From NCBI RefSeq assembly GCF_004114955.1, contig NZ_CP030053.1:2356001-2420000 (forward strand): a DNA stretch of 64,000 bases, given 5' to 3'. A program made the translations under genes and the position numbers. Positions within the stretch are counted from its first letter, which is position 1; each line of letters opens with the position of its first letter. Source of the stretch: Bradyrhizobium guangzhouense (lineage in GTDB: Bacteria > Pseudomonadota > Alphaproteobacteria > Rhizobiales > Xanthobacteraceae). This document shows positions 1 through 64,000 of the stretch, one piece after another. The notes below the pieces were generated by a model. It did no database searches. It saw only the letters and a list, made by a program, of their open reading frames with translations, and had not been told where the DNA came from.

Positions 1-176
1 TGTCAGCACCGGCAGCGGCCGCTTCCTTTATGCAGCTGTTCCGGGCAAATTGCAACTTTGTTCTTGTTTGGTTCGTGATTCCATGCTCGGCCAGCGCCAG
101 CGAGTCCACCTCTGGTCATGGGTGGCGGCCAGGATGGGCTGCACCAGACAGAAGCGAAGAATTTCACGTTTTTTGC

Positions 177-214
177 CCGGCCAAGTTGCCAACATTGGTC
201 CGGCCAAGTTGCCA
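177..214. repeat. Pair of 15-bp direct repeats
   Basis: The 15-mer CCGGCCAAGTTGCCA occurs at 177-191 and again at 200-214, start to start 23 bp. The first 280 bases hold no convincing gene. Repeated short motifs close to an element end are known from IS21-family elements, so this could be the end of an element lying left of the window. That is only a suggestion, because no transposase is visible here. Confidence 0.5.
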
Positions 215-282
215 TCATATTGTATTTATTGACGTTTTATTGATTCCGAGTATATTGGTCTGGAACAACCTCGGAATCCACC

Positions 283-915
283 ATGGGCAAGAAGTTTGAT
301 TACCGCGGGCTGCCGGAAGAGCAACAGGCGAAGTTGCGCGGTCTTTGCAGCAGTATCCACAGCGCCGGATGCCGGAACACCGCCGGGGCAGCCGAAATGG
401 GCAATGCTTTCAACGAGGCGAAGATCGGGCTCGACCACGGCCAGTTCACCAGCTGGTGCTATTCAGAAGCTGGGTACGAGATCCGCCAAGTCCAGAATAT
501 GATGAATTTGGCGAATTTCGCGGGAAAGGAACCGGACATTCTCCTTGTGCCTATGTCTGCCGGGTTCTTGCTCGCAGCGCCCTCGGCTCCCAAGCTCGTT
601 GTCGAAAAGGTGCTAAAAGTCGCGCGCGAAGGCGGACGCGTGAGGGTTACGTGGGTGAAACAACTTCTGAAGCCGGAACGCGAAAAGGAACCCGCACCGG
701 AGCGAAGCACCGCGAGCGAGGCTGCCAAGATCGCTAAACTTATCGCCGGTGTGCTTCACCCGGGGGAAGCCGTCTCCTTGCGGCAACTCCTTGAAGCCGC
801 AGACGCATCCCTGATCCAGCGGTTCGTTTCCGATCTGCAGGAAAATTTGCGGGCTGCGCTGCCGGGCGCAGTTTCCTCCGATAATTCGGCACATCGGCCG
901 AGTATTGGATACTGA
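283..915 (+). CDS. DUF3102-like hypothetical protein
   Basis: A 210-residue soluble protein of unknown function. Residues about 30-85 contain a stretch with AAEMGNAFNEAKIGLDHGQF, then a short Trp-containing segment and QNMMNLANFA. This pattern (helix with alpha-kinase-like EAK, HGxF, W, RxxQNxMxLA) resembles the DUF3102 family found in phage and mobile-element neighbourhoods. The C-terminal half is Lys/Arg/Glu-rich and probably helical. No signal peptide or membrane segment is seen. The ATG follows an AT-rich leader that looks like a promoter region. It stands alone beside decayed mobile elements, so it is probably cargo of a former element. The family call rests on pattern recognition only. 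Confidence 0.6.
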   Translation: MGKKFDYRGLPEEQQAKLRGLCSSIHSAGCRNTAGAAEMGNAFNEAKIGLDHGQFTSWCYSEAGYEIRQVQNMMNLANFAGKEPDILLVPMSAGFLLAAPSAPKLVVEKVLKVAREGGRVRVTWVKQLLKPEREKEPAPERSTASEAAKIAKLIAGVLHPGEAVSLRQLLEAADASLIQRFVSDLQENLRAALPGAVSSDNSAHRPSIGY

Positions 916-1153
916 TCTGGGTTAGGCCGCAGCGACGCTGCGAACCTCCCGAGGTCCGGACGGCAAGGTGTCGATCAGGGCGAGTCGGCTAAAGAAGACG
1001 TGCTGCGCCGAAAGCTCGCGAGCGAAGAGCGCTGTGATCTGGTCTACGTGCCCGCAAAAGCGATGACTTCCTATATCTAATCTACATCGTGTGGCTGAGC
1101 GACGCGGGCCACGCCCAGGGCATTGTCACGCCTGCCGGGTCGTGTGCCAGGGA
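916..1153. other. Gene-poor spacer before the IS
   Basis: No open frame with coding character is seen between the DUF3102-like gene and the left inverted repeat of the insertion sequence. The stretch may be the remains of an older gene, since several in-frame fragments are present, but none can be named. Confidence 0.4.
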
Positions 1154-2543
1154 GTGGTGTAGCTGATAGCAAAGCCGCTCGGACGCGCGCCCCACATAGC
1201 GCCGTAGCGGGCGGGCGGCTTTGCGGGTGGTCACCGATGGTTCGTCGGTAAGGTTTGGATTGCGACAGCCAACCTGATTCGAGGATCCACCGATGACCGA
1301 CGACATGATGAACCTGCGCACGCTCGTAGAGAAGACCCCTGATGCCGATCTGTTGCGCGAGATGATCGGCTTTGCGGCCCAGCGGCTGATGGAACTGGAA
1401 GTCGAGAGCCAGACCGGGGCGGGCTACGGCGAGAAAAGCCCCGAGCGTCTGGCCCAGCGCAATGGCTACCGCGACCGGATCTGGGAGACCCGGGCCGGCG
1501 CGGTCGAGCTGCGCATCCCCAAATTGCGCAAGGGCTCCTACTTCCCCGGCTTCCTGGAGCCGCGCCGGATGGCCGAGAAGGCACTGACCGCCGTGGTGCA
1601 GGAAGCCTACGTGCAGGGCGTCTCGACCCGCTCGGTCGACGATCTGGTGCAGGCGATGGGGATGAGCGGCATCTCCAAGAGCCAGGTGAGCCGGCTCTGC
1701 GCCGAGATCGACGACAAGGTGAAGGCGTTCCTCGGCCGCCCGATCGAAGGCGACTGGCCGTATCTGTAGATCGACGCCACCTACGTGAAGGTGCGCCAGA
1801 ATGGGCGGAACGTCTCGGTCGCGGTGATCATCGCGGTCGGCGTCAACGGCGACGGCCGGCGCGAGGTGCTCGGCATGGACGTCGGCCCTTCCGAAGCCGA
1901 GACGTTCTGGACGGCGTTCCTGCGCAAGCTCGCCCGCCGCGGCCTGCGGGGCGTCAAGCTGGTCGTCTCCGACGCCCATGAAGGCATCAAGGCGACGGTG
2001 GCCAAGGTGCTCAACGCCAGCTGGCAGCGTTGCCGCGTCCACTTCATGCGCAATGCGTTGGCCCATGCCGGCAAGAGCGGCCGGCGCGTCGTCTCCGCCT
2101 TCATCGCCACCGCCTTTGCCCAGGACGATGCCGAGGCAGCGAAGGCCCAGTGGCGGCGCATCGCCGATCAGCTCCGCCCTAAACTGCCGAAGTTGGCCGG
2201 CTTCCTCGACGAGGCCGAGACCGACGTGCTCGCTTACATGACGTTCCCGCCGCAGCATCGCGCCAAGCTGCACTCGACCAATCCGCTCGAAAGGGTCAAT
2301 GGCGAGATCAAGCGCCGAACCGAAGTGGTCGGCATCTTCCCCAATGAAGATGCCATCGTCCGCCTCGTCGGTGCGATCCTGCTCGAGCAGAACGACGAGT
2401 GGGCGGTCCAGCGCGGCCGCTACATGACACTGGAAACCATCGCCCCGTTGGGCGATGATTTCGCCGTCAGCTTCCCGGCAATCGCCAGTTGACCGATCCG
2501 ACCCATGCCGGCGAACGTGGTGACCCGCACTCAGCTACACCAC
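1154..2543 (+). mobile_element. IS256-family insertion sequence (inactive)
   Basis: Terminal inverted repeats GTGGTGTAGCTGA (1154-1166) and its exact reverse complement TCAGCTACACCAC (2531-2543) bracket a Mutator/IS256-type transposase gene. The true tips may extend a few bases further outward, since the bases outside the 13-bp core do not match. A target-site duplication was not recognised. The right end is only about 10 bp from the apparent start of a group II intron. The transposase is interrupted by a stop codon, so the copy is probably immobile unless complemented. Confidence 0.8.
1293..2492 (+). pseudogene. IS256-family (Mutator) transposase with in-frame amber stop
   Basis: Read through a single TAG at 1767-1769, the frame encodes 399 residues, a normal IS256 transposase length. 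The stop falls in the conserved segment DWPYL-stop-IDATYVKV, where family members usually have Trp, so a TGG to TAG change is the simplest explanation. The first catalytic Asp (IDAT, codon 161) lies two codons after the stop. The second Asp is in the VVSDAHEG segment and the Glu in NPLERVNGEIKRR, both downstream. The upstream fragment is therefore a 158-residue N-terminal piece without catalytic residues. An in-frame GTG at 1785 could restart translation, but it is already past the first Asp. No frameshift or deletion is seen, so the inactivation looks recent. Confidence 0.88.
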
Positions 2544-2949
2544 GCCGCGGGGGGTACGTCATGCCAAGCTGATGATTGCTTGTGGGTGCAAGTCCCATCC
2601 GGCCAAAGCCGAAGCAGGCAAGCCGGGACCGAGTCTTGCGGGCGTCGTGGTAACGCGGGGTCTGAAGTGTAGACAGGAGCCATGCGGGGTGCGGGAATGA
2701 GCCTCGAAAGGTGGAAGTTCGCGGAGGCCGAGTGTTCCCTAAGCACGAAGGCAGCACGAGCGCCGTCGATAGGCGAGACGATGTCGCTCCGTCGGGGTCG
2801 ATGGCCGGATCACGCTTGGAAGGTAATCATCGGAACATGAGAGGCCCGACCGGGTCCATTGGATTGGTCTACAGTGGGGGACAGCGGCAGGGCATTGCCA
2901 GAGCCGCGGTCCGAGCCGAGGTCGGGAGTCGGACTGGTTCGTAGTACCT

Positions 2950-4344
2950 GTGAAGTTGTCGAGGGTAACGAGACGCATGGAGGGAAGGGACCAGCACGAG
3001 GGGAGCTTGCGCGAGGAGGCCAGGGTCCGGACGCAGAGCCGGGTTACCTTGCTGCCAAACCTCGAGCGGGTGAACGCGGCGGCCAAGCAGGCTGCCCAAA
3101 CCCGGTTCACGGCCCTCCTGCACCACATCGATGAAGACGCTCTGCTTCGGGCGTTTTGGCGACAAAAACGGCAGGCCAGCGCGGGGGTCGATGGGTGACG
3201 GTGGCGAAGTACGAAGAAGGGCTCACGGATAACATCCGCGATCTCTGCGCACGGGTCCACACTGCTCGTTACCGGCCACAGCCGGTGCGGCGTGTCTACA
3301 TTCCCAAAGCCGACGGCGGCAAGCGGCCTCTCGGTGTGCCGACGCTCGAGGACAAGATCGTCCAAAGCGCGGTGGCCGAGGTATTGAGCGCGGTCTACGA
3401 GGCCGACTTCCTCGGATTCTCCTACGGCTTCCGGCCGGGGCGGAATCCTCAGATGGCGCTTGATGCCCTGCATACAGCGATCATGAGCCAGCGCGTGAAC
3501 TGGGTGCTCGATGCCGACATTCGCAGGTCGACCACGGGTGGCTGCTGCGGATGGTGGCGCACAGGATCGCCGATCCTCGTATCCTACGGCTCATCGAGCT
3601 GTGGCTGCGAGCTGGCTTTCTTGAGAGCGGCGAGAGGAAGAGACGGACAGGGGAACGCCGCAAGGGGCAGGCATCAGCCCGCTCCTCGCCAACATCTTCC
3701 TGCACTACATCCTCGATCTCTGGATCCATCAATGGCGTCGTCGCCACGCACGCGGTCGCATCGTGACCGTGCGTTGTGCAGACGACTTCGTCATGGGCTT
3801 CGAGAACAAGGCCGATGCGCAGGAAATGCGCTTGGCCCTCAAGGCGCGGCTGGCCAGCTTCGGCCTGACGCTCCATGAGGACAAGACCCGGTTGATCGAG
3901 TTTGGCCGGTTCGCGGCCCTCTCGCGTCTGCGGCGCGGCGAGCGGCGGCCAGAAACCTTCGCCTTCCTGGGCTTCACCCACTACTGCGGGAGGACCCGGG
4001 ATGGCCGGTTCATCGTGAAGCACAAGACGGGAGGGAAACGCCTGACGCGGAAGCTGACGGCGTTGCGCCAGGACGCCTGGCGGCTCACGCACGCGTCACT
4101 GGCCAAGCAGCACGAGTGGTTCGCCGCCGTGCTGCGCGGGCACTATGGCTACTACGGCAGGCCGCACAATTATCCAGCGCTCAACGGCTTCTACCGCGAA
4201 GTGCGTCGAACCTGGCTGCGTTGTCTGAGACGGCGCAGCCAGAAAAGTCGGCGCATGGGCTGGCCGGAGTTCGAGACCCTGACGGCACGCTTCCGCCTGC
4301 CAACTCCACGCATCACTCGCACATGGGCGCAGGCGCGGATATGA
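2950..4344 (+). pseudogene. ltrA: Group II intron reverse transcriptase/maturase, frameshifted
   Basis: RT sequence runs through the region in shifting frames. The N-terminus is at 2950-3198, then blocks RYRPQPVRRVYIPKADGGKR and FGFRPGRN-like motifs at about 3200-3525. A shift near 3535 leads to RILRLIELWLRAGF, and a shift near 3640 leads to GTPQGAGISPLLANIFLHY, after which the frame continues to the end at 4344. At least three frame changes are needed. The catalytic motif, usually YADD, reads RCADDF at about 3770-3790, so its Tyr has become Cys. The C-terminal maturase region (ETFAFLGFTHYCG to TWAQARI) is intact. It is clearly a relic of a group II intron protein, with no possibility of a full-length product without frameshifting. 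Confidence 0.88.
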
Positions 4345-4363
4345 CGCGGGTTACTCTCGGCAA

Positions 4364-4397
4364 GAGCCGGGTGCGGGAAATCCGCCCGCCCGGATCT
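4364..4397 (+). ncRNA. Group II intron domain V hairpin
   Basis: The 34-nt segment starts GAGCCGGGTGCGG, has a GAAA tetraloop, and closes with a complementary TCCGCCCGCCCGGATC-type arm. Size, GAAA loop and position just downstream of the maturase frame match the catalytic domain V of group II introns. The AGC triad near the base appears as AGC in GAGCC. Because it is intact while the protein is broken, the ribozyme could in principle still splice if maturase is supplied in trans. Confidence 0.75.
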
Positions 4398-4665
4398 GTG
4401 AGGGCAAAGCCAAATGGCCGAGCAACTCGACCACGATCCCGGCGCACCGAAATAAGCAATCTCATGGAAAGTGAAGAAGGAGATGTCGAGCGGCAGAATC
4501 ACATGCGCGAACGGCAGCGGCGGGCGGTGAGGGTGCTGACATTGTCGATCAGGAATCCCGTCTATTTAAAGTAAGCGAGGGCCGCCGATGAAGTGTCACG
4601 TCGACCAGGCAACGCCCATCCGCATCGTGACGTCCTGGGTATCCGACGCGGCCGTCCGAACGCCG

Positions 4666-5038
4666 CTATTCGCGGCGTGATGTTGATGATAGATCGGCGT
4701 TTCGGAACCGATCCGGCATGAGATTGATAGCCGCACGCACGGTGAGTGGCTGGCCGACCTCATAGGCAGTTCTGACGGCAGCCCCTCGCGATTTGCCCAT
4801 CATTTCCGCCGCGATCGCCGGGTCGATCAGGTTGTGCGTCCGGCTGCGGCCGGCGAAAATATCTCGGGCCGCAATTGCATCAGCGGCAGCTTGAGCGCTT
4901 CGGGACGTCGTCATGGATGCGATTGGCAATCGCCAATAGGCCCGCAAGCCCGGCGAGACAAGCCCCTGCGGTCAAGGCAACTGTAGCCACGATCCGGCGG
5001 CCAAAGACCTTGTTCGAACGAGGTGACCCGACTGACAT
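4666..5038 (-). pseudogene. Small hypothetical protein, probably frameshifted
   Basis: On the minus strand an ATG at 5038 opens a 52-residue frame, MSVGSPRSNKVFGRRIVATV and onward, with a hydrophobic segment (VALTAGACLAGLAGLLAI) that looks like a signal anchor. It stops at 4880. A second frame overlaps and continues to 4666 (AADAIAARDIFAGR, then THNLIDPAIAAEMMGK). Joining them by one frameshift near 4890 would give a secreted or membrane-anchored protein of about 120 residues. No family is recognised. The two parts might instead be separate chance frames, so confidence is low. Confidence 0.35.
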
Positions 5039-5056
5039 CGATTGGGACTTGGCGAA

Positions 5057-5485
5057 TTATCCGGCGTTTGCTTTGAGGCCGGCAGCTTCGATGCCGGCCA
5101 ACGCGCAAATTTCGTCATTGTCTGACGTGTCGCCGCTGACGCCGACCGCGCCGAGCAGAACACCGTCGCCCATGATCAACACGCCGCCGGGCACCGGTAC
5201 GAGCCGGCCCTGCGCCATCGTGTTCGCTGCATCAATGAAGTAGGCCTGCTCCTGGGCGCGCTGATACAGCGCACGCGAGCCCATGCCCATTGCGAGGGCG
5301 CCATAGGCTTTGCCATGGGCGATCTCGGCGCGCATCAGGCTGGTGCCGTCTTGCGCAGCGGCGATCTTGAGCACGCCACGCGCATCGAGGACGGTGACGA
5401 CGAGCGGCTTCAGCTTCAGTTCGCCCGCCTTGGCGAACGCGGCGTCGAGGATCTTGCGGGCGGTGTCGAGCGTGAGGTCAGCCAT
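5057..5485 (-). CDS. GlcG/HbpS (DUF336) family protein
   Basis: A 142-residue protein matching the compact GlcG/HbpS fold. The N-terminus LTLDTARKILDAAFAKAGEL, the central LDARGVLKIAAAQDGTS, and the glycine-rich PVPGGVLI, GDGVLLGAVGVSG and DNDEICALAGI segments are all family hallmarks. Members bind haem or corrinoids in some species and are often encoded beside glycolate or 2-hydroxyacid oxidases, but the molecular role is poorly defined. The start overlaps the end of the upstream FAD/Fe-S oxidoreductase by 8 bp, so the two are almost certainly co-transcribed and translationally coupled. No signal peptide is present, so it is predicted to be cytoplasmic. Confidence 0.88.
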   Translation of the reverse strand: MADLTLDTARKILDAAFAKAGELKLKPLVVTVLDARGVLKIAAAQDGTSLMRAEIAHGKAYGALAMGMGSRALYQRAQEQAYFIDAANTMAQGRLVPVPGGVLIMGDGVLLGAVGVSGDTSDNDEICALAGIEAAGLKANAG

Positions 5486-8483
5486 TGCTGGATTCCTTTG
5501 TTATGAAAGTGGGATTGGTTTCGGCGCGATCGAGGCTGCTCGCCAGAACGCGGGCGACGTGAAGCGCCTCGCGGCTAGCGCCGTCGTGGATCTGGTGGCG
5601 GCAGGAGGTGCCGTCGGCGATGACGAGCGTGGACGGATCAGCCTTCCGCACCGCCGGCAGCAGTGAGAGTTCGGCCATTTCGATCGAGGCGTCGTAGGTA
5701 TCGGCGCCATAGCCAAAAGCACCCGCCATGCCGCAGCAGCTCGACTCAATGGTCTCAACCTTGAGGCCGGGCACGAGACGCAACACCTGCTCGACCGGTT
5801 TGAAGGCGCCGAAGGATTTTTGATGGCAATGGCCGTGCACGACGGCCTTCTCGGCGATGGTCCCGAGCGGCAATTGCAGCCGGCCGGCTTCGGCTTCGCG
5901 GACCAGGAATTCCTCGAAGGTCAGCGCATGCGCCCCGACGGCCTTGGCGTCGTTGTCCTTGCGCAGGGAAGCCAGCTCGTCGCGCAGCGTCAGCAGGCAG
6001 CTCGGCTCGAGGCCGACGATCGGCACGCCGCGCGCGGCAAAGGGCGCGAAAGCCGCAACGAGACGGTCAAGCTCGTACCTCGCCTCGTCGACCAGACCGG
6101 CGGAGAGGAAGGTGCGGCCGCAGCAGAGCGGGCGGGTGCCAGCCGTTGGCTTGGGCAGATGCACGCGATAGCCGCCGGCCGTCAGCACGCGCAGCGCGGC
6201 GTCGAGATTTTCGCGTTCGTAGATGCGGTTGAAGGTGTCGGCGAAGAGAACGACTTCGCGGCCGGTTTCCGGCCCGACGCTGTCAGTTGGCGGCACAAAG
6301 ACGTCGCTGCGGAAGGCGGGTAGCGCGCGGCGGGCGCTTATGCCGGCAAAGCGTTCGAACAGCTTTCGCAGCAATGGACTGTGGTTGCGCAAATTGGCGA
6401 GCGGTGCAAACCGCGCGGCGAGACCGGCGTAGCGCGGCAGGTAGCCGACCAATCGATCGCGCAAGCTCAGGCCGTGCGAGGCGACGCGTGCGGCCAGCAC
6501 CTCGATCTTCATCTTGGCCATGTCGACGCCAACTGGGCATTCGTGGCGGCAGGCCTTGCAGGAGACGCAAAGCTTCAGCGTCTCCATCATCTCGTCCGAG
6601 GACAGCGCGTCGGGGCCGAGCTGGCCTGAGATCGCGAGCCGCAGCGTATTCGCGCGGCCGCGTGTGACGTCCTTCTCGTTGCGCGTGGCGCGGTAGGATG
6701 GGCACATCACGCCGCCCTCGAGCTTGCGGCAGGCGCCGTTGTTGTTGCACATCTCGACCGCGCCCTGGAAACCACCGCCGGCGCCGGGATAGGCGGACCA
6801 GTCGAGCTTTGTCCTCAGCTCGGTGACGCGATAGTCGGGCTTGAAGCGGAACAGCGAGCGGTCGTCCATTTTGGGCGCGTCGACGATCTTGCCGGGATTG
6901 AGCACACCGTCGGGATCGAAGCGCCTTTTCACCGCGCGGAAGTCGGCGACTAGTCGCTCGCCGAACATGCTCTCGTGGAATTCGGAGCGCACCAGGCCGT
7001 CGCCATGCTCGCCGGAATGCGAGCCCTTGTACTCGCGCACCAGCGCGAAGGCCTCCTCGGCGATGGCGCGCATCGCCTTGACGTCCGTGTCCAGCTTGAG
7101 GTTCAGGACCGGCCGCACATGCAGGCAACCCTCGGAGGCGTGCGCATACATCGTGCCGCTGGTGCCGTGCCTGGCAAACACCTCGTTCAGGCGCTGAGTG
7201 TAATCGGCCAGATGCGGCAGCGGCACGGCACAGTCCTCGACGAAGGAGACCGGCTTGCCCTCCTGCTTCATCGACATCATGACGTTGAGGCCCGCGGCGC
7301 GGAAATCGGCGATACCGCTTTGCAGCGCCGGCTCTGTTATCTCGACCACGCCGCCCCATTTGCGCGGCTCGTTGCTCCAGCCGAAGCCGAGATCGCCCAT
7401 CAGCTCGGTGAGCTGCTCGAGGCGCGCGAGGTTGTCAGCCTGATCCTCTTCGGCGAACTCGACCACCAGCACCGCATCCGGATCGCCCTTGATGGCCGTG
7501 TTGATGATCGGCTTGAACATCGCGATATCACGGCCGAGCGCAATCATGGTGCGATCCACCAGCTCGACCGCGATCGGCTTCAACTTGACCAGGTGCTGGG
7601 CCGCATCCATCGCCTCGTAGAAGCTGCCGAAATGGCAGACGCCGAGCGCCTTGTTGCGGATCACGGGCCAGAGCTTCAGCTCGACCTTGGTGGAGAAGGC
7701 GAGGGTGCCTTCGGAGCCGACCAGCAGATGCGCCATGTTATTGCGCGCGTTGCGCGGCACCAGCGCATCGAGATTGTAACCGCCGACGCGGCGCTGCACT
7801 TTTGGGAAGCGGGCCGCGATCTCGTCGGCTTCGCGCATCCCGAGATCGAGCATGTCGCGGAACAGCGAGCGCACGCTGTCGCCGGCATCGCTATCCGAGA
7901 GGTCACGCGAGACCTCGCCGAACCGACTCAGCGTGCCGTCGGCGAGTGAAGCCTCCAGCGACAGCGTATTGTCGCGCATCGTGCCGTAGCGAAGCGAGCG
8001 GCCGCCGCAGGAGTTGTTGCCGGCCATGCCCCCGATGGTGGCGCGCGAGGCCGTGGAGACGTCGACCGGAAACCACAGGCCGTGCTTTTTGAGCTGGCGG
8101 TTGAGGTCGTCGAGCACGATGCCGGGCTCGACCACGCAGGTGCGGCCCGCAACGTCGAGCGACAGGATCCTGTTGAGATGCTTCGAAAGGTCGACCACGA
8201 GGCCGTCATTGACCGTCTGGCCGCACTGCGAGGTGCCGCCGCCGCGCGGGGTGACCTTCACCCCCTCGTCGCGGGCGATCGCCAGGGCTCGCAGGGCCTC
8301 GTCCATGGTTTTGGGCACGACCACGCCCGTGGGCATGATCTGGTAGAACGAGGCGTCGGTGGCGTAGCGGCCGCGGCTGAAGCCGTCGAACAGGACGTCG
8401 CCGGTGATTTCCCGGGCCAGACGGGCCGCCAGGCCGTCCTTTGGGGCCGATTTCGATGATTTTCCAGCCGCTTCCGCTGCCAT
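5478..8483 (-). CDS. FAD-linked and 4Fe-4S oxidoreductase (D-2-hydroxyacid dehydrogenase, YdiJ-like)
   Basis: About 1001 residues from the preferred ATG at 8483; a further in-frame start at 8540 would add 19 residues. The N-terminal half is a GlcD-type FAD domain (TPRGGGTSQCGQ, then GNNSCGGRSLRYGTM) followed by an FAD-oxidase C-terminal domain with HASEGCLHVRP and GEHGDGLVRSEF. The C-terminal half has a ferredoxin-like cluster motif, CVSCKACRHECPVG, and two Cys-rich CCG segments (PLCCGRTF, SSCCGMAGAFG). This is the architecture of E. coli YdiJ and related D-2-hydroxyglutarate or D-lactate dehydrogenases, with electrons passing from FAD to Fe-S and on to a quinone or other carrier. The substrate is not determined. 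It leads the glcG-like gene and is divergent from the aminotransferase gene. Confidence 0.9.
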   Translation of the reverse strand: MAAEAAGKSSKSAPKDGLAARLAREITGDVLFDGFSRGRYATDASFYQIMPTGVVVPKTMDEALRALAIARDEGVKVTPRGGGTSQCGQTVNDGLVVDLSKHLNRILSLDVAGRTCVVEPGIVLDDLNRQLKKHGLWFPVDVSTASRATIGGMAGNNSCGGRSLRYGTMRDNTLSLEASLADGTLSRFGEVSRDLSDSDAGDSVRSLFRDMLDLGMREADEIAARFPKVQRRVGGYNLDALVPRNARNNMAHLLVGSEGTLAFSTKVELKLWPVIRNKALGVCHFGSFYEAMDAAQHLVKLKPIAVELVDRTMIALGRDIAMFKPIINTAIKGDPDAVLVVEFAEEDQADNLARLEQLTELMGDLGFGWSNEPRKWGGVVEITEPALQSGIADFRAAGLNVMMSMKQEGKPVSFVEDCAVPLPHLADYTQRLNEVFARHGTSGTMYAHASEGCLHVRPVLNLKLDTDVKAMRAIAEEAFALVREYKGSHSGEHGDGLVRSEFHESMFGERLVADFRAVKRRFDPDGVLNPGKIVDAPKMDDRSLFRFKPDYRVTELRTKLDWSAYPGAGGGFQGAVEMCNNNGACRKLEGGVMCPSYRATRNEKDVTRGRANTLRLAISGQLGPDALSSDEMMETLKLCVSCKACRHECPVGVDMAKMKIEVLAARVASHGLSLRDRLVGYLPRYAGLAARFAPLANLRNHSPLLRKLFERFAGISARRALPAFRSDVFVPPTDSVGPETGREVVLFADTFNRIYERENLDAALRVLTAGGYRVHLPKPTAGTRPLCCGRTFLSAGLVDEARYELDRLVAAFAPFAARGVPIVGLEPSCLLTLRDELASLRKDNDAKAVGAHALTFEEFLVREAEAGRLQLPLGTIAEKAVVHGHCHQKSFGAFKPVEQVLRLVPGLKVETIESSCCGMAGAFGYGADTYDASIEMAELSLLPAVRKADPSTLVIADGTSCRHQIHDGASREALHVARVLASSLDRAETNPTFITKESSNG

Positions 8484-8688
8484 GATCCGCTTTCGTCTGT
8501 TCGCCGGCTCCGTCTTGCCTCCCGTCACGGCCCTTGGCAAGCGAGCCCTGCTTCTTGCGCATTGACGGACCTCGCCGGGCGAGCGACAAGCCCGGCGAAT
8601 AGTGATATGCGAGCGGCTCGCGACAGCCCCGAATTAGGGACGCCGACGCTAACGCCGAGACAAGCTTCAAAGACCGGGAAGGACGCCT

Positions 8689-9888
8689 ATGACCGTGCAC
8701 ACTGGAAGGCATTTTCTCCAGATTCCAGGACCGACCAACGTGCCCGACCGCGTGTTGCGGGCAATGGACATGCCGACGCTGGACCATCGCGGTCCGGAGT
8801 TCGCCGAGCTCGGTTTTGCGGTCCTCGCCTCGCTGCAGCGGGTGTTCCGCACCAAGCAGCCCGTGATCATCTTCCCCTCGTCGGGCACCGGCGCCTGGGA
8901 GGCGGCGATGGTCAACGTGTTCGCCCCCGGTGACAAGGTGTTGATGTGCGAGACCGGCCAGTTCGCCGTGCTGTGGCGCGGCATCGCGGGCAAGTTCAAG
9001 CTCGATGTCGACTTCATCCCGAGCGACTGGCGCCATGGTGCCGACCTCGCCGAGATGGAGAAGCGCCTTGCCGCCGACAAGCAGCACGCCATCAAGGCGG
9101 TCTGCGTCGTCCACAACGAGACCTCGACCGGCTGCGTGACGCCGCCGCTGGAGGTGCGCAAGCTGCTCGACCGCGTCAAGCATCCGGCGCTGCTGATGGT
9201 CGACACCATCTCCGGCCTCGGCTCGATGGAATATGAGCACGACGCCTGGGGCATCGACGTCTCGGTCGCGGGCTCGCAGAAGGGCCTGATGCTGCCGCCC
9301 GGCCTCGGCTTCAACGCCGTCTCCGAGAAGGCGCTCAACGTCGCCAAGGCCAATCCCGGCATGCGCTCCTACTGGGACTGGCAGGAAGTGATCAGCTTCA
9401 ACAAGCTCGGCACCTTCCCCTATACGCCTGCGACCAATCTGCTCTACGGCCTGCGGGAAGCGGTGAAGATGCTCGAGGAGGAAGGCCTCGAGAATGTCTG
9501 GTCCCGCCACAAGCGCCACAGCGCGGCGACGCGCGCGGCGGCCAAGGTCTGGGGCCTGGAGACGCAATGCGTCGATCCCGCCGCGCATTCGCCGGCGCTG
9601 ACCGGCGTACGCGTGCCCGATGGCTTCGACGCCGACGCCTTCCGCAAGGTGGTGCTGGAAAACTTCGACATGTCGCTCGGCACCGGCCTGAACAAGGTCA
9701 AGGGCAAAGTGTTCCGCATCGGCCATATCGGCCATTTGAACGATCTGATGCTGATGGGCACGCTCGCCGGCGTCGAGATGGGCCTGGATCTTGCAAAGAT
9801 TCCGCACCGGGGCGGCGGCGTATTGGCGGCCATGGACGTCCTGAAGGGACGTGACGCGGTGCCGATGGCCAAGGCCCAAGTGGCTTGA
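8689..9888 (+). CDS. sgaA: Serine/alanine--glyoxylate aminotransferase family protein
   Basis: A 399-residue class V PLP aminotransferase. The N-terminal GRHFLQIPGPTNVPDRVL is the typical start of serine-glyoxylate and alanine-glyoxylate aminotransferases. FPSSGTGAWEAAMVN binds the cofactor phosphate region, VDTISGLGSMEYEHDAWGID contains the Asp that pairs with the pyridine nitrogen, and SVAGSQKGLMLPPGLGF carries the Schiff-base Lys (residue 198). The family transfers amino groups between serine, alanine or other donors and glyoxylate. The product pairs here with a downstream crotonase-fold gene (32-bp gap) and a divergent hydroxyacid dehydrogenase, so the real substrate may be a different 2-oxoacid. 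Symbol by family resemblance. Confidence 0.85.
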   Translation: MTVHTGRHFLQIPGPTNVPDRVLRAMDMPTLDHRGPEFAELGFAVLASLQRVFRTKQPVIIFPSSGTGAWEAAMVNVFAPGDKVLMCETGQFAVLWRGIAGKFKLDVDFIPSDWRHGADLAEMEKRLAADKQHAIKAVCVVHNETSTGCVTPPLEVRKLLDRVKHPALLMVDTISGLGSMEYEHDAWGIDVSVAGSQKGLMLPPGLGFNAVSEKALNVAKANPGMRSYWDWQEVISFNKLGTFPYTPATNLLYGLREAVKMLEEEGLENVWSRHKRHSAATRAAAKVWGLETQCVDPAAHSPALTGVRVPDGFDADAFRKVVLENFDMSLGTGLNKVKGKVFRIGHIGHLNDLMLMGTLAGVEMGLDLAKIPHRGGGVLAAMDVLKGRDAVPMAKAQVA

Positions 9889-9920
9889 ACGATCTGACCT
9901 GAAGAAGAAGTGAGCGCGCG

Positions 9921-10718
9921 ATGAACGCACCGGCGACGACCAACGAAGACCTGCTCTACTCCGTCACTGATGGCATCGCGCGGATCACCTTCAACCGTCC
10001 CCAGGCGCGCAACGCCATGACCTTCGCCATGTATGATCGCATGGCGGAGATCTGCCAGGAGATCAACGCCGACCGTTCGATCAAGGCGCTGATTCTCACC
10101 GGCGCCGGCGACAAGGCGTTTGCGTCAGGCACCGACATTTCCCAGTTCCGCGCCTTCAAGACGGCGCAGGACGCGCTCGACTACGAGGCGCGGATCGACC
10201 GCGTGCTCGGCACGCTCGAACAGTGCCGCGTGCCCGTGATCGCGGCCATTGCGGGGGCTTGCACCGGCGGCGGCGCCGGTATCGCCGCCTGCTGCGATCT
10301 TCGCATCGGCACCGAAACGACGCGCATGGGCTTTCCGATCGCACGCACGCTCGGCAACTGCCTGTCGATGTCCAACATCAGCCGCGTCGTCGCGCTGGTC
10401 GGCCCGGCCCGCACCAAGGACCTGATCTTCAGAGCGCGCCTGGTCGAAGCGCAGGAAGCGCTATCGCTCGGCCTGCTCACCGAAATCGTGCCTGACGTCG
10501 AGACGCTGCAGCGCCGCGCGGACGAGACCGCAAAGCTGGTCGCGAGCCATGCGCCGCTGACGCTGGAGACGACCAAGGAAGCGGTGCGCCGCATCCGGCC
10601 CACGCTGTCGCGCGAACAGGGCGAGGACCTCATCCTCAAAGCCTATATGAGCGAAGATTTCCGCGAGGGCATGGACGCCTTCCTCAACAAGCGTGCGCCA
10701 AACTGGAAGGGCAAATAG
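9921..10718 (+). CDS. Enoyl-CoA hydratase/isomerase (crotonase) family protein
   Basis: A 265-residue crotonase-fold protein following the aminotransferase by 32 bp. GDKAFASGTDISQF forms the first part of the CoA and oxyanion pocket and AGACTGGGAGIAACCDLRIG the second. Aligned by eye with classic enoyl-CoA hydratase, the two catalytic glutamates are absent: Gly120 sits where the GGGCE glutamate is expected, and Ile140 (GFPIARTLG) where the QPE glutamate is expected. The protein may therefore be a hydrolase, isomerase, decarboxylase or other crotonase variant. A partial decayed copy lies at 12122-12490. Confidence 0.85.
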   Translation: MNAPATTNEDLLYSVTDGIARITFNRPQARNAMTFAMYDRMAEICQEINADRSIKALILTGAGDKAFASGTDISQFRAFKTAQDALDYEARIDRVLGTLEQCRVPVIAAIAGACTGGGAGIAACCDLRIGTETTRMGFPIARTLGNCLSMSNISRVVALVGPARTKDLIFRARLVEAQEALSLGLLTEIVPDVETLQRRADETAKLVASHAPLTLETTKEAVRRIRPTLSREQGEDLILKAYMSEDFREGMDAFLNKRAPNWKGK

Positions 10719-11010
10719 CCTGCCAACTTTAAACAACAAACCTGGTGCTATCGGGTTATAGATCCTTCCTAGTGCCGATATCATTCCACTACGCCTATGT
10801 CTGGCGAATTTCGGCAGGCAGCTGCATCAATGAGCCACACCTCATCTGAACTCTGGAGCAACTCGACAATAAGTGCAGCGAGGCTTGCAATGTTGCGGTG
10901 AGTGGCGCTTCAGAACCACGGAGCTTTCGGCACGCCTGAAAAAATTATTGATTCCAACCAAGAACTTCGGCGCGTAACCGGACGATTTAATACCCTGTTT
11001 GGCGTGGAGC
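10719..11010. other. Intergenic DNA, AT-richer than surroundings
   Basis: No gene is recognised between the crotonase gene and the small minus-strand genes. Short frames occur on both strands but lack coding character. The composition is visibly more AT-rich than the neighbouring catabolic genes, which fits acquired or decaying DNA. Confidence 0.4.
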
Positions 11011-11229
11011 TCAATTTGACCGGCGGTGATACCAAGGTGCTCGTCCACACATGGCTTCAGATTCTGCACCCTCAAAAGGCAGAAGTTTTGGCGCCACTCC
11101 TGTATCTTTCACGTCTTTTGGGTGGCCGAATCGACCAGAGCGTATGATGAAATCGCCTCGCGTAGTTAGACTCTCTCCATTGTCGACAACGGCGACTTCG
11201 ATCTCAACGTCTCCAAATCGAACGAAGCG
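11011..11229 (-). pseudogene. Coding-like frame downstream of an in-frame stop
   Basis: Directly after the TAA that ends the 11230-11430 gene, the same minus-strand frame stays open for 72 codons and reads like protein: RFGDVEIEVAVVDNGESL, then GDFIIRSGRFGHPKDVKD, ending at 11011. It has no good start codon near its beginning. It may be the second half of a longer ancestral gene cut by the stop, or an unrelated remnant. No family is recognised. Confidence 0.3.
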
Positions 11230-11430
11230 TTAACGCCTCGCTTGTGGCATGCGTCTGGCCCAACGGGCCTTGGCGGCTTTCCGAGCTATTTCCCGCCGCT
11301 CGACGTCTGATAGCGAGGCTGCTCTCGCGATGCCGCCAGCGGCTCGAGCGGGAACTCCCCAATGCACTTTTCGTCGTGTCCTCCGCCCCTCGTGGTCGTG
11401 GTCCAAACTTACCTTCCTACGCATATTCAT
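11230..11430 (-). CDS. Small basic hypothetical protein
   Basis: A 66-residue very basic protein. The C-terminal LSDVERREIARKAAKARWAR resembles a short helical motif (RxxIARKAAKARWA) seen at the ends of many small proteobacterial proteins and plasmid-associated proteins, where it is likely to bind nucleic acid or form a charged helix. No signal peptide or membrane segment is present. The frame continues past its stop as coding-like sequence. It could be a genuine small gene or the N-terminal part of a broken longer one. Confidence 0.45.
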   Translation of the reverse strand: MNMRRKVSLDHDHEGRRTRRKVHWGVPARAAGGIARAASLSDVERREIARKAAKARWARRMPQARR

Positions 11431-11498
11431 GCTTCAGCAATATTGACAGATTAGAAAATTGCAACCCTCCAAAAATGAGCTTACTGGGGCGCGCCAAT

Positions 11499-11852
11499 TT
11501 ACGAAGCGAGCAACGCCGGATCATTTAGTATGGTCTTAACCAATTCAGGTGAGGCGCACTGCCAAACTGCTGTGCAAAATGCTTTCAGCATCACGTCCTG
11601 GCACCTAATTTCTGGAACCGGCTGAAATCTTGCCGCGAGAGCCTGGGCAACACTGAGTGCCTGGTATATATCCTGTTCCCGGTAGAGCTTTAGACCAAAG
11701 ACGCTTCCCAACAACCCGCCCCAAAAGCTGGGCTTGTGAGAACGTATTAAAACGCCCCTCCTGCCGACAGAGATCCAACAAGCGTCCCCGCTCTCGAGGA
11801 TGATCGTCGCGTCGTGGCCGAATTTTTCGTTGATGTAAAGCAGTCGTGGCAT
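11499..11852 (-). CDS. Hypothetical protein, 117 residues
   Basis: A small protein of unknown function. The N-terminus (LLYINEKFGHDATIILESGD) alternates hydrophobic residues like beta strands and is followed by WISVGRRGVLIRSHKPSF and a Gly/Phe-rich loop. The C-terminal half (IYQALSVAQALAARFQ, then MLKAFCTAVWQCAS) is helical. There is no export signal. It lies alone in a decayed region between two copies of crotonase sequence. I do not recognise the family, but base composition and residue pattern look coding. Confidence 0.55.
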   Translation of the reverse strand: MPRLLYINEKFGHDATIILESGDACWISVGRRGVLIRSHKPSFWGGLLGSVFGLKLYREQDIYQALSVAQALAARFQPVPEIRCQDVMLKAFCTAVWQCASPELVKTILNDPALLAS

Positions 11853-12121
11853 CAGTTCATCACTCCAGCCGCTTCATTTCGGAAATGCCATTTAGTCGAT
11901 ACGACTTAACGAGGACTTCTGTGGGCCCATTAAGACCATTGACTACTTTCTCCGTACCTCGGGTCGAATGGGTCGCTTGCCATTTAGTTGCACTAAGCGT
12001 GTCTCGTTTCAAACCCCATCCAGAGTCAAGTTCGGACAGTTTGCACTAGGCTGAATTCGACAGCACAATCATCGCTGAACTTCCAATTTAGACAAGCCCG
12101 TGCAGGGCCAGGTGACCGTGA

Positions 12122-12490
12122 CGGCCGGTATCGCCGCTGCTGCGATCTTCGCATCGGCACCGAAACGATGCGCATGGGCTTTCCGATCGCACGCACGCTC
12201 GGTAGCTGCCGGTCGATGTCCAACATCAGCCGCGTCGTCGCGCTGGTCGGCCCGGCCCGCTCACCGAAATCGTGCCTGACGTCGAGACGCTGCAGCGCCG
12301 CGCGGACGAGACCCCCAAGCTGGTCGCGAGCCATGCGCCGCTGACGCTGGAGACGACCAAGGAAGCGGTGCGCCGCATCCGGCCCACGCTGTCGCGCGAA
12401 CAGTTCCTCAAAGCCTATATGAGCGAAGACTTCCGCGAGGGCGTGGACGCTTTCCTCAACAAGCGCACGCCGGTCCGGAAGGGCAAATAG
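12122..12490 (+). pseudogene. Partial duplicate of the crotonase-family gene
   Basis: This stretch repeats the sequence of 10276-10718 with few substitutions, but it lacks the 5' half of the gene and carries two internal deletions. One, after GGCCCGGCCCGC near 12260, removes the bases between ACCAAGG and GGCCTGC of the parent. The other, after CGCGAACAG near 12403, removes about 15 bases. A 1-nt loss near 12137 shifts the frame. The surviving readable end (72 codons from 12272) matches the parent C-terminus apart from a few residues. It is a dead copy from a local duplication or recombination. Confidence 0.85.
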
Positions 12491-13054
12491 CGCCCGCGCG
12501 GTGCTTTTCGCGCCGCTGCTTTGTGGTGGCGCGACAGGCGAAGCGTTCACGACGTCAACCGTCAGTCGTTTCCCGCACTGCACTTGCGATAAATCCGTTC
12601 GGCGGTTCCTTTCCTCGGAACCGCAGACCTGCGCCTGCCGTTCTCTGCGTTCACGTTGACGACACAGCGAGCTCGGGCATAAGATCGTGGAGGTTGCATT
12701 CCACCGTTCCGTTTTTTGAGACAGCGGGCCCGGTGATACCAAGTCAACTCGAATTGGGCGATATGAGTGATGCGTGCTGCAACCGGACGTCATTGAAGTG
12801 AAATTGAACTGAAAAACTAGCCAAGTACGTTCGACGACGCGGGCCGCGCCAAATTCATTGCTGATGACCATCCCGACGCCAGCACGGCCTCGCGAACAAG
12901 CCAAGACTCCTAAAACAAGACTCTTAAACCTGGACTGACAGGGCTTTTAAGTCAGGAAGGCTGAGGCACGTCCGATTTCTCGGACCGATTAGTCGCGTCG
13001 CCGTGTCCTCAATGCGGCGGCGCCTTCGTGGGCAAACGCAGGCAGGGATTCTCC
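12491..13054. other. Intergenic region upstream of the VCBS adhesin
   Basis: About 560 bp with no supported gene. It contains the leader of the adhesin gene. Short frames on either strand have no coding signature. Confidence 0.4.
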
Positions 13055-16000
13055 ATGACCAATCATACGCCGGTTTTCACCTCGTCGTCCGCGACGGGCA
13101 GCTTCACCGAATTTGCCGACACCACCGATTCGGCGGCGCTGCACACGCTGTCGGGCACGATGAACTTCAAGGATAGCGACAAGACCGACACCCACACGAC
13201 GTCGGCGCTGCTGCAATCGGCAGTGCTGTCCAGTGGTACGATCATTCCGGCAACGTCACTGGCGGATTTCCAGACCGCGATGCAATCGCAGATTCTCAGC
13301 GATTCCAACGGCTCGGGTCAGCTCAAATGGAATTTCAGCGACGCTGACGACGATTTCGATTTTCTCTCCAAGAATCAGACGCTGACGCTGACCTACGACA
13401 TCACGGTCTCCGACAATCACGGCGGCACCGCGATCCAGACCGTCAGGGTCGTCGTGACCGGCACCGACGACAAGCCTGTCTTCAACATGACCACGATGGC
13501 GACAGTCACCGAGCAGGCCAACCAGACGCTGTCGCTGTCGCCGGACACCGTCCACGTTGCGCTGAATTTCACCGACGACGATCTCACCAACACCGGCTAT
13601 ACCGCGTCGGTGATCGGCGTCTCCGCCTCCGGGGCCACCGCGGGCCTGTTGTCGGGCCCGCTCGGCGCCGCCGAGCTGATGGCGTTCTACCACGTCGACA
13701 ACGTCGTCAAGAATTCCGGCTCGAGCGCCGGCACCATCAACACCACGTTCTCGGCACCCGATCTCGCGTTCGACTATCTCGCGGCGGGACAGCATCTCGA
13801 CATCACCTACACCGTGCAGCTCGACGATCACGCCGGCGGGGCCTCGACGCAGACGGTCACGGTCACCGTGGTCGGCAGCAACGACAAGCCGGTGTACCTG
13901 TCGTGTCCGGAATCCGCCGCGCTGACCGAGGACCAGAATGTCGATCCGTCCGGCAATCTGACCGCGCGCGGCGATCTGTTCTTCGGCGACGTCGACCTCG
14001 CCGACGCGCACACCGTCTCGACCACGGTCAGCGCGTCGCGTTCGGGGGGCGGCGCGATCCCGCTGACGAACGCAGAACTGCTGGCCGCGTTCGGCACCTC
14101 GCTCGAGGATTCGACCGACCACGTGCTCGGTGAGGTCGACTGGAATTTCGCGCTTGCCAATGCCGCGACCAATTTCCTCAGTGGCGGCGAGAAGCTGACG
14201 CTGGTCTACCATGTCACGGTCGACGACGGCCACGGCGGCACCGCCACGCAGGACGTCACCGTCACCATTCTCGGCGTCAACCATCCCGTCGTCATCACCA
14301 GTGGTCCGGAATCCGCAGCCGTTGCCGAGCAGGATGCCACCACGGGCTCGTCGACACCGGACACGACGCCGACCACACCGGCCGGCACGCTCGCCTTCAC
14401 CGACCAGGACACCAGCGACACGCACACCGTGACGGTGGCGCTCGACTCCACCTCCGGGCCGACGCCGCCGGCCGCCACGCAGGCCGATCTTGCCGCTGCG
14501 CTGACGACGGTGCTGCACGATTCCACCGGCACCGGCTCCGGCAGCATCGACTGGAATTTCGCGATTGCCGACAAGGACCTCGATTATCTCGCCTTCAACG
14601 AGACGCTGACGGTGAACTACGACATCAAGGTCGCGGACGGCTCGACCAGCTCGATGCAGACCGTTTCCCTCGTGATCACCGGCGCCAATGATGCGCCGGT
14701 GATCACCAGTGGCTCGCAGAGCGCATCGCTCTCCGAGCAGCCAGGTGTAACCGGTTCGAGCGCGCTCGACTCCACGAGCCCGGTTCCGACCGGGACGTTG
14801 AGCTTCAATGATGCCGATCTGTCAGACGTCCACTCGGTGAGTGCCGGGCTCAATTCGGCGGTGTGGTCGACTTCTGCGGACGTGCCCACCCAGACCCTGA
14901 CCGATCTCCAGACGGCGCTGACAACCGTGCTGCACGATTCAACGGGAACCGGCGCAGGCGGCATCGACTGGACCTTCCGTATTCCGGATGCCGATCTCGA
15001 TTTCCTCAGCCTGGGCGAGACGCTCACCGTGCAATATAACGTCGCAGTCATGGACGAATCAACGAGTTCGTCCCAGACTGTGACTGTTACAATCGACGGC
15101 GCGTCGGACGCTTTCGTGGTAAACCCGTTCACGGTGCACGCGTCGGAGACTTCGTCGCCGGATGCGGGCGTGGCGCTCGCGGCTGGAACGATCGATGATC
15201 TGACACCTCCGGTCGATTTGAGCACACCTAAGACAATCGTTGCGGTCAGTGGCAGCAGCGCCAATGTCGGCGAGCCCGTTGCGGGCAGTTATGGATCACT
15301 GATCATGGGGACGGACGGCTCTTACGGCTACGTCGCCAGTTCGGCCATCGATCCTCTCCAGATTGGTGACCATGTCACCGACCAGTTCAACGTCACGATC
15401 GATGACGGCCATGGCCATCAGGCCACGACCACGCTGACATTCGACATTGCGGGCGCGGACGACCGTCCGGTCATCACGGGCGGAAGCATTACAGGATCCG
15501 TCACGGAGGACGCGGGTGCGCCTGCGATCATCAATGGAGGTTTCGAGACCGGCGACCTAACCGGGTGGACCGTAAGCGGCTCGATCCACATCGTACAGTA
15601 TGAAATTGGCAGCACTTACGGCCACTATTCAGCTCATCTCGCAGCGTCGGGCGGCACGCTCTCCCAGAACATTGCGACGACCTCGGGGCAGCATTACTTC
15701 GTCAGCTTCGATCTCATCGGCGATGCCGATGCGACGCACGCGCCGTTCGCGGTGACCTGGGCCGGAACAACTTTGGTGAATCTCGCGGAGGTGCAGCCCG
15801 GCGTCTATCACTATGCTTTCGACGTTGTCGGCGATCCCTCGAGCACGACGCTGCAGTTCAGCTATGGCGACGACGCAGCCGGCATGATCCTGGACAATGT
15901 CAACGTCAACCCAGCGACCGGACCTGCCACTGCGACCACGTCTGGCGCAATCTCGTTCTCGGACGTCGAGACTGGAGATACCCACGGTGCGAACGCGGTT

Positions 16001-16954
16001 GCGCTCGGCAGCGGCTATGTCGGCACGTTCACGCTCGATCCTGTGATCGAGTCCTCCGGCACCGGTTCTGTTGGCTGGCATTTCACAGTGAACAATGCGG
16101 ATATCCAATTCCTTGGGCAGGGACAGACGCTGACCCAGGATTATCTGGTGACCGTGGCCGATGATCACGGCGGATCCACCGTGCAGGATGTCACCATCAC
16201 GCTCAATGGGACCAACGACGCGCCGACCGCAGTGAGCGACAACGTGGTCAGCAACGCAGGTGCAGGCGGTGTGGTAGACATCCCGTCCTGGGCATTGGCG
16301 TTGAATGACACCGATCCCGACAGCACAGATCACGTGTCGGTCGGTGCTATCACCGGCAACTCTGGCGGCACCGCGGTCGTCGCCGGCGATACTTTCTTCA
16401 TCGACGACGCAACGGCCGGTGGTTCGTTCGACTACACCGCCTTCGACGGGATCACGAACAGCAACAACAGCGCGACGGTCACGGTCAGCAACAACGCGAC
16501 GACGGCCACGACCCTGACTGCCGCCAGCGGCGGCAGCATCCTCCTTGCTACCCAGGGCAATGAGACGATAAACGGGGGAGCCGGTAACGACATTCTGGTG
16601 ACCAGTAGCCTGGGCAACCATGTGCTAACCGGTGGCGGGGGCGACGACATTTTTGCGTTCCGACTGCCACCCGCCAATCCCAACCAGATCACGGACTTCA
16701 ACGACACCATAGAGCACGATCGCATCGCCATTTCCGCGAGCAATTTCGGCGGCGGCATCACGGCCGGAATGGACGTGAATTCGACCTTCGAGACCTCGGC
16801 CGATAACGCTTTCTCCGGCGCGGCTGAATTCCACTTCGACACCGGCAACCAGACGCTCTATTTCAGCGCGGACGGCACGCAAGGCTCGGCGATCGCGGTC
16901 GTGGCGGTCCAGGCTGGCGCCGTGATTAATCCGCACGACATCCTGGTCGTCTAG
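13055..16954 (+). CDS. Giant VCBS/cadherin-like repeat protein with RTX end (type I secreted adhesin)
   Basis: 1299 residues from the ATG at 13055, preceded by GGCAGGG; a GTG at 13028 is an alternative start without a good ribosome site. It has no Sec signal. About seven VCBS-type repeats of roughly 100-130 residues follow, each starting near xPVxxxG and ending near TVTVxGxND. At residues about 827-960 a carbohydrate-binding-like insert (NGGFETGDLTGWTVSGS) interrupts one repeat. A cadherin-like domain (APTAVSDN) follows, then RTX calcium nonapeptides GGAGNDILV and GGGGDDIFAF at about residues 1170-1200, and a hydrophobic C-terminal tail typical of type I secretion signals. It is predicted to be exported by a TolC-type ABC system (not in this window) and to act in surface attachment. 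Confidence 0.88.
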   Translation: MTNHTPVFTSSSATGSFTEFADTTDSAALHTLSGTMNFKDSDKTDTHTTSALLQSAVLSSGTIIPATSLADFQTAMQSQILSDSNGSGQLKWNFSDADDDFDFLSKNQTLTLTYDITVSDNHGGTAIQTVRVVVTGTDDKPVFNMTTMATVTEQANQTLSLSPDTVHVALNFTDDDLTNTGYTASVIGVSASGATAGLLSGPLGAAELMAFYHVDNVVKNSGSSAGTINTTFSAPDLAFDYLAAGQHLDITYTVQLDDHAGGASTQTVTVTVVGSNDKPVYLSCPESAALTEDQNVDPSGNLTARGDLFFGDVDLADAHTVSTTVSASRSGGGAIPLTNAELLAAFGTSLEDSTDHVLGEVDWNFALANAATNFLSGGEKLTLVYHVTVDDGHGGTATQDVTVTILGVNHPVVITSGPESAAVAEQDATTGSSTPDTTPTTPAGTLAFTDQDTSDTHTVTVALDSTSGPTPPAATQADLAAALTTVLHDSTGTGSGSIDWNFAIADKDLDYLAFNETLTVNYDIKVADGSTSSMQTVSLVITGANDAPVITSGSQSASLSEQPGVTGSSALDSTSPVPTGTLSFNDADLSDVHSVSAGLNSAVWSTSADVPTQTLTDLQTALTTVLHDSTGTGAGGIDWTFRIPDADLDFLSLGETLTVQYNVAVMDESTSSSQTVTVTIDGASDAFVVNPFTVHASETSSPDAGVALAAGTIDDLTPPVDLSTPKTIVAVSGSSANVGEPVAGSYGSLIMGTDGSYGYVASSAIDPLQIGDHVTDQFNVTIDDGHGHQATTTLTFDIAGADDRPVITGGSITGSVTEDAGAPAIINGGFETGDLTGWTVSGSIHIVQYEIGSTYGHYSAHLAASGGTLSQNIATTSGQHYFVSFDLIGDADATHAPFAVTWAGTTLVNLAEVQPGVYHYAFDVVGDPSSTTLQFSYGDDAAGMILDNVNVNPATGPATATTSGAISFSDVETGDTHGANAVALGSGYVGTFTLDPVIESSGTGSVGWHFTVNNADIQFLGQGQTLTQDYLVTVADDHGGSTVQDVTITLNGTNDAPTAVSDNVVSNAGAGGVVDIPSWALALNDTDPDSTDHVSVGAITGNSGGTAVVAGDTFFIDDATAGGSFDYTAFDGITNSNNSATVTVSNNATTATTLTAASGGSILLATQGNETINGGAGNDILVTSSLGNHVLTGGGGDDIFAFRLPPANPNQITDFNDTIEHDRIAISASNFGGGITAGMDVNSTFETSADNAFSGAAEFHFDTGNQTLYFSADGTQGSAIAVVAVQAGAVINPHDILVV

Positions 16955-16980
16955 CCGCACACATCGGCTTTGCTGGAAGC

Positions 16981-17012
16981 GCGCGGGCTCCGCAAGGGGC
17001 CCGCGCTTTTTT
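16981..17012 (+). terminator. Rho-independent terminator after the adhesin gene
   Basis: An 8-bp GC stem (GCGCGGGC at 16981-16988 with GCCCGCGC at 16999-17006), a loop of about 10 bases and a run of six T at 17007-17012. It sits 27 bp after the adhesin stop codon and separates it from the transporter operon. Confidence 0.85.
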
Positions 17013-17178
17013 GCCGGGCCCGCCGCGCTTGCAATCGATCTCATTCCAAAGTCATAGGAGGGGCGGCGCCGGGCGGCTTGAACTGGCAGGCGTTCGCCCG
17101 CACAATGCCGGTCGTCTCTGGCTTTCACGAATTGCCAATCCGAACAAGAACATAGACAAGAATCTGGAGTCAACGCGC

Positions 17179-18165
17179 GTGGGACATGGAATGAAGGCCG
17201 CAGCTACGCTGCTCGCTGCGCTTTGGGTGGCGCCAGCAGTCGCGGGCTGGGAACCGACCAAACCCGTCGAGATCGTGGTGGCGGCGGGCGCGGGGGGCGC
17301 CTCCGATCAAATGGCGCGGATGATGCAGGCCGCGATCCAGAAGAACAATCTGATGAAGCAGCCCATGGTGGTCTCACTCAAGGGTGGTGCGTCGGGCGCC
17401 GAAGCGCTGATGTACATGAAGTCCAGCGAGGGCGACCCGAACAAGGTGCTGATCGCCTATTCGCTGATCTACATGCTGCCGCTCTCGGCCAAGATCCCGT
17501 TCAACTGGCGCGAGCTGACCCCGGTCTCGGTGATCGCGCTCGACCAGTTCGTGCTGTGGGACAACAGCGCCGGCCCGAAGACGGTGAAGGAGTTCGTCGC
17601 GGCTGCAAAGGCTGCGAGCTCGCCGTTCAAGATGGGCGGCACCGGCTCCAAGCGCGAGGATCACGTGCTGACCGTGTTCCTGGAGCAGAAGACCGGCGCC
17701 AAGTTCTCCTATCTGCCCTACAAGTCCGGCGGCGAGGCCGCGACCCAGCTGGTTGGCAACCACACCGAATCCAACGTCAACAATCCATCCGAAAATCTCG
17801 AAGTCTGGCGGGCCGGCCAGGTGCGTCCGCTCTGCGTGTTCGACAAGGAGCGCATTTCCTACACGGCCAAGGTGACGGACACGCAGTCCTGGGCCGATAT
17901 TCCGACATGCAAGGAGGAGGGCGTCGACGTCCAGTACCTGATGCTGCGCGCGATGTTCCTGCCCGGCAATGTCACGCCGGAGCAGCAGGCGTTCTATGTC
18001 GAGCTGTTCCACAAGGTGACTCAGACCGCCGAATACAAGGAATACATGGAAAAGCAGGCGTTGAAGCCGATCTTCCTCGCCGGCAAGGACATGGTGCAAT
18101 TCCTCGAGGAGGACGACGCCCAGAACAAGTCACTGATGATGGAAGCCGGATTCGTCGCCAAATAG
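17179..18165 (+). CDS. tctC: TctC/Bug-type substrate-binding protein of a tripartite tricarboxylate transporter
   Basis: 328 residues from GTG 17179, preceded by CTGGAG; the ATG at 17191 is four codons later and almost equally possible. The N-terminus (MKAAATLLAALWVAPAVAGW) is a Sec signal peptide. VEIVVAAGAGGASDQMARMM is the family's substrate-loop motif, and VSLKGGASGAEALMYMK and FKMGGTGSKREDHVLTVFLE are also characteristic. The periplasmic protein captures an organic anion, probably a di- or tricarboxylate, and hands it to the TctA/TctB membrane pair encoded next. Specificity cannot be read from sequence. The long spacer to tctB contains an inverted-repeat element. Confidence 0.9.
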   Translation: MGHGMKAAATLLAALWVAPAVAGWEPTKPVEIVVAAGAGGASDQMARMMQAAIQKNNLMKQPMVVSLKGGASGAEALMYMKSSEGDPNKVLIAYSLIYMLPLSAKIPFNWRELTPVSVIALDQFVLWDNSAGPKTVKEFVAAAKAASSPFKMGGTGSKREDHVLTVFLEQKTGAKFSYLPYKSGGEAATQLVGNHTESNVNNPSENLEVWRAGQVRPLCVFDKERISYTAKVTDTQSWADIPTCKEEGVDVQYLMLRAMFLPGNVTPEQQAFYVELFHKVTQTAEYKEYMEKQALKPIFLAGKDMVQFLEEDDAQNKSLMMEAGFVAK

Positions 18166-18171
18166 CTGTCT

Positions 18172-18350
18172 TCTTCACCTCGCCCCCGCTTGCGGGGGCG
18201 AGACGAGCCAAGCTCGCTCTGCGAGGTCGGATCGCATCGTCAGATGCGATCCAGGTGAGGGGACTCTCCGGGAGTTCAGCTCTCACCGTCCCCGTGGAGG
18301 CTCCCCTCACCCTAACCCTCTCCCCGCCGCCGGGCAGAGGGGATTGGCAC
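18172..18350. repeat. Intergenic palindromic repeat element
   Basis: Several GC-rich inverted repeats are packed between tctC and tctB. One is CGCCCCCGC-TT-GCGGGGGCG at 18181-18200; another is a 24-bp palindrome with arms GGATCGCATC and GATGCGATCC at 18229-18252. A CTCACCCTAACCCTCTCCCC-type stretch follows near 18305-18330. Such mosaic palindromes recur between genes in Bradyrhizobiaceae genomes. Inside an operon they may adjust mRNA stability or attenuate downstream expression. Confidence 0.65.
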
Positions 18351-18357
18351 AGCATTG

Positions 18358-18900
18358 ATGTCCCAAACCGATCTTGAAATCGTCGTCGACGATCCAACCG
18401 CGCCTGAAGACAACTCCCCCTCCGTCACGACGACCAGTACCGTCGAAATCATCGTCTGCCTGCTGCTGCTAGGGCTGGCCGCGACCCTCGGCTACGACAA
18501 TTGGCGCACCGGTGCCTCCTGGGATTCGACCGGGCCGGAGCCCGGCTATTTCCCGTTTTATCTCTCCCTCGTCCTCGGCGGCGCCAGCCTCTATGGCCTG
18601 ATCGTCGCTCTGCGGGCGCGCCGCGCGCCTCCCGAAATATTCGTCACGCGCGCGCAGGCGCGTCGCGTGCTGGCGGTGTTTGTGCCGACGCTGCTGTTCT
18701 GCCTGGTGACGCAATTCCTCGGCCTCTACGTCGCGAGCTTTCTACTGATCGCGGGATTCATGCGCGCGATCGGCAAGATCGCGCTTTGGAAGTCGCTGCT
18801 CACCGCTCTCGTGTTCACGGCGATCATGTTCGTCACCTTCGACCTCGCCTTCGACGTCATCATGCCGAAAGGGCCGCTCGAAGCGGCCTTCGGCTACTAG
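18358..18900 (+). CDS. tctB: TctB-type small membrane subunit of a tripartite tricarboxylate transporter
   Basis: 180 residues with about four predicted transmembrane helices: near residues 22-42 (VEIIVCLLLLGLAATLG), 60-85, 100-125 (VFVPTLLFCLVTQFLGLYVA) and 135-160. The GASWDSTGPEPGYFPFY segment after the first helix is the TctB signature. An ATG start at 18358 is chosen, with a TTG directly before it. It is the small inner-membrane partner of TctA. The tctA start lies 14 bp downstream, so the two are co-translated. Confidence 0.9.
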   Translation: MSQTDLEIVVDDPTAPEDNSPSVTTTSTVEIIVCLLLLGLAATLGYDNWRTGASWDSTGPEPGYFPFYLSLVLGGASLYGLIVALRARRAPPEIFVTRAQARRVLAVFVPTLLFCLVTQFLGLYVASFLLIAGFMRAIGKIALWKSLLTALVFTAIMFVTFDLAFDVIMPKGPLEAAFGY

Positions 18901-18914
18901 GCGGGCCTTACGCG

Positions 18915-20423
18915 ATGGAAGCTCTTGGTCTCCTGCTTCACGGCTTCGCCGTCCTGCTGACGTGGAAAACGCTCGTGCTGATGATGGTCGGGCTCGTGCT
19001 CGGCATCTTCGTCGGCGTGCTCCCCGGCCTTGGCGGGCCCAACGGCGTCGCCATCCTGTTGCCGCTCACCTTCACGATGGACCCGACCTCGGCGATCGTG
19101 ATGCTGTCCAGTATCTATTGGGGCGCGCTGTTCGGGGGCGCCATTACCTCGATCCTGTTCAACATTCCCGGCGAAGCCTGGTCGGTCGCGACCACGTTCG
19201 ACGGCTACCCGATGGCGCAGCAGGGCAGGGCGGCCGAGGCGCTGACCGCAGCGTTCACCTCGTCCTTCATCGGCTCGCTGGTCGCGGTGCTGCTCATCAC
19301 CTTCCTCGCGCCGATGATCTCGTCCTTTGCGCTGAAGTTTGGTCCGCCCGAGTTCTTCGCCGTGTATCTGTTGACGTTCTGCTCCTTCGTCGGATTGGGC
19401 CGCGAAGCCAGGCACAAGACCGTCATCTCGATGTCGCTCGGCCTTCTGCTCGCCGGTGTCGGCATGGACACCGTGTCGGGCCAGCTGCGCATGACCTTCG
19501 GTTCGGCCGAACTCCTGCGCGGCATCAACTTCCTGGTCGCCGTCATCGGCCTGTTCGGCATCAGCGAGATCCTGCTGACGATGGAGGAACGGCTGGCGCT
19601 GCGTGGCCACGCGGCGAGCATCTCGCTGCGCGTGGTGCTCGGCGTATGGAAGGACCTCCCGAAATACTGGGTGACGCTGCTGCGCTCCTCCTTCATCGGC
19701 TGCTGGCTCGGCATCACGCCGGGCGGCGCGATCGCGGCGTCCTTCATGGGCTATAATCTGGCAAAGCGCTTCGCCAAGGATCCCGAGAGCTTCGGCAAGG
19801 GCCGTATCGAAGGCGTGTTCGCGCCCGAGACCGCCGCACATGCCTCCGGCACCTCGGCACTGCTGCCTATGCTGGCGCTCGGCATCCCCGGCTCCGGCAC
19901 CGCTGCGATCCTGCTCGGCGGGTTGATGGTGTGGGGGCTCAATCCCGGGCCGCTGCTGTTCGTCGAGCACAAGGATTTCGTCTGGGGTCTGATCGCCTCG
20001 ATGTATCTGGGCAATGTCGTGGGCCTCGTGCTGGTGTTGACGACGGTGCCGATCTTCGCCTCGATCCTGCGCGTGCCGTTCGCCGCGGTTGCGCCGATGA
20101 TCTTGGTGTCCTGCGCAATCGGTGCCTACGCGATCCAGAACGCGATGTTCGACATCTGGCTGATGCTCGGCTTCGGTGTCGTCGGCTACGTCTTCAAGAA
20201 AATCGGTGTTCCCTTGGCGCCGTTCACGCTGGCGCTCGTGCTGGGCAACCGCGCCGAAGACGCGTTCCGCTTGTCGATGATCGGCGCGGGCGGCGACGTC
20301 AAGGTGTTCTGGTCGAACGGTTTGGTCGGTTCGATCACGACGCTGGCGATCGTGCTGCTGTTCTGGCCGGTCATCGACGGGCTGCTCGGTCGCGTCGGCT
20401 GGACAAGGGCGACGTCGCGCTGA
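18915..20423 (+). CDS. tctA: TctA-type large permease of a tripartite tricarboxylate transporter
   Basis: 502 residues and about eleven or twelve membrane helices. VGVLPGLGGPNGVAILLPLT near residues 33-52 is the TctA glycine-rich motif, and YWGALFGGAITSILFNIPGE and ALGIPGSGTAAILLGGLMVW are two further conserved family segments. The length is standard. ATG 18915 follows tctB by 14 bp, closing a tctC-tctB-tctA operon. It forms the translocation channel for the substrate captured by TctC, using a cation gradient. Confidence 0.93.
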   Translation: MEALGLLLHGFAVLLTWKTLVLMMVGLVLGIFVGVLPGLGGPNGVAILLPLTFTMDPTSAIVMLSSIYWGALFGGAITSILFNIPGEAWSVATTFDGYPMAQQGRAAEALTAAFTSSFIGSLVAVLLITFLAPMISSFALKFGPPEFFAVYLLTFCSFVGLGREARHKTVISMSLGLLLAGVGMDTVSGQLRMTFGSAELLRGINFLVAVIGLFGISEILLTMEERLALRGHAASISLRVVLGVWKDLPKYWVTLLRSSFIGCWLGITPGGAIAASFMGYNLAKRFAKDPESFGKGRIEGVFAPETAAHASGTSALLPMLALGIPGSGTAAILLGGLMVWGLNPGPLLFVEHKDFVWGLIASMYLGNVVGLVLVLTTVPIFASILRVPFAAVAPMILVSCAIGAYAIQNAMFDIWLMLGFGVVGYVFKKIGVPLAPFTLALVLGNRAEDAFRLSMIGAGGDVKVFWSNGLVGSITTLAIVLLFWPVIDGLLGRVGWTRATSR

Positions 20424-20576
20424 CTTCATAGGAGAATCTTGTTTGAAATCAATTACATGGTGCCCCGGTATGGGCGCCATTTTTGCTCGTTTGTTTCCGG
20501 TTGTTGCTGTGGCGGCACAGCCATTGATTGCTTCCGGGCATATATTTTGATCACGAAATCGTGCGGAGGGTTTTCC

Positions 20577-21452
20577 ATGAAGCAGACCGTGATTGGAATG
20601 GCAGCGGCGATGTCGCTGTTTGCAACTGGCGCATCGGCTGCGGACCTGGCGGCGAAGCCCTATGTCAAAGCGCCCCCGATGGTCGATCCCGGCTTCAATT
20701 GGAGCGGCTTCTATGTCGGCGGCAACGTCGGTTACAGCTGGGGCCGCGAGCGTGACGATGGTACGCTGACTGGTTCGCAAAGCGCGCAGGTCTTTCGTAC
20801 GGCCGGCCCGACCCCGGTCGGCGGCCCGGTCGTGACGCCGCTGGCGGCGCAGACGATCTGGGGCCGCTCAAACGTCAATGGCGTGCTCGGCGGCGGGCAG
20901 TTCGGTTACAACTGGCAGCAAAGCAATTGGCTGTTGGGTCTTGAAGCCGACTTCCAGGGCAGCGACGAGAAGTCGACGAACAATATCTGCTCGGCGATTG
21001 GATGTCCCGCGGGCTCGGTGCTGTTTCCGGCCAACTACAACCTCGACTGGTTCGGCACTCTCCGTGGTCGCGTCGGCTGGGTCGCTACCCCGCGCGTGCT
21101 GCTGTACGCGACCGGTGGTCTCGCCTACGGACATCTCGGCGCGAGCGCGCCTGCCATGGGTATCAGCTGGGGCGGCACAAAGGCCGGTTGGACGGTCGGC
21201 GCCGGTGGCGAGTTCGCGATCGACCGCAATTGGTCCGTCAAGGTCGAATATCTCTACATGGATCTCGGCTCATTCAACGGTGCTTCGGCGTCCGCGACGA
21301 CGGTCACGAATGCGCTCAACACGCCGGCAACCGGTTTCAATACCGTCACCACGACCACGACGATGAGCAATTTCGGCACGCGCTTCACCGACAACATCGT
21401 CCGCGTCGGCGTGAACTACCGTTTCTCGGGACCGGTTGTCGCCAAGTACTGA
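20577..21452 (+). CDS. Outer-membrane beta-barrel porin-family protein (Omp25/31-like)
   Basis: 291 residues from an ATG six bases after GGAGGG. Residues 1-22 form a signal peptide ending ATGASAADL. Then PGFNWSGFYVGGNVGYSWG marks the first strand of the Omp25/Omp31 barrel family common in Rhizobiales. LGGGQFGYNWQQSNWLLGLE, FGTLRGRVGWVATPRVLLYA and WTVGAGGEFAIDRNWSVKVE are successive barrel strands, and the protein ends VGVNYRFSGPVVAKY with an aromatic-rich last strand. It probably stabilises the outer membrane. It is a monocistronic gene bracketed by its own promoter region and a terminator. Confidence 0.9.
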   Translation: MKQTVIGMAAAMSLFATGASAADLAAKPYVKAPPMVDPGFNWSGFYVGGNVGYSWGRERDDGTLTGSQSAQVFRTAGPTPVGGPVVTPLAAQTIWGRSNVNGVLGGGQFGYNWQQSNWLLGLEADFQGSDEKSTNNICSAIGCPAGSVLFPANYNLDWFGTLRGRVGWVATPRVLLYATGGLAYGHLGASAPAMGISWGGTKAGWTVGAGGEFAIDRNWSVKVEYLYMDLGSFNGASASATTVTNALNTPATGFNTVTTTTTMSNFGTRFTDNIVRVGVNYRFSGPVVAKY

Positions 21453-21474
21453 CCGCCTCCGATAGACGCATTGG

Positions 21475-21506
21475 GGCCCGGCGCCTGCGCCGGGCCTCCC
21501 GCTTTT
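21475..21506 (+). terminator. Terminator after the porin-family gene
   Basis: A perfect GC stem, GGCCCGGCG with CGCCGGGCC around a CCTG loop (21475-21496), followed by TCCCGCTTTT. It lies between the porin gene and the convergent CoA-transferase gene and may serve both strands. Confidence 0.75.
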
Positions 21507-21531
21507 CGGGCCCGGCGCGAGACCTTGATCC

Positions 21532-22725
21532 TCAGACCACCTTGGCGGTCCTGAGCGCGGCAATCTCGTCAGCGCCGAAGCCGAACTCCTTGAGCACCTC
21601 GTCGGTCTGCTCGCCGAACTCCGGCGGACGCGCCACCATCCTGCTCGGCGTGCGCGACAGCGTGACGGGCTGGCCGACCAGGCGGATTTGACGACCCTCG
21701 TCGTTGGGCACATCCTGTGCGATGCCGAGATGTTTGACCTGCGCGTCCTCGAACATCTGGTCGATGGCGTAGATCGGCCCGCACGGCACGCCGGCCTCGT
21801 TGAGCTCGCGGACCCAGATCTCGGTCGATTTCGTCACGGTGCGCCGCTCGATCTCGGCGTTGAGTGCGTCGCGGTTCTTCGAGCGCGCTGGCGCAGTGGC
21901 GTAGTCGGGATTGGAGACAAGCTCCGGCGCGCCGATCGCCTGCGCGCAGCGCTCCCAGATCCGTCCACCTGTCGTCGCAATGTTGATGTAGCCGTCCGAG
22001 GTCTTGAACACGCCGGTTGGAATGCTGGTCGGATGATTGTTGCCGGCCTGTTTTGCTACTTCCTTTTCCATCAGCCAGCGCGCGGCCTGGAAGTCGAGCA
22101 TGAAGATCTGGGCCTGGAGCAGCGAGGTCTGCACCCACTGGCCCTTGCCCGAAATGTCGCGCTCGAGCAGCGCCGTGAGGATGCCCATGGCGCAAAACAG
22201 GCCGGCGGTGAGGTCGGCAACGGGAATGCCCACCCGCATCGGGCCTTCGCCCGGTGCACCGGTGATCGACATCAGCCCACCCATGCCCTGGGCGATCTGA
22301 TCGAAGCCGGGCCGCTTGTGATAGGGGCCGTCCTGGCCGAAGCCGGAGATGCTGCCATAGACGATGCGCGGGTTGATGCTGGCGAGGCTGTCATAGTCGA
22401 TGCCGAGCTTCTTCTTCACGTCGGGCCGAAAATTCTCGACCACGACGTCGGCCTTGGCGGCGAGGCGCTTGAACACGGCAAGCCCGCGCTCGTCCTTCAG
22501 GTTCAGCGTCATGGCCCGCTTGTTGCGGTGCAAATTCTGGAAGTCGGAGCCCAGCCGCGGCCCCCCTGGCTGCTCGCCGCCGGCGTCCTCCGTGAGCGCG
22601 TCGATCTTGATCACGGTCGCGCCCCAATCCGCGAGCTGGCGCACGCAGGTCGGCCCGGAGCGGACTCGGGTCAGATCGAGCACGGTGAAGCGCGAGAGGG
22701 CTTCGGAAGCGTGAGGAAAAGGCAT
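21532..22725 (-). CDS. CaiB/BaiF-family (class III) CoA-transferase
   Basis: 397 residues from the ATG at 22725, which has GGAG seven bases upstream. LDLTRVRSGPTCVRQLADWG at the N-terminus and NLHRNKRAMTLNLKD, ENFRPDVKKKLGIDY and GSISGFGQDGPY in the middle are class III CoA-transferase motifs. GIPVADLTAG contains the likely catalytic Asp (about residue 171). The family moves CoA between acyl-CoA and free carboxylates such as formate/oxalate, succinate/mesaconate or carnitine; the pair used here is unknown. It is convergent with the porin gene and near the tct transporter, so it may activate a carboxylate imported by that system. Confidence 0.9.
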   Translation of the reverse strand: MPFPHASEALSRFTVLDLTRVRSGPTCVRQLADWGATVIKIDALTEDAGGEQPGGPRLGSDFQNLHRNKRAMTLNLKDERGLAVFKRLAAKADVVVENFRPDVKKKLGIDYDSLASINPRIVYGSISGFGQDGPYHKRPGFDQIAQGMGGLMSITGAPGEGPMRVGIPVADLTAGLFCAMGILTALLERDISGKGQWVQTSLLQAQIFMLDFQAARWLMEKEVAKQAGNNHPTSIPTGVFKTSDGYINIATTGGRIWERCAQAIGAPELVSNPDYATAPARSKNRDALNAEIERRTVTKSTEIWVRELNEAGVPCGPIYAIDQMFEDAQVKHLGIAQDVPNDEGRQIRLVGQPVTLSRTPSRMVARPPEFGEQTDEVLKEFGFGADEIAALRTAKVV

Positions 22726-23070
22726 TTCGAGGCTCCGGTGAACGCAGGAGGAATAGTGATTCTGATCGGTCAATTCGAGCGGGACTTCAATGCCTGGGAG
22801 AATGGCAGTGGGTTCCGAGGCCTACCGCAGAATTCAGTAGCTTTGTCCGAATGCTACATTATTTTTGACGGTAGTTGTCCGGGTTGAATAGATAGAGGCT
22901 TCGGAACAAAAGGCGCTGCTAACGCTCGCATTGCCGGTTCCATGAAACCACAAATTAACGTTGGTGGCCCGATCCTGACGCCTGAGCCTGATGGGGGCTG
23001 GCGCCGAGCACCGCGTCCTCCTCATGGCCGCAGGCGAACAGTCGACTGAAGCCCGACTCGAGACACTACA
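22726..23070. other. Divergent intergenic region
   Basis: 345 bp between the CoA-transferase gene and the metalloprotease gene, which are transcribed away from each other. It must hold both promoters. No conserved site or additional gene is visible. Confidence 0.45.
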
Positions 23071-25269
23071 ATGAGAACATCGACCGATGAACTGCTCGCC
23101 GACGATCCGTTCTATACGGTTGTCGGCAACAGCATTCAGGGCAGCTATTTCCCGGACACTGCGGCAAGCACTCCCGGTTCGACCACGACGACCGGCTCCG
23201 TCATGTCGGTCAATTCGGGCGGCATCACGATCAACTTGGTTCTCGATGCGGCGGCACAGGCCGCGCCGACCAGCTTCAAGAACGGTCTGCAACAAGCGGT
23301 CTCAATCCTTGCGGCCAACATCACCGACAAGATCACCGTCAATATCAACATCGATTATAGCGGGACGGGCGGCGGGGCCGCGGCCGGCCCAGATTCCGGG
23401 TATTACGAGAATTACTCTTGGGTGCACTCCCAGCTGGTCAACAACGCGACCGCGGGCGATACCACTTTCAACAGCCTGCCGACTGGCTCCACAATCCAGG
23501 GACAGACGAATGTTGCGGTCTGGAATGCGCAGCTCAAGCTTTGGGGCGTGCTTGGCGCCAACGACACCACCACCGACGACGCCAGTGCGAATTTCGCCAC
23601 CGACATCAATTCAAATCTAATCGTCGGTGTCGCGCTTCACGAGCTGACGCATGCAATGGGCCGCGTGCCCTACGGCGCGGCGCCGGACATCTTCGATTTC
23701 TATCGTTTCATGAGCCCGGGCGTACGCCTGTTTTCCGGTGCACAAACCGCGCCGGCCGCGTACTTCTCGCTGGACGGGGGCAACACCAAGCTCGCCGACT
23801 ACGGACAGAGCTCCGACCCAAGCGACTTCCTCAACAGCGGCGTGCAGGGGTCCAACGACCCCTTCAACGAATTCTACACTGGCAGCACCTATCAAGGGCT
23901 GACGGCGATCGACTTGAAACAGCTTGACGCGCTCGGCTTTCATCTTGCGACGAACTCGCCGACAACGATTGAGTCCTATGGCGCAACCAGTCTGGTGCAG
24001 GCCGGCAGCAACTATTTCGTGAATCCCACGGTTGGCGGCAGCGGTCCGTCTCTGAAGTATGGCGACACCAGCATTACGGCCGGGCAGTGGGGCGGCTGGG
24101 TGCCGATCGGCGCCGAAGCCGTGGGCGGCGGATACGAGGTCGCCTGGAAGCTCACCGGCGCGGATCAATACACGGTCTGGAACACCGACGCCAACGGCAA
24201 CGACACTGTCAACTATATCGGCACAGTGTCGGGCAGCAGCACAGCGCTGGAGTCGCTGGAGACTAGCTTCCATCAAGACCTCAACGGCGACGGGGTCATC
24301 GGCGTTCTCGGCGTCGCCGGCGTGACGATCGAGTCCTATGGCTCAACGAGCCTGCTGCAGTCGGGCAACTATTATTTCGCCAATCCGGTCGCGGGCGGAA
24401 TTGGGCCGACCTTAAAATTTGGCGGCGCCAGCATCACGGTGGGGCAATGGGGCGGCTGGGTGCCGATCGGCGTCGAAGCCGCGGGCAGCGGATACGAGGT
24501 CGCTTGGAAGCTGGCCGGCGCAAATCAATACACGGTCTGGAATACCGATTCCAACGGGAACGACACCGTCAACAATATCGGCACGGTATCGTCGGGCAGC
24601 ACCTCGTTGCAGTCGTTAGAGGCCAGCTTTCATCAGGACCTCAATGGCGACGGCATCATCGGTGTTGCCGCATTAGCTACCGCAACGATCGAGTCTTATG
24701 GCGCCACCAGCCTGATACAATCGGGAGGCAATTACTTCGTCAATCCGACGGCGGGCGGGTCCGGGCCGACGCTGAAATACGGCGGAGCCGGCATCACGGT
24801 CGGGCAGTGGGGCGGCTGGGCGCCGATTGGCGCGGAAGCAACTGGCAGTGGTTATGAGGTCGCTTGGAAGTTTGCGGGAGCCGATCAATACACCGTCTGG
24901 AACACGGACACCAGCGGCAACGACACCGTCAACAATACCGGCACGGTGTCTGGGAGCAGCACTGCGCTGGAGTCGCTGGAGACCGGCTTTCATCAGGATC
25001 TCAATGGCGATGGAGTCATCGGAATTCCCAGCCATACAAGTCCGCAGGTTGTGACGGTCGCCAAAGACGGCTTTACGTTCGCGCCCAGCGCGAGCACTCC
25101 CTCGAGCGCAATCGGCTCCGCTGCCGCGCCCTTGGCTGTTGGCGCCCATACAGCCGTTCATTTGGATACCGGCGGGGTTCCGGTCGCCGGTCAGCCGGTG
25201 AGCGATCTCCTCGCCGATTGGATCGCCCACCATCAGGACTCGTTCGCTGGTTTTATTATTCTTCACTGA
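23071..25269 (+). CDS. Secreted zinc metalloprotease with three Trp-rich C-terminal repeats
   Basis: 732 residues without a Sec signal. The N-terminal domain (about 1-290) has the zinc motif HELTHAMGRVPYG, with His190, Glu191 and His194, followed by a Met-turn-like FMSPG near residue 215. It resembles a family of putative metalloproteases found in alphaproteobacteria and cyanobacteria. The usual third ligand of HExxHxxGxxH is replaced by Pro, so the third zinc ligand must come from elsewhere. Residues about 299-658 are three 120-residue repeats (TIESYGATSL, YFVNPTVGGSGPSLKYG, GYEVAWKLTGADQYTVWNTD) ending in a calcium-loop-like DLNGDGVIG. They resemble the tryptophan-rich C-terminal domain of cyanobacterial exoproteins. 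Export by type I secretion is likely. Confidence 0.8.
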   Translation: MRTSTDELLADDPFYTVVGNSIQGSYFPDTAASTPGSTTTTGSVMSVNSGGITINLVLDAAAQAAPTSFKNGLQQAVSILAANITDKITVNINIDYSGTGGGAAAGPDSGYYENYSWVHSQLVNNATAGDTTFNSLPTGSTIQGQTNVAVWNAQLKLWGVLGANDTTTDDASANFATDINSNLIVGVALHELTHAMGRVPYGAAPDIFDFYRFMSPGVRLFSGAQTAPAAYFSLDGGNTKLADYGQSSDPSDFLNSGVQGSNDPFNEFYTGSTYQGLTAIDLKQLDALGFHLATNSPTTIESYGATSLVQAGSNYFVNPTVGGSGPSLKYGDTSITAGQWGGWVPIGAEAVGGGYEVAWKLTGADQYTVWNTDANGNDTVNYIGTVSGSSTALESLETSFHQDLNGDGVIGVLGVAGVTIESYGSTSLLQSGNYYFANPVAGGIGPTLKFGGASITVGQWGGWVPIGVEAAGSGYEVAWKLAGANQYTVWNTDSNGNDTVNNIGTVSSGSTSLQSLEASFHQDLNGDGIIGVAALATATIESYGATSLIQSGGNYFVNPTAGGSGPTLKYGGAGITVGQWGGWAPIGAEATGSGYEVAWKFAGADQYTVWNTDTSGNDTVNNTGTVSGSSTALESLETGFHQDLNGDGVIGIPSHTSPQVVTVAKDGFTFAPSASTPSSAIGSAAAPLAVGAHTAVHLDTGGVPVAGQPVSDLLADWIAHHQDSFAGFIILH
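23965..25044 (+). repeat. Three tandem 360-bp coding repeats
   Basis: Units begin at 23965, 24325 and 24685 (codons for TIESYG), an exact 360-bp period. They encode the Trp-rich C-terminal domains of the metalloprotease. The nucleotide sequence is conserved between units to a degree visible by eye (for example GGGCAGTGGGGCGGCTGG in units 1 and 3), so the array is a candidate for unequal recombination and length variation. Confidence 0.9.
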
Positions 25270-25447
25270 GGTTTGTTGTGCCCAACTTGCGACTACGCCG
25301 GGTCGACCGCGGAGCGAAGTTGTTCCGCCTGCGCTCAAGTACAAACAAACACGTTGGACCTCGCTATTCTCTTCAAGCTAGAATGCGGCTCTAAAGCATG
25401 ATCCAAGAACCTGATCATCGCATTTTTGTCTAGCAGCGGGAGAAATC

Positions 25448-26116
25448 GTGCAAAAGCACCCGATTGTCATCTTCGGAACTGGTGAAATCGCCGAGTTGGC
25501 CGATTTTTACTTCACTGCTGATTCCGGCTATGAACCGGTCGCGTTCACGGTCGATGCCGCTTTTCTCAAACAACATGAGTTTCGGGGGCGTCCCGTCGTT
25601 GCGTTCGAGGAGGTTACCGAGACTTTTCCGCCAGACCGTTTCGGCGCCTTCGTGGCCGTGAGCTACGCTAAGATCAACGCCGTGCGGACCGAAAAGGTCG
25701 CCGCCTTCAAGGCCAAGGGTTATGGCCTCGTCAGCTATTTGAGCAGTAGCGCGACCACATTTCCCTTGTTCAATCTCAGGGAGAACTGCTTCATCCTGGA
25801 AGACAACACCATCCAGCCTTTCGCGACGGTCGGTGCCAATGTGACCTTGTGGAGCGGCAACCATATCGGCCATCACTCGGTTATCGAGGACGACGTTTTT
25901 CTCGCATCCCACGTCGTGGTGTCAGGGGGCGTGCGGGTCGGGCAGGGAAGCTTTGTTGGCGTCAACGTCACGATCCGGGATCATGTGACGATCGGCAAGA
26001 AGTGCGTGCTTGGTGCCGGCGCCCTCGTGCTAGAGAACCAGCCGGATTTCTCGGTGGTAGCCCCGCGCGGTTCGGAACGCTCGGCGGTGCCCAGCACGCG
26101 CTTACGAAATCTTTGA
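25448..26116 (+). CDS. NeuD/PglD-like sugar O- or N-acetyltransferase
   Basis: 222 residues from a GTG that follows GGGAGA. The N-terminal part (HPIVIFGTGEIAELADFYF, then VAVSYAKINAVRTEKVAAFK) is the small Rossmann-like domain of NeuD/PglD proteins. The C-terminal half is a left-handed beta helix with hexapeptide-type repeats (VTLWSGNHIGHHSVIEDDVF, VSGGVRVGQGSFVGVNVTI, VTIGKKCVLGAGALVLEN). His in GHHSVIEDD is the likely general base. Such enzymes acetylate sialic-acid-like or amino sugars from acetyl-CoA in surface-glycan pathways. The next gene starts 8 bp downstream, so the two form a pair. Confidence 0.85.
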   Translation: MQKHPIVIFGTGEIAELADFYFTADSGYEPVAFTVDAAFLKQHEFRGRPVVAFEEVTETFPPDRFGAFVAVSYAKINAVRTEKVAAFKAKGYGLVSYLSSSATTFPLFNLRENCFILEDNTIQPFATVGANVTLWSGNHIGHHSVIEDDVFLASHVVVSGGVRVGQGSFVGVNVTIRDHVTIGKKCVLGAGALVLENQPDFSVVAPRGSERSAVPSTRLRNL

Positions 26117-26124
26117 GGCAGGCG

Positions 26125-27051
26125 ATGTCCTGGAGACGTCTTGGCTTGGTCTACGTTCCGGATGGCACGCTCTCATGGGCGCGGAGCCATGCGGCTCTGG
26201 CCACTCCGCTTCATCTCGTCGGGGACACCTTCCGGGTGTTCTTCAGCTCACGGGATGCTGACAAGCGTTCGTACGTTGGTTGGGTGGACGTCGAGATCTG
26301 CGAAAGGCCCCGCGTCTTGGACGTTGAGCGCGGGGCTGTGTTAGCGCCGGGCCCTGATGGCACGTTCGACGACAGCGGCATCGGCATCGGCAGCATCGTC
26401 GCGACGGATGGCGAGCTTTTGATCTACTATATGGGCTGGAATCTCGGGACGCGCTCGCCATGGCGGAACGCTATTGGACTTGCACGATCCAGTTCCAAAG
26501 GCGGCCCTTTCACGCGATTTTCGCCTGGTCCGATCCTGGATCGTTCACCGGAGGACCCTTACACCCTTTCTTATCCGTGCGTGTTGCGGCTCGGTCCTCA
26601 AGATTGGCGTATGTGGTATGGTTCGAATCTCGCTGCTGCAGTCGGCAACGCCGACATGCAACATGCGATCAAGCAGGCGCGGTCGACCGACGGAATTCGT
26701 TGGACACGCGACGGCCGGACTGTCGTTGGGTTCGCCGACGAGACCGAATATGCACTCGCGCGTCCGAGCGTGATCAAGGTCGGCAGCGCGCTACTGATGT
26801 GTTTCGCTTGCCGCGGGCCGCACTATCGCATCGGCGCTGCAGCCTCGCAAGACGATGGGACAAAGTGGACGCGGATCGACTCGACGATGGGACTTGATGC
26901 ATCCGATAGCGGCTGGGACAGCGAAATGGCCTGCTACCCGGCCTTGTTCTGGCACGCCGAACGACTTTGGATGGCTTATAGTGGCAATGGCTATGGGGCG
27001 ACTGGGTTTGGCCTTGCCGTGTGGGACGGACCCCTTTCGCTGCCTATCTAG
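26125..27051 (+). CDS. Beta-propeller glycosidase-like protein (GH32/43/68 fold)
   Basis: 308 residues beginning MSWRRLGLVYVPDG. Recurrent blades with WxR, LIYYMGWN, WRMWYGSN, LLMCFACRG and LWMAYSGNGYG, and the spacing of Asp residues, suggest the five-bladed propeller of glycoside hydrolase families 32/43/68/130 or related glucosyl-type transferases. Candidate acidic residues are in PDGTFDDSG and SEDPYTLSYP-like stretches, but catalytic assignment is uncertain. No signal peptide is present, so it should be cytoplasmic. The position directly after a NeuD-like gene points to sugar precursor processing or side-chain synthesis rather than nutrition. Confidence 0.65.
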   Translation: MSWRRLGLVYVPDGTLSWARSHAALATPLHLVGDTFRVFFSSRDADKRSYVGWVDVEICERPRVLDVERGAVLAPGPDGTFDDSGIGIGSIVATDGELLIYYMGWNLGTRSPWRNAIGLARSSSKGGPFTRFSPGPILDRSPEDPYTLSYPCVLRLGPQDWRMWYGSNLAAAVGNADMQHAIKQARSTDGIRWTRDGRTVVGFADETEYALARPSVIKVGSALLMCFACRGPHYRIGAAASQDDGTKWTRIDSTMGLDASDSGWDSEMACYPALFWHAERLWMAYSGNGYGATGFGLAVWDGPLSLPI

Positions 27052-27123
27052 GTAATCTTCCGCGCACTCCGGTAACTGCAAGCAGTGGACGCGGAAGCTA
27101 CGCAAGAGGTCCGTTAGATCTTG

Positions 27124-28197
27124 TCAGGCCGATCGGGCTGCGGAGGCCCGAAGCCGCAAGCGCGCCACGACCACGCTTCCGAACCACCGTGCCAATTGCA
27201 CGGCCGGGTCATTGACGAGGTGTGCGAACAGAACAGCGGCCGTTATTGAACCGACGATGACGAGGCCGTCGACTGTAAGACCCCAAGCAATTGATGGGTT
27301 GCTTCGCATCATGGGTTCGCCAACCAAAGAGATCACGGGCCCATGAACAAGATAGAGCGGGAAGGACAGCCATCCAAGCCATTCGGATATTGGATTGCTC
27401 ATGAGGTTGCGAATGGACGGAAGCCTTATCGACCCTGCGATCAGCAAAGGAGCGGCGATCATTCCCCAGGCCAGCACGCTGTAGGGAAACAGAGCAGGAA
27501 TGAGAACGCCGCCAGCAACCGCAGCCAAAGCCGCAATAAAGACGGACATCCTGTCGAGCCAGCCCCGCAGCATTGCGTCGGCAAGTGCAATACCGAGAGG
27601 AAAGATAGCCAGCATCTGACTCGTTGAGGTTTCTGCCATATAGAACATGCTGGCTGCGAGGCCGGCCAAGACGGCTATTCGAAATCTTATCGGCCTGACG
27701 ATGATCGCAGCAGCCAACGTAACTATCGAACCCAGCATTTCCGGCTGCATGGTCCAAAGGGGCCCCGCGTAAGTCTCAAGGGGGCTGTAGCGGAAGAACA
27801 CGTCGAAAAGGCCGAAGGTCAGAAGATGTCTCAGCGTCGGCTCAAACTGGAACAGGAAGCGAAAGTTCGGCAGCCGGTCCGACCTGTCGACCCAGCCTGA
27901 TAGCAAGACGAGGTGCACCAAGAGACAGATGGCAAAGACCGGGATTGCAAGTCTGATATAACGGGCGGCCGCAATGCGAGCAATGCTACCGATCTCACCA
28001 GAGGCCAGATAGCCGACTGAAAGCGAGATCGCTGAAATCACGAAGAAACAGAACACGGCCATGCCGCCGTTGAACGGCAACACATAGCGGAGGTGCGTGG
28101 CCCATGGTACTGGCGACAACCCATCAACAAAGACGTGGAAGAGAACCACGAATACGGAGGCCCATCCGCGCATGCCGTCGAGAAACTTTAGTCGCAC
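27124..28197 (-). CDS. Acyltransferase-3 family membrane protein (OafA-like)
   Basis: 357 residues from a GTG just downstream of GGGAGGG. KFLDGMRGWASVFVVLFHVF is the typical first helix of acyltransferase-3 proteins, and its His (VLFHV) is the conserved catalytic-site His. About ten membrane helices follow (for example FFVISAISLSVGYLA). The family moves acetyl or other acyl groups from the cytoplasm onto exported polysaccharides such as O-antigen or exopolysaccharide. It converges on the NeuD/propeller pair. Confidence 0.9.
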   Translation of the reverse strand: MRLKFLDGMRGWASVFVVLFHVFVDGLSPVPWATHLRYVLPFNGGMAVFCFFVISAISLSVGYLASGEIGSIARIAAARYIRLAIPVFAICLLVHLVLLSGWVDRSDRLPNFRFLFQFEPTLRHLLTFGLFDVFFRYSPLETYAGPLWTMQPEMLGSIVTLAAAIIVRPIRFRIAVLAGLAASMFYMAETSTSQMLAIFPLGIALADAMLRGWLDRMSVFIAALAAVAGGVLIPALFPYSVLAWGMIAAPLLIAGSIRLPSIRNLMSNPISEWLGWLSFPLYLVHGPVISLVGEPMMRSNPSIAWGLTVDGLVIVGSITAAVLFAHLVNDPAVQLARWFGSVVVARLRLRASAARSA

Positions 28198-28472
28198 TAG
28201 CCCTCCCGTTTGCGGGCTTTTCCTAACATCTTTATCGAAGGAACGTCCATGGTGGATGGCGGTCGCAATCGCAAAATTCCGAATGCCGGCCTAGAGTCAA
28301 GCTGGTCTGAGAAGCTCATGCTTGGCGCCCGCCTGTTCTTCGGGGTGTCAGCCCGAGCAGTGCAGGAAGCTCCCGCAAGGCGGCCGGGCTCAAAGACTTG
28401 ATGCGGACTGGTGCGGACTTGACCACCGTCATCGACGCCGACTGCTCAGACTGGCTACTCGATTAATCCGAT
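28198..28472. other. Intergenic region without recognisable gene
   Basis: Between the acyltransferase and methyltransferase genes, both on the minus strand. It probably contains the acyltransferase promoter. Short frames lack coding character. Confidence 0.4.
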
Positions 28473-29114
28473 TCAAGGATGCCGCACTAGGATCGTGAAC
28501 TCGTACAGTCCGTAATCTTGTAGCAGTGCGACGGATCTGCCGTAGCGCGACAGGCAATAGCCGAGCATTAACGAAGGGTCCGCATAGTACAGATTTGGTC
28601 TTCGCCGGTCCTCATCGCTCGACAGGCTCAGGATGTTGAAGCCAAATCCCTTGCGGCCTGCGTCGGCAAGGACATCCATGGTCTGGTGGATATAGTCCAA
28701 CCAGAGCTCGGCCGGGATGGTCCCCTTCACGTTGAAGACCCCGCTGGCGATCGCGAAGTCGGCCGCGATAGCCGGCATGGCGCCGACGTGCCAGCGCCGG
28801 TCCTCACCTTCACCATGCAGGCTCCGCGCCGCCTCGATCATGTCGGGCGCGATATCGTAGCCAATGAATGGGCCGCGATGGCCCGAGCGTCTCAAGAAGT
28901 CCAGGAAGTCGCCAAAGCCGCAGCCGAGATCGATGATCGACCCGTCCGGGTCGTTTTCGATCAATCGCAAAAACTGCCGGTGTCGGAGCTGGTGCGATTC
29001 TGGCCCGTTCCAGTCGACGCCCCGCGCCGTCGCACCGTGGGCCTCGAGCTTGGTAGCATAGTAGGCAGCAACGTCGCTCAGTATCTGGGCTTGGCGCAAG
29101 CTATCGGTGTTCAT
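28473..29114 (-). CDS. SAM-dependent class I methyltransferase
   Basis: 213 residues from the ATG at 29114. SIIDLGCGFGDFLDFLRRSG is motif I of the SAM-binding fold, FIGYDIAPDMIEAAR is motif II with the acidic residue, and the DFAIASGVFNVKG region is the post-core. The start overlaps the end of the upstream glycosyltransferase gene by 14 bp, so the two are translationally coupled. It probably methylates a sugar or lipid-linked intermediate in the adjacent glycan pathway; the acceptor is not known. Confidence 0.85.
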   Translation of the reverse strand: MNTDSLRQAQILSDVAAYYATKLEAHGATARGVDWNGPESHQLRHRQFLRLIENDPDGSIIDLGCGFGDFLDFLRRSGHRGPFIGYDIAPDMIEAARSLHGEGEDRRWHVGAMPAIAADFAIASGVFNVKGTIPAELWLDYIHQTMDVLADAGRKGFGFNILSLSSDEDRRRPNLYYADPSLMLGYCLSRYGRSVALLQDYGLYEFTILVRHP

Positions 29115-30069
29115 GGGGCAAGCCTTGCTTCCGTCCTTGGGTCGTCCCATCGCCGGAACGATAGACGGCGCGAACGACAGTATAGGGTCTGCGCTTGGTC
29201 TCCGCGAGGATACTTGAAATGTAAATCCCAAGAATGCCGAGAATCAGAGTGATGAGCCCACCCAGAAACCATAGCGAGATGATCTGAGAGGTAAAGCCGC
29301 TCACTCCGATCCCATGGGTCAGGTAACGGAATAGAAAGTAGATGACGATGCCGATCGATGTCGTAAAGATCGCCAGCCCCGTGTAAAAAACTAGGTACAG
29401 CAATCGCATTGAGGACGTCGTCAAATGCTTCACGGCAAGATCGACGCGTTTCCAGATCGAATAAGTTGATGGCGAGGCAGCGAGCTTTCCGACAACGATG
29501 GGTATCTGGCGAAATCCGGTGACCTCCCAGAGATCCGAGATGACGAACTCTCGATCGCGATGCTGGATCAGTGCCTTGACGTAATTGGCTGTCATCAGTC
29601 GCGAAGTCACGAGATTGCGCGGCAATGGGCGATCGCCAAGGGCATCGACCAATGCAAAAAATACGGCGCCGCTTATCCGCTCGAGCAGCCCGCCCTTTCG
29701 CTTTTGCTGCACACCATACACGACGTCACAATCGCCCTGGCAAAATCGCTCGTAGAAGCGGGCGAGATCTTCCGGTTGTTCCTCCAAGTCGCTATCGATC
29801 AAGAAAACGAGTTCGCCGGAAGCGTATGCCAACCCGGTCATGATCGCTTTATGATGTCCAAAATTGCGGGACAGATCGACCACGATCACGTCGGGATTCG
29901 AGCTGCGCACCTTCAAGGCAAGATCGAGGCTTTCATCGGGGGAACCGTCGTTCACCATGATCAACTCGACCTCGTCGGCGATCTTGCGCGCGGCCTCGGT
30001 CGCACGCTGGTGGAATTCCTCGATGTAGGGTGCGGAGCAGTAGAGCGTGGTAACAATCGAGAGTTTCAT
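29101..30069 (-). CDS. GT2-family polyprenyl-phosphate glycosyltransferase
   Basis: 322 residues, GT-A fold. KLSIVTTLYCSAPYIEEFHQ opens the domain, VNDGSPDESLDLAL is the nucleotide-binding loop, NFGHHKAIMTGLAYASG is conserved in DPM1/ArnC-like enzymes, and LIDSDLEEQPED holds the DxD metal site. Two C-terminal membrane helices (LLYLVFYTGLAIFTTSIGIV and WFLGGLITLILGILGIYISS) fit the group that transfers sugars to undecaprenyl phosphate. It ends 14 bp inside the methyltransferase gene. It is likely to supply a lipid-linked donor for a GT-C enzyme or a polysaccharide side branch. Confidence 0.88.
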   Translation of the reverse strand: MKLSIVTTLYCSAPYIEEFHQRATEAARKIADEVELIMVNDGSPDESLDLALKVRSSNPDVIVVDLSRNFGHHKAIMTGLAYASGELVFLIDSDLEEQPEDLARFYERFCQGDCDVVYGVQQKRKGGLLERISGAVFFALVDALGDRPLPRNLVTSRLMTANYVKALIQHRDREFVISDLWEVTGFRQIPIVVGKLAASPSTYSIWKRVDLAVKHLTTSSMRLLYLVFYTGLAIFTTSIGIVIYFLFRYLTHGIGVSGFTSQIISLWFLGGLITLILGILGIYISSILAETKRRPYTVVRAVYRSGDGTTQGRKQGLPHEHR

Positions 30070-30536
30070 CAGGCAGCCTTTGTCTTCGGCGGATCGCTGG
30101 CCGCGTGCGTGGAGCGACCAGCCGGGGACTTAGCGCACCGGACACGTTGTGGCTGCAGGGGAAGAATGTTGCTATGCAAAAAGGAGCGTGTCTTTCCGCA
30201 GCCTTGAAGCCGCCTTCCAATGCACATCAGATTTTCATCGATCCACAATTGTTCTAAACCCACCAAGGACATACGACAGGCGGCTACCATGCGCAATTGA
30301 CCGAATGAATCAACCTCGGCGGGACACGTAATAAACATGCACGGCTATTGAACCATTGTCGCAAAGGGAGGGACATAATATGAGAAAGGCCCCGTCCATC
30401 GGTCAGTCTTGCATCCCGTCTTCATTTATTTCCCGAAATTTGGTTGTTTGCGTATCTGTTTGATTCGATGGGCATTCAAGCGATACGGCATTCGTTTCAG
30501 CTGGAAAGAACTTTCAGCCAACAAGGAGGGTTCGTT
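30070..30536. other. Divergent AT-rich intergenic region
   Basis: 467 bp separating the minus-strand glycosyltransferase and the plus-strand beta-helix gene. It is noticeably AT-richer than its neighbours. Both promoters must lie here; no operator or RNA gene is recognised. Confidence 0.45.
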
Positions 30537-31448
30537 ATGCGGCGTTTAGCGTTTCTGGCATTGATCATTGGTCTATTCCTGCCGTTCCTCGCATCAGCTC
30601 CGGCCTATGCTCAGGCATCACGAACCTGGGTATCGGGAGTGGGCGATGATGCTAATCCCTGTAGCCGGACGGCTCCCTGCAAGACGTTCGCTGGCGCGAT
30701 CTCAAAGACCGCGGCGTTCGGCGAGATCAACTGTCTGGATCCAGCGGGCTATGGTGCGGTGACGATTACCAAATCCATTACCCTAAATTGCAGCTCTACG
30801 ATTGGATCTGTCCTGGTAGCGGGTACGAATGGTATCGTCATTAGCGCGGCGACGACCGACAAGGTGGTTCTCCGCAACATCCAGCTTCAGGGGCTCGCGG
30901 GTTCGGCTTCGCCAGGTCTCAACGGTGTGCGCATCCTGAGTGCGGCGTCGGTATCTATCGAAGATTGCGTCATCACCCAATTCTCGCAATCCGGAATCAG
31001 TGATGCGCGAACGGCTGGCAACACACAACTCTATATCCGCAACAGCATCATCAGCAACAATACTGGAACTGGGATAGCTCTCGTCGCGACGGGTCCAAAC
31101 AGGGCCGTTGTGAACGGAGGTCATGTTGTCGGCAACCTGTTCGGCATCGCGGCCGCCAATGGTAACAGCGCTATGGTCACACGTTCGGCATTTTCCGGCA
31201 ACACTACTGGTGTAGAAGCCGACTCGGGTGGCGCCGTCAGCATCGACAGCAGTTCGATTTCAGGGAATGGCACCGGCGTTCAGTCGACCAGCAACATCCG
31301 TTTGTCGAACTCCGACGTCACATTCAACACCACGGGCTTCAATGGAGCGGCCATCACCTACGGCAACAACCGGACTCTAGGCAACACATCGCTTGGAACC
31401 ACGCCCACGGCTGCCGGCGGTGCTGTCAGCAATCTGGGTGAACAATAA
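30537..31448 (+). CDS. Secreted right-handed beta-helix repeat protein
   Basis: 303 residues from an ATG preceded by AAGGAGGG. A clear Sec signal (RRLAFLALIIGLFLPFLASA, cleavage near AYA-Q) is followed by WVSGVGDDANPCSRTAPCKT, containing paired cysteines. The rest is a parallel beta-helix with recurring rungs such as ILSAASVSIEDCVITQFSQS, TQLYIRNSIISNNTGTGIAL and NTTGVEADSGGAVSIDSSSI. Proteins of this kind occur in several copies in Bradyrhizobium genomes. It is predicted to be periplasmic or secreted. Pectate-lyase-type catalysis is possible for the fold, but no catalytic residues are evident. Confidence 0.85.
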   Translation: MRRLAFLALIIGLFLPFLASAPAYAQASRTWVSGVGDDANPCSRTAPCKTFAGAISKTAAFGEINCLDPAGYGAVTITKSITLNCSSTIGSVLVAGTNGIVISAATTDKVVLRNIQLQGLAGSASPGLNGVRILSAASVSIEDCVITQFSQSGISDARTAGNTQLYIRNSIISNNTGTGIALVATGPNRAVVNGGHVVGNLFGIAAANGNSAMVTRSAFSGNTTGVEADSGGAVSIDSSSISGNGTGVQSTSNIRLSNSDVTFNTTGFNGAAITYGNNRTLGNTSLGTTPTAAGGAVSNLGEQ

Positions 31449-31493
31449 ATCCTGCTTGCTTGCGGACAGCTCTCATAGCGCGAAGAGGACAAA

Positions 31494-31516
31494 TCCCGGG
31501 GCCTTGCCCCGGGATC
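31494..31516 (+). terminator. GC hairpin after the beta-helix gene
   Basis: ATCCCGGGGC and GCCCCGGGAT form a perfect 10-bp stem around a CTT loop at 31494-31516. There is only a weak T-rich tail (CTTCG). It lies between two convergent genes and may end both transcripts. Confidence 0.65.
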
Positions 31517-31539
31517 TTCGTGATCAAACGACCCTGACG

Positions 31540-32235
31540 TCAGGGCCCACTTTTTTGGCGGACGAAACGCGGCGCTTCGGGACCGGCGTTAAAGAGTATG
31601 TCGAGCACGCTGACGGCATGCTCAAACTGGCCATGGAGCTGCGGATACTCTTGATATCGTTCGTAGCTCATCCATTCAGTGGCGATACCGGCGGTCGCGA
31701 GCAGCGACTCGTCGAGATAAGCGCGTGCAGATGGGCCGCTAAGATAGCGGTCTGCGCCCGCAGCAGCCGCAATTGCGAGAAGTCGTGCGGTCTTGGTCCC
31801 CTCTGCGGGATAGTCTATATCCCTTACTATACGGGTTCGCATCCCAAGCAGCGCGGCGATTTCTCTTGTGAACAATTCGTTGATGTCAGTGAGAAGCATC
31901 TTCTTGTCGGCGCGCTCGTACCAGCCTTGCACGAGGGGTGCCAGGGTCTCGAAGAAAGGTGCGCGACGGTAGGCCAGTTCCAGCGCGCGCCAGTGCTTCT
32001 CGGCCCAAGGCTTCTCAATCTCGACCTCGTCAATAGCCTGGTCAAAGCGCCCCTTCGTGACGACGGGTATCGTCAGCCACTCCAGCCCGTTAGCGGTTTT
32101 GATCCGGTTTCGATTGTGCCAGTGCCGCTTGACGAATTGCATGCGATCGAAGATGACGTATTCGTCGCACTGTCCGATGAGGTCAAAAAATCCCTTCCAT
32201 GGGATGTAGCAGGATTGGATGATCGAAACTAGCAC
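31540..32235 (-). CDS. WbqC-like family protein
   Basis: 231 residues from a GTG preceded by AGGAA. SIIQSCYIPWKGFFDLI, DEYVIFDRMQFVKRHWHNRN and EWLTIPVVTKGRFDQAI are the defining blocks of the WbqC family, first noted in O-antigen clusters. IDYPAEGTKTARLLAI-type and GADRYLSGPSARAYLDE segments are also conserved. The biochemical role of the family is not established; it is often beside aminotransferases and glycosyltransferases. It is cytoplasmic and of standard length. Confidence 0.92.
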   Translation of the reverse strand: MLVSIIQSCYIPWKGFFDLIGQCDEYVIFDRMQFVKRHWHNRNRIKTANGLEWLTIPVVTKGRFDQAIDEVEIEKPWAEKHWRALELAYRRAPFFETLAPLVQGWYERADKKMLLTDINELFTREIAALLGMRTRIVRDIDYPAEGTKTARLLAIAAAAGADRYLSGPSARAYLDESLLATAGIATEWMSYERYQEYPQLHGQFEHAVSVLDILFNAGPEAPRFVRQKSGP

Positions 32236-32358
32236 TTGCCATTCCTGTCAAGAATTCCCCGGGCGTCGAGGAGCAGGCCTATCTAACTCTTTCCAGCCGT
32301 GTGTAAAAGGGCATTAGCGTTCCGGACCTTTGCTTGATAGCGGCGGGAGGTGAACATG

Positions 32359-33993
32359 TTATTTGGCCGCACCTGCGCAGCTGGCGTTCACCACGGACCA
32401 TAATTCCCCTTTTGTCTTGATCTGCGTCCGAAGCGGCGTCCCAAGATGTTCGTTGCAATACCTGTTCAACAGCGATTGCTGCTCGGGGGCAGCAATCAGA
32501 GGAATGCCCGCCTCGGTTCGCAATCGCACGAGAAAGCCCCGGTGCGCCGCCTCGTCTTTAGTGGGGACAGAGAATGGTGCGAGCGTCAACACTCCCAGGG
32601 CGTATATTCGGGTCGAGCGGACATCGTCCACGCGCGTGAACACGGGAAACACTACTTCATATGGCAGCGCGTCGCCCCAAACGAACGTAGATTCCGGGGA
32701 GCTGAGTTTTTGAAAGCGGGCGAGAGCGATGGCTCGGTCGTTTGCAGCGGCCTCTCCGATGAGATGCCACGCGTTCAAGACGGCACCGGCAAGCAGGGCT
32801 GCGGTCAGGGCGAGGTCCCTCCATCGCGGCAACTGCGGTTGCATGGAGACGGCGGCAATGATCAGCAGTCCGAGCAGGGGGAAGCAGACGCGAGGTGGCG
32901 GAGGTCGTCCGACCGACGCAAATGCAAAGATGGCGGCCAAGAAGAGGGCCCAGACGGCGAACAGGCGGAGCCGCAGCAGGATCATCAGCAGCACGATACC
33001 GACATATGTAAGCGTCAGGAGTAAAGGGCTCTGCGGTACCGCAATAAGGACAGCGAGACTGGAGGCGAGGTTTCTCTCAACGATCGTCCGCGCCGGAATT
33101 TCGCGGACCAGCGAGAGCAACAGCTCCGGATTGGAGAGCTGGGGGTCGACGAAGAACCAATCGCTGATGAGCCGAACGTCGTTCCTGGATAAGCCATGAC
33201 GCTGCATGAGATCCGGACGTTCCAGGATGAATGTGGCGACGCCAAAATCCGTCAGCGGGGCGCGCGCCAGGTTCTGCTGCCGGAAGGCCTGCCATTCGGG
33301 CGACGAATAGGCACGCACGTCAGCGATGGTTGCGCCAGCCATGCAAATCAAGAGCACGGCCGTTGCGAGGTGAGCCAACTGTGAGTTAGCCAACTTTCGC
33401 CACGGAAACAGGGGGAGAGCTACAGCAAAGACCAGAGCCAATTCAAGGTCTCGGATGAGATATGCGAAGAATGCCAGGCAACACGCTGCGACGAGATCGT
33501 AAACCGATCGGCGGCGACAAAAAGCCTGCAGGCCGAGCGCGGCTGCAATACCTAGCAATCCAGCTGTCTCGGTGAACTGCGGAATAAGGATGGGGCGCGT
33601 GAAGACGATGGTCAGGACCAAGGTGGCGACCATCGGCCTGACACCCAGGCGCAGTAAGAAATAGACGGTCGCGGCACCAGCTAAGGCCAGTGATAGCAAT
33701 GTCGCGATGGAGTAGCCGAGTATGCCGTCGACCGAGGGAAGGCTGCGGACGATAATGCCCCACAGTACGTTGGAAAAGAACAGGCGAGCCGAGCCGTGAT
33801 CGGCAATGCCATACCCGTGAGCGACCATCGACATCGCGACATCGTCGTTGGTTTCCCATTTTGGATCGAAAGTTGCACATAGCAGGATCGTCCAGCCGAC
33901 AGCGATTGTCGCGGCCATCAGGAGGTCGCGGCTCGGCGAGCGGTCGCGCATTCCCGGGGTGGTCGGTAGCAGGACTGAAAAACTCATCTTCAT
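32359..33993 (-). CDS. Large multi-pass membrane protein, possible GT-C glycosyltransferase
   Basis: 544 residues and about twelve predicted membrane helices. After the first helix (LLMAATIAVGWTILLCAT) there is an acidic loop, KWETNDDVAMSMVAHG, resembling the periplasmic Asp-containing loop of GT-C enzymes that use polyprenyl-phosphate donors. The C-terminal 130 residues form a soluble domain (FVWGDALPYEVVFPVF). Family membership is inferred only from topology and that loop. It lies next to a GT2 enzyme of the type that makes lipid-linked sugar donors. Confidence 0.6.
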   Translation of the reverse strand: MKMSFSVLLPTTPGMRDRSPSRDLLMAATIAVGWTILLCATFDPKWETNDDVAMSMVAHGYGIADHGSARLFFSNVLWGIIVRSLPSVDGILGYSIATLLSLALAGAATVYFLLRLGVRPMVATLVLTIVFTRPILIPQFTETAGLLGIAAALGLQAFCRRRSVYDLVAACCLAFFAYLIRDLELALVFAVALPLFPWRKLANSQLAHLATAVLLICMAGATIADVRAYSSPEWQAFRQQNLARAPLTDFGVATFILERPDLMQRHGLSRNDVRLISDWFFVDPQLSNPELLLSLVREIPARTIVERNLASSLAVLIAVPQSPLLLTLTYVGIVLLMILLRLRLFAVWALFLAAIFAFASVGRPPPPRVCFPLLGLLIIAAVSMQPQLPRWRDLALTAALLAGAVLNAWHLIGEAAANDRAIALARFQKLSSPESTFVWGDALPYEVVFPVFTRVDDVRSTRIYALGVLTLAPFSVPTKDEAAHRGFLVRLRTEAGIPLIAAPEQQSLLNRYCNEHLGTPLRTQIKTKGELWSVVNASCAGAAK

Positions 33994-34235
33994 TGGTCGG
34001 AGGAACTGTCGGCCTGCCGGTTATACCCACCGCGGCCGATCGGCAAGCCAATCTTCCACGCCTATCATCAGCGGGCATAATGGAACGAGAAAGTAATGGC
34101 AATCGCCGCACCATGTTGGATTGTTGCACCGAGCTTTAAGCATTGGCGAGCGAGACCTCAGGCAAGGCAGGCGTATGGATTTCATCGCCGCTCGATAATA
34201 GTGTGTCTCCAGCATAATCGACGGGACGATGGACG

Positions 34236-34775
34236 ATGAGCACGAACGGCCGCAATCAAGGCCTTAGCAAGAAGTTGTGGCTCCGACGCCGGCTCGTGGC
34301 AGCTAGCCTCGTGACTCTCGTGGCCGCAAGCGGCACTCTTGCCCGGGCCCAATCGCTCGGCCAAGGCATGTCCGCCTACCAGCGCCAGGATTTTGTGACG
34401 GCGTCCCGCATCTTCATTCCGCTTGCGGAGCGCGGCAACGCCTCTGCGCAGACCTATCTCGGTTTCCTGTTCGAGACCGGTCGCGGCGTGCCGCAGAACT
34501 ACACGGAAGCTGCGATGTGGTACCGCCGAGCGGCAGAGCAGGGCGACAGCCGCGCGCAATATTCGCTCGGCCTGCTTTATGATCGCGGTCAGGGCGTGCC
34601 GCGGGACATTGTCGAAGCCTCCAAATGGCTGAACCTGTCGACCGCGGCCTCGCCGCCGCGGGTGCGCGAGTCCCGGGCCCGGATCCGCGACGCCGTCACC
34701 ACCAAGATGACGCGCGGACAGATCGCCCAGGCCCGTCTGCGGGCGCTGGAATGGGCGCCAAGCCGCGAGCGCTGA
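34236..34775 (+). CDS. Sel1-like repeat protein, secreted
   Basis: 179 residues. The N-terminal WLRRRLVAASLVTLVAASGT followed by LARAQS is a signal peptide. Three Sel1-type helical hairpins follow, seen as QTYLGFLFETGRGVPQNYTE, AAMWYRRAAEQGDSRAQYSL and GLLYDRGQGVPRDIVEASKW. The repeats mediate protein interactions in the periplasm. It lies directly beside the type II secretion locus but is transcribed toward the prepilin peptidase gene, so a role in that system is only a possibility. Confidence 0.85.
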   Translation: MSTNGRNQGLSKKLWLRRRLVAASLVTLVAASGTLARAQSLGQGMSAYQRQDFVTASRIFIPLAERGNASAQTYLGFLFETGRGVPQNYTEAAMWYRRAAEQGDSRAQYSLGLLYDRGQGVPRDIVEASKWLNLSTAASPPRVRESRARIRDAVTTKMTRGQIAQARLRALEWAPSRER

Positions 34776-34885
34776 TGGCGTCAGGCCGGGGCCCCGGCAA
34801 ACAAACGAAAACAACCCCATGCACGGTGGAAGTCGGCGGCCGCGATTTGCGCGGTCGTAGCGATTCAGCCTCCGTGCCCCGGGCG

Positions 34886-35482
34886 TTAACCGGGCCAGCC
34901 GCCCAGCCAGTTCAGATACCAGGTCTCGGCCAGCCAGCCGATCCAGATCGATGGCGCGAGGAACAGCCCGAACGGCAGGAACGCTGTCCCGCGCAGCGGC
35001 TTTCCTTGCCATGCAGCATTGGCGACATAGGCACCGATCGCGAGCAGCGCGGCAAACTCGATCACCGCCGCCACCGCCGCAAGATCCAGCCAGGCGCCGC
35101 AGACGGCCGCGAGCTTGACGTCGCCGAGCCCGAGCCCGTCGCGGCCGCGCCAGCGCCGATAGGCCAGCATCAGGAGCAGCAGCGGGAGCGCCACGGCGAG
35201 GGCGCGCGCGACCGGCCAGAGCAGAGCCCGGGCGCCGACATCGGGCACCACGGTGGCAGCGCGGAGCAGCGCGAGTGCGAAGGCGGCACCTGTCAGCTCG
35301 TTGGGGATCAAATAGTGGCGGGCATCATGCGCAGCGATGGCGAGCATCAAGGCGGCGAGGAACGCGCCGTAGATGCCTTCCGCGGCGGGCGCCGTCACGA
35401 GGCTTGCGAACACCCCGACGATCAGCGCGCAGCTGAGGACCAGCGGGGCGCCGATCCCGTCCTGCGCATCGTCCTCGGTCAC
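34886..35482 (-). CDS. gspO: Prepilin peptidase (A24 family, GspO/PilD-like, short form)
   Basis: 198 residues, GTG start, about six membrane helices. The two catalytic aspartates are in AAHDARHYLIPNELTG and GLGDVKLAAVCGAW, the second being the GxGD motif. The N-terminal methyltransferase domain with its zinc-binding cysteines, present in E. coli-type GspO/PilD, is missing, as in CpaA-like and other short peptidases. It should cleave the leader peptides of GspG-K encoded nearby. The start is 4 bp after the secretin stop codon, so it is the second gene of a gspD-gspO operon. Confidence 0.88.
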   Translation of the reverse strand: MTEDDAQDGIGAPLVLSCALIVGVFASLVTAPAAEGIYGAFLAALMLAIAAHDARHYLIPNELTGAAFALALLRAATVVPDVGARALLWPVARALAVALPLLLLMLAYRRWRGRDGLGLGDVKLAAVCGAWLDLAAVAAVIEFAALLAIGAYVANAAWQGKPLRGTAFLPFGLFLAPSIWIGWLAETWYLNWLGGWPG

Positions 35483-35486
35483 GCCG

Positions 35487-37877
35487 TCAGCGCGCCGCCC
35501 TGGGCGCGCTCACGGTGACCACGGGATTGCTGGTGCCGACCAGGCGGCCGTTCATCTTGCTGCGCATCTCCTCGGCGATGACATGTGCATCGACGCCATC
35601 CTTGATCACGGTCGGGCGGATGAACAGGATCAGCTCGGTACGGGCTCGGGCGTTGGTCTGATGCGAGAAGGCATCGCCTACGCCGGGAATGGAATCCAGG
35701 ACGGGAATGCCTTGGCGCTGCTTGTTCTCGGTCTCGCTGATCAGGCCGGCGAGCAGCACCGTCTGCCCGCTGGCCACCGCAATCGAACTCTTGACACGAC
35801 GCTGCGAGATCGTCGGCGTCAGCGAATTGGCGCTGCCGGCGGCCACGCTGGAGATTTCCTGCTCGATGTCGAGCACGACATTGCCGTTGGCGTTGGCGCG
35901 CGGCAGCACGCGCAGGATGATGCCGGTGTTCTTGTAGTCGATGGTATTGACGACAGTGTTGTTGGCGGTCAGCACGGTCGCGGTGCCCGTGGAGAACGGC
36001 ACCTGGTCGCCGACCTGCAACGTCGCCGCCTGGTTGTCCAGCACCACCAATGACGGGTTCGACAGCACCTTGACGTCGGTGATGCCGTGCAACGCGTCGA
36101 GAATGACCCGCGGCGAGTTCTCGGAGCCGATCAGGAAGTTGAAGCCCGGCAGGACACGTCCGAGCAGCGCGCCGCCCGCGGCGTTGACGGCGTTTGACGC
36201 CGCTTGGACCGCACCGCTGCCGACGCTTGCGGCATTGCTGACACCGGAGATGGTGTTGGAGATCGAGCCCTTCTGGCTCGCCAGGAAGAACTGCACGCCG
36301 TAGTTCAACTGGTCGTTCAGCGTCACCTCGGCAATCGTCGCCTCGATCGCGATCTGGCGCTGCGGCCGGTCGATCTGGCGGATGGTCTGCTCGACGATGC
36401 GCTGCGCATCCTGATTGGCATAGACGAGAACGGCATTGTTGGTGACATCGGCGGTGATCCGGACATTCTGCAGGATGCTGGTGATGCCAGACTTCGAACC
36501 GCTTCCGCCCGGTGCACCGAGGCCGTTGTCCTGACCCTGCGCCGGTGTTGCCGACGCAGCCGGAGCGGGGCGGGTCCCGAGCGCGGATCCCGCAGGTCCG
36601 GTCACGGGCGTTGCCGCGCCGGCCGCGGCGGTCGGCATCGCGCTGAGTGCGGCGACCGGATTGCCGGACGAGGACGTCGAAAGGCCCGCGCCGGGCGCGA
36701 CCTGGCTCGAGGCGCTGTCGAGCGAGGTGTTGCTCGTCGAGCTCTGGTTGAACAGCATATCGTTCAACATCGACACGACCAACTTCGAGTTGCCGTAGCG
36801 CAGCGGATAGGACTTCAGGTTCACACCGTCGGTGTCGGAACGGTCGAGCCGCGCGATCCAGGTCTGGGCGCGCTTCAGATATTCCGGCTTCTGGCTGACG
36901 ACGAGGATCGCATTGAGCCGTGCGATCGCCTGCATCTTGATGACGTTCTGGCCCATCCCGCCTTCGCCGGAATCCATGATCTTCTCGATCTCGGAGATCA
37001 CGGGCTCGGGCGCGGAATTCTGCACGGGGAAGACGCCGACGGATTGTCCGCGCATCCAGTCGGCGTCGAACGACAGAATAGTGTCAACCGCCGTCGCGCG
37101 ATCGGTCCCGCTGCCCGATACGATCAGGGTGTTGCGCGAATTGTCGGCACGCATGGTCGAAGCCTTCACGCCGAAGGCGTCGAGCAGCTTGAAGATGTTT
37201 TGCGCCGAGGTGTAGCGCAGCGGCACGACAGTGATGCCCTGGCCGGCCTCGGTGCTCGCGGAGCGGTCGATGCCGCCGGGGCCGGCCTCCGGCGCCGGCA
37301 GCAGACGATAGCCGGTGCGGTCGCGCACCAGCGCGACGCCGGACATGCGCAGCGCGTTCTCCAGCACATAGACCGCGTCCGCCTTGGGGACCGGCCGCAC
37401 CGAGGCGAGCGTCACGGTCCCCTGCACGCGGGGATCGATGGTGTAGCCGACGTTGAGAACGTCACCAAGGATGACCTTTGCGACGGTCGCCACGGGTGCG
37501 TTCTCGAAATTGAGGTCGTAGCCGCTGCCGCCGCCATCGTCGCGCTCGACCAGCGCGCCGCCTTGCGGCGTTGCACCATCGCTCAGATAAATCGCGGGCT
37601 TCGACGATTTCGGCTGGGAGATGCCGCTGCTTCCGGTATCCGCAAGTTGGCGCGGCTGGAGATCGATGCCCCGGATCTTGTCGACGAGGTCCTGGGCGCG
37701 CGGATCCTTTGGATCGGCTTCGATCGACTGATCGGCGGTGACGATGCATCCCGTGAGCAGGACGGCCGTCGACAACAGCAAAATCATTCCAGTCAACGCT
37801 GCGCGGCGGCGCAAAAGCGGTTGGACCACTTCAAACAAGGTACGCCTGCCAACTCTGGAAGTGACTGGAAACAGCAT
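35487..37877 (-). CDS. gspD: Type II secretion secretin GspD
   Basis: 796 residues from ATG 37877, six bases after AAGGGGG. The N-terminus ends in a lipobox-like LLTGC near residue 43, suggesting an outer-membrane lipoprotein secretin. N0 (YDLNFENAPVATVAKVILGD), then N1-N3 ring domains, interrupted by an Ala/Gly/Pro/Ser-rich linker (about residues 405-470), precede the secretin core with VPFSTGTATVLT, GIILRVLPRANANGNVVLDI and SSIAVASGQTVLLAGLISET. It forms the outer-membrane channel. It is divergent from gspE, the two being separated by about 130 bp that must hold both promoters. Confidence 0.95.
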   Translation of the reverse strand: MLFPVTSRVGRRTLFEVVQPLLRRRAALTGMILLLSTAVLLTGCIVTADQSIEADPKDPRAQDLVDKIRGIDLQPRQLADTGSSGISQPKSSKPAIYLSDGATPQGGALVERDDGGGSGYDLNFENAPVATVAKVILGDVLNVGYTIDPRVQGTVTLASVRPVPKADAVYVLENALRMSGVALVRDRTGYRLLPAPEAGPGGIDRSASTEAGQGITVVPLRYTSAQNIFKLLDAFGVKASTMRADNSRNTLIVSGSGTDRATAVDTILSFDADWMRGQSVGVFPVQNSAPEPVISEIEKIMDSGEGGMGQNVIKMQAIARLNAILVVSQKPEYLKRAQTWIARLDRSDTDGVNLKSYPLRYGNSKLVVSMLNDMLFNQSSTSNTSLDSASSQVAPGAGLSTSSSGNPVAALSAMPTAAAGAATPVTGPAGSALGTRPAPAASATPAQGQDNGLGAPGGSGSKSGITSILQNVRITADVTNNAVLVYANQDAQRIVEQTIRQIDRPQRQIAIEATIAEVTLNDQLNYGVQFFLASQKGSISNTISGVSNAASVGSGAVQAASNAVNAAGGALLGRVLPGFNFLIGSENSPRVILDALHGITDVKVLSNPSLVVLDNQAATLQVGDQVPFSTGTATVLTANNTVVNTIDYKNTGIILRVLPRANANGNVVLDIEQEISSVAAGSANSLTPTISQRRVKSSIAVASGQTVLLAGLISETENKQRQGIPVLDSIPGVGDAFSHQTNARARTELILFIRPTVIKDGVDAHVIAEEMRSKMNGRLVGTSNPVVTVSAPRAAR

Positions 37878-38005
37878 CCGATCCCCCTTGGTTCGGACGC
37901 GCAATAATTTGCGCCACGATTATGTTTTTGCTAAGAAATAAGTCAAGGGCAAAGGACCTCCCGTGCCCGTTGAAGCTGTTGCATTCAAGTAACAAGGTCA
38001 ACGCT

Positions 38006-39700
38006 GTGAATGCGATGCGAGACCGTTCCGCCGACAGCTTCCGGCAGCATCTTCTTGAAAAATACTCAATGCCGCCGCGCGCCCATGTCCGTGTGGAAAA
38101 AACCGCCAATCCCGCGCTCGTACGTCCGTTGCGCGAGTTTTGGGAGGCCACCGATCTGTCGGCGGCCGAGTTCGCCGATGAGGTGTCGGATTATTTCGCC
38201 CTGCCGCGGCTGAGTCTTCCGCAACTACTGACGACGACGCCTCGCCTCGAAGGCTTTTCGCGTCGATTTCTCCGGGAATCGACCATTTTTCCATTCGGCG
38301 CGCCGGACGGCGGATTTCGTCTGGCGGTCGCCGATCCCTCCGATACGGCTGCCATTCGGGCTGCGGAAATCGTGTTCGGAACGGCGGTCGATGTCGTCGT
38401 GGCGTCATATGAGGACATTACCACGGTCCTCGATCAGCGAGCCGATGCCGACGATGCGAATGCAGACCAGGGCACCGGCCGCGCGGTGCAATCAGACGAC
38501 GACATCGAGAGCCTGCGCGATCTCGCCAGCGGCGCGCCGGTGGTTCGCGCCCTCAACGATCTGCTGGAGCGCGCGGTCGACCTGCGCGCCAGCGACATTC
38601 ACGTCGAGCCGTTCCGCGCCGGGCTGGTAGTGCGCATGCGCGTCGACGGTCTCCTGCGCGCGCTGTCGTCACCGCATGGCATCCCGCCACAGGCGCTGAT
38701 CTCGCGCATCAAGATTCTCGCCAGCCTCAACATCGCGGAACGGCGCCTGCCGCAGGACGGCGCAGCGCGCGTGCGCGTCGGACGCAGCGAGCTCGACGTC
38801 CGCGTCGCCACCATGCCGACGCAGCATGGTGAGAGCGCGGTCATCCGCCTGTTGCCGCGCGACCGCGGGCTCCTCGAGATGAGCAAGCTCGGGCTCGGCG
38901 CGCGCGACGAGAATGTGATGACCCGGCTGCTCGCCATGCCGCACGGCATGATCGTGATCACCGGACCGACCGGCAGCGGCAAGACCACGACGCTTGCCAC
39001 CATGCTGTCGATCCTCAACGAGCCGACGCGGAAGATCCTCACCATCGAGGACCCCGTCGAGTACGAGATTCCCGGCATCAATCAGTCCCAGGTCAAGCCG
39101 TCGATCGGCCTGACCTTCGCCTCGGCGATGCGCGCCTTCGTGCGCCAGGACCCCGACGTCATCATGGTCGGCGAGGTCCGCGACGCCGAGACGGCGCATA
39201 TCGCGATCCATGCCGCGCTCACCGGCCATCTCGTGCTGACGACGCTTCATACCGAGACCGCGGCGGCGGCCGTGCCGCGCCTGATCGATCTCGGCATCGA
39301 AGGGTTTCTGCTCAAATCGACGCTGCGCGCAGTCGTGGCGCAGCGGCTGGTGCGCATGCTGTGCGACCGTTGCAAGGTGCCGCACACGTTGACCGAGGCC
39401 GATCTCGCCAGGGATCCGCGCTTTGCCGTGATCGGCTTCAAGTGCGGCGAGGTGGTGCACGAGGCCGGCGGCTGCGAACGCTGCGGTGGCACCGGCTATC
39501 GCGGTCGTAACGGCGTATTCGAGCTTCTCGAAATGTCCGACGAGGTGCGTGCACTGATCGGGCCGCAGACCGACTCGCACTCCGTCGACGCCGCCGCGAT
39601 GCGGGGCGGCATGACGACGATGCTGGAGGATGCGGTGGCCAAATGCAGGGCCGGACTGACGACGGTGCCCGAAGTCTTCCGCGTCACGACGGTGCGCTAG
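38006..39700 (+). CDS. gspE: Type II secretion ATPase GspE
   Basis: 564 residues from GTG 38006 (AAGG eight bases before); ATG 38015 is an alternative. The N-terminal domain (to about 170) binds GspL. Walker A GPTGSGKTTT lies near residue 320, Asp/His boxes (TIEDPVEYEIPGINQSQVK) follow, and Walker B is VIMVGEVRDAETA. A four-Cys zinc motif (CDRC and CERC, about residues 452-493) is complete. The enzyme powers pseudopilus assembly at the inner membrane. It heads the gspE-F-G-H-I-J-K-L-M operon. Confidence 0.95.
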   Translation: MNAMRDRSADSFRQHLLEKYSMPPRAHVRVEKTANPALVRPLREFWEATDLSAAEFADEVSDYFALPRLSLPQLLTTTPRLEGFSRRFLRESTIFPFGAPDGGFRLAVADPSDTAAIRAAEIVFGTAVDVVVASYEDITTVLDQRADADDANADQGTGRAVQSDDDIESLRDLASGAPVVRALNDLLERAVDLRASDIHVEPFRAGLVVRMRVDGLLRALSSPHGIPPQALISRIKILASLNIAERRLPQDGAARVRVGRSELDVRVATMPTQHGESAVIRLLPRDRGLLEMSKLGLGARDENVMTRLLAMPHGMIVITGPTGSGKTTTLATMLSILNEPTRKILTIEDPVEYEIPGINQSQVKPSIGLTFASAMRAFVRQDPDVIMVGEVRDAETAHIAIHAALTGHLVLTTLHTETAAAAVPRLIDLGIEGFLLKSTLRAVVAQRLVRMLCDRCKVPHTLTEADLARDPRFAVIGFKCGEVVHEAGGCERCGGTGYRGRNGVFELLEMSDEVRALIGPQTDSHSVDAAAMRGGMTTMLEDAVAKCRAGLTTVPEVFRVTTVR

Positions 39701-39720
39701 ACCTGGGAGCGCTAGACATA

Positions 39721-40932
39721 ATGCCGAACTATCGCTACCGCGCTCTCAATGCCGACGGCGAACTGGTCTCCGGAGCCATAGCCGCGCCGGCGCCGGGCGA
39801 CGTGGCGTCGCGGATCGAGCGGCTCGGCCTGGTGCTGGTCGACAACGTCACCCCGGAGGAGGGCGGTGCGGCCGGCAGCGTGCTCAGGCTGTTCAACAGG
39901 CCGAAGCCGGAAGACGTCACCATTCTCACGCGCGACCTCGCGCTGCTGCTGCGCGCCGGCGCCCGCATCAATGACGCACTGGAGCTGCTTGCGGCCGATC
40001 CGGATTTCGGTCGGCTGCTGCCCGTTGTCGCCGACATCCGCGCGCGCGTCGTCTCAGGCGAGAGCTTTGCCGAAGCGTTGGCACGGCATGAGGGACTGTT
40101 TCCGCCGATGTATATTGCGCTGGTGCGGGTCGGCGAGGCGTCGGGGTCGCTGGACCAGGTGCTGGAGGTGTTGTCGGGCGAACGGGCGCGCGCCGAGGCG
40201 CTGAGGCGGCGCCTCACCGATGCGATCCGCTATCCGCTCTTCGTGCTCGGCGCGGCCGGCTGCGTGCTGCTGTTCTTCCTGACGTTCGTGTTGCCGCAGT
40301 TTGCCGGCGTCCTGCAGGATTTCGGCGCCAAGGTCGATCCTGTGGTCGGCGTGTTCCTGAACATATCGACTTTTCTGCGCAGCAATTCGGAGCTGGTGCT
40401 GGCCGGCCTTGCTGCGACGATCGCAACGCTGTGGCTCGTGCTGCGGCAGGAGCGTGTCCGTCGCGGTTTGACCAACGCTCTCGTGCGGCTGCCGGCCATC
40501 CGCAACGTGATGGGCGCGTATCGTACGGCGCTGTTCTGCCGCAATCTCGGCTTGTTGCTGGGGAGCGGCGTCAATCCCACCACCACGCTGCGCATCCTTA
40601 TTGACATGATGGCGACAACGGGGGCATCCACGGTCTGGAGCGATGCCGCCGACCGTGTCCGCCACGGCTCAAAACTCTCCGATGCGCTGGCGGAAACGGA
40701 CGCGTTGCCGCCCATGGCTGTCCGCATGCTGAGATTGGGCGACGAGACCGGGCAGTTGCCGATGCTGTCAGGCCGGGTCGCCGAGTTTTACGAGTCGAAG
40801 CTGCAACGCACGCTCGATCGCGCGGTCGGCATTGCCGGGCCTGCGGCGATCATTGCGATCTCGCTCGTCGTCGGCGGTCTGATCACATCGGTGATGACCG
40901 CGCTGATGTCGGTGAGCCAGCTTGTCGGTTAG
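39721..40932 (+). CDS. gspF: Type II secretion inner-membrane platform protein GspF
   Basis: 403 residues starting MPNYRYRALNADGELVSG, which matches GspF. LTRDLALLLRAGARINDALE and ALVRVGEASGSLDQVLEVL are the first GspF domain, a duplicate occurs at FCRNLGLLLGSGVNPTTTLR and RMLRLGDETGQLPMLSG, and three membrane helices (for example FVLGAAGCVLLFFLTFVLPQ) anchor it. It converts ATPase motion into pseudopilin extraction. The gap to gspE is 20 bp. Confidence 0.95.
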   Translation: MPNYRYRALNADGELVSGAIAAPAPGDVASRIERLGLVLVDNVTPEEGGAAGSVLRLFNRPKPEDVTILTRDLALLLRAGARINDALELLAADPDFGRLLPVVADIRARVVSGESFAEALARHEGLFPPMYIALVRVGEASGSLDQVLEVLSGERARAEALRRRLTDAIRYPLFVLGAAGCVLLFFLTFVLPQFAGVLQDFGAKVDPVVGVFLNISTFLRSNSELVLAGLAATIATLWLVLRQERVRRGLTNALVRLPAIRNVMGAYRTALFCRNLGLLLGSGVNPTTTLRILIDMMATTGASTVWSDAADRVRHGSKLSDALAETDALPPMAVRMLRLGDETGQLPMLSGRVAEFYESKLQRTLDRAVGIAGPAAIIAISLVVGGLITSVMTALMSVSQLVG

Positions 40933-40956
40933 ATCGAGGGAATGGGAGGGCTTGAA

Positions 40957-41412
40957 GTGACCAGACATCCACCGTCGAGGCGTCGTCAGCGGCGCGGGGC
41001 CGGCGGCGAGGCCGGCTTCACCCTGGTCGAGATGCTCGTCGTCATCACCATCATCGGCATGATCATGGCGCTGGTCGGCCCGCGGGTGTTGAACTATCTC
41101 AGCGAGTCCAAGGCCAAGGCGGCGAAGATCCAAATCGAAAGCTTCTCCAGTGCGCTCGATCTCTACTACCTCGATCTCGGCCGCTATCCGACCTCGAATG
41201 AAGGCCTCGCCGGCCTGACGCGAAGCAACAACCAGGCCGGCTGGAACGGGCCGTACCTGCGCGGTGGCGTCGTGCCCAACGATCCCTGGGGCCACGGCTA
41301 TGTCTATCGGTCACCGGGCGCGAGCGCTCCCTACGAGATCATCTCGCTCGGATCAGACGGGCAGGAAGGCGGCAGTGGAACAGCAGCCGACATCGTCAGC
41401 GGCGGACGCTGA
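40957..41412 (+). CDS. gspG: Major pseudopilin GspG
   Basis: 151 residues from GTG 40957 with GGGAGGG seven bases upstream; an ATG at 40942 overlaps that ribosome site and is less likely. The type III leader ends AGGEAG before the cleavage site G-FTLVEMLVVITIIGMIMA with Glu5. The C-terminal domain has the GspG signature WNGPYLRGGVVPNDPWGHGY and the calcium-binding loop region ISLGSDGQEGGSGTAADI. It is the main subunit of the pseudopilus and overlaps gspH. Confidence 0.93.
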   Translation: MTRHPPSRRRQRRGAGGEAGFTLVEMLVVITIIGMIMALVGPRVLNYLSESKAKAAKIQIESFSSALDLYYLDLGRYPTSNEGLAGLTRSNNQAGWNGPYLRGGVVPNDPWGHGYVYRSPGASAPYEIISLGSDGQEGGSGTAADIVSGGR

Positions 41413-41902
41413 ACCTGATCGTGAGGTGCAAGCCTTCGATCGGCAAGAAGGCTTCGATCAGCAAGGTTTCGCGCTGATCGAGATCCTCTGCGTGCTCGCG
41501 ATCATCGGCCTGCTCGCAGCAATCATCCTGCCGGCGATCCCGCGCTCGACGACCCGAGCCAAGCTCGAGAGCTACGCGGTCGAGACCGCGGCGTTACTGA
41601 AATCCGATCGCAACGCTGCGCTGCGCCGCCAGGTCAGGGTCGCAACCCAGGTGGATGCGGAGGGGCGCGCGATCCGCTCCGGCGTCACCGGGCAGACCAT
41701 CCGCCTGCCGCGCGACGTCGTCGTGCAGGCGACGCTTGCCGCGCGCTGCGCCGATCACGCGACGGGACGGTCGATCGACTTCTTTCCGTCGGGCATGTCG
41801 TGCGGCGGGACGATCGCGCTGGCGCGGCCGGGCATGGGCTACGAGGTGCGGGTCAACTGGCTGACCGGAGGCGTCGAGATTGTCCCGCAGAAGCTGCTCT
41901 AA
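41375..41902 (+). CDS. gspH: Minor pseudopilin GspH
   Basis: 175 residues from GTG 41375, preceded by AGGAAGG and lying inside the end of gspG (38-bp overlap). The leader is long and acidic (EPDREVQAFDRQEGFDQQ). Cleavage is expected before FALIEILCVLAIIGLLAAII, which keeps Glu5. The C-terminal part has a beta-rich GspH domain with two Cys (about residues 133 and 152) that could form a disulphide. It caps the pseudopilus beneath the I-J-K tip. Confidence 0.88.
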   Translation: MEQQPTSSAADAEPDREVQAFDRQEGFDQQGFALIEILCVLAIIGLLAAIILPAIPRSTTRAKLESYAVETAALLKSDRNAALRRQVRVATQVDAEGRAIRSGVTGQTIRLPRDVVVQATLAARCADHATGRSIDFFPSGMSCGGTIALARPGMGYEVRVNWLTGGVEIVPQKLL

Positions 41903-42278
41903 CGGCGCCGCCGGCTTCACCTTGATCGAGACGCTGGTTGCGCTCGCGATCATCGCCATCGTGCTTGGGACCATCGGCTCGGTAGTCTCAGTCACGGTCA
42001 GGGGCACGCGCTCGATCGACCAGCGTCTGGCGCTATCGGGAACGGCGGAGACCTTGCTTGCAGACTTGCCCGCGCGCGGACTGCTGAAGCCCGGCCGGCA
42101 GAACGGCCAGCTGGCCGGCAGCCGCTGGCGGGTCGATATCGCGCCGATGAACGTCGCCGGCGGCAATCCCGCCACCGACCGCTTCGTGCCGCTTGCGGTC
42201 AATCTGCGCCTCCAGGGCAGAGACGGCGGCGCGATCCAGGTGACGACGGTGAAGCTGGTGCCAAGGTCTACGCAATGA
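41880..42278 (+). CDS. gspI: Minor pseudopilin GspI
   Basis: 132 residues, TTG start at 41880 within the end of gspH. A short basic leader, RRSCSNGAAG, is followed by FTLIETLVALAIIAIVLGTI with Glu5 and then the compact GspI domain (SIDQRLALSGTAETLLADLP, GSRWRVDIAPMNVAGGNPAT). Normal GspI length. With GspJ and GspK it forms the pseudopilus tip. It overlaps gspJ by ATGA. Confidence 0.9.
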   Translation: MSRRSCSNGAAGFTLIETLVALAIIAIVLGTIGSVVSVTVRGTRSIDQRLALSGTAETLLADLPARGLLKPGRQNGQLAGSRWRVDIAPMNVAGGNPATDRFVPLAVNLRLQGRDGGAIQVTTVKLVPRSTQ

Positions 42279-43024
42279 CCGACGCAATGACCAGCGCAAT
42301 GATCCACGCCATGAAGCGCATGACGCGACGGTCGCGCCGCGCGCTCGGATCCGAAGCGGGTTTCACGCTGCTCGAAGTCCTGCTGGCGACGCTGCTGATG
42401 ACCGTGATCCTGGCCGCGCTCGCGACCGTCACGGCGCAGTGGATGCCGAACTGGAATCGCGGCATCGCGCGGGTGCAGCGCGCAGAGCGTCTCGCCACCG
42501 GGCTCGACCGCATCGTTGCCGATCTCTCGGTCGCCGAGCAGATGACCATTAACGGCGACGCCAAGGTGCCGCTGTTCGATGGCGCCGAATTGTCGGTGAC
42601 CTTCCTGCGCACCGCGCTCGGCCCGAGCGCGCGCCCGGGCCTGGAATTCATTCGCTTCATCGAGAAGGCCGACGCGCAGGGGCTGGCGCTGGTCCGCGAG
42701 CGCGCGCCGTTCCAGCCGATGCCGAGCGACGGCCAGATCCGCTTCATCGACCAGGTGGTGCTGATCCGCGCGCCATTCCGTGTGAACTTCTCCTATGCCG
42801 GTCCCGATCGGACCTGGCAGCCGACCTGGCGCGGCCAGTCGCAACTGCCTGAACGCATCCGCATCACGGTGCGCGATGGCGCCTCCGGCCAGGTGCTGGC
42901 CGTGTCGGCGGCGACGGTGCTGCACATCAATGCGCCCGCCGAATGCGCGCGCGCCAAGAACCCGACGACCTGCGTGACGGGCCCCAGGCCGCAGCAGGCG
43001 CAGAAACAGGAGCCGCAGCTGTGA
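42275..43024 (+). CDS. gspJ: Minor pseudopilin GspJ
   Basis: 249 residues. The leader MTDAMTSAMIHAMKRM and a basic patch precede G-FTLLEVLLATLLMTVILAAL with Glu5. The C-terminal domain (GLDRIVADLSVAEQMTING, LEFIRFIEKADAQGLALVRE) is GspJ-like. Several Met codons near the start (42275, 42287, 42299, 42311, 42320) make the exact start uncertain; the first overlaps the gspI stop in the usual way for this operon. It is part of the tip complex. Confidence 0.9.
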   Translation: MTDAMTSAMIHAMKRMTRRSRRALGSEAGFTLLEVLLATLLMTVILAALATVTAQWMPNWNRGIARVQRAERLATGLDRIVADLSVAEQMTINGDAKVPLFDGAELSVTFLRTALGPSARPGLEFIRFIEKADAQGLALVRERAPFQPMPSDGQIRFIDQVVLIRAPFRVNFSYAGPDRTWQPTWRGQSQLPERIRITVRDGASGQVLAVSAATVLHINAPAECARAKNPTTCVTGPRPQQAQKQEPQL

Positions 43025-43938
43025 GCGGCAGGGCTCAGAATCGGGCTGCAATTGGCGACGACCGTGGCTTCATCGTCATCGTGGTGCTCTGGATGCTGGC
43101 GGCGCTCGCCACGCTCGCGCTGATCTACCTGACCTATGTCACCAACACGGCGGTGACGGTTGCCGTGAACACCGACCGGTTGCAGGCCGATGCACTAATG
43201 AACGCGGGCCTCGAGCTCACGGCCTATCGGCTCACCGCGCAGAGCGAGGCGGCGCGCCCGACCAGCGGCACCTTCAACGCCCGCGTCGGGGCAGGCCGGA
43301 TAGCCGTGACATTCCGCTCGGAGGCTGCGCGCATCGATCTCAACGCCGCGCCGAAGGCGATGCTCATTGGCCTGATGACGACCGGGCTCGGCGTATCGGC
43401 GGCCGACGCGCCCGACTATGCCGACCGGATTCTGGCGTGGCGGTCCTCGACGGAGCCCGGCCAGGACAATCCGGAGGACTCCTACTATCGCACGCTCGGC
43501 GCGTCCTATCTGCCCCGCCATGCACCCTTTCAGAACGCTGACGAGCTGTGGCTGGTGCGTGGCATTCCCCCCAACGTGATCGAGCGCATGCTGCCCTTCG
43601 TCACGGTGTTCAGCAACATGCGCACCGTGAACGTGCTGGATGCCGCGCCGCAGGTGGTGGCGGCACTGCCCGGCATGACGCCGGAGACTTTGCAACGGCT
43701 GCTGCGCGACCGCGCCGATCCCGGCGTCGACCCGCAATCCCTGGTCGGGCTCGCCGGCAGCGCCAGCGCGACGATCGAGGGCGCGAAGACCTACCGTGTG
43801 ACGGTCGCGGCCGAAGCGCCGTCGCACCGGCAGAGCTCGGCCGAGATCGTCATCCTGCTTCTCGAAAGCGGCGATGAGCCCTATCGTGTATTGTCGTGGC
43901 ACAACGCCTTTGACGGCTCCGCCGGAAAGCCTCTGTGA
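43021..43938 (+). CDS. gspK: Minor pseudopilin GspK
   Basis: 305 residues from GTG 43021, overlapping the gspJ stop as GTGA. The leader ends DDRG before FIVIVVLWMLAALATLALIY. Position 5 of the mature protein is Val, not Glu, as is usual for GspK at the very tip of the pseudopilus. The large globular part (RIDLNAAPKAMLIGLMTTGL, GQDNPEDSYYRTLG, VRGIPPNVIERMLPFVTVFS) has the helical saposin-like insert of the family. Confidence 0.92.
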   Translation: MSGRAQNRAAIGDDRGFIVIVVLWMLAALATLALIYLTYVTNTAVTVAVNTDRLQADALMNAGLELTAYRLTAQSEAARPTSGTFNARVGAGRIAVTFRSEAARIDLNAAPKAMLIGLMTTGLGVSAADAPDYADRILAWRSSTEPGQDNPEDSYYRTLGASYLPRHAPFQNADELWLVRGIPPNVIERMLPFVTVFSNMRTVNVLDAAPQVVAALPGMTPETLQRLLRDRADPGVDPQSLVGLAGSASATIEGAKTYRVTVAAEAPSHRQSSAEIVILLLESGDEPYRVLSWHNAFDGSAGKPL

Positions 43939-43939
43939 G

Positions 43940-44974
43940 ATGAGCTCGCTCAGTTCCATCAGCACCGTTTTCGATACCTGGACCGGCACGGTGGCGGGTG
44001 CCGCGGTCTCTGGACTGGAGCGGATGGTGTCGCCGCGCCTGGTAAGGCTGGTCGAGGGCGACAGCGGCGCGTTCGCCCTGGAGGCCTCCAAGCCGGACAA
44101 TGCGCCCAGGGAGGTCGCGTTCGAGGACGGCAAGTTCACCGGCGCCAATCTCGCGCCGATCGTCCGCGGCAGCCGCATCGAGATCGTGCTGCGGCCGGCT
44201 CGCTTCCTGTTCCGCCCGCTGGAGCTGCCGGCGCGCGCGGCCGATTTCCTCGACGGTATCGTGCGGGCGCAGATCGACCGGCTGACGCCGTGGAGCGCTG
44301 CGGAGGCGGTATTCGGCTGCAGCGCGCCGGTGACGCAAGGCAGCGAGGGCATTACCACGATGATTGCGGCCGCACCGCGTCGGCTGGCGATGGGCTATGT
44401 CGAAGCGCTGTCCGGCTTCCATCCATCCGCGATCGCGGTTCTGACGGAGGCTGACGGCGGGCGGATCAGGGTGTTCGAGCAGAAATCGCGCGGTGCGATC
44501 GATCCCGTGCGGCTCAGCCGGACGCTGCAAGTGGTGCTGGCCGTCGCCGCGGTCACGGCTGTGCTCGGCTCGATCGTCGCGGGTTACATGGCGGATAGTC
44601 TGAGTGCTCAGGAGAGTGAGCTCGAGCAGCAGATCACCCAGCGCCGTGCCGCGATCCGTGGCGCCGACGGCGGCGAGCGCTCGCCGCTGGCACTGCTGGA
44701 GCGGCGCAAATACGAGACGCCGGCAAGCGTGATCGTGCTGGAATCGCTGAGCCGGTTGCTGCCTGACCACACCTACGTCACCGAGATGCATCTGGCCGGC
44801 AACAAGCTCCAGATCGCCGGCATCACGCGCGATGCACCCTCGCTGATCCCGCTGATCGAGCAGTCCCAGCATTTCACCCGCGCGACCTTCTACGCCCCGA
44901 CGACGCGCAGCCCCTCCGATCCCGGCGAGCGCTTCCACATCGAAGCGCAGGTCGAGCCGAGGAACGCGCCATGA
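43940..44974 (+). CDS. gspL: Type II secretion inner-membrane protein GspL
   Basis: 344 residues from ATG 43940, one base after the gspK stop codon. The cytoplasmic half (EIVLRPARFLFRPLELPARA, then IDRLTPWSAAEAVFG) is the actin-like domain that docks GspE. A single membrane segment (QVVLAVAAVTAVLGSIVAGY, near residue 200-220) leads to a periplasmic ferredoxin-like domain resembling PilN. It overlaps gspM by ATGA. Confidence 0.9.
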   Translation: MSSLSSISTVFDTWTGTVAGAAVSGLERMVSPRLVRLVEGDSGAFALEASKPDNAPREVAFEDGKFTGANLAPIVRGSRIEIVLRPARFLFRPLELPARAADFLDGIVRAQIDRLTPWSAAEAVFGCSAPVTQGSEGITTMIAAAPRRLAMGYVEALSGFHPSAIAVLTEADGGRIRVFEQKSRGAIDPVRLSRTLQVVLAVAAVTAVLGSIVAGYMADSLSAQESELEQQITQRRAAIRGADGGERSPLALLERRKYETPASVIVLESLSRLLPDHTYVTEMHLAGNKLQIAGITRDAPSLIPLIEQSQHFTRATFYAPTTRSPSDPGERFHIEAQVEPRNAP

Positions 44975-45573
44975 CCGGCGCCATGAAAAGCGGCATGAGC
45001 GGCAGCGGGATCGCAAGCGGAAACGTGCTGGCGCGGTGGCTGAGTTCGCCGCCGATCGCGGTCACGCTCTATCTCGCGGTGACGGGGGGTCTGCTGTTGA
45101 TGGCGGGTCTGTCGATCGCCGACGTGATCGCCCATCGCCAGGCCCTGGCGCAGACGTCCGACCTGCTCGATCAGCTGCGCGGTCGCAAGGGCGCCGCCAA
45201 GAATGCCGCGGCCGCTCTGGCGGAGCATCCCGGCACGCCATTCCTGGAAGGGCCGACGGTGACGGTGGCGGGCGCCAATCTGTTGCAGCGGGTTGCGGCC
45301 GCTGTCGGCAATCAGGGCGGCTCGGTGCAGTCGTCGCAGGTCGACGTGTCGGGTGCGCAGACCAAGGACGGCTTCGTCGGTCTCGTCATCAGCTGTGAGC
45401 TCGAGCAACCCGCACTTCAGAAGGTGCTCTACGATCTCGAGGCCGGGATGCCGTTCCTGTTCGTCGATCAGCTCGACGTCCAGGTGCCGCAGACCACGGC
45501 ACTGAACGATGCCCCGAGCGGCCGCGTCAGGGTGATCCTGGGCGTCTCCGGCCAGTGGCAGGCGGCGAAGTAG
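44971..45573 (+). CDS. gspM: Type II secretion inner-membrane protein GspM
   Basis: 200 residues. One N-terminal membrane helix (AVTLYLAVTGGLLLMAGLSI), a coiled segment and a periplasmic ferredoxin-like domain (FLEGPTVTVAGANLLQRVAA, FVGLVISCELEQPALQKVLY) fit GspM. It stabilises GspL. It ends the contiguous gspE-M run; the next gene is in the opposite orientation. Confidence 0.9.
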   Translation: MTGAMKSGMSGSGIASGNVLARWLSSPPIAVTLYLAVTGGLLLMAGLSIADVIAHRQALAQTSDLLDQLRGRKGAAKNAAAALAEHPGTPFLEGPTVTVAGANLLQRVAAAVGNQGGSVQSSQVDVSGAQTKDGFVGLVISCELEQPALQKVLYDLEAGMPFLFVDQLDVQVPQTTALNDAPSGRVRVILGVSGQWQAAK

Positions 45574-45737
45574 GCCGAATCCGCTCATCATTCTGCGTTT
45601 GATGAACGCTGACTCGCGCAGCTCGCTCCGTTCACCTCCCCCCGACGGGGAAAAGTGCCCCCGCAGGCGCACACGTCGAATTCAAGCGAAACGCGTCTCG
45701 CTCTCGATGCAGGGCAAGGCAAGCGATGTCGCCTCGC

Positions 45738-48700
45738 TCACCAGCTGTACTTGAACACGCCCTTGCCGGAGTAGCTGGTGACGTTGCCGGAGAACTCGCC
45801 GTCGAAGGTGCCGGCGATCGAGAAGCCGTTCAGCCATTTCATCTCGGCGCTGGCGCTGACGAGCGCGGAATCGGCATCGACCCTGGCGCCGTTGACGACG
45901 AAGCTGGTGCCCGGCAGCGTCTGGAACAGCGCGGTGACGGCGCGGCTCGGATTGTAGTCATGGGCCCAGGCGGCGCGGCCGCGCAGGGTCAGCACACCGT
46001 TCTGCATCGCATAGGATTTGTCGGTGCGCAGGCCGAGCTCGGAGCGGGTATCGATCAGCGATTGCGAGGCGTAGTTCAGTGCGAACAAGCCGCCGCCATT
46101 GAGGCTGACTTCGGAATAGTTGGGCAGGTTGAAATTCGTAACCTGGGCGGCGGCGTAGGGCGTGATGCCGACAAGCGGCGTGGTGAAGCGATAGCCGCCT
46201 TCGAAGCGCGCAGAGAAGGTGTCGGCCTTGAAGCGGCCCTGGAGCTGGTCGGCGCCGATCAGGGTGCGGTTGGTGGTGACGTCGTGCCAGCCATAGGCCA
46301 GCGCGGCCGAAAGATAGGCGGGTCCGATATTGTGCCGACCGTAGACTCCGGCCTGGAAAAGGTCGGCCGAGCCTGTGCCCATCGCATTGGCAAGCGAATA
46401 GTTCAGCCCGCCGCCGCCGAGCGCAAAGCCGACCAGCGTATCCATCGAAATCCTGTAGTCGGCGCCGGCCGCGCCGCCCCAGACCCGCGCCGTCAGATCC
46501 TGCGTGCCGACCGCGGCATTGCCGCCGACCTGCGCCGAGCCGCCGTAGCCGGCCGTCCAGACGCTCCAGCGATTGATCGGCTGCGCCGACAGCAGCGGCG
46601 CCTTGATCGCCATCGCGAAGGCCTCGCGCTCGCGCGCAGTGGCCGGGCGCATGGTCGCATAAGCATCGGCGTCATCGCTCTCGGCGAATTGCGCGACGCT
46701 GCCTGCCTTGGTGAAGCCGCTCGAGCGGCCCGCGATGGTCGGATCGAGCATCAGGTTCAGGAACTGGCCGTCGGCATTGATCGAAGACTGGATGATGCCG
46801 GTGCCGAGCTCGCCCGAGACGGTGCTCAGCCCTGACGGTGTCAGCGCGGCGAAGGCCGCGGGGATGCTGCCGGTCGAGTTGAAGAAGTTCGTCAGCGTGT
46901 TGGCGACGTTTTGCTGATTGGGGTTGAGGCCGCCGCCGCCCGGCGCGAAATTGATGCCGATGTTGAGGAACACGTCATGGGCGTCGTAGCTCAGCGAGGT
47001 GTTGAGCGCCGGCATGTTGGAGACGACCGCCGGATTGAAGGTGGTGCCGCCGAGGCCGCCGGTCGCGGTCAGGATCGTGTACTGCTTCTTGATGCTGCCG
47101 GAGTCGAAGATAGCACTCACCGTGGCGCCGCCGAGCGTGGCCGCGCCCGTGACGTTGGCGAGGCTGGCCGCGCTGGAGGAGACCTGCACCAGATAGGTCG
47201 AGGCGGCGGTGAAGCTCAGCGATCCATTGACCGCCAGCGTGCCGATCGCGCCCTTGCGGCCCGGCGCAAGCGTGCCGCCGGTGACCGCGACGTTGCCGAC
47301 GGTGCCGGTGCCCGCGAGCGTGCCGCCGGTGTTGACAGTGGTCGCACTGACGATCGAGCCGTCGACCTGCAGCCTGCCGCCGTTCACCGTGGTCGCACCG
47401 GCATAGGTGTTGGCGCCGGTCAGGGTTTCCGTGCCGCCGGCCATGGTGAGGCCGCCGCCGGCGCCACCGTCGGCGATGATTCCGGCGAAGATGCCGTTGC
47501 CGCTGGTGATGGTCAGCGTGTTGGCGCCGAGATTGACGTTGCCCGAGCCCGACAGCGATTTGATCGAGGTGCCGGCGGCCAGGGCCGAGATGTCGAAGAT
47601 GCCCTTGGCGATGACTTCGCGCGAGGTTGCGATGCTGCCGTCGCTGCCGCCGTTGGTGAGATCGAGCTCGCCGCCCGCCGCGATGGTCGTGGTGCCGGTG
47701 TAGGTGTTGATCCCGTTGAGCTGCTGCGTGGCGCCGTTTGCGATGACGAGGTTGCCGCCGACGCCGCCCCCGATGCCGCCATCCTGGATCACGCCGCCGA
47801 AGAAGCTGCCGCCCGTGATCGTCAGCGTCTTCGATCCCAGCGAAACGAAGCTGCCGCCGGCGGCGGAGACCAGCGCATTGACGGACGCGCCGGTGGTCGT
47901 CTGCGAAATGTCGAATGTCCCGCCTGCGCCGGGCGTGAAGGTGACGCTCGCCGAGTTCGCGATCGATCCGCTGCCTTTCAAGGCCAGCGTCGCGCCCGCG
48001 TCGATCTGCGTCGTGTCGGTGTAGGTGTTCACGCCGGACAGCGTCTGCGTTCCGCCGAAGACCTCCAGCCCCCCGGTGCCCTGGATCACGCCGGCAAACT
48101 CGGTCGAGCCGTTGATGATGAACAGGCCCTTGGTGCCCAAATTGACGATGCCGCTCGCGCTGCCGGCAAGGGTCGTGATGGGGGCGAACGACGGGGTCAT
48201 CGCCGAGATATCGAACGTCGCATTCACCGTCACGACGCTCGATGACGAGATGTCGCCGAAGCCCGACAGCGCCAGCGTTCCTGACGAGACCGTCGTCGCG
48301 CCGGTGTAGGTGTCGCCGCCGGTCAGCGTCAGTTTGCCGGTGCCGACCTTGGTCAGGCCGCCGCCGGTGCCGGAGATCACGCCGTCGACCTGGGTCGAGG
48401 TGTTGAGGCTGCCGGTGGTCAGCGTGTTGGCGCTGAGCACATAATTGCCCGCGCCCTCGATCGAGCCTGCGGTCATGCCGCCATTGGTCAGGCCGGAAAT
48501 GTCGACCGTGCCGCCGGCATTGGTGATGAAGCGCGCGTTGCCGCCGCTCGCCGTGGCGGTGAAGCTCGTGGTGGCGAGATTGTTGGTCGTAATGGTGGAG
48601 CTGCCTGCAGTAGCGGAACCGTCGAAGTTCAGCGAGCCGCTGTTGGTGATGCTCGACGTGCCAGCGGTGGTGTTGTTGTGGAAGTTCAGCGTCGCGGATG

Positions 48701-49337
48701 CCGCGTTGATGATGGTGGAGCCGGCGGCCGTTGCGTTGCTGAAGAAGTCGATCTGGCCGTTCGCATTGTTGGTGATTTGTGAGGTGCCAGCCGAGGCGAA
48801 ATCCTCGAACGTCACGAAGCTGTTGTTGATGAGGGTCACCGACCCCGCCGTGCTGTTCTGGATGAAGTTGACGGTGCCGCCGGTCGCGTTGGTGATGGTC
48901 ACCGCGCCGGTGCCGCCACTCGCGGTGCTGTTCTGCTGAAACACCAGATTGTTGCCGGAGGTGACTCCGAAATTCTGCGCATTGCCGGAATTGTTGATAA
49001 TGCCTGTCCCGTTGACGATGAACGGGTTACCGACAGTGACCGTGTAGGCCTGAGCGGTGCCGTTGAACAGGACCGTGCTGATCGTGATGATGCCGTTGTT
49101 GTTATCGACGGCGGCGCTTCCGGTGTTACCGAAGGTTGCGGTCCCGTCCGGCACGGTGGGGCTCGACCAGTTCGTCGGATCGGTCCAGTCGGAGGTGGCG
49201 CCAACCCAGGTGCCATCGACCGCATGCGCGGCGACGACGCCGAGCGCCGTGGTTGCTAGCAGTGTCGCCAGTGAATGCCTGATGACGGCGGGCAGGCGGC
49301 CATCAATCCTTCGAGGCGCAATGATCGAGTTGGCCAT
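45738..49337 (-). CDS. Autotransporter (type V) with PATR repeats and C-terminal beta-barrel
   Basis: 1199 residues from ATG 49337, preceded by GAAGGG. The extended signal region ends LATTALGVVAAHA. The passenger is Thr/Gly/Asn-rich with at least four autotransporter-associated beta-strand repeats (LTKVGTGKLTLTGGDTYTGA, LEVFGGTQTLSGVNTYTDT, LVIANGATQQLNGINTYTGT, LTMAGGTETLTGANTYAGAT). The last about 280 residues (RWSVWTAGYGGSAQVGGNAA onward) are the 12-strand barrel, ending in FKYSW instead of the commoner terminal Phe. It is likely a surface adhesin or matrix protein. It sits between gspM and a gspC/N-like gene in the opposite direction, so it looks inserted in the T2SS locus. Confidence 0.9.
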   Translation of the reverse strand: MANSIIAPRRIDGRLPAVIRHSLATLLATTALGVVAAHAVDGTWVGATSDWTDPTNWSSPTVPDGTATFGNTGSAAVDNNNGIITISTVLFNGTAQAYTVTVGNPFIVNGTGIINNSGNAQNFGVTSGNNLVFQQNSTASGGTGAVTITNATGGTVNFIQNSTAGSVTLINNSFVTFEDFASAGTSQITNNANGQIDFFSNATAAGSTIINAASATLNFHNNTTAGTSSITNSGSLNFDGSATAGSSTITTNNLATTSFTATASGGNARFITNAGGTVDISGLTNGGMTAGSIEGAGNYVLSANTLTTGSLNTSTQVDGVISGTGGGLTKVGTGKLTLTGGDTYTGATTVSSGTLALSGFGDISSSSVVTVNATFDISAMTPSFAPITTLAGSASGIVNLGTKGLFIINGSTEFAGVIQGTGGLEVFGGTQTLSGVNTYTDTTQIDAGATLALKGSGSIANSASVTFTPGAGGTFDISQTTTGASVNALVSAAGGSFVSLGSKTLTITGGSFFGGVIQDGGIGGGVGGNLVIANGATQQLNGINTYTGTTTIAAGGELDLTNGGSDGSIATSREVIAKGIFDISALAAGTSIKSLSGSGNVNLGANTLTITSGNGIFAGIIADGGAGGGLTMAGGTETLTGANTYAGATTVNGGRLQVDGSIVSATTVNTGGTLAGTGTVGNVAVTGGTLAPGRKGAIGTLAVNGSLSFTAASTYLVQVSSSAASLANVTGAATLGGATVSAIFDSGSIKKQYTILTATGGLGGTTFNPAVVSNMPALNTSLSYDAHDVFLNIGINFAPGGGGLNPNQQNVANTLTNFFNSTGSIPAAFAALTPSGLSTVSGELGTGIIQSSINADGQFLNLMLDPTIAGRSSGFTKAGSVAQFAESDDADAYATMRPATAREREAFAMAIKAPLLSAQPINRWSVWTAGYGGSAQVGGNAAVGTQDLTARVWGGAAGADYRISMDTLVGFALGGGGLNYSLANAMGTGSADLFQAGVYGRHNIGPAYLSAALAYGWHDVTTNRTLIGADQLQGRFKADTFSARFEGGYRFTTPLVGITPYAAAQVTNFNLPNYSEVSLNGGGLFALNYASQSLIDTRSELGLRTDKSYAMQNGVLTLRGRAAWAHDYNPSRAVTALFQTLPGTSFVVNGARVDADSALVSASAEMKWLNGFSIAGTFDGEFSGNVTSYSGKGVFKYSW

Positions 49338-49618
49338 CTGCCCTTCGCAAATCTCTAAAGCAAATCGGGAGCGATAACGTTCCGGCGGCATGATCCCACG
49401 GTGTCGCCTCCGGCTGCAATGAACGGGCATCAATTTGCCTGGGGTTCCCGCCAGTTTCCTTTGCAATTTCAGTAATCGTGGCCATTGGGCAACAATTTGA
49501 CGCATCGCAACATAGCAGGGAATCAACCAGCGAAGAGCGGGTTGATGGCGAGGCTTATCAGAATTACATTAGTGCGGCAGGGCAGCCGCGGACGGTCGCG
49601 GTTTGCAAGGGACTTTCG

Positions 49619-50305
49619 ATGTCGAGTTGGCTGAGATCGAGCGGGATCGCCGCGCTGTGCGCGGGGCTCGGCGTTGCCGGGGCCGTCGCTGCGACCTCCT
49701 CACGCATGGACATCTTGCCCGACGATGCCGCCCGCCGCCCCGCCGAGAACGTTGAGGTCGGCGCGGTCAGGCCAATCGTCCGGGTCGAGCCGAATGCAAG
49801 CAAGCCGGCCCCCCGCGGCAACCCACTGTGGTCGGTGCCGCTGTCGGTGCTGACAGTCACCCAGGAGCGACCGATCTTCTCGGCCACGCGCCGACCGCCG
49901 CCGCGCGCGGTCGCAGCCGCCCCGGTCGACGATGTTCGCGCGCCGCCGCCGCCAAAGCCGGTCGAAGCGCCGCCGCTGGCGCTGGTCGGGGCCGTGGTGG
50001 GCGAGGGTGATGCGATCGCAATTCTTGTTAACCGCACCGACCAGAAGGTGGTCCGCCTGCGGCAAGGCGAATCGGTTGGTGGCTGGGCATTGACCTCGGT
50101 CCAACCACGCGAGGTTACGTTCAAGCAGGGCGATCGCAGCGAGGTGCTGGCACTGCAGCGACCGGGCGGAGCAGCCCCGCCCGCTAGTTCGCCTGCCCCC
50201 GCCGAAACCGGCGGCAAGTTGACGATGCCGACCACGGCCGATACGTCGTTTGCGCCCTTCGTGCCACGGTCCACTCCGAAACACGGCGAGTCGGACGGGC
50301 TCTGA
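49619..50305 (+). CDS. GspC/GspN-like type II secretion protein (HR domain)
   Basis: 228 residues from ATG 49619, preceded by AAGGGA. An N-terminal membrane anchor (RSSGIAALCAGLGVAGAVAA) is followed by a Pro-rich linker (VRAPPPPKPVEAPP) and a small beta-rich domain, LALVGAVVGEGDAIAILVN, VVRLRQGESVGGWALTSVQP and VTFKQGDRSEVLAL. This is the homology-region pattern of PulC/GspC, which contacts the secretin N0 domain. ERPIFSATRRPPP before it is typical of the family. No PDZ domain is present, as often in alphaproteobacterial versions called GspN. It is probably the missing clamp of the gsp locus, 4 kb from gspM. Confidence 0.75.
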   Translation: MSSWLRSSGIAALCAGLGVAGAVAATSSRMDILPDDAARRPAENVEVGAVRPIVRVEPNASKPAPRGNPLWSVPLSVLTVTQERPIFSATRRPPPRAVAAAPVDDVRAPPPPKPVEAPPLALVGAVVGEGDAIAILVNRTDQKVVRLRQGESVGGWALTSVQPREVTFKQGDRSEVLALQRPGGAAPPASSPAPAETGGKLTMPTTADTSFAPFVPRSTPKHGESDGL

Positions 50306-50685
50306 AAGCTGCTTGGAACACTCAACCCCATTCGCAAACAAAGGCTGAATCGCCGTCAATCGTGCGATCCCGAGTCAGAAGGCCAGCGCCTGCGCTGTTT
50401 GCCGCCGCATTCTCAACGACATTAGTTCGGCAGGCTCATCATCACTCAAGGCCAAAGGGCAAGCTGCCGGAGGGTCCTCTGAGGCTGTTCGTTTCTCCAC
50501 CGCAAGGCGACGTGAGGCAACAATTGCGAACTTGTGGCTCTGGACAGGAGCCTTCCGTTGTCTAGCATGTCTGCATCGAATCCGGTACAGCATTCGATCC
50601 CACGAACTGCGCCTTCGGATTTTATCTTTTGCCTGACGTTCACAGATCATCGACCTTGCCAGGAAACGAGCGAGGCGCGCCCTTA
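50306..50685. other. Intergenic region
   Basis: About 380 bp between the gspC/N-like gene and the membrane protein. No RNA gene or strong hairpin is seen. The upper limit depends on the start chosen for the next gene (50629 TTG or 50686 GTG). Confidence 0.4.
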
Positions 50686-52503
50686 GTGAAGGTATTCGAA
50701 GCTGCGGCCTTTTGCGCCTCCTTGGCGGCGAGCTTCTGCCTTCTCATCTGGGTGCTGCTTCTTTGTCGGCATGGCATCGATTTAACCGACGAAGGCTTTT
50801 ACTTAAACTGGATTGCAGCTCCCCAAGAGTACCGCGCATCCATTTCGCAATTTGGATTCGTATATCATCCTTTATACCGGCTCGTCGGCCAAAACGTCAT
50901 ATTGCTTCGGCAAGCGAACGTCCTGATCATATTTTTCTGCGCCTTCCTCGTTGCCCTCGCGACGCTTCACACGTTGCGGCCAGGCCGGTCCGAGCCCGGA
51001 TCGAATTTACCGGTGAGAGGACTGTTCGCCCCGGCGTTCCTGACGGCGAGCGGCGCGCTGGCCTTTCTTGACCTGTGGCTGCCGACGCCGAACTACAACT
51101 CCCTTGCGTTCACCTCCTTGATGATCGCCTCCATCGGGGCGATCTTGAGTGGCGCCGCTTCCCCGCGGCTGCGATTCGGCGGATGGTTCATCATTGGCGC
51201 GGGAGGTGCGTTGGCGTTTCTTGCAAAGCCCCCGGGGGCGGTTCTGCTGGGCACCCTCGTGATGGCATACACAACTGCCGTCGGCAGGTTCTCGATTCGC
51301 GGATTGCTCGTTTCGTGTCTAACCGCGCTGTTGATCCTGATCTTCGCGGCGCTGGCCATCGACGGCTCTGTCAGCGCGTTTGTCGCCCGGATCGAGCATG
51401 GCTTCGAGCTCAGCACTTTGATGGCGGCCGGCCAGTCCTTGGGGAATCTGTTTCACCTGGATCACTTCAACTTGAGCCAAGAGCAGCACGTCAATTTTCA
51501 GCGGCTCCTCGTCCTGGCCTTCGTCATGAGCGTGCTCACCGCCAGCGCGAGGCCGGCGCTGAGGATCGTCTCCGCGATCATCGCTGCGATCGCTTCGGCA
51601 ATCGTAGTTTCTGTGAGCCTCGGCTGGATGAATCCGACGATCTCGTACGAACCGTTTCAGCCGCTGATGTTCTGCGCGATCCTGTTTGCCACCATCGTCG
51701 CTGCTCTGTTTTTTTCGCCGTGGCGGCGTGCGCTCCTGTCGCGTGAGATTCTTGCGACGACTGTGTTCTTTATCGCGATGCCGTATGTGTATGCTCTTGG
51801 AACCAACAACAATTATTGGCAACAGGGCGCGCGCGCCGGCTTCTTCTGGCTGCTGGCAGGCGTAGTGCTCAAGAGCGCGCCGGCCGCGAAAGAGGGGGCT
51901 CTCGCCAGGTGGCACCTTACCCCGATCCTTGCTGCGGCCCTGCTTGCGACGACCGGCATTGTGTTGGCTTCAGCCGAGCATCCATATCGCCAGACCGCAG
52001 CTTTGCGGATGCAGACCACGGCGACCGAATTCGGTACCGGTGGTCGGCAACTCCTGGCGAGTGCCGAGGTGGGGGCCTATGTCCGCAGTCTCAAGACCAT
52101 TGCGGTCGACAACGGATTTGCGCCGGGTAGCCCGGTAATCGATCTCAGCGGCGTCAGCCCCGGCGCCGTCTACTCCCTCGGAGGTAAGGCCCCCGGCGCC
52201 GCCTGGCTCTCCGCGGGATATCCCGGTAGCAGCAATTTCCTGAAAGCTGCGTTGGCGGATGTCGACTGCGCACAGCTCGCCGCGTCCTGGTTGTTGACGG
52301 AGCCAGCCTCGCCGGATTCATTTCCCTTGGACGTGCTCAGCCCGTTCGGAATCGACGTTTTGCGCGACTACGAGGACGTTGGTGCGGTCCAGGCGGTCAG
52401 GGCATTCGCGCCTGTCAAATTCGAGCAGCGCCTTTACAAGCCTGTGCGAGACGTCAAGGACGCCATTGAAGCGTGCGAGCGAGCCAGGATGGCGAAGCCG
52501 TAA
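50686..52503 (+). CDS. Large multi-pass membrane protein, possible GT-C glycosyltransferase
   Basis: 605 residues from GTG 50686; a TTG at 50629 is an alternative that adds 19 residues. About twelve membrane helices begin with FCASLAASFCLLIWVLLLC. The first periplasmic loop contains GIDLTDEGFYLNWIAAPQEY, an acidic DE pair of the kind seen in GT-C enzymes. A soluble C-terminal domain (about residues 470-600; VIDLSGVSPGAVYSLGGKAP) follows. No family is recognised with certainty. It has the same layout as the 544-residue protein at 32359-33993. Confidence 0.6.
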   Translation: MKVFEAAAFCASLAASFCLLIWVLLLCRHGIDLTDEGFYLNWIAAPQEYRASISQFGFVYHPLYRLVGQNVILLRQANVLIIFFCAFLVALATLHTLRPGRSEPGSNLPVRGLFAPAFLTASGALAFLDLWLPTPNYNSLAFTSLMIASIGAILSGAASPRLRFGGWFIIGAGGALAFLAKPPGAVLLGTLVMAYTTAVGRFSIRGLLVSCLTALLILIFAALAIDGSVSAFVARIEHGFELSTLMAAGQSLGNLFHLDHFNLSQEQHVNFQRLLVLAFVMSVLTASARPALRIVSAIIAAIASAIVVSVSLGWMNPTISYEPFQPLMFCAILFATIVAALFFSPWRRALLSREILATTVFFIAMPYVYALGTNNNYWQQGARAGFFWLLAGVVLKSAPAAKEGALARWHLTPILAAALLATTGIVLASAEHPYRQTAALRMQTTATEFGTGGRQLLASAEVGAYVRSLKTIAVDNGFAPGSPVIDLSGVSPGAVYSLGGKAPGAAWLSAGYPGSSNFLKAALADVDCAQLAASWLLTEPASPDSFPLDVLSPFGIDVLRDYEDVGAVQAVRAFAPVKFEQRLYKPVRDVKDAIEACERARMAKP

Positions 52504-52523
52504 CGACGGCGGTACGCTCTCGT

Positions 52524-53666
52524 TCAGCGCAGGAGAATGTCCCGCAACGTGTCGCAGACCCGCTGCTGCTGCGATTCGCTCAAGCCGATCCAGAACGGCA
52601 GCCTGACCAGCCGCTCCGACACCGACGTCGTGGTTTTGAGTTCGCCGGCCGCGCGGCCAAACCGCCGCCCCGCTGGCGACGAGTGAAGCGGCACATAGTG
52701 GAAGACCGCGTGAATTCCTCGCTCCTTGAGCGCTGCAAGAACCGCGCCGCGGTCGATCTCTGGGGCCAGCAGGACGTAATACATGTGTCCGTTCTGGCGG
52801 CTGCCGTCGGGCACGATGGGCCGGCGCAGCACGCCCTGCTGCTCCAATCCGGCGAGCATGCCGTGATAGCGGTTCCAGATCGTCAGCCGCTCAGCCGTGA
52901 TGCGGTCGGCCTGCTCGAGCTGGGCCCACAGAAAGGCCGCGGTCATCTCGTTCGGCAGAAAGGAGGAGCCGACGTCCTGCCAGTTGTACTTGTCGACCTC
53001 GCCACGGAAAAACCGGCTCCGATCGGTGCCCTTCTCACGCATGATCTCAGCGATGGTGACGAGCTCGGGATCGTTAACCAAGATGCATCCGCCCTCGCCG
53101 GACATGATGTTCTTGGTCTCGTGGAAGCTGAAGCTGCCGATGCGCCCCATCGCCCCAAGTGCGCGGCCCTTGTAGTCCGCCATGATGCCCTGCGCGGCGT
53201 CCTCGACGACCGTGAGGTTGTGGCGCTCGGCGAGCGCCAGGATCGGATCCATGTTGCAGCTGACGCCGGCGTAATGCACCGGAGCGATCACGCGCGTGCG
53301 CGGCGTGATGGCGGCTTCGATCTGCCGTTCGTCCAGATTGAGCGTGTCCTCGCGCACGTCGACGAACACCGGCGTTGCGCCGCGCAGCACGAACGCATTC
53401 GCGGTCGAGACGAAGGTGAACGAGGGCACGATGACCTCGTCGCCGCTCTTGAGGTCGAGCATCAGCGCGGCGAGATCGAGAGCGGACGTGCAGGAGTGCG
53501 TCAGCAGCGCCTTCGCGGAGCCGGTGTTCCGCTCGAGCCATTCATGGCAGCGCTTGGTGAACGATCCATCGCCGGAAAGGTGATGGTCGCGATGAGCTTG
53601 CTCAATGTAAGCAAGCTCGTTTCCAGTCAAATACGGCCGATTAAAGGGTATGAACTCGGATCCCAT
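52524..53666 (-). CDS. wecE: dTDP-4-amino-4,6-dideoxygalactose transaminase (WecE/RffA type)
   Basis: 380 residues, close to E. coli WecE. FIPFNRPYLTGNELAYIEQA is the usual N-terminus. THSCTSALDLAALMLDL binds the PLP phosphate, VVEDAAQGIMADYKGRALG carries the Asp, and FSFHETKNIMSGEGG has the Schiff-base Lys. WecE converts dTDP-4-keto-6-deoxyglucose and glutamate to dTDP-4-amino-4,6-dideoxygalactose, a precursor of Fuc4NAc. The required substrate can be made by rfbA and rfbB in the same region. Orientation is opposite to its neighbours. Confidence 0.88.
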   Translation of the reverse strand: MGSEFIPFNRPYLTGNELAYIEQAHRDHHLSGDGSFTKRCHEWLERNTGSAKALLTHSCTSALDLAALMLDLKSGDEVIVPSFTFVSTANAFVLRGATPVFVDVREDTLNLDERQIEAAITPRTRVIAPVHYAGVSCNMDPILALAERHNLTVVEDAAQGIMADYKGRALGAMGRIGSFSFHETKNIMSGEGGCILVNDPELVTIAEIMREKGTDRSRFFRGEVDKYNWQDVGSSFLPNEMTAAFLWAQLEQADRITAERLTIWNRYHGMLAGLEQQGVLRRPIVPDGSRQNGHMYYVLLAPEIDRGAVLAALKERGIHAVFHYVPLHSSPAGRRFGRAAGELKTTTSVSERLVRLPFWIGLSESQQQRVCDTLRDILLR

Positions 53667-53765
53667 CCCTCACACATCCATGTCGACCGCTTCGTGGTCC
53701 CGCCGGAAATCATATCGACATCTAACCGCGAGGCTGCTAGCTCGCTCCCGGGAGAGAGGTAGCCC

Positions 53766-55328
53766 TTGAAGCACAAAGTCGAGTCGAGCGGAAACTTGGG
53801 GCCGGGCGACTACGGCCGTCATAGCCGGGTTCGCCGCCTTGTTCAAGGCTGGTCGGCGAATCTCGTCCAGCTGGCGCTTGGCATTACGCAACAGGTTTTC
53901 CTCGTCCCGGTCTTTCTGCAGTTCTGGACTGGCGAGGGGCTCGCGGCTTGGTTCGCCATCGTCGCTGCGGGAAACCTCATGCTGGTTGCGGACGCCGGCC
54001 TGCAATTGCACGTGATCAATCGCTTCCTAACCTTCAAGTCGAGCGTCGACCCGGACGGGCGCACGGCAAGCTTCTATGCGCGCATGCATCGCATCTATCT
54101 TGCCGTCGCCGGCGGGCTCTCCCTGCTGCTGCTGGCGCTGGTGCGATTTGTGCCGCCCTCGACAACCCTGGGGTTCCAGGACATCACTGGGTTCGACACC
54201 GCGTTTCTGATCATGACGATCAGTGTGCTGGCGATCATGCCGTCCAACCTCGTATCGGCCCTGTACCGGGCGAGGGGCGAGTACGGCCGAGCGGTGTGGC
54301 TGCAGAATGCGGCTATGCTCGTCGCGCAGTTTGCGCAGGTCGTTGCCGTCCTGATCGCTGGTACGCTGATCGCCGTTACGATCGCCTTCACCGCGATACA
54401 GGTCGCGATGGCGCTTTTCCTCCTTGTGGTCGACGCGCCGCGCCTGTTTCCGTTTCTGCGCCGCAAGCAGACCCGGGCATCCTGGCGCTGGTCTGGCGGA
54501 CAATTCCGACTGGCGTTTCCGTTCGCCGTCGCCAACCTCACCGAACTCGCGCTGCTCAACGCGCCGGTGCTGCTGGTCAGCGCGCTCCTGGTCGATCGTA
54601 TTGCAGTCGCGCAGTGGGGACTGATGAGGGTGGTCGTCGGGCTCCTGAGAGGATTGTGCGTTCAGGTGAGTCTGCCCCTGGCTGCCGAGCTCGGGCACGA
54701 CCACGCCATCGGCGACAGGGAGCGGCTGCGCCGCCTGTTCGCGCGTGGCTCGCTGCTCGTCACCGTGCTCTCGAGCTTGATCGTGTCCGGACTGCTGCCG
54801 TTCTGGTCGGATTTCTTCGCGTTGTGGACGCACGACAGCATTCCCTACGATGCCGCACTCACCGCGACCCTGCTGCTCGGCTCCGTCGCCACCGCGCCAT
54901 CGCTGCTCGCACTGTCGTTCGCCAACTACAGCAACCGCCGCGAGCTTCTCGTTCGCACTAAGGGTCTTCAGCTCATCGCCTTCCTAATCCTGTCCGTCAC
55001 GTTGATCCCTATGCTGGGCGTGCTGGGAGCGGCGATCTCGATCGTGCTGAGCGATTTCCTGATCCAGACGTGTGTGCTCGGCGTCATCGTCATGCGCCAA
55101 ACCTTGCAGAGCGCGGGGCGCCACCTGCTGTTCAGTGGAGTGGTCGCCGTGGCCATCATCCTGCTCGGCTACGGCGTCGGCGCGGTCATCAGGTCGTCGC
55201 TGCCGCTGGCGGGTTTCCCGCGCCTCGCCGGCGAGAGCGTCTTGTGGCTGGCTGCAATGGCGCTCGTCGCCGGCGTGATATGGACCCGCCGCATTCGGGA
55301 CACGCTGATGGCCTCGATCCCGGATTAG
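53766..55328 (+). CDS. wzx: Wzx-like polysaccharide flippase (MATE/MOP superfamily)
   Basis: 520 residues, TTG start after GAGAGGT. About thirteen to fourteen membrane helices (for example IYLAVAGGLSLLLLALVRFV, IAVTIAFTAIQVAMALFLLV, LFSGVVAVAIILLGYGVGAV) with a basic N-terminal stretch. The pattern fits the polysaccharide transport family that flips undecaprenyl-linked repeat units across the inner membrane. Its location among sugar-nucleotide and glycosyltransferase genes supports an O-antigen or exopolysaccharide role. The last bases overlap the convergent rfbA stop. Confidence 0.82.
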   Translation: MKHKVESSGNLGPGDYGRHSRVRRLVQGWSANLVQLALGITQQVFLVPVFLQFWTGEGLAAWFAIVAAGNLMLVADAGLQLHVINRFLTFKSSVDPDGRTASFYARMHRIYLAVAGGLSLLLLALVRFVPPSTTLGFQDITGFDTAFLIMTISVLAIMPSNLVSALYRARGEYGRAVWLQNAAMLVAQFAQVVAVLIAGTLIAVTIAFTAIQVAMALFLLVVDAPRLFPFLRRKQTRASWRWSGGQFRLAFPFAVANLTELALLNAPVLLVSALLVDRIAVAQWGLMRVVVGLLRGLCVQVSLPLAAELGHDHAIGDRERLRRLFARGSLLVTVLSSLIVSGLLPFWSDFFALWTHDSIPYDAALTATLLLGSVATAPSLLALSFANYSNRRELLVRTKGLQLIAFLILSVTLIPMLGVLGAAISIVLSDFLIQTCVLGVIVMRQTLQSAGRHLLFSGVVAVAIILLGYGVGAVIRSSLPLAGFPRLAGESVLWLAAMALVAGVIWTRRIRDTLMASIPD

Positions 55329-56200
55329 GAGAGCCCGGCCTGACGGATGAGGTATTTGCCGTAGGCCGTATTCTTCAACGGCTCGGCGAGTTTCACGAGC
55401 TGTTCCGCGTTGATGAATCCTTGGATGTAGGCGACTTCCTCCGGACAGGCGATCTTCAAGCCCTGCCGCTTCTCCACGATGTAGATGAATTCAGAGGCTT
55501 CCAGCAGCGATTCATGGGTGCCTGCATCGAGCCAGGCATAACCGCGGCCGAACCGCTCGGCGCGGAGCTCGCCGCGCTCCAGGTACCACTGGTTGACGTC
55601 GGTGATCTCGAGCTCGCCGCGCGCCGACGGCCTGATCTCGCGCGCGACGTCGACTACGCGCTCGTCGTAGAAGTAGAGGCCCGTCACGGCGTAGTTCGAT
55701 TTCGGCGCCTTCGGTTTCTCGACGATTCCCGCCGGCCGGTGCGATGCGTCGAACTCGATCACGCCATAGCGCTCGGGATCGTCGACCCAGCAGGCGAACA
55801 CCGTCGCGCCGCGGGTCTGCTCGGCGGAATCGCGCATCAGCGCGCGGAGATTGTCGCCGTAGAAGATGTTGTCGCCGAGGATCAGGGCGCAGGGACTGCC
55901 GGCGAGGAAGTCGCGACCAATCAGGAACGCCTCGGCAATGCCGCCCGGATGATCCTGAATCGCAAAGGAGAGCTCGATGCCCCATTGCCGCCCGTTGCCG
56001 AGGAGCCGCTTGAACTGGTCGATCTCTTCCGGCGTCGTGATGATCAGCAGCTCGCGGATTCCGGCAAGCATCAAGGTAGTCAACGGATAGTAGACCAACG
56101 GCTTGTCGTAGATCGGCAGCAATTGCTTCGATGTTGCAAGCGTCAAGGGATAGAGTCGGGTTCCCCGACCGCCAGCCAGAATGATTCCTTTGCGTTTCAT
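55325..56200 (-). CDS. rfbA: Glucose-1-phosphate thymidylyltransferase
   Basis: 291 residues, the standard RfbA/RmlA length. KGIILAGGRGTRLYPLTLAT is the nucleotide-binding loop, SKQLLPIYDKPLVYYPL the signature lysine region, and ALILGDNIFYGDNL contains the catalytic Asp. It makes dTDP-glucose from dTTP and glucose-1-phosphate, the first step to all dTDP-deoxysugars in this cluster. rfbB lies 6 kb away; rfbC and rfbD are not in the window. Confidence 0.96.
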   Translation of the reverse strand: MKRKGIILAGGRGTRLYPLTLATSKQLLPIYDKPLVYYPLTTLMLAGIRELLIITTPEEIDQFKRLLGNGRQWGIELSFAIQDHPGGIAEAFLIGRDFLAGSPCALILGDNIFYGDNLRALMRDSAEQTRGATVFACWVDDPERYGVIEFDASHRPAGIVEKPKAPKSNYAVTGLYFYDERVVDVAREIRPSARGELEITDVNQWYLERGELRAERFGRGYAWLDAGTHESLLEASEFIYIVEKRQGLKIACPEEVAYIQGFINAEQLVKLAEPLKNTAYGKYLIRQAGLS

Positions 56201-56451
56201 GTGCTCGCACTCTATGTATAATGACGGCTAATTAGAGTCGTCCGTTAGCACGCGGCGCAGCCAACTCAAAGATCGAGTCAGCAAAGTCGACGCATTGGGA
56301 CGTGCTGAAGGTAGAAAATCGTCAATAATTTCAATGTTTTGGGACGATAGTCTGACTGCGTTGCTACGCCTCGACCTGTGAGATAGGAAGGCAATGGGCG
56401 CACAAGATGCTTCGATGCGCCAGGCTCCCTCCTGCTGACCGGCAAGGTATC

Positions 56452-57483
56452 ATGGCAAAGCGCGTTTACTGCACTTACTTCGATCACAACTACATCGCGC
56501 GGGGACTGGCGCTCTTCCACTCGCTGCAACAACACGCACCCGGCTCGCGGCTCTGGGTGCTGTGCCTGAGCGAGCCTTGTTACCGCGCGCTGATCGCGCT
56601 CAACCTGCCGAATCTCGTTCCCTGCCGGCTTGGCGATTTCGAAGCGGCGGATCCTCAAGTCGCCGCAACCAAACCCACGCGCAGCACGATCGAGTACTAC
56701 TTCACCTGTTCGCCGGCCTGGAAGCTGCATGTGCTCGCCAACGAGCCGGACGCGGAGTGGGTCACCTATCTGGATAGCGACCTCTTTTTCTTTGCATCGC
56801 CTGAGCCGATCTACGACGAAATGAAGGGCGCCTCATTCGGCATCATCCCGCATCATTTCACTAGGCGAATCGCCTTCAGGCAGCGCTTCGGTACCTACAA
56901 TGTCGGCTGGGTCAGCGTCCGCAATTGCGAGGAGGGAATTGCGGCTCTCCGCTGGTGGAGAGAACGCTGTATTGAGTGGTGTTTTGACTATGTGGATGTT
57001 GAGGGCGACCGATTCGCGGATCAACGCTATCTTGATCGGCTGCCACGCCTATTTCCTAACGTCCGCATTATCGAAAATCTGGGCGCCAATCTGGCGCCCT
57101 GGAATATGGCCGAGCGGGAGATGGAATGGCGCGACGGCGCACTGCTGATCGACAGCAAGTACAATCTATTGTTCTTTCACTTCCACGGTGTTCAGCGCGT
57201 GGGTGACTACTACTTCAATAGCCACCGTGTCTTTCGCGCGCCGTTTCCCTCTATCATGCGCGCGCACGTCTATGAGCCTTACGTGGCGGCGCTCGCCGCG
57301 GCGGAAGCCAAGGTCGCGCCGATGCTGGCCGGCGACCGCGTCGAGATTGTGCGCAATTGGGCCGTGGGCAGCCGCGTCGATCATCTCCTCAACATCTTCC
57401 GGAGGTTGAGGACGGTGGTGTTGAGGTGGCTCGACGTGGTCACGCGCCGTGCCATTGCTGTGCCGCGCGAGCCGGCTCGCTAG
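56452..57483 (+). CDS. GT8-like glycosyltransferase
   Basis: 343 residues from ATG 56452 with GGCAAGG upstream. The N-terminus KRVYCTYFDHNYIARGLALF and the DxD site in VTYLDSDLFFFASPEP fit a GT-A fold of the GT8/nucleotide-diphospho-sugar transferase type. GTYNVGWVSVRN and FADQRYLDRLPRLFPNV are conserved in the related family found in O-antigen loci. The C-terminal LLFFHFHGVQRV contains His residues that often bind metal. It is the first gene of a four-gene operon. Confidence 0.8.
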   Translation: MAKRVYCTYFDHNYIARGLALFHSLQQHAPGSRLWVLCLSEPCYRALIALNLPNLVPCRLGDFEAADPQVAATKPTRSTIEYYFTCSPAWKLHVLANEPDAEWVTYLDSDLFFFASPEPIYDEMKGASFGIIPHHFTRRIAFRQRFGTYNVGWVSVRNCEEGIAALRWWRERCIEWCFDYVDVEGDRFADQRYLDRLPRLFPNVRIIENLGANLAPWNMAEREMEWRDGALLIDSKYNLLFFHFHGVQRVGDYYFNSHRVFRAPFPSIMRAHVYEPYVAALAAAEAKVAPMLAGDRVEIVRNWAVGSRVDHLLNIFRRLRTVVLRWLDVVTRRAIAVPREPAR

Positions 57484-57506
57484 TCCCACCCCCTTGAGAA
57501 GCCACA

Positions 57507-58448
57507 ATGCGATTGCTAATCCTCGGTTATTCCTCCATAGCAGAACGGCGCGTGATACCGGCCGCCGCAAAAGTGCCCTCCATCTCGGAGGTTTCGATTG
57601 CGAGCAAGAGCCGGCCCCGCCCCGCCGAATGGCCCAAGGCCGGACGCTTCTTCGCAGACTATGAACAAGCCTTGCGCCAGTCAGACGCCGACGTCGTGTA
57701 TTTGTCGCTCCCTAACGCCATGCACGAGCTTTGGTTGTATGCCTCGTTGGCGGCGGGCAAACATGTCGTTGTCGACAAGCCGGCGCTGATGAACGCGCAT
57801 GCAGGCCGGCGCGCGATCGCGGCCGCGCGTTCGGCCGGGTGCCTCGTCGCCGAGGCAACCGTGTTCGGCTATCATCCGGTGTTTGCGCAGATTGCGACGC
57901 TCTTGGCAGACAACGGCCCGCTGACGCAAGCAGCCGCACAGTTCATTATTCCCCCACTCCCGATCGATAACTTTCGCAACCACGCCGAGCTCGGCGGCGG
58001 CTGCCTTCTGGACATGGGACCCTATGCTGCCGCGACCATGCGCCTCCTCGGGGGCTCCGTGTCCCGCCTGACCGCAATCGGGGGTGGGCGGCATCCAGAG
58101 ACCGGCGTCGATATGGGCTTCTCGGTGCAGGCGCAGCTCGCTAATGGCGGGGTGTTCTCGGGCCATTACAGTTTTGAGGGCGAATATCAGAACCGCCTGC
58201 TCGTGGTGGCGCGTTCGGGCTCGGCCATGATCGAGCGCGTGTTCAGCCCGCCTGCCGATTTCCGCCTGGAATTGCGACATCGCGTGCGTAATAACGAGAA
58301 TGTCGAGGTAATCGAGCCGGCCGACACATTCGCAAATTTCCTGACTTCGGTGACGGACGCTATCGACGGGGGTGATCATGAGATATTTTATAGCGACCTG
58401 CTGATGGATGCCGAATGCCGCGACCGGATAGCCGCCGCGCTTACCTAG
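57507..58448 (+). CDS. Gfo/Idh/MocA-family sugar oxidoreductase
   Basis: 313 residues, 23 bp after the glycosyltransferase gene. The NAD(P)-binding Rossmann fold begins LLILGYSSIAERRV, a degenerate form of GxGxxG. VVYLSLPNAMHELWLYASLA leads to the conserved HVVVDKPALMN (Lys of the EKP motif). LDMGPYAAATMRLLGG is the downstream family block. In dTDP-deoxysugar pathways such proteins (TylC1/OleW-type) reduce the 3-keto group after 2,3-dehydration. That role fits this gene, because the 2,3-dehydratase-like gene lies in the same operon. Confidence 0.82.
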   Translation: MRLLILGYSSIAERRVIPAAAKVPSISEVSIASKSRPRPAEWPKAGRFFADYEQALRQSDADVVYLSLPNAMHELWLYASLAAGKHVVVDKPALMNAHAGRRAIAAARSAGCLVAEATVFGYHPVFAQIATLLADNGPLTQAAAQFIIPPLPIDNFRNHAELGGGCLLDMGPYAAATMRLLGGSVSRLTAIGGGRHPETGVDMGFSVQAQLANGGVFSGHYSFEGEYQNRLLVVARSGSAMIERVFSPPADFRLELRHRVRNNENVEVIEPADTFANFLTSVTDAIDGGDHEIFYSDLLMDAECRDRIAAALT

Positions 58449-58485
58449 CCAGAACTCGCCGTCGCACGTGAAGGAGCGAACAGGA

Positions 58486-59586
58486 ATGCCGATCAACGTT
58501 TGGGACTACCTTCGGGAGTACGACGAGCTTCGCGACGAGATCCTGAAGGCGGTCGACCGCGTATTCAGCTCGGGTCGGCTAGTGCTCGGGCAGGAGGGCA
58601 TAAAGTTCGAGCGCGAGATGGCCTCGTATCTTGGGGTTGCTGGGGGAGTTGGCGTCAACAGCGGAACGGATGCGATCTATATCGCGCTCGCGTCGCTCGG
58701 TGTGAAGGCCGGCGACGAGGTGATCACCGTGCCCAACACCGCGGTTCCGACCGTCTCTGCGATCCGCACCCTCGGCGCCAAGCCCGTCTTTGTCGATATC
58801 CGCGACGACGATTTCTTGATGGATGTCGCTCAGATCGAGGCGGCGATCACTCCGCGCACGAAGGCTATTATTCCTGTCCATCTCTACGGTCAGTGCGTCG
58901 ACCTCGAACCGCTGATGAGGCTTGCCGAAATGCACGGTCTGAAGGTGATGGAGGATTGCGCCCAGGCGCAAGGCGCGCTGTACAAGAATAGCCAGGCCGG
59001 TAGCGTCGGCCATGCCTCGTCCTTCTCGTTCTACCCAACCAAGGTGCTTGGCGCCTATGGTGACGGCGGCATGGTGCTGAGCAATGACGAGGCGGCGCTC
59101 AAGCTCGCCCGCAGCCTGCGCTTCTACGGCATGGAGACCCAGTATTATTCGGAGCGGCACGGCTACAATTCGCGCCTCGACGAGGTTCAAGCTGCCATCC
59201 TGTCGCTGAAGCTGCCGCTGGTGAACGGCTGGATCGACCGGCGCCGACAGATTGCTGAGCGCTACAACCGCGGGCTCAAGGACAGCGGTCTCAGCCTGCC
59301 GGCCGAAAACGCGCACAGTCGGCATACCTATTACGTATATGTGGTCGAGCATCCCAGCGATCGCGACGGCGTGCTCGACCGGCTTGCCAAGCGCGACATC
59401 AACTGCAACGTTTCGTATCGTTGGCCGATTCACATCATGCGCGGCAGCACGGACCTCGGTTATCGCGAAGGTCAGTTTCCGGTGGCAGAACGCAAGGCGC
59501 AGCGTATCTTTTCGCTGCCGATGTATCCGCACTTGAAGGATGAGGAAGTCGATACCGTGATCAACGTATTGCGGGAAGTGGTGTAA
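58486..59586 (+). CDS. DegT/DnrJ/EryC1-family sugar aminotransferase (3-keto-hexose type)
   Basis: 366 residues from ATG 58486, with AAGGAG upstream. VLGQEGIKFEREMASYLGV, VNSGTDAIYIALASLGVKAG, VMEDCAQAQGALYKNSQAG and SFSFYPTKVLGAYGDGG (Schiff-base Lys in PTK) are family motifs. The PTKVLGAYGDGG form is closest in feel to 3-amination enzymes such as DesV, FdtB and QdtB, unlike the SFHETKN of WecE-type 4-amination enzymes. It overlaps the next gene by one base. It is likely to aminate C-3 of a dTDP-keto sugar. Confidence 0.88.
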   Translation: MPINVWDYLREYDELRDEILKAVDRVFSSGRLVLGQEGIKFEREMASYLGVAGGVGVNSGTDAIYIALASLGVKAGDEVITVPNTAVPTVSAIRTLGAKPVFVDIRDDDFLMDVAQIEAAITPRTKAIIPVHLYGQCVDLEPLMRLAEMHGLKVMEDCAQAQGALYKNSQAGSVGHASSFSFYPTKVLGAYGDGGMVLSNDEAALKLARSLRFYGMETQYYSERHGYNSRLDEVQAAILSLKLPLVNGWIDRRRQIAERYNRGLKDSGLSLPAENAHSRHTYYVYVVEHPSDRDGVLDRLAKRDINCNVSYRWPIHIMRGSTDLGYREGQFPVAERKAQRIFSLPMYPHLKDEEVDTVINVLREVV

Positions 59587-60284
59587 TGGCCGAGCGCACG
59601 CACCTCGACTGGCTACGCCAGCGTCTGGTCTTGTCGCATACGATCGAGCCGAAGGATCCCGCGCCGCTGCTTGCCTGGCGCGAGCAGCGACGCAGCGCGA
59701 TCACTTTCAGGGCGGAGCTGATCGGCCTCAATGACGTGCGCGGCTGGTCGCGCGATGAAAACGGCAATGTTCGGCACCAGACCGGACAGTTCTTCAGTGT
59801 CGAGGGCGTGAGGGTCCAGAGCGGGGACTTGCGTGAGGTCGCTTCCTGGGACCAGCCGATTTACAGCCAGCCTGAAGGCGGAATTCTCGCGCTCCTGGCG
59901 CGCGAGACCTCAGCCGACGGCGTTCAATTCCTGCTTTGCGGCAAGCCGGAACCTGGCAACATCGGCATCATCCAGTTCTCGCCGACTATCCAGAGCACGT
60001 GGTCCAATATCCGTCGAGCGCACGCCGGAAAGCGGCCCCCGATGGTCGAAGTGCTGGCCGCCGAAAAAGGCGTGCGCTTCGTCTACCGTGCGGAGCACAA
60101 CGAAGAAGGGGGGCGGTTCTGGCGCAAGTCGAATGAGAACATCATCGCCTTCCTGGACGACGAAAGCGTCATTGAGACGGACATGACGATGTTTTGCTGG
60201 GCGAGCCTGAGTCAGATCAGAGAACTCGCTCTAATGGATAATGTGATGAGCCCGTTCGTCAAGACAATCGTGGCGCCGCTTTAG
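59586..60284 (+). CDS. NDP-hexose 2,3-dehydratase-like protein, half-length
   Basis: 232 residues. RGWSRDENGNVRHQTGQFFS with VEGVRVQSG, SWDQPIYSQPEGGILALLAR and TIQSTWSNIRRAHAGKRPPM are the blocks of NDP-hexose 2,3-dehydratases (EvaA, TylX3, SpnO type). Those enzymes are about 430-490 residues and contain two such repeats; only one is present here, and no trace of a second lies between its stop and the next gene. The start overlaps the aminotransferase stop by one base. The inferred reaction removes the C-2 hydroxyl of dTDP-4-keto-6-deoxyglucose to give a 3,4-diketo sugar. It could act as a dimer in place of the tandem form. Confidence 0.78.
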   Translation: MAERTHLDWLRQRLVLSHTIEPKDPAPLLAWREQRRSAITFRAELIGLNDVRGWSRDENGNVRHQTGQFFSVEGVRVQSGDLREVASWDQPIYSQPEGGILALLARETSADGVQFLLCGKPEPGNIGIIQFSPTIQSTWSNIRRAHAGKRPPMVEVLAAEKGVRFVYRAEHNEEGGRFWRKSNENIIAFLDDESVIETDMTMFCWASLSQIRELALMDNVMSPFVKTIVAPL

Positions 60285-60289
60285 CAGCG

Positions 60290-61090
60290 TCAGGCCTTTT
60301 CTAATTTCGCAAACAGATAGGTCTCCATGATCGAATGGCGTCCTGTTACTTCGACGACGTCGTAGGGAATTGACGTCCAAGTCGATGTGAGACTCAGGCC
60401 GGCCTGTTCGCACAAGGCCATAAGCTCTTTCTTGGAGAAAATGATCTCCACCACGGGCGCGCCGTAGGCATATTTTTGCAGGAACACCGTCGGACCATCG
60501 TTGGAGGTGAAGACGGGTACGCTATGCAGGATGGAATAATGCGCCACCCTTGCGGCCTCGCGGATCGCCGCTGCGTAGTCGAGTATATGCATCAACGACA
60601 CGCCATTGAAGACGATGTCGAAGCTCGCGTCGCCATAAGCGAGCCGCGTGGCGTCACCCACCTCGAAGGAATCGGACGGATAGTTCGCGCGCGCCCGCTC
60701 GATCATGGCCTTCGAATAATCGAGCCCGGTATATTGTACCCTGCCGGTCAAGAGCGTGCCGAATACCTCTGAATAGTAACCACTTCCGCAGCCGACCTCG
60801 AGCAGCCGCGGGCGGCTTAATTGAGTAGCAGAGATTGCTTGCGCGGCCACGGCGAAATCCAGCCGAGGCTCGCCTTTTCTCATGTCTGCGATAAGGCTTC
60901 GATAAGCATTCTCCTGCCGTCGCACGGTCCGCGCCTGCAACCATCCGCCCGATGAGGCTTGGAGGCGGCGGGCTTCGTCGATACCCTCGAGTACCCGATA
61001 GTCGGTTGATGAAAGGATGCGTCGGCGCAAGAAGGGCGTCGCCTTGACGACCTTCTTGCCGACAGATCGGATCGCGCGGCGAAGGTTCAT
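60290..61090 (-). CDS. SAM-dependent methyltransferase
   Basis: 266 residues from ATG 61090. RPRLLEVGCGSGYYSEVFGT is motif I, VQYTGLDYSKAMIERAR motif II and SFDIVFNGVSLMHILDY motif IV. It is the last gene of a tightly packed minus-strand operon, starting 2 bp after the glycosyltransferase stop, and it converges on the dehydratase gene with five bases between stops. The acceptor is probably a sugar or lipid-linked glycan. Confidence 0.88.
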   Translation of the reverse strand: MNLRRAIRSVGKKVVKATPFLRRRILSSTDYRVLEGIDEARRLQASSGGWLQARTVRRQENAYRSLIADMRKGEPRLDFAVAAQAISATQLSRPRLLEVGCGSGYYSEVFGTLLTGRVQYTGLDYSKAMIERARANYPSDSFEVGDATRLAYGDASFDIVFNGVSLMHILDYAAAIREAARVAHYSILHSVPVFTSNDGPTVFLQKYAYGAPVVEIIFSKKELMALCEQAGLSLTSTWTSIPYDVVEVTGRHSIMETYLFAKLEKA

Positions 61091-61092
61091 CA

Positions 61093-62280
61093 CTATGTCC
61101 TGGTTGCGTCGAGGAACCCGAGGATCTCGCGGGTCCTGTGGTGAAAAGTGTGCTCTTGGAGTGTCTTTGCCTGGCCCGTGTGTGCCACCGCGGTGCGTCT
61201 CGCGTCGTCGCCGAGGTAGCGCTCGACCGTCTTCAGACAATCGTCGATGGTGTGCCATACGGTGACCTCGCGATCGGGCTCGAACAACGTGTGGAGATTG
61301 TCCTTGAAGTCGGTGAGCAGGAACGCCCCGACGCCGGTCGCCTCGAACAGACGCATGTTTCCCGCTTCCCGGCCGGCGAGGTCGATGTGCGAGTTCAGCG
61401 TGATCTTCGACTGTCGAAGCACCTGATACATGTCCGTGCCCCAGACTTCACCCTGGAAGCAGGCGTGCAGGGGCGAGGAGGTGGGAAGCGTTCGCGGAAT
61501 CGTGCCCCACAACTTGAGCTCATACCGTCGCGCCACCGCCTCGAGCAGCGTAATCCGTTGACGGTGATCGTCGGATATCGTTCCGACGAACGAAACGTCG
61601 ACCGGGCCATCAGTCACCGCCGGTAGCCGCTCCAGCACGACCGGCTCGAATGCGAGATGGCTGACCTCGGCCCGAATGCTGCGCCTGCGGAACCATTCGA
61701 CCGTCGTCGGCAACTGGGAAATCATCAGATCGTAGGTGGTCCAATCCTCGCCGGCGGATGGCTCGATCCCGACCTGCCCGATGACGATCGGCTTGCAGAC
61801 TGCTTTAATGCGGCGGATCAGCCGTGTGTCAATGTAGAAGACGTCCTGATTGAGAATGAGATCGGGCCGGAACTCCTCGATCTGCGCGAGTAGGATGTGC
61901 TCGCTTTGCGGGTCGAGGCGCGGACTGAGACCCACCCTGCGTGCCAGCGGCCGCAGCAGCGGCTTAAATGGGACGGCCGCCCGCTGCATCCAGCGGGGCA
62001 GTCGCTGTGCCTTGCCGGACGCGATTTCGGCAGGCCCTTCGATAGCCAAGCCGTGTTCGCGTGCCCAGGCCGTTTGCAAATAGGCATTGTTGACATGAAT
62101 CTCCGCCGCGGCATGGCCGAGCTTTGCGAAGTTACACGAGTAGAAATCGGCGACGCCGAATAGAGTGGCGTTCCTCGCCGCCATCTGATCGGCGTAGCAG
62201 GCCTCGGATAACGCCGGCTCGCGCCGGTACATCCAGGTCAGAAAGCGAGGATAGTCGGCGTTCAGGACGAGAATGCGCAT
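61093..62280 (-). CDS. CgeB/GT4-like glycosyltransferase
   Basis: 395 residues. MRILVLNADYPRFLTWMYRR starts a GT-B fold; LILNQDVFYIDTRLIRRIK and PIVIGQVGIEPSAGEDWTTY form the N-domain. The C-domain carries KITLNSHIDLAGREAGNMRL and FEATGVGAFLLTDFKDNLHT, characteristic of the CgeB-like group of glycosyltransferases (Glyco_trans_1_2). It is 3 bp downstream of rfbB and 2 bp upstream of the methyltransferase, so the three are co-transcribed. Acceptor and donor are unknown. Confidence 0.85.
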   Translation of the reverse strand: MRILVLNADYPRFLTWMYRREPALSEACYADQMAARNATLFGVADFYSCNFAKLGHAAAEIHVNNAYLQTAWAREHGLAIEGPAEIASGKAQRLPRWMQRAAVPFKPLLRPLARRVGLSPRLDPQSEHILLAQIEEFRPDLILNQDVFYIDTRLIRRIKAVCKPIVIGQVGIEPSAGEDWTTYDLMISQLPTTVEWFRRRSIRAEVSHLAFEPVVLERLPAVTDGPVDVSFVGTISDDHRQRITLLEAVARRYELKLWGTIPRTLPTSSPLHACFQGEVWGTDMYQVLRQSKITLNSHIDLAGREAGNMRLFEATGVGAFLLTDFKDNLHTLFEPDREVTVWHTIDDCLKTVERYLGDDARRTAVAHTGQAKTLQEHTFHHRTREILGFLDATRT

Positions 62281-62283
62281 CCG

Positions 62284-63396
62284 CTAGACCGCGGTCCGGA
62301 AGCTGTAGTTCTTGTCGAGCCAGGCCTTGTATCCGCCGGTGACGATCTCGTCCCACCAGCTCTGATGGTCGAGGTACCAGTGGACAGTTTGATCGAGACC
62401 TGCCTCGAACGTTATGTGGCAACGTTCGCCTAGCTTCATGGCGAGCTTGTCTGAATCGATGGCGTAACGGTGATCATGGCCGGGACGGTCCGTGACGTAT
62501 CGGATCAGCGAATGGGAGGACTGCTTGGTTGCCGCCGGGCATGACGGGAAGCGCGCGGCCAGCGCCGGATCTTCCGCGAACGCACGATCGATCAGGTCGC
62601 ATATGGTGCCCACGACATCGCGATTGTTTCGCTCGCTGCGGCCACCCACATTGTAGGTCTCACCCGGCGATCCGCGTTCGATGATCGTCATCAGCGCCCG
62701 GCAGTGCTCAGACACGTGCAGCCAGTCGCGAATGTTCGAGCCATCTCCGTAGATCGGCAGCGGCTTACCTTCGAGCGCGTGAATGATCATGAGGGGAATG
62801 AGCTTTTCCGGGTGTTGGTACGGACCATAATTGTTCGAGCAATTGGTGATCAATGCCGGCAGCCCGTAGGTCACCACGTAGGACCGTACCAAATGATCGC
62901 TCGCTGCCTTGCTGGCGGCATAGGGCGAGTTCGGACGATAGGGATTAGACTCCGAGAACGGCGGGTCAGTGAGTTTCAGCGATCCGTAAACTTCGTCGGT
63001 CGAGACATGAAGAAAGCGCGACTGCGACATGGTGTCCGATGCGCGCCAGCAATCTAGGGCCGCCTTGAGCAGCGTAAACGTGCCGAGCACGTTGGTCTGA
63101 AGGAACGCTTCAGGGTCGACGATAGAACGGTCGACGTGAGATTCGGCGGCCAAGTGCAGCACGCGATCGAATTTGTGCTCGTCGAACAGCGAACGCACCA
63201 TACCGGCATCCCTGATGTCGCCCTTGATGAATAAAATGCTGCCGCTCGCGATCAACGGTTCGAGGCTGCGGATATTGGCCGCATATGTCATCGCGTCTAG
63301 CACAACTAACCCGTCCTCCGGACGCGCCGTCCGCCACGCATGCACCAGATTCTGGCCGATGAAGCCGGCCCCTCCAGTGATCAGAACCTTATGCAT
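62284..63396 (-). CDS. rfbB: dTDP-glucose 4,6-dehydratase
   Basis: 370 residues, a little longer than usual. KVLITGGAGFIGQNLVHAWR is the NAD loop, LHLAAESHVDRSIVDPEAF and FLHVSTDEVYGSL hold catalytic Thr/Asp/Glu, and NPYRPNSPYAASKAASDHLV has the Tyr-x-x-x-Lys pair. It converts dTDP-glucose to dTDP-4-keto-6-deoxyglucose. This keto sugar is the branch point for WecE, for the 2,3-dehydratase route and for rhamnose synthesis. It sits between the Wzy-like gene and the glycosyltransferase gene in one minus-strand operon. Confidence 0.95.
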   Translation of the reverse strand: MHKVLITGGAGFIGQNLVHAWRTARPEDGLVVLDAMTYAANIRSLEPLIASGSILFIKGDIRDAGMVRSLFDEHKFDRVLHLAAESHVDRSIVDPEAFLQTNVLGTFTLLKAALDCWRASDTMSQSRFLHVSTDEVYGSLKLTDPPFSESNPYRPNSPYAASKAASDHLVRSYVVTYGLPALITNCSNNYGPYQHPEKLIPLMIIHALEGKPLPIYGDGSNIRDWLHVSEHCRALMTIIERGSPGETYNVGGRSERNNRDVVGTICDLIDRAFAEDPALAARFPSCPAATKQSSHSLIRYVTDRPGHDHRYAIDSDKLAMKLGERCHITFEAGLDQTVHWYLDHQSWWDEIVTGGYKAWLDKNYSFRTAV

Positions 63397-63420
63397 ACAA
63401 CACCTCGACGATCACGTTGG

Positions 63421-64000
63421 TCAATTCAATGCGCGAGTGCCCACTGGGGGCTTCGGTTCGTCCGATCGGGCGCTGAAACCCGCCCTTGGCATAACGTACC
63501 ACAGTATGAAGAGGAGAAGGGCCCCATTCGATAGCAGCGTCGTTGTCAATGGTACGTTTAGGAGCACTTGGCTGAGGAGCCCTCCAGACAGGATGACGAA
63601 CTTCGCAGGCAGGCCGGCCGAAGTCCGATTCCCGAGCGAGACCACGAGCCCGCACACGGCCGCCGCAATCGGCGCTCCGAGCGGGCCAAGCGACGCAATC
63701 CCCTCAGTGGCAAACAGCGATGCGTTCAGGTTGCCGAGCTCGTAGTTCTTGGACATCAGGACTGACAGAGGATCGCCATAGGCGCAGCCGGTGAAGAGCT
63801 TGACCATATTGATCTGGCAAAAGTGCGTTAACTGATGGGTCGAGAAGAAGTCGTTGTAGACGTCGAGTGCGATCGAGGGGAAGGCGACCATGCGGAAGTT
63901 CACCAGCGAGAAGTAGTTGACGAACCGGTCGTACGGGATCGCTCCGAGATTGTAGGGAACGACCAGTAATAATCCGCCAAGCAGCGGCAGGAATAGGGAC
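63421..64000 (-). CDS. O-antigen polymerase-like membrane protein (Wzy), partial
   Basis: The minus-strand frame is open from the window edge at 64000 to a stop at 63421, so only the last about 193 residues are seen. They contain membrane segments (LFLPLLGGLLLVVPYNLG, LPAKFVILSGGLLSQVLLNV, NGALLLFILWYVMPRAGF) and a short soluble stretch with INMVKLFTGCAYGDPLSVLM. Together with the upstream position in an rfbB-glycosyltransferase operon, this suits an oligosaccharide repeat-unit polymerase. That call is inference from topology and context. Confidence 0.6.
   Translation of the reverse strand, partial: SLFLPLLGGLLLVVPYNLGAIPYDRFVNYFSLVNFRMVAFPSIALDVYNDFFSTHQLTHFCQINMVKLFTGCAYGDPLSVLMSKNYELGNLNASLFATEGIASLGPLGAPIAAAVCGLVVSLGNRTSAGLPAKFVILSGGLLSQVLLNVPLTTTLLSNGALLLFILWYVMPRAGFSARSDEPKPPVGTRALN

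What the first reader, a model, noticed from the sequence alone, without database searches (positions are those of the whole stretch)
56452..63396. Possible antibiotic-type deoxy-amino sugar pathway in a rhizobial surface-glycan cluster
RfbA (55325-56200) and RfbB (62284-63396) supply dTDP-4-keto-6-deoxyglucose. In the operon at 56452-60284, a 2,3-dehydratase-like protein, a 3-amination-type DegT aminotransferase and a Gfo/Idh/MocA oxidoreductase sit together. In actinomycete vancosamine, daunosamine or mycarose pathways these three enzyme types convert that keto sugar to 2-deoxy, 3-amino or 3-hydroxy forms. The families are established knowledge; their joint action here is inference. No 3-epimerase or 4-ketoreductase is seen in the window, so the end product cannot be named.
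Basis: partly seen in the sequence, partly recalled or inferred. Interest (0 to 1): 0.78.

Follow-up and report, generated by a model that had tools for sequence, protein, structure and literature searches.

The report
One-domain sugar dehydratase in O-antigen cluster
A soil bacterium of the Bradyrhizobium genus carries, in what looks like its surface-sugar gene cluster, a half-sized relative of an enzyme known from antibiotic makers, next to the two partner enzymes needed to make a rare deoxy amino sugar; a laboratory test of it would show whether half of the antibiotic enzyme is enough.

Summary

The genes come as two exchangeable cassettes. Type 1 (this window) has Glu122, DegT and the reductase. 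Type 2 has Asp122, a diverged DegT and no reductase. The carbonyl count fits dehydration for type 1: two ketones made, one aminated, one reduced. The genome as held has no RmlC-family epimerase, no RmlD above cut-off and no FdtA, so a D-series 3-amino-2,3,6-trideoxyhexose is the best guess. No activity is shown. New variant of a known kind.

The parts
59586..60284 (+). One-domain NDP-hexose 2,3-dehydratase homologue (232 aa), type 1; Glu122 and Glu173 align with EvaA Glu139 and Glu190
58486..59586 (+). DegT/DnrJ/EryC1/StrS aminotransferase, C3-amination type by best named PDB matches (open frame begins at 58468)
   Evidence: PF01041 367 bits; 7b0d 341, QdtB 285, DesV 258 bits against 188.7 for perosamine synthetase; Lys in the FYPTK motif aligned with that of 7b0d
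57507..58448 (+). Gfo/Idh/MocA oxidoreductase, sugar-ketoreductase type
   Evidence: PF01408/PF22725; best PDB match a sugar 3-ketoreductase, 3rbv (KijD10, name recalled), 5e-35; K91 and Y173 align with the residues that differ in the variant entries 3rc9/3rcb and 3rc7
56452..57483 (+). Putative glycosyltransferase (YLDSDLFF, DxD-like, by eye), first gene of the operon; open frame begins at 56407
   Evidence: No Pfam or NCBIfam hit, best PDB E 0.24; position conserved beside the module; sequence drifts with cassette type
55325..56200 (-). RmlA/RfbA glucose-1-phosphate thymidylyltransferase
   Evidence: TIGR01207 457.7 bits
62284..63396 (-). RmlB/RfbB dTDP-glucose 4,6-dehydratase
   Evidence: TIGR01181 459.2 bits
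60290..61147 (-). SAM-dependent methyltransferase, possible sugar methyltransferase (start uncertain)
   Evidence: PF08241 9.3e-19; only weak PDB matches; conserved next to the dehydratase
61093..62280 (-). Glycosyltransferase
   Evidence: PF13524 1.1e-30
52524..53666 (-). WecE-type dTDP-4-amino-4,6-dideoxy sugar transaminase; a second likely user of dTDP-4-keto-6-deoxyglucose
   Evidence: TIGR02379 603.4 bits, cut-off 434.85
53766..55328 (+). Hydrophobic membrane protein, flippase (Wzx)-like by appearance only
   Evidence: No Pfam or NCBIfam hit; conserved position

Best explanation
The operon makes a dTDP-linked 2-deoxy amino sugar for an O-antigen-type glycan. RmlA and RmlB make dTDP-4-keto-6-deoxyglucose. 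The one-domain protein (59586) is a working 2,3-dehydratase that uses the EvaA pocket-A chemistry, probably as a homodimer: it removes the C2 hydroxyl and leaves a 3,4-diketone. DegT aminates C3. The Gfo/Idh/MocA enzyme reduces the remaining ketone (C4). The product would be a dTDP-3-amino-2,3,6-trideoxy-D-hexose, possibly methylated by the neighbouring methyltransferase and transferred by the neighbouring glycosyltransferase. Shown here: the families, fold, active-site residues, gene linkage and absence of the usual competing enzymes from the genome as held. Inferred: every catalytic step, the dimer, the regiochemistry and the product.
Against: The second EvaA domain is missing and nothing shows that one domain is enough. 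The two glutamates alone do not mark an active pocket: the residue aligned with E122 is Glu in 14 of 17 C-halves and that aligned with E173 in 16 of 17, although EvaA pocket B is reported inactive; and at E174 and R177 the one-domain proteins follow the C-halves. KijD10 is a C3 enzyme, so a C4 role for Gfo is a guess. The Glu122/reductase link rests on few independent events (one Glu to Asp change in the type 2 tree). One type 1 relative (G074) has changed residues in the motif (K120I, P123C) and an FdtA ketoisomerase in its cluster, not expected if all type 1 loci make one sugar by one route. No O-antigen structure was found for this lineage (listings only).
Confidence: 0.48

Rival explanations
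1. Same dehydratase, other regiochemistry: the Gfo enzyme reduces C3 as KijD10 does, and DegT then aminates C4, giving a dTDP-4-amino-2,4,6-trideoxyhexose.
For: Gfo's best match is a C3-ketoreductase, with the Lys and Tyr changed in its variant entries conserved.
Against: DegT scores far higher against C3-amination enzymes (QdtB 285, DesV 258 bits) than against C4 enzymes (perosamine synthetase 189, ArnB 158, 2fn6 115 bits); the C3/C4 labels of these entries are recalled. A C4-type enzyme (WecE) already lies in the cluster.
Confidence: 0.2
2. The one-domain protein is not a dehydratase but a Nudix-fold 3,4-ketoisomerase that does the job of FdtA/QdtA: it enolises C3 and reprotonates C4, and DegT aminates the new C3 ketone.
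For: DegT resembles enzymes that need such a ketoisomerase (recalled for QdtB and DesV-type routes), and the genome as held has no FdtA. The proposed EvaA mechanism also starts with C3 deprotonation (PMC8987622 section 24). Type 2 cassettes contain DegT and the one-domain protein without Gfo, which balances for an isomerase.
Against: For the window's type 1 protein a reductase would be left without a ketone, and both EvaA catalytic glutamates are kept. G074 carries FdtA as well as a type 1 protein. The reading fits type 2 better than type 1.
Confidence: 0.15
3. Two sugars from one branch point, as recalled for the kijanimicin cluster: the diketo intermediate is either reduced by Gfo to a 2,6-dideoxy sugar or aminated by DegT.
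For: Both enzymes could act on the same C3 ketone if both are C3-type.
Against: Only one glycosyltransferase-like gene sits in the operon, and follow-up enzymes for two sugars were not seen in it.
Confidence: 0.1
4. The protein is catalytically dead, or a regulatory partner, like pocket B of EvaA.
For: It is half of the known enzyme; the pocket B half is reported inactive (PMC8987622), and C-halves also mostly keep the two glutamates.
Against: At K120, N125 and K181 it follows the active N-halves; the motif is invariant in 120 of 120 listed type 1 relatives at K120, E122, P123, G124, N125 and E173; the own genome has no other PF03559 protein that it could assist.
Confidence: 0.07

Closest known systems
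EvaA of Amycolatopsis orientalis (PDB 4j7g/4j7h) and the actinomycete NDP-hexose 2,3-dehydratases
   Same: Same Pfam family; same fold as the EvaA N-terminal domain; pocket-A glutamates kept; RmlB and Gfo/Idh/MocA genes also neighbour four of the actinomycete genes read, a thymidylyltransferase two of them
   Different: One domain instead of two (232 aa against 434-476 aa for the 13 annotated actinomycete and Serratia genes); mosaic of N-half and C-half residues; sits in an O-antigen-type cluster, not beside polyketide genes
Angolosamine pathway of kidamycin/medermycin producers
   Same: dTDP-glucose synthase, 4,6-dehydratase, 2,3-dehydratase, 3-aminotransferase, a ketoreductase and a methyltransferase (PMC9452638, passages)
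   Different: There the product decorates a polyketide; here the reductase is Gfo/Idh/MocA (the angolosamine 4-ketoreductase is of another family, recalled) and the methyltransferase link is only positional
FdtA-FdtB / QdtA-QdtB pathway to 3-amino-3,6-dideoxyhexoses
   Same: DegT aminotransferase of the QdtB type and dTDP-4-keto-6-deoxyglucose as start (recalled)
   Different: No cupin ketoisomerase (PF05523) in the genome as held; a PF03559 protein stands beside the aminotransferase instead
KijD10 sugar 3-ketoreductase (3rbv)
   Same: Best PDB match, 5e-35, with the Lys and Tyr of the variant entries aligned
   Different: Low similarity; reaction and regiochemistry unproven

Membership tests
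PF03559 NDP-hexose 2,3-dehydratase domain family | Profile match above the curated cut-off over the whole domain | tested here: met
   175 bits, cut-off 25, profile positions 4-201 of 203
PF03559 NDP-hexose 2,3-dehydratase domain family | EvaA-type Nudix-like fold | tested here: met
EvaA-type 2,3-dehydratase | Pocket-A catalytic glutamates (E139, E190) | tested here: met
   E122 and E173 by alignment; conserved in type 1. Not specific to active halves: also in most C-halves
EvaA-type 2,3-dehydratase | Two tandem domains in one chain | tested here: not met
   One PF03559 copy, 232 aa; the next gene converges with 5 bases between; EvaA matches twice. So it is filed under the domain family, not under the two-domain subgroup
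EvaA-type 2,3-dehydratase | Elimination of C2-OH from dTDP-4-keto-6-deoxyglucose | not testable with these tools
   Needs protein and LC-MS
KijD10/TylC1-type sugar ketoreductase | Gfo/Idh/MocA fold family with catalytic Lys and Tyr | tested here: met
   PF01408 and PF22725; K91 and Y173 align with the positions changed in 3rc9/3rcb and 3rc7; that these are catalytic is recalled
KijD10/TylC1-type sugar ketoreductase | Reduces C3 of a 3,4-diketo-2,6-dideoxy sugar | not testable with these tools
QdtB/DesV-type C3 sugar aminotransferase | DegT family, PLP lysine, closest to C3-amination enzymes | tested here: met
   PF01041; ranking of PDB matches, their C3/C4 labels recalled; Lys of FYPTK aligned
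QdtB/DesV-type C3 sugar aminotransferase | Transfers the amino group to C3 | not testable with these tools
FdtA/QdtA cupin 3,4-ketoisomerase route | PF05523 cupin present in the genome | tested here: not met
   No match in the own genome; 1 of 13 genomes searched has one (G074)
dTDP-L-rhamnose pathway | RmlC and RmlD | tested here: not met
   No PF00908 match in the own genome; 16 TIGR01214 matches, none over cut-off

The most novel reading that the evidence does not exclude
A family of one-domain Nudix-fold sugar enzymes with the architecture that preceded the duplication in the antibiotic enzyme EvaA, in which a single residue marks two chemistries. Glu122 enzymes (type 1, this window) dehydrate C2/C3 and travel with a ketoreductase. 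Asp122 enzymes (type 2) have lost dehydration and act as 3,4-ketoisomerases that feed DegT directly. The two are exchanged as cassettes between closely related O-antigen clusters of Bradyrhizobium.
Probability: 0.15. Interest if true: 0.82.

Novelty: new variant of a known kind. Interest (0 to 1): 0.6.

Why it matters
The 2,3-dehydratase EvaA carries a second domain whose pocket is reported to be an inactive leftover of a gene duplication (PMC8987622). A natural one-domain relative with the active-site glutamates intact makes it directly testable whether one domain is enough, and offers an outside view of the duplication. It also suggests that 2-deoxy amino sugars thought of as antibiotic decorations may be built into the surface glycans of soil and plant-associated bacteria. 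The exchange of dehydratase types, with or without a reductase, inside one O-antigen-type cluster would be a clean case of surface-antigen switching by cassette. Small, single-domain sugar dehydratases would be useful tools for glycan engineering.

Tried and rejected
A recent truncation of an actinomycete gene was considered and rejected as the simple story. In a tree of 57 domain rows (11 type 1, 13 type 2, 16 N-halves, 17 C-halves; the one-domain rows are a hand-picked part of the listed relatives, and the incomplete first domain of P. alni was left out), each of the four groups is one side of a branch and the one-domain proteins together form one group (100/100), not nested in either half. 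The N-half group itself is weakly supported (90/47) and long branches meet, so whether the one-domain form predates the duplication or left the N-half lineage very early is not resolved. Of 16 columns that separate N from C halves, type 1 follows N at 6, C at 5 and neither at 5; type 2 follows N at 7, C at 5 and neither at 4 (7 divergent or incomplete rows left out before this count: both halves of Hoeflea, Serratia and Streptomyces NBC_01003, and the C-half of P. alni).

A gene-prediction or assembly artefact was rejected: the one-domain form recurs in 18 genomes, one of them with a broken copy, and among the 240 relatives listed (of 602 and 374 hits) the lengths are 231-232 (120 of 120) and 229-234 (119 of 120, one of 216). 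By contrast, a search with an actinomycete N-half as query returned, in its 120 listed of 283 hits, lengths scattered from 176 to 407 aa, many labelled partial.

I first took Glu against Asp at position 122 as a mark of active against inactive pockets; the recount shows Glu in 14 of 17 C-halves, so this mark was dropped, the odds of the main reading were lowered from 0.50 to 0.48 and those of the dead-enzyme rival raised from 0.05 to 0.07.

The first AlphaFold model (only close relatives in the alignment) was mediocre, pLDDT 75.3, and Foldseek fitted it badly, rmsd above 9 A; a more varied alignment gave 90.4. Searches of phage records and viral contigs found no relative. Paper searches (listings only, apart from passages of PMC8987622 and its section 24, and one passage of PMC4053727; led to passages of PMC9452638) showed nothing on a one-domain 2,3-dehydratase or on 2,3-dehydratases in Bradyrhizobium; the library is open-access only, the tool cannot search a word with a comma, and mostly listed unrelated papers. 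The EvaA structure paper itself was not read; its residues come from the review, whose pocket B numbering (E352, D353) I could match only in part on the alignment.

Full report
What is there. The window lies at 2,356,001-2,420,000 of the larger contig (7.16 Mb) of an 8.14 Mb genome. The right end of the window is an O-antigen-type cluster: WecE-type transaminase, a flippase-like membrane protein, RmlA, then the operon in question, a methyltransferase, a glycosyltransferase and RmlB. Beyond the window follow further genes without family matches, a second Gfo/hexapeptide transferase/DegT trio, a GDP-mannose dehydratase and an epimerase-family gene.

A family, not an accident. Among 265 genomes of the genus 18 carry PF03559, and all 19 matches lie in open frames of at most 371 codons, too short for two full domains. 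Wider samples gave 4 of 391 in the family, all in this genus, and 1 of 398 in the phylum, the own genome. Protein searches gave 602 relatives for this protein and 374 for its divergent paralogue; the 120 listed of each have near-constant length. In the plasmid collection 85 records match, 75 of them Streptomyces; the 17 genes read all show two matched stretches, the first one incomplete in P. alni.

Two cassettes. The core order is shared by 16 of 18 loci; G099 is cut by its contig end and G012 is broken. Eleven unbroken loci, this window included, have glycosyltransferase, Gfo, DegT, type 1 dehydratase (G099 without the first because of the contig end). Five have glycosyltransferase, DegT, type 2 dehydratase (53-54% identical to the window protein) and no Gfo; two of these hold an extra opposite-strand gene there. 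One (G006) has type 2, Gfo, DegT and type 1 together. One (G012) is a broken type 1 locus. Genome-wide, a Gfo at 68% identity or more is present in 8 of 8 type 1 or hybrid genomes tested and absent in 5 of 5 type 2 genomes, where the best match has E 1.8e-7. DegT splits by type (76% between, 92 and 85% within), and the glycosyltransferase largely does (57% against 74 and 71%, though type 2 is not one clean side of its tree), while RmlA, RmlB, the second glycosyltransferase, the methyltransferase and the flippase-like gene do not. Against genome G926, WecE, flippase-like, RmlA, second glycosyltransferase and RmlB are 81-96% identical, but the first glycosyltransferase, DegT, dehydratase and methyltransferase 58, 76, 54 and 64%, which looks like an exchanged cassette; some genes further out are also lower (67, 73, 75 and 76%), so the edges are not perfectly sharp.

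The catalytic residue follows the cassette. Position 122 is Glu in all 12 type 1 proteins of unbroken loci (hybrid included) and in the type 2 protein of the hybrid, and Asp in 5 of 5 type 2-only loci. In the listed relatives it is Glu in 120 of 120 type 1, Asp in 111 and Glu in 9 of 120 type 2. In a FastTree rooted on type 1 the 111 Asp rows form one group (support 0.89), so the change happened once in this sample. The count of carbonyl groups makes sense of this. A dehydratase leaves two ketones, one for DegT and one for a reductase; an enzyme that only moves the ketone leaves one, for DegT alone. This is inference, and it rests on one or two independent events.

The partners. Gfo is closest to the sugar 3-ketoreductase 3rbv (KijD10), and the Lys and Tyr that differ in its variant entries align with K91 and Y173. 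DegT is closest to a PDB entry named scyllo-inositol transaminase (7b0d), then, among named enzymes, QdtB, DesV and WbpE, well above perosamine synthetase and ArnB. No RmlC-family protein, no RmlD above cut-off and no FdtA cupin is found in the genome as held. So the dTDP-4-keto-6-deoxyglucose made here has two visible outlets, WecE and this operon, and a C5 epimerase of the known family is missing, which points to a D-series sugar. The enzyme list resembles the one proposed for angolosamine (PMC9452638, passages).

Results against the reading. G074 has an intact FdtA cupin where rmlA lies in the other loci, and its type 1 protein has Ile for Lys120 and Cys for Pro123. This may mean a changed sugar there, or that the one-domain protein does an FdtA-like job. 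KijD10 works on C3, which would compete with a C3 aminotransferase. The methyltransferase has only weak named relatives. No assay, no O-antigen structure and no expression data stand behind any step.

Verdict.

Noticed in passing
L026:8102-11653 (genome G006): Hybrid operon with two one-domain PF03559 genes, type 2 (with Glu122) and type 1, around Gfo and DegT; a possible two-gene equivalent of two-domain EvaA.
   Followed up: partly
L024:6082-6456 (genome G074): Intact FdtA cupin ketoisomerase where rmlA lies in the other loci, in a type 1 cluster whose dehydratase motif is changed (K120I, P123C).
   Followed up: partly
L027 (genome G012): The same cluster with several broken genes (short pieces of Gfo, DegT, dehydratase and methyltransferase); RmlA and RmlB match over nearly full length.
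   Followed up: no
L033:6998-8278, Hoeflea sp. IMCC20628 plasmid: Very divergent two-domain PF03559 protein (426 aa) in a glycan cluster with a GT61 glycosyltransferase and an acyltransferase; 22% identical to the window protein.
   Followed up: no
L034:4539-5579, Pseudonocardia alni plasmid: 346 aa PF03559 protein lacking the front of its first domain, flanked by two IS transposases.
   Followed up: no
L010:13435-16072 (just right of the window): Second Gfo/Idh/MocA, hexapeptide transferase and DegT trio, resembling the wlbA-wlbB-wlbC arrangement (name recalled), followed further on by a GDP-mannose 4,6-dehydratase and an epimerase-family gene.
   Followed up: partly
L061:7785-8666 and L064:8902-9768: Extra gene between glycosyltransferase and DegT, in opposite direction, in two type 2 loci; the L061 copy matches Methyltransf_24.
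   Followed up: partly
window 45738-49526 (-): 1262 aa protein that looks like an autotransporter (repetitive passenger, beta-barrel-like end), by eye only.
   Followed up: no
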